A stretch of DNA of 20,926 bases, taken from positions 1-20,926 of IMG/VR virus record IMGVR_UViG_3300047562_002719; one strand, 5' to 3'. Origin of the DNA: a virus. The translations under genes and the position numbers were made by a program. This document shows positions 1 to 20,926 of the stretch, piece after piece (position 1 is the stretch's first letter; each line of letters begins with the position of its first letter). The notes beneath the pieces were generated by a model. It saw only the letters and a list, made by a program, of their open reading frames with translations. It was not told the DNA's origin and did no database searches.

Positions 1-133
1 CCAGCCAACGCGCCAGCATCCTATCCACTAGAAGATAGAGACTCTCTCAGTGTAACACGGCAATGCTAAATCGAGAGGGAAGCAAACAAACCTTCTGAAG
101 GTTGCCGCCTATCAGCCTACAGAACACAGCAAG
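1..133 (-). other. Noncoding leader downstream of boxA, reading out of the window
   Basis: I see no convincing ORF here. On the minus strand this is the RNA made after the boxA site and it leaves the window at base 1. It can form small hairpins, for example AACCTT-CAG-AAGGTT at about 88-102. The last 40 bases contain a stretch (TTCTAGTGGATAGGAT) resembling a tRNA D-arm, but the bases after it cannot form an anticodon stem, so I do not call a tRNA. The gene served by this leader must lie beyond the window; a tRNA or other stable-RNA cluster is the natural guess. Confidence 0.4.
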
Positions 134-145
134 TTGTTAAAGAGC
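134..145 (-). promoter_or_regulatory. boxA-like antitermination site
   Basis: The minus strand reads GCTCTTTAACAA, identical over 12 nt to the boxA core of the E. coli rrn leaders. In bacteria this RNA element is bound by NusB-S10 and makes RNA polymerase resistant to Rho on rRNA operons. It sits 27 nt downstream of a TATAAT box and 1 nt after a GAAA-capped hairpin, the same boxB-then-boxA order as in rrn leaders. The match is seen directly; antitermination by host Nus factors is inferred. Confidence 0.7.
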
Positions 146-146
146 T

Positions 147-164
147 GCTAACCTTTCGATTAGC
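147..164 (-). promoter_or_regulatory. boxB-like RNA hairpin before boxA
   Basis: On the minus strand GCTAATC-GAAA-GGTTAGC forms a 7-bp stem (one U-G pair) closed by a C-G pair and capped with a GAAA (GNRA) tetraloop. It ends one base before the boxA match. The rrn leaders of enterobacteria likewise place a hairpin (boxB) immediately before boxA. A role as a boxB analogue rests on position and shape only. Confidence 0.55.
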
Positions 165-172
165 GATGGCTG

Positions 173-222
173 ATTATACACCAACCTTGTTTTTTTGTGC
201 CGCGATCGAAGATTTTTTTTTT
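173..222 (-). promoter_or_regulatory. rrn-like sigma-70 promoter with upstream A-tract
   Basis: TATAAT lies at 173-178 (minus strand) and is followed by CAGCCATCGCT, which matches the start region of E. coli rrnB P1 (GCGCCACCACT) at 7 of 11 positions. A run of ten A residues (213-222) falls at about -47 to -56, where rRNA promoters have an UP element. That run is in the loop of a 7-bp inverted repeat (206-212 with 225-231). The -35 element is poor. Transcription would enter the hairpin and boxA leader within about 15 nt. Confidence 0.55.
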
Positions 223-271
223 CATCTTCGACCTCGACCGTCTTCAAGCACCTTGGCTTGATCGATGACTC

Positions 272-321
272 ATTATACCGCGAACTCGATTAAATTTGTC
301 ATAGTCTACCGTTCTTGTCAA
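272..321 (-). promoter_or_regulatory. Upstream tandem promoter of the leader, extended motif
   Basis: TATAAT lies at 272-277 and TTGACA at 316-321, with 38 nt between. This is too long for a simple -35/-10 pair. The interval contains CGGT, ACTA and CAAATTTA (the last at the usual -35 position), and the same elements with the same spacing occur in the promoter at 3843-3892. TATAAT is followed by GAGTCATCG, similar to the start region of the downstream promoter (CAGCCATCG). The two TATAAT boxes are 99 bp apart, reminiscent of rrn P1/P2. Confidence 0.6.
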
Positions 322-335
322 CTTCTTGCGTCACC

Positions 336-363
336 AAAAATTTCGGGGGACCTGAGTCCCCCG
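336..363 (-). terminator. Terminator of the rnh-side transcription unit
   Basis: On the minus strand an 8-bp stem CGGGGGAC / GTCCCCCG with a 4-nt TCAG loop is followed by GAAATTTTT-type sequence. The U-run starts three bases after the stem, so it is slightly imperfect. It closes the long leftward operon just before the promoters of the left-end leader. The hairpin at 15544-15563 has a near-identical core. Confidence 0.7.
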
Positions 364-393
364 TGATTCACTTTTTACCAGTGTGGGGAACCG

Positions 394-480
394 TTACGTC
401 ATCATGGGCTCAGAGATGGCGAATTTCGACCAGAGGTTCTGGCGATAAATTCTTCCTGTAAAATCTGTGCTACTTGACAT
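394..480 (-). CDS. Small late peptide ORF (28 aa), unknown
   Basis: This 28-codon ORF reads MSSSTDFTGRIYRQN... and ends ...SEPMMT. It starts with ATG at 480, eight bases after an AAAGGAG ribosome site, and stops at 394, about 30 bp before the terminator. A perfect T4-type late promoter octamer (498-505) lies just upstream. Its start site would give a 5' leader of roughly 12-15 nt that keeps the SD. I recognise no family. The tight promoter, SD, ORF and terminator arrangement is the main support; the peptide is otherwise unremarkable and could be a decayed gene end. Confidence 0.45.
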   Translation of the reverse strand: MSSSTDFTGRIYRQNLWSKFAISEPMMT

Positions 481-483
481 GGT

Positions 484-690
484 TCACTCCTTTCTTGTAT
501 TTATATCCAAATCAGCCTCATCTGAGCCTTTCCACAAAATATTTTTGTGGTCATCCTTCTCAGTTATGTAATACATATTGATGTCGAACCCATGCATCTC
601 GCAAGTATTCTTGACGCACAAGATCCCGCCGTTTAGGTCCTTAAACCAACCCATCTCGCGGCCTTCCTTAAACACCGAAACATGAGTCAT
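484..690 (-). CDS. Hypothetical protein (68 aa)
   Basis: This is a small soluble, charged protein with no recognised domain. The start overlaps the stop of the preceding gene (ATGA at 687-690), and AAGGGA lies upstream. The central part has two cysteines (GILCVKNTCEMHG) and a short aromatic segment (MYYITEKDD). Its last codons contain the TATAAATA late promoter for the 28-aa ORF, so the 3' end has two uses. Function is unknown. Confidence 0.7.
   Translation of the reverse strand: MTHVSVFKEGREMGWFKDLNGGILCVKNTCEMHGFDINMYYITEKDDHKNILWKGSDEADLDINTRKE
498..505 (-). promoter_or_regulatory. T4-type late promoter octamer TATAAATA
   Basis: The minus strand carries an exact TATAAATA, the late promoter of T4-like phages that is read by RNA polymerase with gp55, gp33 and the gp45 clamp. 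It is inside the 3' end of the 68-aa gene, with the 28-aa ORF 18 nt downstream and a terminator beyond. Transcription would therefore yield a very short late mRNA. Confidence 0.65.
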
Positions 691-1130
691 GCGCTAGCTT
701 CCCTTTTCTTCCTAGGAGCTGGAGGAGGCGGTGCAGGTATAAAACCATACTGCGCTACGACGTCAGCCTTAAGGTTCTTAAACAGCGAGGGTAAGGTTTG
801 ATCCTTGATAGCGATCATCAACTTAGCTTCGGAAGCGTGGAGGCTCTCGAGGAGTTGGATGAACAACGCTTCTTTACGAGTCTTAGCAAGCTCCTTCTCT
901 TTCGTGAAGATATACCACCTGCGGATCTCTTGTGTAAAGTTAGCAGGACTCATCCCAAGTGGAGCTTTATCTTCTTTGAACGGAGGAGTTCCTTCAGGCA
1001 AATCAAACTTCTTCTCAGGGATGAAAGCGTACTGGAAGAGTAGCTTGAGTGCGATGTTTTCTGTGTACTTCTTTAGGAGTGCTGGCTCTTTGTTGACCTC
1101 CTGCAGTATCTCGATCATGTATTTGCTCAT
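687..1130 (-). CDS. Conserved T4-like phage protein, DUF6433-like (147 aa)
   Basis: This protein begins MSKYMIEILQEVNK and contains LPEGTPPFK, a conserved TPANF-like segment (GMSPANFTQEIRR) and a C-terminal FIPAPPPPAPRKK tail. From memory these match a family widespread in marine T4-like phages (DUF6433). No enzymatic motif is visible. It is mostly helical and ends in a proline-rich basic tail. The start has AAGGA 6 nt upstream. It lies directly downstream of rnh, which suggests a link with replication, but that is position only. Confidence 0.8.
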   Translation of the reverse strand: MSKYMIEILQEVNKEPALLKKYTENIALKLLFQYAFIPEKKFDLPEGTPPFKEDKAPLGMSPANFTQEIRRWYIFTKEKELAKTRKEALFIQLLESLHASEAKLMIAIKDQTLPSLFKNLKADVVAQYGFIPAPPPPAPRKKREASA

Positions 1131-1139
1131 GTTGTTTCC

Positions 1140-2000
1140 TTAAAATTCTTCAACTTCATTCAACAGCATCCTGCATCGGTGCTTGATAAGGTAGTTCAGC
1201 ACTGAATTCTTGTCTCCAGCTGGCTTCTTTTCATACTCGGTAAGGATGCTTTCCTTTATATATTCAGGAATCATCGTGAAGTCGATGAGCATCTTGTTAC
1301 GAGCAAAGTTTGTGCGTTCTTCTTGGGTCTTGCATGCAGCATAACCACTCTTGACAAACTCTTCAAGCCTCTTCGAAGACATAGACTTTTGACGGGTGCC
1401 AGTCACGAACGTGTCATCAGGGCTCAAGATGTTTGGGATCCCATCATCACCAGCCTTGACGATGTGCTCCATGAGGTAGGCAGCAGGGTTCTTGCAGGTC
1501 ATCAGCTTCTTCATCACGGGGTTGAACTGCTTGACGTTGTCATACTTCTGTAGTTGCATGAAGTCTCCGTCAGACGAGATGATCATGACGTTTTCATGCA
1601 TGCCAAACTCTTGGGTCATATCAGTGAGGACCGCGATAACGTCATCTGCTTCGGCCTTCTCAACGTCGATGACTTTATACGGGAAGAACTTCTTAAGGTC
1701 TTCTCGCATCTCGTTCATCATCGAGAAGATAAGGTCCCAGTTGAGGTCAGAAGCTTCACGAGCCTTCTTTCGTCCAGCCTTATAGTACTGGAAAACTTCC
1801 TTCCTCCAATAGTTTCGACCATCACACGCGATCACGAGGTCACCAAAAACCTTATTGTACTTCTTCTTGTACGACTTGAGGGTAGACAAGATGACGTGTC
1901 TGATAAGGTCTTTCACGTCGTTTTCCGATTTGTTCTTCATATCGCTCTTGAACGCTAGGATTGAGCTGAGCGATAGTTGAGAGTAGTCAGCGATGATCAT
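1140..2000 (-). CDS. rnh: RNase H / 5'-3' exonuclease (FEN family)
   Basis: This is the T4 RNase H homologue, a flap-endonuclease-family 5' nuclease that removes lagging-strand primers. Metal-binding acids are visible in family order: D5 (IIADYS), D60 (IACDGR), E117/D119/D120 (EKAEADDVIAVL), D144/D146 (ISSDGDF) and D185/D186 (GDDGIP). The RKxxxYKAGRKK region after D60 fits the basic arch that grips flap DNA. At 286 aa it is slightly shorter than T4 RNase H (305 aa). ATG 2000 has AAGGA upstream, overlapping the end of the preceding gene. In T4, dsbA and rnh are neighbours; here two extra genes separate them. Confidence 0.95.
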   Translation of the reverse strand: MIIADYSQLSLSSILAFKSDMKNKSENDVKDLIRHVILSTLKSYKKKYNKVFGDLVIACDGRNYWRKEVFQYYKAGRKKAREASDLNWDLIFSMMNEMREDLKKFFPYKVIDVEKAEADDVIAVLTDMTQEFGMHENVMIISSDGDFMQLQKYDNVKQFNPVMKKLMTCKNPAAYLMEHIVKAGDDGIPNILSPDDTFVTGTRQKSMSSKRLEEFVKSGYAACKTQEERTNFARNKMLIDFTMIPEYIKESILTEYEKKPAGDKNSVLNYLIKHRCRMLLNEVEEF

Positions 2001-2008
2001 ACGATTCC

Positions 2009-3178
2009 TTAGATGGCTTTGAGGATGAGGGTGTCTTCGTTGATTCTACCATTGACAGCGGAATCTTTGGTCTTCAACTTGTCAAAGTACTGTGCGAAAG
2101 TCTTCTTCGTCATCCCTACGATCGTAGCCACCTCTTCGGGCTTTCGAAGGGTCTTCGACTTAGAGTCTTCGACCGAGTAGTTGATGATCGTAGTTCCCTT
2201 TACGGTCAACTTTTGGCCGCTCAAAGCACGGTAGACCTGAAGCTTCTTATACTTCGTGTTGAATGCCCACACTTCGGTCGAGTCAACGAGGGTCGAAGGG
2301 TGAACAGACTTGACACCAAGCTCAGTGGATTCGGCCATGTACTTGACCTTCGAAGCCACCACGGTAGCAGGTTTTACCTTGGTTGCACGAGGCTTGCGAG
2401 GAGCCTTTGCCAAGACACCATGCTGAGCGCAGATGGTTGAGATCGACTTGTAAACTTCGAGTAGCTTCTTGAGTTTAACCTTCTTGATGTTAGACCAACC
2501 TTCAACGAGTTGCTTATCGGTACCCTTAAGGACAAGCTCGATCTCTTCGATCGCTTTCACAAACTTTTGAGGGATGACCTTAGCCTCAGAAGAGGAAACG
2601 TTAGCAGACTTCAGGTACGACTCGAGGTCAAAGGGTTTATCATGCTTCACGAAGTCATCGATCATGCCCATGATCTCGCCTGCATGGGTATGAGTAGCTT
2701 CCTTTTGCTTGGTGACCTTAGGGGTAGGTTGCTTCTCTTGAGCTACCACCTTAACGATCGAGACGGTGTTGTTTTCCGAGATGTCGATCAGGTCCTTGAT
2801 ACGCTTTTCAATGAAGTCGAGTTCATTGTCTTCGAGAGGTTGATCCCTTTCGAGTAGACGAATGATGACACCAAGTGAAGAGAACTCATAGTCCTTGACA
2901 TCTTCGAGCTTCTTGACAAGAGCCTTATCGACCTTAGCGATGTACTGTAGAGCCCACTTCTTCTTGGTCTTGTTGTCCTCAGCTGTATTGTAGTGATTCA
3001 ATGCCCTGATGAGGTCAGCACGATAGTTGAGAGGGTTGATGGTCGGTTCACCGAAACCCTTGCCAACCCCGAACACAGCTGCGGCCTTCGTAGCGGCTTC
3101 GCGACGCTTGATGGCACGCTTCTCGCGTTGGGTTGGCTTTTCTTCCGTCTTTGCCATAGATGTTCCAGCCTTTTTCAT
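2009..3178 (-). CDS. Hypothetical lysine-rich protein (389 aa)
   Basis: I do not recognise this protein. It is very basic at the N-terminus (REKRAIKRREAATK) with a mixed charged helical middle. A basic linker at about 259-270 (APRKPRATKVKP) separates this from a C-terminal part of about 110 residues. The C-terminal PEEVATIVGMTKKTFAQYF stretch looks like a helix-turn-helix. That suggests nucleic-acid binding, but it is inference. The first ATG (3178) has only a weak SD; ATG 3157 (MAKTEEK...) is an alternative start. It is cotranscribed between the 205-aa gene and rnh. Confidence 0.75.
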   Translation of the reverse strand: MKKAGTSMAKTEEKPTQREKRAIKRREAATKAAAVFGVGKGFGEPTINPLNYRADLIRALNHYNTAEDNKTKKKWALQYIAKVDKALVKKLEDVKDYEFSSLGVIIRLLERDQPLEDNELDFIEKRIKDLIDISENNTVSIVKVVAQEKQPTPKVTKQKEATHTHAGEIMGMIDDFVKHDKPFDLESYLKSANVSSSEAKVIPQKFVKAIEEIELVLKGTDKQLVEGWSNIKKVKLKKLLEVYKSISTICAQHGVLAKAPRKPRATKVKPATVVASKVKYMAESTELGVKSVHPSTLVDSTEVWAFNTKYKKLQVYRALSGQKLTVKGTTIINYSVEDSKSKTLRKPEEVATIVGMTKKTFAQYFDKLKTKDSAVNGRINEDTLILKAI

Positions 3179-3190
3179 TTTTCAAACTTT

Positions 3191-3808
3191 TCACAGATAA
3201 GACATCTGCTTGTGCGACAGAGGAGTAGCGAACTTGGGGTTCGGGTTGGTCGCCCAAGACATAACTTGATCGCGCATGCTCTTGCGGAAACCGCTGCGGA
3301 GATTAGCGGTAACCAACTTCTTGACACCTTGCCAAGCACTGTGACCAACAGCCTCACGGAGGCGTTGGACCTGACCGCGATTCAGACCGACCTTACGGCC
3401 GACGTCAGCGTCAGCCTGGCGAGCACGCCGACGAGCCAACACTTCGTTTCGGCGATTTTGGTATTCCTTGTACGCTTCGTATTCAGCACGAACCTCGGGA
3501 GTGGCGTCGACGCACGAGTTGTAGCAGGGATACGACCAACCGCGAGTCGTAGCGAACATGATCTCGTGAGGACGCTTAGTGACAGGATCCCACACAGTCA
3601 TGTAGAAGTCGCTGTCATCTCGCATGTTCCGCTCACGATCCATCAAGCACAGGCCGCGATGCGTGATGTACAAGGTGTCACCCTGACGGCTGTCGTTCAT
3701 GCCGTTGGTACCCGGCAGCGGGCAGTATTCACCTTCATGGAATTCGGTGCGCAGAGTACGTTGACCGTTGGCGTAGTTGTACGAAGAACCCATGTTGATG
3801 ATAGCCAC
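3191..3808 (-). CDS. Hypothetical protein with host-like codon use (205 aa)
   Basis: I assign no family. The N-terminal 110 residues look globular (GWSYPCYNSC, TVWDPVTKRP). The C-terminal half is arginine-rich and helical (RRNEVLARRRARQADAD), likely to bind nucleic acid. Codon choice is GC-rich and resembles strongly expressed enterobacterial genes (CTG, CCG, GGT, ACC, CGT), unlike the AT-leaning flanking genes. The start is GTG 3808, seven bases after GGAG. A strong TATAAT promoter (3843-3892) with a short leader of about 28 nt serves it. High early expression or recent acquisition is inferred. Confidence 0.8.
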   Translation of the reverse strand: MAIINMGSSYNYANGQRTLRTEFHEGEYCPLPGTNGMNDSRQGDTLYITHRGLCLMDRERNMRDDSDFYMTVWDPVTKRPHEIMFATTRGWSYPCYNSCVDATPEVRAEYEAYKEYQNRRNEVLARRRARQADADVGRKVGLNRGQVQRLREAVGHSAWQGVKKLVTANLRSGFRKSMRDQVMSWATNPNPKFATPLSHKQMSYL

Positions 3809-3842
3809 TTACTTACTCCGTCGTTTGTTTGCCGATGGGTCC

Positions 3843-3892
3843 ATTATACACCTGCTGCGAATAAATTTGCGGTAGTACACCGCCTCGGTCAA
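3843..3892 (-). promoter_or_regulatory. Strong promoter, same extended class as 272-321
   Basis: On the minus strand TATAAT (3843-3848) is preceded by CAAATTTA near -35, then ACTA, CGGT and TTGACC (3887-3892) further up. The promoter at 272-321 has the same elements at the same distances: 38 nt between TTGAC and TATAAT in both, and 32 of 50 positions identical. TTGACC overlaps the dsbA stop codon. The expected start near 3836 gives a short leader to the GTG start at 3808. Confidence 0.65.
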
Positions 3893-4164
3893 CTATTAGT
3901 GTGTTCGCCGCTTTGGAGGTTCACCACGGTCTCGTAGAGTTCCTCAAACTCCTCGAACTCTTGCTGTTCAAGGTTGTAAGACTGCTTGTGGTAGATCTTA
4001 GCCATCTTGTTCAAGGTGCGCTTCGGGATCTCGTAGGTCTTAGAATACTCTTTGATCGCTTCACGGATCAAGTCCTTTTCTGCCGCGATACGAGTCATGC
4101 TATTTGAAACCTCTTGAAGCATCTCTCGAATCTTCTTGCGATCTGCGGGGGAAGAAATACTCAT
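3889..4164 (-). CDS. dsbA: DsbA-like dsDNA-binding protein, late transcription
   Basis: This 91-aa protein is similar in length and pattern to T4 DsbA, a small double-stranded DNA-binding protein that stimulates late transcription. The clearest match is the C-terminal half: KMAKIYHKQ, then QEFEEFEELYETVV, against T4 LLALYHK...EEVVELYDTVF. The N-terminal half is a predicted helix with basic residues. ATG 4164 has AAGGA 10 nt upstream. The nearby rnh gene supports the call, since the two are neighbours in T4. Confidence 0.85.
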   Translation of the reverse strand: MSISSPADRKKIREMLQEVSNSMTRIAAEKDLIREAIKEYSKTYEIPKRTLNKMAKIYHKQSYNLEQQEFEEFEELYETVVNLQSGEHTNS

Positions 4165-4185
4165 GATATAGTTATCCTTTTCTGA

Positions 4186-4536
4186 TCAGTGAAGAGAATC
4201 GTGGGCGTGTCCCCACTCAATCTTGGTAATATTTTCTGGGATGAATGATCGCCATTCCATCTTATCGAGGTCAAATGCTGCTACACTATTTGTTGGTTTC
4301 TTTCGTGTAGAATTTTCCTTGGGGTGTTGGGTATCAGGGATCAAGCTAAAGTTGCGTGTGCAACGCATCCTACGAGATTCTCCGTTAACCTTAGTGAACT
4401 CTACCACGATGGTATGGTTAGATAGGTATTCATTCATCCAGTCAACAAATTCAGGTGATTCGACCAAATCTTTCATGACCTGTTGCTTGAACGTATTGAT
4501 GACCGAGGCGAAATCGATAGATGAGTCTGTATTCAT
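4186..4536 (-). CDS. SH3-like beta-barrel phage protein (DUF2693-like)
   Basis: This 116-aa protein has a helical N-terminus followed by a short beta-rich domain: VVEFTKVNGESRRMRCTRN, then LIPDTQHPK, then AFDLDKMEWRSFIPENI. The pattern of a formula-like strand, RxMRCT, LIP..xHPK and a D...WRSF strand matches the family described as SH3 beta-barrel fold (DUF2693) in T4-like phages. Its molecular role is not known. The start overlaps the upstream gene by 4 nt and has GGAG 5 nt before it. Confidence 0.75.
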   Translation of the reverse strand: MNTDSSIDFASVINTFKQQVMKDLVESPEFVDWMNEYLSNHTIVVEFTKVNGESRRMRCTRNFSLIPDTQHPKENSTRKKPTNSVAAFDLDKMEWRSFIPENITKIEWGHAHDSLH

Positions 4537-4745
4537 TTCTTCTCCATAAGATAGTTGATCAACGTGTTAAGTTGGTCTTCGCTAAAGAAATATTTTTCAT
4601 AGCTAGTATTACCATACTTCAAAGGACGAGCCTTATGAACCTTCTCCATCTCAAGGAGTTTCTTCATATCTCCGTTAGTCTTAATCGAACTTAACGTGAC
4701 TTTTAGCTCGTACTCGCTATCATAGTCTAACTTTAACGTTTCCAC
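4533..4745 (-). CDS. Hypothetical protein (70 aa)
   Basis: This is a small soluble lysine/glutamate-rich protein with no recognised domain. It starts with GTG at 4745, five bases after a GGAGG site within the 3' end of the preceding gene. The stop overlaps the next ATG. It is probably translationally coupled to both neighbours. Confidence 0.65.
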   Translation of the reverse strand: METLKLDYDSEYELKVTLSSIKTNGDMKKLLEMEKVHKARPLKYGNTSYEKYFFSEDQLNTLINYLMEKK

Positions 4746-4966
4746 GAAACCTCCACTGGGATAACCTCTCGGCCTTGAGCGTATGACTTTGCGGTCGATT
4801 CAGAAGGGAAGACTTTACTCGTAAGCTTTCCAACTTCAGTGATGAACTCGTCCTTGACCATGTAACCAATCCTTGGGCCAGGGATCAAGGACACAGTTAC
4901 TTCTTCTGACGTAGAGACTTTAGCTTTAAACAACGCGGGTACCTGCCTTTCTTGATTGACGATCAT
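4733..4966 (-). CDS. Hypothetical protein (77 aa)
   Basis: This is a small protein with several short predicted strands (VTVSLIPGPRIGYMV) and no recognised family. ATG 4966 follows AAGGAG at good spacing. A perfect 9-bp hairpin lies just before that SD. Its 3' end carries the ribosome site for the next gene, which it overlaps by 13 nt. Confidence 0.65.
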   Translation of the reverse strand: MIVNQERQVPALFKAKVSTSEEVTVSLIPGPRIGYMVKDEFITEVGKLTSKVFPSESTAKSYAQGREVIPVEVSWKR

Positions 4967-4977
4967 ATAAACTCCTT

Positions 4978-5000
4978 AGTTGTAGATACATTCTACAACT
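4978..5000 (-). promoter_or_regulatory. RNA hairpin just before a ribosome site
   Basis: On the minus strand AGTTGTAGA-ATGTA-TCTACAACT forms a perfect 9-bp stem with a 5-nt loop, and the AAGGAG of the 77-aa gene starts right after it. No U-run follows, so it is not an intrinsic terminator. An mRNA-processing or 5'-end-stabilising hairpin is possible. Confidence 0.55.
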
Positions 5001-5010
5001 TGCTCTATTT

Positions 5011-5943
5011 TTAATCAAGCAAAAATTTCAACTTTGTACCGTCAGGCTTGTCTTTGTACAGCTCAAACTTCTCAGAGAATTTGATTTCGTCATCAACAGA
5101 AATATTTTCACCTTGGGTTTCAAATTTAGGCTCCTCAGCGTCTTGTTTATCTTCCTTGATGGTATAATTTCTCTTCGAGAACAAATATACACTATTTGGA
5201 TTTTTTAGTTGCTCAATATTGAAAGCTATAAACAATAAGACAGCGAGAGGATCAAATACTACTATGATGAGTAGTATGAAATACTTAACAGCGTTCTCTA
5301 TCAGAGTCTGGTTGAGTTCATTACCATATATCAAGGAAGCGATATACTTGATTGGACCTACTTCGGCCTCAAGCTTCTTGACCTCAACCTTTAGAGGAGA
5401 AAGTTCTTGACTCAGCTTACTTATCTCTCCTTGCTGGGTCTTGATCTCGGCAACGATCCTGTTTCTTTCCCTCTGTTGACTTCTTCTAAGGTTAGAAGCT
5501 CTCAGCGCGCTATCTTCACTAGAAGACCTAGCTATGATCTGGTTCACAGATTCGTCCATCTGAGCGAGAGCTCTCTTGTTGAGGTCTACGTTTTGACGTA
5601 TAGACTCGATCCTTTCTTCAAGGATCTCGATCTGGACAGAGTTGGCAGAAGTGATAGTAGTTTGCTCTAGGTGAGCCTTAGATAGGTAACCAAAGACTCC
5701 CATGCTCGTGATTAGCATGAGTATCAATACTGCAACCATGAAGTATGTCTTGAGCAGTATCGGTACAGTCTTCCAGTTCCTATACAACCACGATATCGTG
5801 ACAAGCTTTGCGACCTCAAGGATCGATCCCATCAAGACGATAGAAGTCGAAGCAGCCGAGAATATTGCTGCCAACCCTGCGATAGAGTAGTAGGCTGCAG
5901 TCGCAGAAAGTGCTAGTGCGGTTATGAATAGTATGATCGTCAT
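5011..5943 (-). CDS. Inner-membrane protein with central coiled coil (310 aa)
   Basis: Hydrophobic segments at about 3-29, 32-50 and 66-85 are followed by a long heptad-rich coiled coil (about 100-195). A further membrane segment at about 219-242 contains VVFDPLAVLLFIAFN. The tail of about 65 residues is charged. Similar membrane/coiled-coil proteins occur in marine T4-like phages, but no function is established to my knowledge. The start overlaps the preceding stop by ATGA and its SD is weak, so it is likely coupled. A role in the host envelope, such as exclusion or remodelling, is a guess. Confidence 0.75.
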   Translation of the reverse strand: MTIILFITALALSATAAYYSIAGLAAIFSAASTSIVLMGSILEVAKLVTISWLYRNWKTVPILLKTYFMVAVLILMLITSMGVFGYLSKAHLEQTTITSANSVQIEILEERIESIRQNVDLNKRALAQMDESVNQIIARSSSEDSALRASNLRRSQQRERNRIVAEIKTQQGEISKLSQELSPLKVEVKKLEAEVGPIKYIASLIYGNELNQTLIENAVKYFILLIIVVFDPLAVLLFIAFNIEQLKNPNSVYLFSKRNYTIKEDKQDAEEPKFETQGENISVDDEIKFSEKFELYKDKPDGTKLKFLLD

Positions 5944-6350
5944 TCTTTTATAAGTTTCTTTACGTGATTACGGTGGATCTTACCGCCTACGAAGGCGTTG
6001 TACCACTCTTTTGGTTTGATGAGAACGTCGTTTACGATCTGTTCCCGCATCTCAAGGTAAGACATCTCACCCTTTGAGTCACACAAATGCAAAATCTCTC
6101 GGGTGAAGTTAGATTCACCCAGAGATATCACGTCTTTCTTCAACTCCTCAGAAGAAGACCAATACTGTTGCCAATCAGATGGTACCTTTTCTTTTTTGTT
6201 TTTCCCTTTGACCTTCTTAGTCCGAGAAAACCAAAACAGTTTCTTACCTATGTACCTTCTACCATCGATCTTATTGGTTATGATATAGACAAAGCCGAGT
6301 CGTTTATCTATATCACCTTCAGTAAAAACATTGTCTTTATAGGTCCACAC
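5940..6350 (-). CDS. GIY-YIG-like nuclease-domain protein (136 aa)
   Basis: The N-terminal motif GFVYIITNKIDGRRYIGKK has the spacing of a GIY-YIG nuclease core. It is followed by a basic loop (KKVKGKNKKEKV), a WxxYWSSSEELK segment, EILHLC and a conserved acid in SYLEMREQ. Single-domain homologues are common in T4-like marine phages and lack the DNA-binding modules of homing endonucleases, so this is more likely a resident phage gene than a mobile one. It starts with GTG 6350, because an in-frame TGA directly precedes it; the SD is weak. Confidence 0.7.
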   Translation of the reverse strand: MWTYKDNVFTEGDIDKRLGFVYIITNKIDGRRYIGKKLFWFSRTKKVKGKNKKEKVPSDWQQYWSSSEELKKDVISLGESNFTREILHLCDSKGEMSYLEMREQIVNDVLIKPKEWYNAFVGGKIHRNHVKKLIKE

Positions 6351-6380
6351 TCATCATACCACATCGTTTAGATGTAGTAT

Positions 6381-6536
6381 TTATTCGTCCAGTTCTTCGT
6401 CAGTAACTTCATCATCTATATCAGCACCGCACGCTGGACAGTACACGATATCCTCTGCGGTGTGATCTTCGCTCTTCAATACTACTTTCCCAAAGGCTCC
6501 ACAGTTAGAGCACTCAAATAGTCTAGATTTAGACAT
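6381..6536 (-). CDS. Small zinc-ribbon protein (51 aa)
   Basis: This short ORF starts at ATG 6536 and ends at TAA 6381. It contains two knuckles, C9-S-N-C12-G and C33-P-A-C36-G, which form a plausible four-cysteine zinc ribbon. A very acidic C-terminal tail (DDEVTDEELDE) follows. It lies 12 nt after nrdB in the same operon. Such small ribbons are common in phages; a link to transcription or to the reductase is not shown. The stop codon overlaps an AATAAATA sequence. Confidence 0.8.
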   Translation of the reverse strand: MSKSRLFECSNCGAFGKVVLKSEDHTAEDIVYCPACGADIDDEVTDEELDE

Positions 6537-6548
6537 AAGTAATTTTCC

Positions 6549-7547
6549 TTATACGCCCCAGACTTCCTCCCAGGAGCCGCTTAAAGCTCCCTTCGCATAG
6601 TCGGTAGCTCTGTTTTCGAAGAAGTTTGTATGGGTCGGAGCGTTGATCATCTCTTCGACCCATGGCAACGGGTTAGTTTTTACCTTCATGATGCCCTTTA
6701 GGCCAAGAGAGATAAGGCGACGATCAGTGATATAACGAATGTAGCGTTTAACGTCGTCAGCACTAAGACCGTCCATAGATCCGAGTTTGAAAGCCAAGTC
6801 AATGAATTTATCTTCAAGTTCAACCATTCGTTCAGCGATCTGATAGATCTTTGACTTGAGTTCATCGTTCCAGATCTCCTTATTCTCTTCAACGTAAGTC
6901 CTAAAGAGCTTGATCATAGACTCGGCATGCATGGTTTCATCTACGATGGACCAAGTTACGATCTGACCCATCCCACGCATCTTACCAGTACGCGGGAAGT
7001 TCAACAGCATGATGAATGACGAGAACAACTGCATGCCTTCGGTGAAGGCAGAGAACAACGCGATGTTCTCTGCGATAGACGACTCGTTAGCTGTCAGGTT
7101 AGACCTATTCAAGATGTAGTCATGTTTATCACGCATCTCTTGGTACTCTAAGAACTCGTTGTATGTAGTCTCAGGCATACCAAGAGTTTCGATGAGGTGA
7201 CTATACGCCGCGATATGGAGAGCTTCACGAGCAGCGAATCCTGCAAGCATCATGCGAACTTCAGGCTGTGGGAAGTGAGGAAGGTAGTTGTTGACATAAC
7301 CTCCCGCAACATCGATGTCACCTTGAGTGAAGAACCTAAAGATGTGGGTTAGAAACTTCTTTTCACTGTCAGTAAGCTTATTCTTCCAGTCTTTGACGTC
7401 CTCGATCATAGGGACTTCAGAATGAAGCCAATGGGATTGTTCGTGTTTTAACCATGCCTCATAAAATTGAGGATATTTAAACGGTTTGAAGTAGTCTCTT
7501 TTATCAGTCAATTTTAATTGCTTGAAATGTTTTGAATTTTTAAGCAT
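6549..7547 (-). CDS. nrdB: Ribonucleotide reductase class I beta subunit
   Basis: This is the radical-generating subunit that works with NrdA to make deoxyribonucleotides. Di-iron ligands follow the family: D77 in TQGDIDV, E108 and H111 with the radical tyrosine Y115 (REALHIAAY), E170 (FTEGMQL), and E204/H207 (DETMHAE). Length 332 aa is normal for phage. The first 35 or so codons are markedly more AT-rich than the rest and resemble the upstream homing endonuclease. A second, orphan copy of the N-terminus lies at 8290-8352. ATG 7547 follows AGGAAA and overlaps the endonuclease stop. Confidence 0.95.
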   Translation of the reverse strand: MLKNSKHFKQLKLTDKRDYFKPFKYPQFYEAWLKHEQSHWLHSEVPMIEDVKDWKNKLTDSEKKFLTHIFRFFTQGDIDVAGGYVNNYLPHFPQPEVRMMLAGFAAREALHIAAYSHLIETLGMPETTYNEFLEYQEMRDKHDYILNRSNLTANESSIAENIALFSAFTEGMQLFSSFIMLLNFPRTGKMRGMGQIVTWSIVDETMHAESMIKLFRTYVEENKEIWNDELKSKIYQIAERMVELEDKFIDLAFKLGSMDGLSADDVKRYIRYITDRRLISLGLKGIMKVKTNPLPWVEEMINAPTHTNFFENRATDYAKGALSGSWEEVWGV

Positions 7548-8215
7548 TATTTTTCCTATTATGATTCCAATGTGGGTTTAAACGACCTTTAGCCCAACCT
7601 TCAGGTGCTTCATGTAGCATTTTACACTCTATTCCATTATTGTACCAACTTTTTCCTTTTACGTATGTATTTCCCTTTGAAATTTCCGCCCTTTTTCTTT
7701 TTATCTCTGGGGAATTCATTTTTTCCTTATGTCTTTCTTTTATAGTAGAATCATACATTGGATTATTTGACGTCATTCTTTCTGAATAGGATTTTCTTTT
7801 TTCGAGAGGCATAACATATTTTTCATAAACTCTAGTTTTTCTTGTTTTTGAACCCTTTTCATGAGCTTCATCCATTAGTCCATTTTCCCATCTATATTTT
7901 AGTCTCTTAGCTATTCTAGATTTTTCTTCTTCATCGTGTAATATTCCTGGGGTTGCGATTAAACATTATTTGTAAAAATTTTTCTTTTCCAAAGATTCTA
8001 AATATTCTATTCAACAATTTAGATTCATATTCTCTAGCATCTTCTCTTGGTTTTGTATAAACTACTTCAAAATTTTCTTTGTTTTCCAGAACGTATTTAG
8101 AAGAGGAAAAATATGTTTTCCAAAGATTGGATGGATTAGACTTTTTTCCGTATTGAACACCGATGTAATATTGACCAGTTAATTTATTGCGTAATTTGTA
8201 AATATATGGTTGCAT
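7540..8215 (-). pseudogene. GIY-YIG homing endonuclease gene, frameshifted
   Basis: The 5' reading frame (8215-7931) encodes a GIY-YIG domain (YIYKLRN...YYIGVQYG, with AREYESKLLNR holding the likely catalytic acid). The 3' frame gives DEEEKSRIAKRLKYRW, a NUMOD3-like SERMTSNNPMYD segment and the DNA-binding tail WYNNGIECKMLHEAPEGW. The frames differ by one base. Removing one T near 7962 would join them as ...FLQIMLIATPGIL... into a single protein of about 224 aa, typical of Seg/Mob-type enzymes. Base composition is far more AT-rich than the flanks. It is inserted in the 5' end of nrdB. An inactive gene is likely; programmed frameshifting or a sequencing error cannot be excluded. Confidence 0.85.
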
Positions 8216-8218
8216 ATG

Positions 8219-8277
8219 AAAATCTCCGTTTTAGCCATACTATATTTATCATATGTATGGCTAAAACATGAGATTTT
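8219..8277 (-). promoter_or_regulatory. RBS-sequestering hairpin with late promoter in its loop
   Basis: A 13-bp perfect arm pair (8228-8240 with 8255-8267) is extended by a further 8 bp (8219-8226 with 8270-8277) after a small bulge. In the minus-strand RNA the 3' arm contains GGAG, 8 nt before the endonuclease ATG, so long transcripts would hide the ribosome site. The 14-nt loop contains GATAAATA (8243-8250), a late-promoter octamer. RNA started there (about 8237) lacks the 5' arm and leaves the SD free. T4 I-TevI is controlled in this way. Confidence 0.75.
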
Positions 8278-8289
8278 ATGAAATTATTT

Positions 8290-8352
8290 TTAGTTGAAAG
8301 GACGAAAGTGTGCTCTTGGGTCGGTAAGTTTTAGTTTTGATTTTTTGATCAT
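8290..8352 (-). pseudogene. Orphan 5' fragment of nrdB (20 codons)
   Basis: The ATG at 8352 overlaps the aldolase stop (ATGA) and has AGGAAA upstream, the usual coupling in this operon. The 20 residues include KLKLTDPRAHFRPFN, matching QLKLTDKRDYFKPFK near the start of the intact NrdB. About 13 of 20 residues are identical with one 4-residue gap. The frame stops at TAA right after the codons corresponding to PF-N, just where NrdB continues YPQFYEAW. I read it as the original nrdB start, cut off by the endonuclease insertion. Confidence 0.8.
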
Positions 8353-8993
8353 GTCTTTCCTGCTAGAATAATTTTACAGATGTGTTCTAACCTTTCGATG
8401 TGCTCGAAAGCTCTCCATGGAGATGTGTCTACCGCTATTACACCATGTCTATCCATGCCTACTGCATTATATTCTATCTTGCCATTTTCAGGGTTCAAGC
8501 CGATGTTCTTTACACACGCGTCTGCGAGTTCCTGTGTGATCGGCGGTAGCATAGGAACGCTTGGTGCTACCGTCGTGTATCTGCTTAACTCAGGGAACTG
8601 TTCGGTCACCTTTGAGATGTCGATGCCGCGATACATAGCAGCAACTATATATGTAGGGTGAAGGTGGATCACCACCCTAACTTCAGAGTCAATCTTACGC
8701 TGCAATCCCAAGTGCATAGGTAACTCTCCGCTTGGTTTAAGGTTAGAAGAGATGTCAGTGTATGGCATATCTTCATGACCGTATAAGACGAACGGAGGAG
8801 CAGCGTAACTCGTTTCAGTGAACTTGATCTTCTTGAACATCTCGGGCTGAAGGTTTTGTTTCCTTACCCCAGATGGAGTGACATAGAAGTGATCACGATC
8901 ATGCCAACGGATAGAAGCGTTGCCGTCACGAGCTGTTATCCAGTTACGTGCATACGCTTCTTTAAATATATCACAGATTGTCTCTAGCATCAT
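8349..8993 (-). CDS. Class II aldolase/adducin-family enzyme
   Basis: This 214-aa protein has the zinc-aldolase signature: GNAS at 24-27 (phosphate loop), SGE with E90, HLH with H110 and H112, and DRHG with H183. Together these give the metal site of the L-fuculose-phosphate aldolase / ribulose-phosphate epimerase / methylthioribulose-phosphate dehydratase superfamily. The substrate cannot be set from sequence. It lies between the SNase gene and nrdB inside the nucleotide-precursor operon, so a role in sugar-phosphate or salvage metabolism is possible. ATG 8993 has AAAGG upstream. Confidence 0.85.
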   Translation of the reverse strand: MMLETICDIFKEAYARNWITARDGNASIRWHDRDHFYVTPSGVRKQNLQPEMFKKIKFTETSYAAPPFVLYGHEDMPYTDISSNLKPSGELPMHLGLQRKIDSEVRVVIHLHPTYIVAAMYRGIDISKVTEQFPELSRYTTVAPSVPMLPPITQELADACVKNIGLNPENGKIEYNAVGMDRHGVIAVDTSPWRAFEHIERLEHICKIILAGKT

Positions 8994-9005
8994 ATACCTT
9001 TCTAA

Positions 9006-9455
9006 TCAACACCAGCTTGTCTTTGCTTCACCATAGTATTCACGTGCAAATCCTCTTTGGATAAGTTCGTTCCTTAAACTTCTTCCATCTAGGATGACGT
9101 CTCCTAAGATGCGTCCACCGTACTTATCCCACCCGATGAGAAGCATCTTGTGTGAAGTGGACTGCGCGATCAACGCCTTTGTGAACTCAGTTGCCTTTAG
9201 GCCTCTATCATTCTCAGCAGGACACTTAGCTCTATGACCTTTCTCAGGAGTGTCAACTCCAAAGACTCTGATCGCGAGCTCTTTCTTTAGGGGATCTGGT
9301 AACCAATTAGCACTTATGACTACAGTATCTCCGTCTATGATACGTACGATCTTGATGTCATAAACTACTCCCTTATCTTTCTTCGCAGCGAAGGAGAAGG
9401 TTGCCAGTGATAGTGTTGCAGCTAATACTACTGTCTTTAATACCTTGAAAGCCAT
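9006..9455 (-). CDS. Exported SNase-type (thermonuclease-like) nuclease
   Basis: A clear signal peptide (residues 1-23, KVLKTVVLAATLSLATFSFA) is followed by a staphylococcal-nuclease fold. Residues equivalent to the S. aureus catalytic and calcium set are all present: D41 (IDGDT), R63, D68, T69 and E71 (IRVFGVDTPE), and R115 (GGRILG). The protein should therefore be an active DNA/RNA nuclease in the periplasm or outside the cell. The gene overlaps the thioredoxin gene by 19 nt and has AAGGAA before its ATG. An exported nuclease in a reductase operon is unusual. Confidence 0.88.
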   Translation of the reverse strand: MAFKVLKTVVLAATLSLATFSFAAKKDKGVVYDIKIVRIIDGDTVVISANWLPDPLKKELAIRVFGVDTPEKGHRAKCPAENDRGLKATEFTKALIAQSTSHKMLLIGWDKYGGRILGDVILDGRSLRNELIQRGFAREYYGEAKTSWC

Positions 9456-9682
9456 TGTTCTAGTTCCTTTTTCTGTAAAAGGCCGACTTTCCTCTCTACT
9501 TCGATGTCTCCATCTAGCAAGATCATTGTCGGCACTGACCTGATACCATAATCAATAGCTAGGTCTCCATGCTCGTCGATATCATAGACCTCGATTGGTA
9601 TTTTGGTCTTAATCGTTTCAAGCATAGATGTAAGCATCTTACACGGTCCGCACCAAGATGCGGTAAATCTCAAGATCTTCAT
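9437..9682 (-). CDS. Thioredoxin-like reductant
   Basis: This 81-aa thioredoxin fold protein has WCGPC at 10-14 and the cis-proline loop SVPTM. It probably re-reduces the NrdA C-terminal cysteines, as phage NrdC does. I chose ATG 9682 because GAAGGA lies 7 nt upstream inside the nrdA stop region. An ATG at 9697 would add five residues but has no SD. It is directly downstream of nrdA, which supports the role. It is shorter than E. coli Trx1 (108 aa), like many phage thioredoxins. Confidence 0.88.
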   Translation of the reverse strand: MKILRFTASWCGPCKMLTSMLETIKTKIPIEVYDIDEHGDLAIDYGIRSVPTMILLDGDIEVERKVGLLQKKELEQWLSRY

Positions 9683-9686
9683 GGTG

Positions 9687-11483
9687 TTATCCTTCACAAG
9701 CTAAACACACTTCTTCGGAAGCTAGTGTTTTCATATCTAACTCTTCGATGACTTTTCTCTCGATCTGCTTCGAGATCTTGTCGGCCTTCGCTAACTTTTC
9801 TGATCTGCAATAGTACAGCGTCTTAAGACCTTGCTTCCATGCCATAAAGTGGATAGCATGAAGGTACTTGACGTTCACGTCAGGTCTAAAGAATACGTTA
9901 AGCGATTGAGCTTGATCTATATACTCTTGCCGGTCAGCAGCATGCTGGATCACCCAACGCTGGTCGATCTCCATCGCGGTCTTGAAGACATCTTTGTCCC
10001 AGTCGGTCATCCAATCTAGGTGTTGGACGCTACCGTCATTCGCGATGATGCTTGACCACGTTTCGTTGTACCAGTTAGCTTTATGCTTCTCTGCCTCTTT
10101 CTTGATGATGAGGTCGAGGTACTTGTTCTTGTTTAGGTGAGAACCCGATAGAGTGTCTTGACGATATGCGTTAGCCCGATAAGGTTCAATACTAGGAGAG
10201 GTATTGCCCATAATAATGGAAGAGCTAGCATTAGGAGCGATAGCGAGCATATGAGAGAAGCGTAAGCCAGTACCAGCAGCGTCCGGTGCTTCACCTCTTT
10301 CCAGTCCCAATACTCTATTAGCTTCATCTAGTTGACTCCTGATTTTAGAAAAGATAGACTTGTTGAGTGCTGTCGCGATAGCAGATTCCCAAGGGATATT
10401 CTTTTTCTGTAGAAGAGCATGCCAACCCAACGCACCGATACCGATGCTTCGCTCTCTCATCGCTGAGAACTTAGCTCTCGCGATAGATTCAGGAGCATTG
10501 TCGATGAAATGTTGGAGCACATTATCAAGCATCTCTGCGACGTCCTTAAGGAACATCTTATCATGCTTCCAATCGTCGTAGTATTCCAAGTTAGTTGAGG
10601 ATAGGCAACATACAGCTGTCCTATCCCCATCTGTTGGAAGTATGATCTCGCTGCACAAGTTTGATTGCTTGATCGAGAGGCCAATCTTCTTTTGAAACTC
10701 TGGCATCTTCTTGTTGCTTGTGTCGATGAAGTGGATGTATGGTTCACCTGTAAGCATCCGAGTCTCGATGATACGTTGCCAAAGCTCACGAGCCGAGACG
10801 ACATCCTTAACTACCTTAGAAGCGGGGTCGATCAAAGCCCAATCATCATTTGCGCTAGGGTCGATCATACAAGCTTCGATGATCTTCATGAAATCATCGG
10901 TGATGTTGATACCGTGATGAAGGTTTAGCGTCCTCATGTTAGGATCGCCTGTAGGCTTTCTCATCTCGAGAAATAGAAGTATATCTGGATGAGAAATATT
11001 AAGATAAGCGGCGTAAGAGCCGCGGCGAGTACTGCCTTGACGATAGGCGAGACTTGACGCATCATACGTCCTAAGATGAGGCATGATACCAACAGACTTA
11101 TCATCAGCAGCGCGAATACCCAGTCCGATCCCAACCCCACCTCCTAGCATTGAAAGCCAGTTTACTTCTGACAACGTGTCTACGAGTCCTTCGGCACTGT
11201 CTTCGAGATACGGAAGAAAGCAAGAGATAGGAAGCCCACGCTTAGAACGACCAAAAGATAGAATGGGAGTAGAATAACTAAGCCAATGCTTAGAAGCATA
11301 ATCGTAAAGCCTTTGAGCATGTTCTTGATTACTGCTGAACATCTTTGAAACATATGCAAACCTTTCTTGAGGGGAAGCTTCATCTTCTCTCATGTAAGAT
11401 TCCCGTAGTCTCTTGATCCCAAGCTCATCGAAGAGAGAATCTCTACTATAGTCTACCTTGATACCGTGTACGATCTCGTTCAT
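9687..11483 (-). CDS. nrdA: Ribonucleotide reductase class I alpha subunit
   Basis: The catalytic subunit keeps the active-site set: C88 (PISCF), N275-L-C277-S-E279, C292/C293 (VCCLSS), the radical-transfer pair Y557-Y558 (TLYYCRSEK) and the terminal redox pair CLAC. The GGGVGIGLG and STRRGSYAAY loops are also present. At 598 aa it is about 150 residues shorter than E. coli or T4 NrdA. It begins straight into the catalytic domain, so the N-terminal ATP-cone (dATP shut-off) is absent. It lies 6 nt after thyX and is followed by thioredoxin. Confidence 0.96.
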   Translation of the reverse strand: MNEIVHGIKVDYSRDSLFDELGIKRLRESYMREDEASPQERFAYVSKMFSSNQEHAQRLYDYASKHWLSYSTPILSFGRSKRGLPISCFLPYLEDSAEGLVDTLSEVNWLSMLGGGVGIGLGIRAADDKSVGIMPHLRTYDASSLAYRQGSTRRGSYAAYLNISHPDILLFLEMRKPTGDPNMRTLNLHHGINITDDFMKIIEACMIDPSANDDWALIDPASKVVKDVVSARELWQRIIETRMLTGEPYIHFIDTSNKKMPEFQKKIGLSIKQSNLCSEIILPTDGDRTAVCCLSSTNLEYYDDWKHDKMFLKDVAEMLDNVLQHFIDNAPESIARAKFSAMRERSIGIGALGWHALLQKKNIPWESAIATALNKSIFSKIRSQLDEANRVLGLERGEAPDAAGTGLRFSHMLAIAPNASSSIIMGNTSPSIEPYRANAYRQDTLSGSHLNKNKYLDLIIKKEAEKHKANWYNETWSSIIANDGSVQHLDWMTDWDKDVFKTAMEIDQRWVIQHAADRQEYIDQAQSLNVFFRPDVNVKYLHAIHFMAWKQGLKTLYYCRSEKLAKADKISKQIERKVIEELDMKTLASEEVCLACEG

Positions 11484-11489
11484 TTTTAT

Positions 11490-12143
11490 TTATTCCTTAG
11501 TTACGAATTCTTCTATCATCGGAAATATCGGTTTAATCGCTTCAGCACAAGCTATAGCCACCTCACGGTGTTCTTTCTGTGTACCGTTCCCAGACCTAAG
11601 TTGGATATAGTGAACCCATGAACGAAGAGTCCCATTCATGTACATCCTACTATGAGTGTTACCTTCAGGCAATACTGCACGTGCTTGCTCTTTTGCAATA
11701 CCATGCTCTATAGCCCATGCGTATGCATCCTTTGCCGCATCGATCACTAACTGTTGCTTATCTATCCATCTTTTTTGGAGCAATGTGTCATCGGTGTCGA
11801 TGCTGTTTTGGCGGTTCTTAGTATCTTGCAGACGTGCGTCTCTTGCAGAGAAATCTAAGTCCTTAGTTGGGTCAGCATAACGCTGACTAAACTCTTGGAA
11901 AGAGAAAGAACGGTGACGAAGGATCTGTCGTGCGATGTCACGAGTAGTTTCTATCTCGAGGCATGCTGACACCATCTCAAGCGGAGACCAGTGCTGATGC
12001 TTTATGAGATACCTAACTAGCTTCTCGGCCGTAGCACTGTTGTCTTGATTACTAGGGTTAGAGACTCGAGCAGCATATGCTATCTGCTCGAGCACGTTCC
12101 TACCGCTTTCGTCTGAGGAATAGTTGAATAGTTTAACGCGCAT
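11490..12143 (-). CDS. thyX: Flavin-dependent thymidylate synthase
   Basis: The signature RHRSFSFQEFSQR fits the ThyX consensus RHRxxSxxxxSxR (residues 76-88 from the chosen start). The later segment LRSWVHYIQLR is also typical. The enzyme makes dTMP from dUMP using methylene-tetrahydrofolate, FAD and NADPH. I chose ATG 12143, nine bases after GGAG; a TTG at 12158 would include the SD itself. It is the first gene of the nucleotide operon, behind a TATAAT promoter. Many marine phages use ThyX where T4 has Td. Confidence 0.95.
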   Translation of the reverse strand: MRVKLFNYSSDESGRNVLEQIAYAARVSNPSNQDNSATAEKLVRYLIKHQHWSPLEMVSACLEIETTRDIARQILRHRSFSFQEFSQRYADPTKDLDFSARDARLQDTKNRQNSIDTDDTLLQKRWIDKQQLVIDAAKDAYAWAIEHGIAKEQARAVLPEGNTHSRMYMNGTLRSWVHYIQLRSGNGTQKEHREVAIACAEAIKPIFPMIEEFVTKE

Positions 12144-12181
12144 GATAAAGTGCTCCAATGATTACAAACGTGTGTTAGCGA

Positions 12182-12205
12182 ATTATACCAAAGGAGCTAT
12201 TTATC
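12182..12205 (-). promoter_or_regulatory. Promoter region of thyX-nrd operon
   Basis: TATAAT lies at 12182-12187, about 39 nt before the thyX ATG. GATAAATA, a late-promoter-like octamer, lies at 12198-12205 and overlaps the stop of the upstream gene. No good -35 hexamer is visible, and the extended motif of the 272 and 3843 promoters is absent. Early expression from TATAAT fits the gene content; late use of the octamer is uncertain. Confidence 0.45.
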
Positions 12206-12644
12206 AGTTGAAGATCTTTAGAATTGACGCGCCTGAACTAAGTAATAACATTACGACTGCTGTGATGCCTAAGATGTACCATCTCCAATTCTCTTGGACT
12301 TTCATCCTCTTGTCGAGGTACTTTAGGTCTTGGTTAATTTCATTTTGGATGCTCTTGTGAGCGGCAGAAGAAGCGTCACTGTTTTCTTTCATCCTCTGTT
12401 CAATCTTCTTCTCGACCGCTTCAAGTTTCTCTAAGATCTCACGTGTCTGGGTGGTTATCCTAGAATGAAGATCACGAATCTCGTTTTCTCTCTTGTCACC
12501 AGTCTTCTCGAGAGTATCTAGTCTTTCGTTATGCACAGCGAGAAGCCGAGCGATACTATTGCTCACCTCGCTTATCTTTTCTAGTGAAGAGTCTAGCTTA
12601 TTGACTACACTCTTCAGGACTTCTAGTTCCACTTCGACCGCCAT
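12204..12644 (-). CDS. Coiled-coil protein with C-terminal membrane anchor (146 aa)
   Basis: Residues 1-118 form an almost continuous heptad-rich coiled coil. One membrane segment at about 121-140 (WYILGITAVVMLLLSSGAS) follows, leaving a 6-residue tail. It is a tail-anchored protein probably facing the cytoplasm. It is the last gene of the lysis-side operon, just before the thyX promoter, which makes a lysis-timing or membrane role possible. The family is not recognised. SD AAGGA precedes the ATG. Confidence 0.75.
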   Translation of the reverse strand: MAVEVELEVLKSVVNKLDSSLEKISEVSNSIARLLAVHNERLDTLEKTGDKRENEIRDLHSRITTQTREILEKLEAVEKKIEQRMKENSDASSAAHKSIQNEINQDLKYLDKRMKVQENWRWYILGITAVVMLLLSSGASILKIFN

Positions 12645-12653
12645 CTCTCATCC

Positions 12654-12863
12654 TTACTTCTTTTCAGGCACTTTCGTACCCTCTAGTTTCTTGTGTACCT
12701 TTACTTCTTTGCACACTTTTTTTTCCTTCTGCGTCTTTGGATCTTTTTGCATGACACATACTGTCTTGGTCTTCTTCTCTTCTTTAGCCTTATCTGCGCC
12801 AGTGTCACAGGCAAAGACAGAAGACGAAAATAAGAGTGCTAGAGTTAAAACGATCTTATTCAT
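12654..12863 (-). CDS. Small secreted lysine-rich protein (69 aa)
   Basis: Residues 1-18 form a signal peptide (NKIVLTLALLFSSSVFA) with cleavage likely before C19. VFAC is only a poor lipobox, so a soluble periplasmic protein is as likely as a lipoprotein. The mature part is very lysine-rich with three cysteines (19, 36, 51). No family is recognised. It lies between holin and the coiled-coil protein, so an envelope or lysis-control role is possible. AAGGAAAG precedes the ATG. Confidence 0.7.
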   Translation of the reverse strand: MNKIVLTLALLFSSSVFACDTGADKAKEEKKTKTVCVMQKDPKTQKEKKVCKEVKVHKKLEGTKVPEKK

Positions 12864-12873
12864 TTTTCTTTCC

Positions 12874-13332
12874 TTAGATGAGTGGTTGGCTCGCTTCTGG
12901 AGGAGCTAATTTTCCGCCATAACCAACTTTTACTTCATCGCTTTGTTCTACCTTTGAGCGAGTCATAGGCGCAGAAACTGGCGTAGAAACTGGTGCAGAT
13001 AACAATGGCGTATCTTGCGCTTGTATACCTTGCTGTGTATTTACCGCTGCCCCAGCAATCTTCTCTTGTCCTCTACTCCATGCAGTGATACCTAATACTG
13101 CACCCATCGCCATATGGAACAAACCTGCGCCGATAAGCGTCAATGGTTGCCATTGTCTAAACGCATCGTTGACAGATTCAACTTCCCAAAATTGAACTAC
13201 CGTAAACATGATAGGGAAGATGATAAAATCAAACACGCACACGGTCATGTACATGATAGCCATCATTGGACGCCATTTCTTCTGCATCCAATCTTCTTTT
13301 TCCTTAACTTCTTTCTTATTATCCTTAGCCAT
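12874..13332 (-). CDS. Holin (3TM gene-transfer-agent type, PF11351-like)
   Basis: After a charged N-terminus the protein has WMQKKWRPMMAIMYM and a first membrane segment (about 24-48, with FDFIIFP). The second hydrophobic segment is at about 64-85. The tail of about 65 residues is proline- and serine-rich and hydrophilic. The KWRP...DF...P pattern is that of phage holins. It would form inner-membrane holes that release the endolysin. It overlaps the endolysin gene by 8 nt and has AGGAG before its ATG. Confidence 0.8.
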   Translation of the reverse strand: MAKDNKKEVKEKEDWMQKKWRPMMAIMYMTVCVFDFIIFPIMFTVVQFWEVESVNDAFRQWQPLTLIGAGLFHMAMGAVLGITAWSRGQEKIAGAAVNTQQGIQAQDTPLLSAPVSTPVSAPMTRSKVEQSDEVKVGYGGKLAPPEASQPLI

Positions 13333-13957
13333 GATTATCTCCTAATACATGTAGCGCGTGGTTATAGTGTTTTATCCTATCATCTAAACCAATGGTTCCA
13401 CCGTTGATCCTCTTCGTGAGTGTCACGATGTCTCCCTTGTCTGCCCACTGGTTGAGTTTATTGGTTTCCCAAAACCAACATGCTGATTGTGCAGCACCCT
13501 CAAAAGTTTCAAGGTACTCAGATGCTTCTTCTACCGTAATCTCTAAGCTAGCAGCAAACCAACTATAGTTTTCTTTTCCTGTGAGTTGGATAAGTCCTCT
13601 ACCTCTGTATCGATAGCCATCTCCTGAACCTTCAGGTCCGTTACCCATACGATTGGCGTAGATACGGTTAGCGATAGCTTCTTGCTTATTTGGTCTCGTG
13701 GCATACTCTTGAGCGATCTCGTCGTTAGGAAAATACTTTGGAAACAGTTTCCTAAGAGTTTGCCATCTATAGTTAAGGTTTTCTTTAAGGATAGTAAAGT
13801 TAGCTGACTCGTGAGCACATTGAGCAACGAAGGCCGCGATACGTTCCTTAGTGTCGATCCCATAGTCCGGAAGAAGCTGTGACAACGCACCATGCCAATG
13901 TTTGACGTACTTATTTCTAGGGATCAATTGCTTTAGTTGTTCTTCTGTTAACTGCAT
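13325..13957 (-). CDS. Endolysin, glycoside hydrolase family 19
   Basis: This 210-aa chitinase/lysozyme-like enzyme cleaves peptidoglycan sugar chains. The family motifs are visible: AQCAHESANF with catalytic E50, a second acid at E59, YRYRGRGLIQLTGKENY (115-131) and KRINGG near the C-terminus. No signal peptide or anchor is seen, so export should depend on the adjacent holin. A strong AAGGAGG lies before ATG 13957. Confidence 0.9.
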   Translation of the reverse strand: MQLTEEQLKQLIPRNKYVKHWHGALSQLLPDYGIDTKERIAAFVAQCAHESANFTILKENLNYRWQTLRKLFPKYFPNDEIAQEYATRPNKQEAIANRIYANRMGNGPEGSGDGYRYRGRGLIQLTGKENYSWFAASLEITVEEASEYLETFEGAAQSACWFWETNKLNQWADKGDIVTLTKRINGGTIGLDDRIKHYNHALHVLGDNHG

Positions 13958-13967
13958 CTTCGCCTCC

Positions 13968-14234
13968 TTACTTTACACTCTCAAATATCTTCTTCTGTGT
14001 TTCGTACCATTCTATCCATGCATCAACCTTAACCGCACATTGGTAGTATATCGTATAGTTGTCTATGATAGTTTTAGAGACATCGCTTAACTGGACATTT
14101 TTAGGAAGCGACTTAAGTTCTGGGCATGCAGTAGTTGAATCTTTTCCTGGAGAATCTGGAAACTTTGGTTTTTGTGGAACTGTCATGCATCCAGAAAGTA
14201 ATAGGATAGTCGTGATAGCTATCAGTGTCTTCAT
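13968..14234 (-). CDS. o-spanin outer-membrane lipoprotein
   Basis: This 88-aa protein has a lipoprotein signal (LLLSGC, lipidated C16), a proline-rich linker (PQKPKFPDSPG) and a helical C-terminus ending YETQKKIFESVK. Partnered with the i-spanin encoded just upstream (4-nt overlap), it would span the periplasm and fuse the membranes in the last lysis step. The C-terminal motif with paired cysteines is shared by spanin-like proteins in marine T4-like phages. Assignment rests on lipobox and gene order. Confidence 0.75.
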   Translation of the reverse strand: MKTLIAITTILLLSGCMTVPQKPKFPDSPGKDSTTACPELKSLPKNVQLSDVSKTIIDNYTIYYQCAVKVDAWIEWYETQKKIFESVK

Positions 14235-14638
14235 TTCTTTGCTGCCTTATCATGTGCGATCACAAACTCTTCAGGTATCTCGCACCTATCGTTATACTTA
14301 ACGATCTCTCGATCTACATACTGGATTATGTCGTTGCCCTTCGTCTTATAGTATTCCTTCTTGACTACGACCTTCTCTACTATCTTAACGTTTTCTACAG
14401 CAGCCTTAGCTTCAGCTTCGGCTAAATCTTTCTCTAACTTAGCTAACTTAAGCTTCCATTCCTTTTCATTGTGGATGACACCACTCATGAAAAGCCCGAT
14501 AGCTATCAAAGATATCGATGCTGCTTGTATCAAAGACCTATAAGTGAATGGGAAGAATCTTGCTATCGCAAGACCAACTATACCCGCACCAAGTATACTA
14601 TAGAATACCCAATCCGGGATAAAGTTGATTATGTTCAC
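14231..14638 (-). CDS. i-spanin inner-membrane protein
   Basis: Two N-terminal hydrophobic segments (about 8-28 and 35-54) precede a periplasmic coiled coil (about 57-95, KLAKLEKDLAEAEAKAAVE). A basic C-terminal tail follows. This layout plus the overlap with the lipoprotein gene fits an i-spanin, although classical Rz has one membrane segment. It starts with GTG 14638, five bases after AAGG and overlapping the upstream stop (GTGA). Confidence 0.7.
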   Translation of the reverse strand: MNIINFIPDWVFYSILGAGIVGLAIARFFPFTYRSLIQAASISLIAIGLFMSGVIHNEKEWKLKLAKLEKDLAEAEAKAAVENVKIVEKVVVKKEYYKTKGNDIIQYVDREIVKYNDRCEIPEEFVIAHDKAAKK

Positions 14639-15171
14639 TGCACCTTAACTCCTACCATAGGGATCTTTTTGTTTCTCTTAAACATAAACCTATCGATCTC
14701 GTCTTTAGTAACCTTCTTCTTGATCGCAGGATAATCAGTCGATACTGCAGCTCCAGACCCAACAGCGTTGGTAGGAGCTTCTTCAACTAACGAGAAGTAA
14801 TCTTCTACGATCATCTCTTCTTCGATGAAGTGAACTCCACGTTCGATAGATTGTAGTACAGAATTAAAGTCATCTTCGCTTACTATAGTGCTGTTACGAT
14901 TTTCTTTTATGAGATAGTAAGCAGCTATCAAGCTACCAACATAACTCGATCCACCAGGAGCTAAAGCTATAAGTCTCTTTAGGTTAAATACTAACCTATG
15001 CAGAGCGGTATAAGAATCTTTCTCTTCGCTCTTCTTAAGATCCTTTAGCTTCTTAAGCTTATTCCCATCCTTATCGATTATCCCGTACTTGTAAGCATCG
15101 GTCTTCTCAAAGGGTGTAGTCAGCATGTAGAGTATCTTAAACGCTATCAAGTTATCGGTAAAGTTAGACAT
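14635..15171 (-). CDS. Conserved T4-like phage hypothetical (178 aa)
   Basis: The protein begins MSNFTDNLIAFKILYML and continues TPFEKTDAYKYGIIDKDG, then KDLKKSEEKDSYTALHRLV, NLKRLIALAPGG. This pattern I know from many marine T4-like phages without an assigned function. The C-terminal third is acidic, then ends in a basic RFMFKRNKKIP segment. No membrane segments or enzyme motifs are seen. It overlaps the i-spanin start by 4 nt and shares one base with the preceding gene. Confidence 0.75.
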   Translation of the reverse strand: MSNFTDNLIAFKILYMLTTPFEKTDAYKYGIIDKDGNKLKKLKDLKKSEEKDSYTALHRLVFNLKRLIALAPGGSSYVGSLIAAYYLIKENRNSTIVSEDDFNSVLQSIERGVHFIEEEMIVEDYFSLVEEAPTNAVGSGAAVSTDYPAIKKKVTKDEIDRFMFKRNKKIPMVGVKVQ

Positions 15172-15536
15172 CAGATCTTCCTTAGTTCTTCTACAGTTTT
15201 CTTATCGAGTGGTATATCGGAAATGACGATGTTTCCTACGCGCTCTCCAACCTTATTTAGATATATCAGGAATGTAGTTATCACAGGCCAAAACTCCTTC
15301 TCTATCTTAAGATAGAGCATATCACATAAAGCTTCTCCAAATAAGTTTGAAAGAACTATTATGTGGTTGAGTATCAGCCGTTCCTTAAGATCTCCAGTTT
15401 TTGCATACCGATACAAAAGCTTCTTGATATACAAGAACCTTTTTAAATCTTCGTTGAACTCATCTATCGTCTGACATTGCGGGTTATCGTAATGATGCAT
15501 CGCATACAATACGAAATTTTCTTCAGTTAATTTCAT
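15171..15536 (-). CDS. Conserved T4-like phage hypothetical (121 aa, DUF7207-like)
   Basis: The N-terminus MKLTEENFVLYAMHHYDNPQC and the core LKERLILNHIIVLSNLFGEAL match a small helical family common in marine T4-like phages (I recall DUF7207). Function is unknown. The ATG at 15536 lies 7 nt after a GC-rich terminator-like hairpin and has no free SD, which is unusual in this window. Confidence 0.8.
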   Translation of the reverse strand: MKLTEENFVLYAMHHYDNPQCQTIDEFNEDLKRFLYIKKLLYRYAKTGDLKERLILNHIIVLSNLFGEALCDMLYLKIEKEFWPVITTFLIYLNKVGERVGNIVISDIPLDKKTVEELRKI

Positions 15537-15539
15537 AGT

Positions 15540-15563
15540 AAAGGGGGAGCCTGAGCTCCCCCA
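15540..15563 (-). terminator. GC-rich hairpin, terminator-like
   Basis: On the minus strand GGGGGAGC-TCAG-GCTCCCCC forms a perfect 8-bp stem followed by TTTT then ACTATG. It closes the Ig-domain protein gene 3 nt after its stop region and abuts the next start codon. Its core and loop resemble the terminator at 336-363. The short U-run suggests partial termination. Confidence 0.6.
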
Positions 15564-15566
15564 TCA

Positions 15567-16367
15567 TTACACAGTAACTGTCAATACAGCCGTGTCTGAA
15601 GTGACGTCGGTAGCACCAGAGCTTGATACTACGACGCGATAGACATCTCCATCGTCATCTGCAGCAACCGTGTTACCAGTCGTGTACGAAGCACTCGTCG
15701 CACCAACGATGTCAGCCCAAGCACCGGCACCACTTTCTTGCTTCTGCCACTGATACGTGAGTGAAGCTGTCGGAGAAACCGTAGCTGTCACGCTGAATGT
15801 AGCTGTTGCACCTTCAGCAACTTCAGCTGCTTCTGGTTGAGCGGTGATAGTGATGGTTCTGTCGATCACCGTAGCGTCATCTGATGCGTCGCCAGAATCT
15901 GCGACTGCAACGTCCATCGCGACTAGCAATTCTGCCTTGTGACGGGTCGCTGAACCAGAATCAGTATACGTCTTATAGAGCCACCAACCTGGGGAGTTTA
16001 AACCCTTAGCGATGTTCTCGGCTTGCTGTGACTCTTCACGGTCAACGAAGAAGATCTCTCCGTCTGCGTATGCTGCAGCACGGAATACTGCTTCTGCTGT
16101 AGCAGCACCAGAACCAAACGTCACGGTGATCGTGTCAGCTGCTGTGTATCCAGCTCCTGGGTTGGTGATGGTAACTGCGGTTACTACACCATCAGTGATA
16201 GTTGCTGTAGCAGTTGCCTGAGTTCCGCTGTCTGGAGCAGAAATCGTAACGCTTGGAGCTGAACCGTATCCAGTACCTCCGTCTGTCACGTTAACTGCTA
16301 CGATCTGTCCCCTGTCGAGGTACTTTGGCTTGCTGATATTTGCGTCTGTTTTTCCCCATAGGGCCAT
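15567..16367 (-). CDS. Ig-domain virion decoration/structural protein (266 aa)
   Basis: It begins MALWGKTDANISKPKYL. Two glycine-rich beta repeats follow at about 23-95 (VTDGGTGYGSAPSVTIS, then ITNPGAGYTAADTITVTF). A conserved middle has PGWWLYKTYTDSGSATRHKAE, and a C-terminal Ig-like domain (about 170-266) has LTYQWQKQES. Comparable proteins with the MALWG start are structural in marine myoviruses. Composition is more GC-rich than the neighbours, as often for abundant virion proteins. GAGGAG precedes the ATG. Confidence 0.8.
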   Translation of the reverse strand: MALWGKTDANISKPKYLDRGQIVAVNVTDGGTGYGSAPSVTISAPDSGTQATATATITDGVVTAVTITNPGAGYTAADTITVTFGSGAATAEAVFRAAAYADGEIFFVDREESQQAENIAKGLNSPGWWLYKTYTDSGSATRHKAELLVAMDVAVADSGDASDDATVIDRTITITAQPEAAEVAEGATATFSVTATVSPTASLTYQWQKQESGAGAWADIVGATSASYTTGNTVAADDDGDVYRVVVSSSGATDVTSDTAVLTVTV

Positions 16368-16392
16368 TTTTCTTCTCCTCTATTTTTTAATC

Positions 16393-17715
16393 TTAAGCGT
16401 TGTCAGGGTTATGCTTTTCAGCATGAACATCATGATCTTTGCTAATCTTCTTCAGATGACCTGGATCGATTTTGTTCGTATGAACCAATGGTTTATTATC
16501 ACTATAATGTGAATGTGGCATCTTGCTAATACTATGAACAACCGTGCCAGATGCATCTCTGATGTCACGGAATGAAGCACCATCATGGTCATGGTCAGTA
16601 GTCGCTGTGTACTTATGTCCATCAACTTCATGGTGAGTAACAATCCTGGTATGAGTATCACCATAAGCGGATGCACCTTTATGGCGACCAGTCACTACTG
16701 GTTTACCAACGATAGACTCTTCTAGTTCGACTTCTTCAGGTAATTTACTTTTAGGTCCGGTTATTTTAGCCTTGGACTTAAGAGTAGCCTTTAGGAATCG
16801 TTGAGATGCTCCTGCGCGATGGGCAAGTTCATCTCTATTATAGTTGCCACTTTCTTTACCGTCTCTTCCGAGTATGACTTTCCTTGGTGCCTCTTCATCA
16901 TCGTCATGAGCACTGCTGCGCCAAGTTTTGCCTTCTAGGTCATCCCGACGCCATTTAGCAGCTTCCGTTACATCAAGCTCGACTTCTTCAGGTAATTTAC
17001 CTTTAGGGCCGGTGATAACGCCTCCAAACCCCGCTTTAGATTTGGACTTAAGCATATGCTTTAAGTGCTGTTGAGCTGATATTTCCGATTTTGTAGGCAC
17101 TCCCTTTTTGGTCATGCGCTTATTCATATCAGCCTTTGAGCGGTAATTGCCTGGACGATGTGAGAGTTCATCTTGGTCGTAGTTATCAACGTCTTTACCA
17201 TCTCTTCCAAGTATGATTTTGTCGGGTGACATTTCACCATCGTCCCAGTCTCTACTACGCCAAGTTTTGCCTTCTAGATCATCTCGACGCCATTTAGCAG
17301 CTTCATCGAGCTCTACTTCCTCTACGCTCTCTGACATCGCAACTAGCGTCTCTTCATCTAGGGTTTCTAGAAAAGTATCGATATCCTCTTCATTCTCAAG
17401 CTGCTCGAGGATCTCAAATGCTTCAGCAACCTTTCTCTTGGTGTAAGTACCATACTTTCCAGGAGGACGACCACGCCCTCTCTTTACTGCTGGTTCTGCT
17501 GGTTTAGTTGGCTCTGCAGCTTCGTCGTCTTTATCAAACCTACGAGTTGCAATGACTCCTGTAGCAGTCGTCTTGATATCGTGACGATTTCCCTTAGTCA
17601 TGGTACCAGGTTTAGCTTTCGCGCTACGATCGGTATCGGGGAAAGCCTTCTTATATTCAGGAGTTCCTGGCCATAGGACGCCAGCTTCCTGCATAAGTTC
17701 TTTAAATGTCTTCAT
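16393..17715 (-). CDS. Modular charged protein with AT-hook and tandem repeat (440 aa)
   Basis: No single family is recognised. It starts MKTFKELMQEAG. Residues 78-89 (VKRGRGRPPGKYG region) match an AT-hook, which binds the minor groove of AT-rich DNA. Two imperfect repeats follow, beginning EEVELDEAAKWRRDDLEGK (132) and EEVELDVTEAAKWRRDDL (243), each with KIILGRDGK or KVILGRDGK and DEL.HR. A third EEVELEES begins a histidine-rich C-terminal module (DHDHDG, HSHYSDN). The L-x-E linkers resemble T4 prohead-protease sites. A capsid-internal, DNA-contacting protein is inferred. Confidence 0.7.
   Translation of the reverse strand: MKTFKELMQEAGVLWPGTPEYKKAFPDTDRSAKAKPGTMTKGNRHDIKTTATGVIATRRFDKDDEAAEPTKPAEPAVKRGRGRPPGKYGTYTKRKVAEAFEILEQLENEEDIDTFLETLDEETLVAMSESVEEVELDEAAKWRRDDLEGKTWRSRDWDDGEMSPDKIILGRDGKDVDNYDQDELSHRPGNYRSKADMNKRMTKKGVPTKSEISAQQHLKHMLKSKSKAGFGGVITGPKGKLPEEVELDVTEAAKWRRDDLEGKTWRSSAHDDDEEAPRKVILGRDGKESGNYNRDELAHRAGASQRFLKATLKSKAKITGPKSKLPEEVELEESIVGKPVVTGRHKGASAYGDTHTRIVTHHEVDGHKYTATTDHDHDGASFRDIRDASGTVVHSISKMPHSHYSDNKPLVHTNKIDPGHLKKISKDHDVHAEKHNPDNA
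16735..17322 (-). repeat. Two tandem coding repeats in the 440-aa gene
   Basis: Repeat 1 covers about 17322-16990 and repeat 2 about 16989-16735. Both encode the AAKWRRDDLEGKTWRS motif, an acidic stretch, ILGRDGK, NY-DEL-HR, and a KSK-ITGPK-KLPEEVEL ending. The protein identity is high but the spacing differs (111 against 85 residues), so repeat 2 has lost an internal segment. The DNA copies have diverged. Confidence 0.75.
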
Positions 17716-17744
17716 GAAAGATGTCCTTAGTTGTGTTGGGTTTA

Positions 17745-18569
17745 TTATTCTGAATACGAACGATTGCTCTTTGGGTCATGACCACCTAATGGGTATGTTT
17801 TCTCTGGCCCTGAAGTCTTGTATTCAGGTTTCTTCATGGTTTTATATAAGCGATCAGTATAGGCTCCGATACCCTTATCACGTTTATTTACTGTTTCACG
17901 GGCCTTTTGTTTTTCTTCAGGAGATTTCCAATACTGTCGTGTAGTATTCTCGGCATCCTTGCGACTAACTTCTGCCTTATGCATGTAGTCTTTCTTGCGA
18001 AGATAGTCCATTGAAACTTCATCAACTTGTTCGGCTTCTTCCGCCACATCTTCCTTTAGACGCTTGCCAGCAATGACTTTAACACCATTGATTTCTAAGG
18101 GATACCAATCGTTGGCGGATAATCTACTAAACAGATCTTCTATAGAGTCAGCCTTCACTTTCATTTTTGTTGGCTTCTTTAGTGCGTTGCCTTTGTCGAG
18201 TGCTACGACTTTATAAATCTGTTGAGAGCCTTCCATCACATCTTCAACTTCTTCCTTCACATCTTTCTTCTTAGCATCGATCCGTGCACGAGCTGCCATG
18301 ATACGATCTTGAAGACTTCCCTTCTTAGCAGGCTCTGTTCCAGGTCTGCTTGCATTTCTTGGGCGTGCAGCGTGCATGGATCCCTCATCTAGTTCAGCTT
18401 CTTCCATCGTAGGTTTCGTCTTCTTACGAAGATGCATGAAGTCTTCAGCGTCGATCTTACCGTTCTTGTTCATGTCGATCTTATGCTGATCACCCTTAAG
18501 CTTTTCCTTTAGACAAGAACGTGATCTGTTGATCATCTCGAGAATCTGTTGAAATTCTACTTGAGTCAT
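17745..18569 (-). CDS. Modular protein with EF-hand loop (274 aa)
   Basis: Residues 32-43 (DMNKNGKIDAED) form a canonical EF-hand calcium loop: D1, N3, N5, G6, I8, D9, D12. Modules are separated by acidic linkers (MEEAELDEGS, KEEVEDVMEGS, VAEEAEQVDEVS). One module (about 116-171) ends WYPLEINGVKVIAGKRL and looks like a small alpha/beta fold. The C-terminal part is basic. I chose ATG 18569 because AGGAG lies 8 nt upstream; an in-frame ATG at 18614 overlaps the previous stop but has poor spacing. Likely a virion component alongside its two neighbours (inference). Confidence 0.72.
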   Translation of the reverse strand: MTQVEFQQILEMINRSRSCLKEKLKGDQHKIDMNKNGKIDAEDFMHLRKKTKPTMEEAELDEGSMHAARPRNASRPGTEPAKKGSLQDRIMAARARIDAKKKDVKEEVEDVMEGSQQIYKVVALDKGNALKKPTKMKVKADSIEDLFSRLSANDWYPLEINGVKVIAGKRLKEDVAEEAEQVDEVSMDYLRKKDYMHKAEVSRKDAENTTRQYWKSPEEKQKARETVNKRDKGIGAYTDRLYKTMKKPEYKTSGPEKTYPLGGHDPKSNRSYSE

Positions 18570-18610
18570 ATATGTTCTCCTATTTTTATACTTTTGAGAT
18601 TGAGATTGAC

Positions 18611-19495
18611 TCATCCCTTCTTCATCTTTTCGATCTCATCAGCGGTTTTGCCCATGTACTTCTGGCGAAGCTTCGCTGCATCAATATTTTTCTTGAATTT
18701 AGCTGCTAATTCTGGATCAGCGCGTAACATCCAACCTGGACGATGGTTACCCTTACCTGTGTATGGTGCTTCGTCGAGTTCTTCATTTGTGAACTTTACT
18801 CTTGGCTTACCATCAGAGGCATGCTCCCAACCTTTTGCCCATTGTGCTGCGCCTTCAGAACCTTCTTTATATGGGTTGTGTTGACGAGTCTTCTTTTGTC
18901 CATGTGCGTCGTATCCAGCGTGATATGGGTGTTGAGTCTTGCTTTCTTCCATCACGTAGACTCTACTGTGACCGTTCTTCTTAGCCCATTGTTGAGCTGA
19001 CTTCTTAGCGTCAGAGAATGATCCTCTTGCAGAGTGAACTTGTGATTCGTCTTTATAGTCAACGCTTCCCATCGGCTTATGTGTAAACATCCATGTGCCG
19101 TTACCACCAGAAGCTTTCTTTCCATGAGATCTCATATAACGATCATGAGAAACTTCAACAGCCTCATCGAGTAGAGCGCATTCTCTGACGCGATCGATCA
19201 TCTCTGCGAGTGATTCAACCTCTTCTTTGACCGCGCCTCGCTTAGCAGCATAGTATGCCCCAAGAGCCATGTTGATGCGCTTCTTCTTGCTCTTACCCTC
19301 AAACTTAGGGTCATCCGACTTAACAAAATCAGAAATCCACTTAGAAGCAGGATCGTCTTTACTTAAGACTTCATTGACTACGTTTGTTTTACGCATTGGC
19401 TCTTCTTCTCCCTTATTGAACACGATCTTGTGTGCTCTTACTTTTCTACCGCTTTTATTAAGCTTATATTCTGCAGTATCTTGAACGTCTGGCAT
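18611..19495 (-). CDS. Modular charged protein with RMF/CrpP-like motif (294 aa)
   Basis: Several short modules are joined by acidic linkers (KEEVESLAEM, CALLDEAVEV, NEELDEAPY). One contains AGYDAHG...QHNPY...AAQWAKGWEHA (about 194-226), the G-A-NPY-W-GW pattern of ribosome-modulation-factor and CrpP-like domains. The C-terminal module reads APYTGKGNHRPGWMLR. The ATG at 19495 is preceded by AAGGAG; the adjacent GTG at 19498 is the alternative. It groups with the two downstream modular proteins. Function is not known. Confidence 0.7.
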   Translation of the reverse strand: MPDVQDTAEYKLNKSGRKVRAHKIVFNKGEEEPMRKTNVVNEVLSKDDPASKWISDFVKSDDPKFEGKSKKKRINMALGAYYAAKRGAVKEEVESLAEMIDRVRECALLDEAVEVSHDRYMRSHGKKASGGNGTWMFTHKPMGSVDYKDESQVHSARGSFSDAKKSAQQWAKKNGHSRVYVMEESKTQHPYHAGYDAHGQKKTRQHNPYKEGSEGAAQWAKGWEHASDGKPRVKFTNEELDEAPYTGKGNHRPGWMLRADPELAAKFKKNIDAAKLRQKYMGKTADEIEKMKKG

Positions 19496-19513
19496 CACGC
19501 TCTCCTTTATTTA

Positions 19514-19972
19514 TTAAGCCGATGATTTCATCGAAGATCTAATCATCCATCTATGTTTCTTATGCACACCCAACCTAGATGCGATGTAGTCTGCTAAACC
19601 TTGTTCATTAGCTTCGTTCGCGAGTGTGAAAGCTTTGTTCAAAGCATCGATCACTGTGGTATTATCGTTATCAAGCTCTTGAAGCATCTGCATCAACTTA
19701 GAGCTTCCAACAGCGACTTCAGCTTGAGGCATACTCATGCTTTTATCTGCATAAAGCTCTACGATAGAGAAGGGAGCAGGATAGTTTAACTTTCTGATCT
19801 CTTCTGCAGTCTCATCGATAGATGCGTGGATCTCTTCATATAAGTCCCCAAAGAACTCATGATACTGACTAAACATCACGCCTTCTACGTTCCAGTGAAA
19901 CGCGTGAGCTTTAAAGTACATCAAGAACGAGTCAGCTAAGACAGTTCTCATCGCTTGTGCTAGTTGTTCCAT
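19514..19972 (-). CDS. Dps-like ferritin
   Basis: This 152-aa four-helix protein contains HWNVEGVMFSQYHEFF and SIDETAEEIR. Spacing of H26, H38, D53 and E57 equals that of the E. coli Dps inter-subunit ferroxidase ligands (H51, H63, D78, E82). It should oxidise and store iron and perhaps protect DNA. It sits among virion-type genes rather than metabolic ones. SD GAGGA precedes ATG 19972. The C-terminal tail is basic (HKKHRWMIRSSMK), which could bind DNA. Confidence 0.85.
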   Translation of the reverse strand: MEQLAQAMRTVLADSFLMYFKAHAFHWNVEGVMFSQYHEFFGDLYEEIHASIDETAEEIRKLNYPAPFSIVELYADKSMSMPQAEVAVGSSKLMQMLQELDNDNTTVIDALNKAFTLANEANEQGLADYIASRLGVHKKHRWMIRSSMKSSA

Positions 19973-19984
19973 ATCTTATCCTCT

Positions 19985-20464
19985 TTATGAACCTACAGCG
20001 TTTACGTCATCATAAACACTAAATTGTGCAGTCTCTAACTTAGAAGTCCATCCTGCTTTACGAAGCTTTAATATGCAGTGTCCAGGACCATCAAAGATTA
20101 GTCTTATGTCTTTATTTGCGTATACCCTGTCACTAAAATCTCCGTACTCGTATGCTCCAGCACCGATGAGGTAATAGTGACCGTGAAGTACTGGACCAGT
20201 TGGGTTTATTATCCGTGTGATGTCGAGCTGCTTATCTTTCTTTAACCCCCACCAAATTCCAGTTATGAATACTCTGGATCCAGTATACTCGACGAAGCCT
20301 CCTCCAGTTTCGTCTGGAACACTTGTAGGAGCAGTGTATACTTCTGTAGGCTTCGTCATGTCGTTCTCTAAGCTAAGGTCGACACTACCTCCTGCAGAAT
20401 CTGTGACGTAACACTTGAATACGATCTCGCTTTCGGTATGCTTGATGATGTGTTTTAATGACAT
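19985..20464 (-). CDS. Probable structural protein (159 aa)
   Basis: It begins MSLKHIIKHTESEIVFKCYV and is rich in predicted beta strands with G/W segments (FITGIWWGLKK) and a C-terminal LIFDGPGHCILKLRKAGW. The N-terminal LKHIIKxTExE pattern is known from small structural-type proteins of marine T4-like phages. No enzymatic motif is seen. AGGAAA precedes the ATG. Confidence 0.7.
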   Translation of the reverse strand: MSLKHIIKHTESEIVFKCYVTDSAGGSVDLSLENDMTKPTEVYTAPTSVPDETGGGFVEYTGSRVFITGIWWGLKKDKQLDITRIINPTGPVLHGHYYLIGAGAYEYGDFSDRVYANKDIRLIFDGPGHCILKLRKAGWTSKLETAQFSVYDDVNAVGS

Positions 20465-20466
20465 GG

Positions 20467-20736
20467 TTATTTCCTATGTTTTTCTATCTCGACCACTAAA
20501 TCTTCTTTAGCAACCTTTGTCTTTATGATCCTGTGAAACGTCATCGCAGGTATATGTATCACGTCACCTACATGCAGCGTATAAGGAAGCTGATCATCAT
20601 GTTGAAACTGCCACCCGCTTCCACCCTTTACCTTTACGATCCGATCTTCTTCGTCTCTATGCCAAACTAATTCATCTTCATCGACGCCAGATCTAAAGAC
20701 CCTAGTCGACCCGCTTTCAAGATATGGCTTCACCAA
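20467..20736 (-). CDS. Cupin-fold protein (89 aa)
   Basis: A small double-stranded beta-helix protein. WHRDEEDRIVKVKGGSGW followed by LHVGDVIHIPAMTFHRI is the two-motif cupin pattern, with histidines and acids able to bind a metal. Small cupins of this kind recur in marine T4-like phages with unknown role. The start is TTG 20736 or GTG 20733; both follow a GGAGGGG stretch at long spacing and overlap the previous stop. Confidence 0.75.
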   Translation of the reverse strand: MVKPYLESGSTRVFRSGVDEDELVWHRDEEDRIVKVKGGSGWQFQHDDQLPYTLHVGDVIHIPAMTFHRIIKTKVAKEDLVVEIEKHRK

Positions 20737-20926
20737 AAGAAGTTTCCCCCTCCAGAAAGACCAAGCTGTTTAGCGTAGTAAGGCAACCTGCAAGCCCAAT
20801 AACCTGGAGTCGTCTTGTCATTCTTTGTATCACACTGATGACGAGCCACGAATGATTTTCTAGCTTCTGGATCATCGATCTTTGCTGATAACCCTGTAGT
20901 GTCACCGAACGTGACCCTTACGACGT
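20730..20926 (-). CDS. C-terminal end of a phage structural-type protein (partial)
   Basis: The frame is open from the window edge and stops at TGA 20730-20732. The 64 residues include VRVTFGDTTGL, DDPEARKSFVARHQC and a conserved KTTPGYWACRLPYYAKQLG tail ending NFFW. The RxxFxARHxC...DKT..YWxC pattern is a frequent C-terminus of structural or capsid-related proteins in T4-like and other marine phages. The start is outside the window. Confidence 0.7.
   Translation of the reverse strand, partial: VVRVTFGDTTGLSAKIDDPEARKSFVARHQCDTKNDKTTPGYWACRLPYYAKQLGLSGGGNFFW

Follow-up and report, generated by a model that had tools for sequence, protein, structure and literature searches.

A phage control region whose layout resembles the beginning of a bacterial rRNA operon raises the question of what is read from it. 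In such rrn operons, boxA recruits NusB-S10, which shields untranslated transcripts from Rho; to our knowledge, few studies have asked how phages manage to transcribe arrays of tens of tRNA genes, whose RNA is untranslated and sensitive to Rho. The stretch of DNA analyzed here (the window) is the entire IMG/VR record IMGVR_UViG_3300047562_002719, with a length of 20,926 bp. It is a fragment of a T4-like phage, encoding ribonucleotide reductase subunits, a T4-type RNase H, a DUF6433 protein, a SegE-like protein, and thymidylate synthase, all on the minus strand. The last gene before the leader (690-484, minus strand) encodes 68 amino acids. Past it, an intrinsic terminator at 363-344 (minus strand; an 8-bp stem, then AAATTTTT) ends the upstream minus-strand operon. 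On the 3' side of this terminator, the leader follows on the minus strand in the order TATAAT, A10 inverted repeat, TATAAT, hairpin, and boxA, and reads off the left edge. Because the window is the complete record, the genes downstream of boxA are not directly readable. Elsewhere in the window, a 295-amino-acid protein (18,611-19,498) contains an internal segment that weakly matched ribosome modulation factor (RMF; E 1.5e-4, short of the curated cut-off), and a class II aldolase/adducin-domain protein, unusual for a phage, is encoded at 8349-8993 amid nucleotide-metabolism genes.

The promoter-like elements of the leader were examined against an earlier note on this DNA, which had described tandem TATAAT boxes 99 bp apart. 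Both boxes were present on the minus strand, at 277-272 (P1, with a weak -35 box ATGACA at 302-297 and a 19-bp spacer) and at 178-173 (P2, with a weak -35 box GGCACA, 3/6 matches, at 201-196 and a 17-bp spacer). TATAAT occurs eight times in 41.8 kb (both strands of the window), so that two copies on the same strand within 105 bp are locally unusual. A consensus promoter scan of the window called neither P1 nor P2. The ten-A tract was likewise found, at 222-213, which, with +1 placed near 167, corresponds to about -46 to -55 relative to P2. It occupies the loop enclosed by a perfect 7-bp inverted repeat, CGAAGAT...ATCTTCG (230-207, minus strand), a candidate UP-like element of P2 that was absent from the earlier note; since this repeat lies between the two promoters, RNA started at P1 would fold the A10 tract into a hairpin. 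The likeness that the note saw between the start region and rrnB P1 was loose and indistinguishable from chance. Of a pair of strong tandem promoters with an UP element, the two TATAAT boxes and the A10 tract were seen, and both -35 boxes were weak.

Downstream of P2, the GAAA-capped 7-bp hairpin GCTAATC-GAAA-GGTTAGC was found as described, at 164-147 (minus strand), directly upstream of boxA, so that a boxB-type hairpin stands between P2 and boxA at the position of rrn boxB. The boxA, reported as identical to that of rrn, is indeed an exact GCTCTTTAACAA at 145-134 (minus strand) and the sole exact copy in the record; GCTCTTTAACA, which defines the rrn type, is present in this predicted leader. 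An exact boxA would be expected by chance about 0.004 times in the window, as scaled from a shuffle expectation of 2.4 at two or fewer mismatches. No match to boxC (UGUGUGGG), which lies 18-19 nt after boxA in rrn, was observed in positions 1-133 with up to one mismatch; boxC is not required for factor recruitment, and the boxB hairpin is reported to be dispensable in E. coli rrn (PMC10250234). A small hairpin, AACCTT-CAG-AAGGTT, read directly from the leader, is located 3' of boxA at 103-89 (minus strand).

The record stops 133 nt past boxA, and neither a complete tRNA nor an Rfam family was detected in the window by ARAGORN and Rfam searches; direct DNA-similarity searches with the window were likewise negative. 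A protein gene directly after the leader, which would have spoken against a stable RNA, was not found, as 3/3 frames contain stops in the available 133 nt. Positions 42-1 (minus strand) probably represent the 5' half of a gene for a tRNA or tRNA-like RNA that the contig end truncates, with T8, the D-stem, A14, G18G19, and A21 in register. This 5' signature is expected 0.03 times per 133 nt, with a pattern that recovered just 407 of 728 known tRNAs. Aligned without gaps and in register, the window end was identical at 23/31 positions to a tRNA-like gene from phage BUCT-ZZ01; among 1500 random window segments, the highest value was 21. This test was adopted because a gapped local alignment of the window end with tRNAs was unconvincing (it scored 30, where shuffled sequences reached at most 27 and one random window segment 34). 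The assignment is graded only as probable, since the anticodon arm of the partial tRNA pairs improperly and the BUCT-ZZ01 gene is itself odd, having a two-base anticodon according to ARAGORN. The best sub-threshold Rfam matches (blv_FSE, snoR12, and sraA) fell on the terminator and on the hairpin with the A tract and were rejected as due to chance.

We then compared the window with its relatives. The DUF6433 protein scan found a single one (L121; 67% protein identity), in which the gene order is kept and the RNase H region shows 67% DNA identity. After its small genes, L121 carries a promoter-like TATGATATAGT stretch, then the hairpin GCCGC-AAAG-GCGGC and GATCTTTAACAAGTTGC, followed by tRNA-Glu 25 nt past boxA and then by tRNA-Asp. 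Between and after its tRNA genes (L121:5339-5640), two stretches closed by the long inverted repeats TTCGTTTAGCGTTATC...GATAACGCTAAACGAA and GTCAGAAG...CTTCTGAC are reminiscent of structured spacer RNAs within a phage tRNA array. Judged by a single marker gene (a neighbouring gene, 35% identity), the nearest cultured relative was BUCT-ZZ01 (ON615601.1), whose leader consists of TTGACA-N17-TATTAT and then GATCTTTAACAATTT at 128,994 on the minus strand; 280 nt past this boxA begins an array of tRNAs that run in the same direction (Tyr, Pro, Asp, Glu, Asn, and others). Conservation of boxA in related phages, on which the earlier reading had been made to depend, was thus observed, as GATCTTTAACAAG in L121 and GATCTTTAACAATTT in BUCT-ZZ01, in both cases ahead of tRNAs. 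ON615601.1 was deposited as a cyanophage; it gave the best cultured match to the phrog_11903 gene of the window, ahead of Proteobacteria phages, and its tRNA array is not annotated.

These comparisons bear on the possibility of a nut-like site, where boxA would act with a phage-encoded N-type antiterminator in the reading of early protein-coding operons. Lambdoid phages do use boxA (PMC4807359), and some phage TATAAT-boxA sites are followed by an ORF within 40-150 nt. The arrangement in the window, however, is that of rrn (boxB-boxA-boxC, PMC10250234) rather than that of lambda: whereas the lambdoid boxB lies directly 3' of boxA, here the hairpin lies 5' of boxA and the next one begins only 30 nt past it, and the relatives carry tRNA genes at that place. 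The window would share with lambda nutL and nutR a phage boxA and, as predicted, host Nus factors, but the lambda sites need N and have boxB after boxA, and no N gene was identified in this fragmentary record, although N proteins are highly variable. On balance, a nut-like site appeared unlikely.

To place the leader among other phages, viral contigs were scanned for TATAAT-N10-40-GCTCTTTAACAA, which yielded at least 119 stretches, with 93 distinct sites among the matches listed. A same-strand tRNA lay within 1 kb downstream at 18/93 of these listed sites, and within 200 nt at 12. A complete scan with a reversed boxA gave 53 stretches and 41 distinct sites, 0/41 with a tRNA, and a one-base-changed boxA gave 2/55, both of these tRNA-bearing sites being decayed boxA leaders in appearance, by eye. 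The 18/93 among the matches listed differed from both the reversed control (Fisher p 0.0008) and the one-base control (Fisher p 0.005), although such counts are not independent samples, because the contigs are partly related, were chosen by match, and are viral according to IMG/VR. With a second boxA form, GATCTTTAACAA, 11/93 sites had a tRNA, one of them standing ahead of 35 tRNA genes; against the one-base control, the association in this set alone was only suggestive (p 0.08). In 17 tRNA-bearing contigs of the first set, among the matches listed, CTCTTTAACAA occurred exactly once per contig, and the reversed word did not occur. A GNRA hairpin of at least 4 bp between the -10 box and boxA was present in 4/19 tRNA leaders (L019, L023, L075, and L107), a count that leaves out the window with its 7-bp hairpin, compared with a mean of 0.3 in shuffled sequences, 0/500 of which reached 4.

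The survey also returned sites of other kinds. At L008, L028, L052, L060, L110, and L111, a promoter-like TATAAT and an exact rrn boxA precede an ORF within about 15-150 nt instead of tRNA genes; these are possibly nut-like sites or boxA-led mRNA operons. Three related leaders (L038, L106, and L118) combine TTGACA and TATAAT with boxA and the hairpin GAAGC-GAAA-GCTTC. In the sequence available, neither a tRNA nor an early ORF was found close to them, and they may head an uncharacterized noncoding RNA.

The control scans also weigh on whether the boxA of the window might have no function and have arisen by chance in an early or middle promoter region of the ordinary kind. The weak -35 boxes would agree with this, as would the fact that TATAAT is not rare across the window. 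Against it, the exact 12-mer sits in the sole stretch where it would be sensible, L121 and BUCT-ZZ01 share the architecture, and the tRNA association exceeds that of the controls. We regard a chance boxA as improbable.

Among 15 cultured large phages, picked as tRNA-rich or related, only XacN1 had TCTTTAACAA in a tRNA-bearing region. In XacN1 (AP018399; 36,633-39,053), boxA lies in an early region with tRNAs and is followed by about 2.4 kb without an annotated gene and then by tRNA-Gly; this gap possibly holds an undescribed noncoding RNA. No TCTTTAACAA was observed near the tRNA genes of the tRNA-rich T4-like phages KVP40, nt-1, Aeh1, 65, and 133. As many tRNA-rich T4-like phages have no such motif near their tRNAs, the boxA-tRNA leader is patchy in its distribution.

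The 17-mer GCTCTTTAACAACTTGC was further searched in 84,980 species genomes and gave 39 matches, of which 7/39 (L200, L201, L206, L222, L223, L234, and L235) lie 44-47 nt upstream of a tRNA; these come from Rubrivivax, Inhella, Rhizobacter, and two unclassified Proteobacteria. At L223, the first tRNA was missed by ARAGORN, yet its sequence is identical. In Piscinibacter (L205), tRNA-Arg lies 337 nt past GCTCTTTAACAACTTGC. The Piscinibacter genome contains TCTTTAACAA only three times, in the rrn spacer and at two tRNA loci, and the Inhella genome only twice, in the rrn spacer and at a tRNA array. At these seven loci and L205, long Burkholderiales tRNA arrays open with a conserved boxA leader past a terminator. 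These chromosomal arrays indicate that boxA ahead of tRNA arrays is not restricted to phages. They share GCTCTTTAACAACTTGC with the window, the seven loci having it 44-47 nt ahead of the tRNA that opens a long array, and differ in lying on chromosomal contigs and in a leader that is unlike that of the window outside the 17-mer.

The earlier note had proposed that the phage copies or has captured the rrn system for a stable-RNA cluster. The association of boxA with tRNAs in L121, BUCT-ZZ01, and other phages upheld the link to stable RNA, but capture was not borne out, as the likeness found to host leaders extends over no more than about 17 nt. Recombination with a host rrn or tRNA-array leader would agree with the presence of GCTCTTTAACAACTTGC at the head of tRNA arrays on the chromosomes of Rubrivivax, Inhella, Piscinibacter, and Rhizobacter, but it is as improbable as a chance boxA, since outside the 17-mer no similarity to those bacterial leaders is visible, phage records gave no match to the 500-bp region, and the L121 and BUCT-ZZ01 leaders have diverged and carry another second base in boxA, pointing to an old phage feature.

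Taken together, these data make it likely that the region serves as promoter and leader for a phage tRNA array lying past the contig end, and that it would recruit host NusB-S10 against Rho. Host RNA polymerase would start at P2, and perhaps also at P1; the nascent RNA would fold the GAAA-capped hairpin, leaving boxA exposed for binding by host NusB-S10, which, together with NusA, NusG, and possibly SuhB, would turn the polymerase into an rrn-type antitermination complex able to traverse a long, structured array that is not translated, with no termination by Rho. The motifs stand ahead of tRNA genes in the relatives and in many other phages; for the window, we infer that factors would bind the leader and bring about antitermination and that its own array would consist of tRNAs. 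Recruitment of the rrn complex requires boxA and nothing beyond it, and in the E. coli rrn leader boxB, boxA, and boxC follow in order just after P2 (PMC10250234). The window shares with this leader the tandem promoters, a hairpin and then an exact boxA after P2, and, as seen in its relatives, a stable-RNA context; it differs in belonging to a phage genome, in the predicted tRNA array instead of rRNA, in its weak -35 boxes, and in having neither boxC nor a second boxA in the record. BoxA is also functional outside rrn (PMC4807359), and boxA ahead of CRISPR arrays raises distal transcription (Stringer et al., cited in PMC7862264). The CRISPR system likewise places an rrn-type boxA before a long, untranslated, repeat-like array, but one of bacterial crRNAs and not of phage tRNAs.

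Since the same signal is found ahead of tRNA clusters in relatives and in unrelated phages, phages seem to borrow the host machinery that protects rRNA transcription. With somewhat less confidence than in the function of this leader, we favor the view that an rrn-type boxA leader, often with a hairpin, has arisen independently ahead of the tRNA arrays of many unrelated phages and ahead of some bacterial ones. We found no prior description of a phage boxA with tRNA or NusB in the open-access literature, though an earlier report may exist. The role of boxB in rrn has been described as puzzling (PMC10250234), and the GAAA-capped hairpin offers a comparative handle on it. If the general view is correct, host rRNA antitermination would be a general route, free of phage proteins, by which lytic phages express long tRNA clusters; tRNA-rich phages would depend on host NusB, S10, and possibly SuhB, and boxA would mark the start of phage and chromosomal tRNA arrays.

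Follow-up and report, generated by a model that had tools for sequence, protein, structure and literature searches.

The window analyzed here, a stretch of 20,926 bases, is the entire record of a virus contig, and all searches within the genome cover these 20.9 kb only. The likely genes of the record lie on the minus strand throughout and include those for an rnh-type exonuclease, DsbA, a SegE-type endonuclease, ribonucleotide reductase (assigned via its relatives), ThyX, an endolysin and head proteins, a combination that identifies the virus as a T4-like phage. A megablast search of 50,697 phage records yielded no close phage genome, and no relatives of the rnh-type exonuclease were found in GTDB. 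The features of interest are two promoters, denoted A and B, together with a third, C (Table 1). The first gene behind B encodes a 205-aa protein with 31-45% identity to proteins of large Burkholderia and Caulobacter phages and of Salmonella phages, and 75% identity to its counterpart in a 90-kb contig (L003). Because its relatives reside in these other phages, yet the gene lies here inside the order dsbA-389-aa gene-rnh of T4-like phages, it is probably a horizontally moving gene.

Several other parts of the record deserve mention in their own right. The AT-rich region 7540-8215, which adjoins nrdB, contains two small ORFs, the second of which resembles, by eye, the start of a GIY-YIG homing endonuclease but has no Pfam match; this region is perhaps the remnant of a mobile element. 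The gene for a 440-aa protein (16393-17715) contains internal direct repeats at 16715-17300, with up to 47 of 50 bases identical. A perfect T4 late promoter sequence, TATAAATA, is located at 498-505 (minus strand), within the 3' end of the ORF 484-690, and is followed by AAGGAG and a 28-aa ORF (394-480).

Table 1. Features of the promoter regions and the adjacent genes
Feature	Position	Strand	Remarks
GCTCTTTAACA, boxA-like (bacterial rRNA operons)	135-145	minus	in the non-coding leader downstream of A and C
CATCG of C	164-168	minus	at the presumed start
Promoter C	173-178	minus	its TATAAT follows that of A at 99 bp; core and start region shared with A
CATCG of A	263-267	minus	at the presumed start
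Promoter A, AGTTGACAAGAACGGTAGACTATGACAAATTTAATCGAGTTCGCGGTATAAT	272-323	minus	non-coding on either side
CAAATTTA box of A	291-298	minus	-33 to -26 if TATAAT is -12 to -7
Terminator-like hairpin, CGGGGGACTCAGGTCCCCCG, then AAATTTTT	344-363	minus	directly upstream of A; z -2.8
rnh-type exonuclease	1140-2000	minus	third gene after B
389-aa protein, phrog_11903	2009-3178	minus	second gene after B; promoter slot conserved in relatives
205-aa protein, phrog_30881, function not known	3191-3808	minus	directly behind B; GGAG in its 27-nt leader
CATCG of B	3833-3837	minus	at the presumed start, one base farther from TATAAT
Promoter B, AGTTGACCGAGGCGGTGTACTACCGCAAATTTATTCGCAGCAGGTGTATAAT	3843-3894	minus	between dsbA and the 205-aa gene
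CAAATTTA box of B	3862-3869	minus	same relative position as in A
dsbA (T4-type DNA-binding transcription protein)	3889-4164	minus	upstream of promoter B; TGA stop overlaps TTGAC

The original prediction held that A and B align without gaps over 50 bases, and comparison of 321-272 with 3892-3843 confirms this, with 32 of the 50 bases identical and all the named sequence blocks present in both 50-mers; the strand, which had not been given, is the minus strand in both cases. The match continues for 2 bases upstream (AGTTGAC) and for 1 base beyond TATAAT but is limited to ~53 bases, the 60-base flanks sharing 23 positions upstream and 15 downstream, and it is clustered in blocks, with runs of 8, 7, 5 and 4 bases. 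If TATAAT (277-272 in A, 3848-3843 in B) is assumed to occupy -12 to -7, the shared blocks are TTGAC at -56 to -52, CGGT at -46 to -43, ACTA at -40 to -37, CAAATTTA at -33 to -26 and TCG at -24 to -22. In B, the dsbA frame closes with the TTGA of TTGAC, its TGA stop codon occupying 3891-3889; this block is therefore partly coding sequence and weighs less than the others. When the 20.9-kb record was scanned for all blocks with up to 3 mismatches, only A and B were found.

Taken by itself, the value of 32 out of 50 is not striking because nine direct-repeat diagonals in a window-wide ungapped comparison do as well (at least 32 of 50), some of these being coding repeats. The picture changes when the comparison is restricted to intergenic sequence, where A and B form the best pair of 158,438 comparisons of 50-mers (mean 12.8, s.d. 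3.1), or is anchored on TATAAT, where 26 of the 44 upstream bases are identical (binomial p 3e-6, or E about 8e-5 when all 28 pairings of TATAAT sites are allowed for; counted empirically, same-strand pairs of any kind reach this level at a rate of 9e-6). Anchored in this manner, the likeness between A and B is far beyond chance.

Promoter C, which was overlooked in the original prediction, is a partial member of the same set. Aligned on TATAAT, it shares 31 of 50 bases with A (199-150 versus 298-249), and, with TATAAT left out, 23 of 41 (shuffle p 5.5e-5), but it lacks TTGAC, CGGT, ACTA and CAAATTTA. Common to A, B and C is GTATAATnAn(1-2)CATCG, in which CATCG begins 4 or 5 bases after TATAAT, with its A 6 or 7 bases after, at the expected start of transcription. 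The 20.9 kb contain two full members (A and B) and one partial member (C). A fourth intergenic TATAAT, that of promoter D (12187-12182, before thyX), was considered as a further member but is unrelated to A and B.

Between A and C and the end of the window, no noteworthy gene is present, and the product of the leader lies past the window end. This phage leader, non-coding and situated behind the tandem promoters A and C, contains a sequence that resembles boxA, the antitermination signal of rRNA operons, and that is expected 0.02 times in the window by chance. A truncated tRNA suspected by eye at the left end of the window is supported by neither ARAGORN nor Rfam. On the other side of A, the strong terminator-like hairpin at 363-344 would insulate the promoter from the rnh operon.

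What the two full promoters lack is a conventional -35 element at 16-18 bp. The spacer between TTGAC and TATAAT is 39 bp long in both, so TTGAC cannot be the -35 of TATAAT, and a consensus scan detects no -35/-10 pair with a spacer of 16-18 bp at either site. Scoring of 41,792 sites with a sigma70 weight matrix (textbook consensus frequencies) puts A at the top of the window, via ATGACA at a spacer of 19 bp, so that this promoter may work without an activator; B, scored in the same way, ranks only 307th. Neither promoter matches the T4 late type: at both, TATAATG is found where a T4 late promoter needs TATAAATA at -13 to -6.

Further copies, for which the original prediction had proposed to search relatives, did not emerge. 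Four versions of the motif were run as exact patterns against IMG/VR and one against the GTDB genomes; they returned nothing, or matches that lacked the remaining blocks and came mainly from AT-rich DNA. Among 177 related loci collected in four protein-guided scans, the most similar syntenic ones are ~50% identical in rnh and reach 74-83% for the reductase, and consensus scoring of all the loci never rose above the level of shuffled motifs; the sole 25/32 match came from a locus that had been retrieved with its own pattern. Models of MotA and AsiA gave no matches in 12 relative records, a result that says little because most of these records are fragments and the control genomes were silent as well.

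The TATAAT-anchored comparison of the relatives reveals, in many of the syntenic T4-like phages, private, self-similar promoter families. One relative (G001) has 12 copies of GTGTACATTAATT-N11-TATAAT in 45 kb, with none in the reversed control; another (L007) has a TTGACA promoter family with 7 sites; and five more (L024, L077, L017, L032 and L127) likewise have families of their own, with promoter stretches of ~60 bp closely alike at several places in L077, L017 and L032. The slot of B, before the 389-aa or the 205-aa gene, is occupied in L011, L007, L005, L072 and L003 by a promoter whose -35 is a regular one, 17-18 bp from the -10, and in the first two of these, the same promoter family also occurs between rnh and tRNA genes. 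Since the relatives carry their own families in the same slots, a promoter class shared by A and B is to be expected, and what is distinctive of A and B compared with the promoters of the relatives is the missing -35. Another T4-like phage (L038) shows a long promoter motif, GCATGTACTTATT...AGAGTAA..TAG.CCTATAAT, at 14510-14558 and 16609-16658, with exactly two occurrences in its 133-kb record.

A private family of early or middle promoters is the ordinary reading of these observations because each of the syntenic T4-like relatives has its own family. The phage promoter class proposed in the original prediction is supported by the above-chance likeness, by the location of the sites before an operon and a non-coding leader, and by the slot and the private families of the relatives. 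The existence of such a family is, as such, likely. The more specific reading that we favor, with a probability of roughly 0.45, is that A and B, joined in part by C, form a private family in which CAAATTTA replaces the -35, probably via a phage factor; two full copies in a single 20.9-kb fragment, the high sigma70 score of A and the ordinary -35 that the relatives have in the slot of B count against it. Under the mechanism we propose, the host RNA polymerase with sigma70 would open the DNA at the perfect TATAAT and start transcription at the A of CATCG; CAAATTTA at -33 to -26 would stand in for the missing -35, with the CGGT..ACTA blocks at -46 to -37 assisting, and would most likely be where a phage-encoded factor acting like MotA of T4 binds. 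B would then drive the 205-aa gene, the 389-aa gene and rnh, and A, together with C, the leader with the boxA-like sequence at the edge of the window. We infer activity for both promoters, a common factor that reads the two, and an activating role for this factor. The last point is a tentative one: the activator site that the original prediction suggested around CAAATTTA is compatible in position, which is that of the MotA box of T4, but no relative of MotA or AsiA came to light in the 12 relative records and no further copies of the motif in the sequences searched. That the blocks are read by an activator unrelated to MotA, which would recognize CAAATTTA and CGGT..ACTA and represent an independent case of sigma appropriation, we consider unlikely.

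A serious rival, albeit somewhat unlikely in our estimate, does without any phage factor and regards each site as two overlapping tandem sigma70 promoters, P1 (TTGAC(A/C)-N17-CAAATT) and P2, the TATAAT 21 bp downstream. TTGAC would be kept as the -35 of P1 and CAAATT as its weak -10, which is attractive inasmuch as the spacing is exactly 17 bp in both A and B, CAAATT has the two bases that matter most in a -10, the A at position 2 and the T at position 6, P1 ranks 25th (A) and 111th (B) of the 41,792 sites, and the relatives have TTGACA-N17-TATAAT in the slot of B. However, CAAATT matches at 3 of 6 positions only, CGGT, ACTA and the final two bases, TA, of CAAATTTA are left unaccounted for, the TTGA of B doubles as the end of dsbA, and P2 in B is still devoid of a -35.

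The other alternatives bear on the origin of the likeness or on a different kind of reader. The original statement that ancestry does not explain the likeness of A and B is too strong because a promoter cassette can be duplicated while the DNA that it transcribes is left behind. A and B could be copies of one cassette that was spread by recombination and has since drifted, with no single protein reading them, and both the closely similar ~60-bp stretches in three of the relatives and the hairpin directly ahead of A are compatible with this, as are the PeSL cassettes reported for T4-like phages, as cited in PMC4503421. Nevertheless, the matches are block-wise with flanks near background, a pattern more suggestive of selection than of evenly spread drift, and the hairpin of B lies within the promoter, not ahead of it, so that we regard this scenario as quite unlikely. 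An operator centered near -40, in which a dimeric protein, repressor or activator, would recognize an inverted repeat and so control both operons, could account for the perfect 5-base inverted repeat GCGGT...ACCGC in B and for the CGGTAG and CTA that A retains, the ideal form GCGGTAG-A-CTACCGC being matched at 13 of 15 positions in B and 11 of 15 in A. The right half of the repeat is, however, broken in A, there are only two sites, the ideal form is drawn from the very data to be explained, and CAAATTTA falls outside the repeat; this interpretation appears improbable. Finally, that two unrelated promoters look alike by chance could be argued from the unanchored matches on about nine diagonals and from the lack of further copies of the motif in the record, IMG/VR, the GTDB genomes and the related loci, but the anchored E-value, the top rank of the A-B pair among all intergenic pairs and the CATCG independently shared with C make this highly improbable.

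As the comparison with the relatives shows, many phages of this group possess a promoter family of their own, which can help to assign contigs to a common genome and to predict their operons. Among the known systems, the PeSL cassettes of T4-type phages (early promoter plus stem-loop), as far as the citation in PMC4503421 goes, resemble the present case in that A is directly behind a terminator-like hairpin and similar promoter DNA occurs at two unrelated genes, but differ in that the hairpin of B overlaps the promoter, and the mobility of A and B is only putative. T4-like phages have genome-specific early consensus sequences, with early promoters before tRNA genes (PMC1524935). Like these, A and B are long and alike within one genome, of which 20.9 kb yield two full members and a partial one, and they are located before putative early genes and a putative stable-RNA region, in the slots used by the relatives. 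The early promoters, however, have a -35 (GTTTAC, GTGTAC or TTGACA) with a spacer of 17-18 bp, and in this respect A and B differ from them. The T4 middle promoters, in which the MotA box occupies -35 to -26 when 13 bp upstream of the -10 (PMC2988021) and which conform to the consensus (a/t)(a/t)(a/t)TGCTTtA-N(11-13)-TataAT (PMC1524935), share with A and B a perfect TATAAT and a conserved AT-rich box 13 bp upstream. The middle promoters also lack a -35; A and B have none at 16-18 bp, but A has ATGACA at 19 bp. At the position of the MotA box, A and B have CGCAAATTTA and GACAAATTTA, respectively: the place fits, and TTTA coincides with the last bases of the consensus, but this is all that agrees, the core being AAATTTA as opposed to TGCTTTA, so that the two differ from the MotA consensus. 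The conserved blocks of A and B also extend farther, to -56, and the models of MotA and AsiA gave no match in the 12 relative records. Given that MotA is absent in three of five T4-like phages, some of which have AsiA without MotA (PMC1524935), a phage with an activator other than MotA is not far-fetched. Many T4-like phages are devoid of MotA, and a -35-less promoter family with a fixed box would provide a handle for finding such activators.
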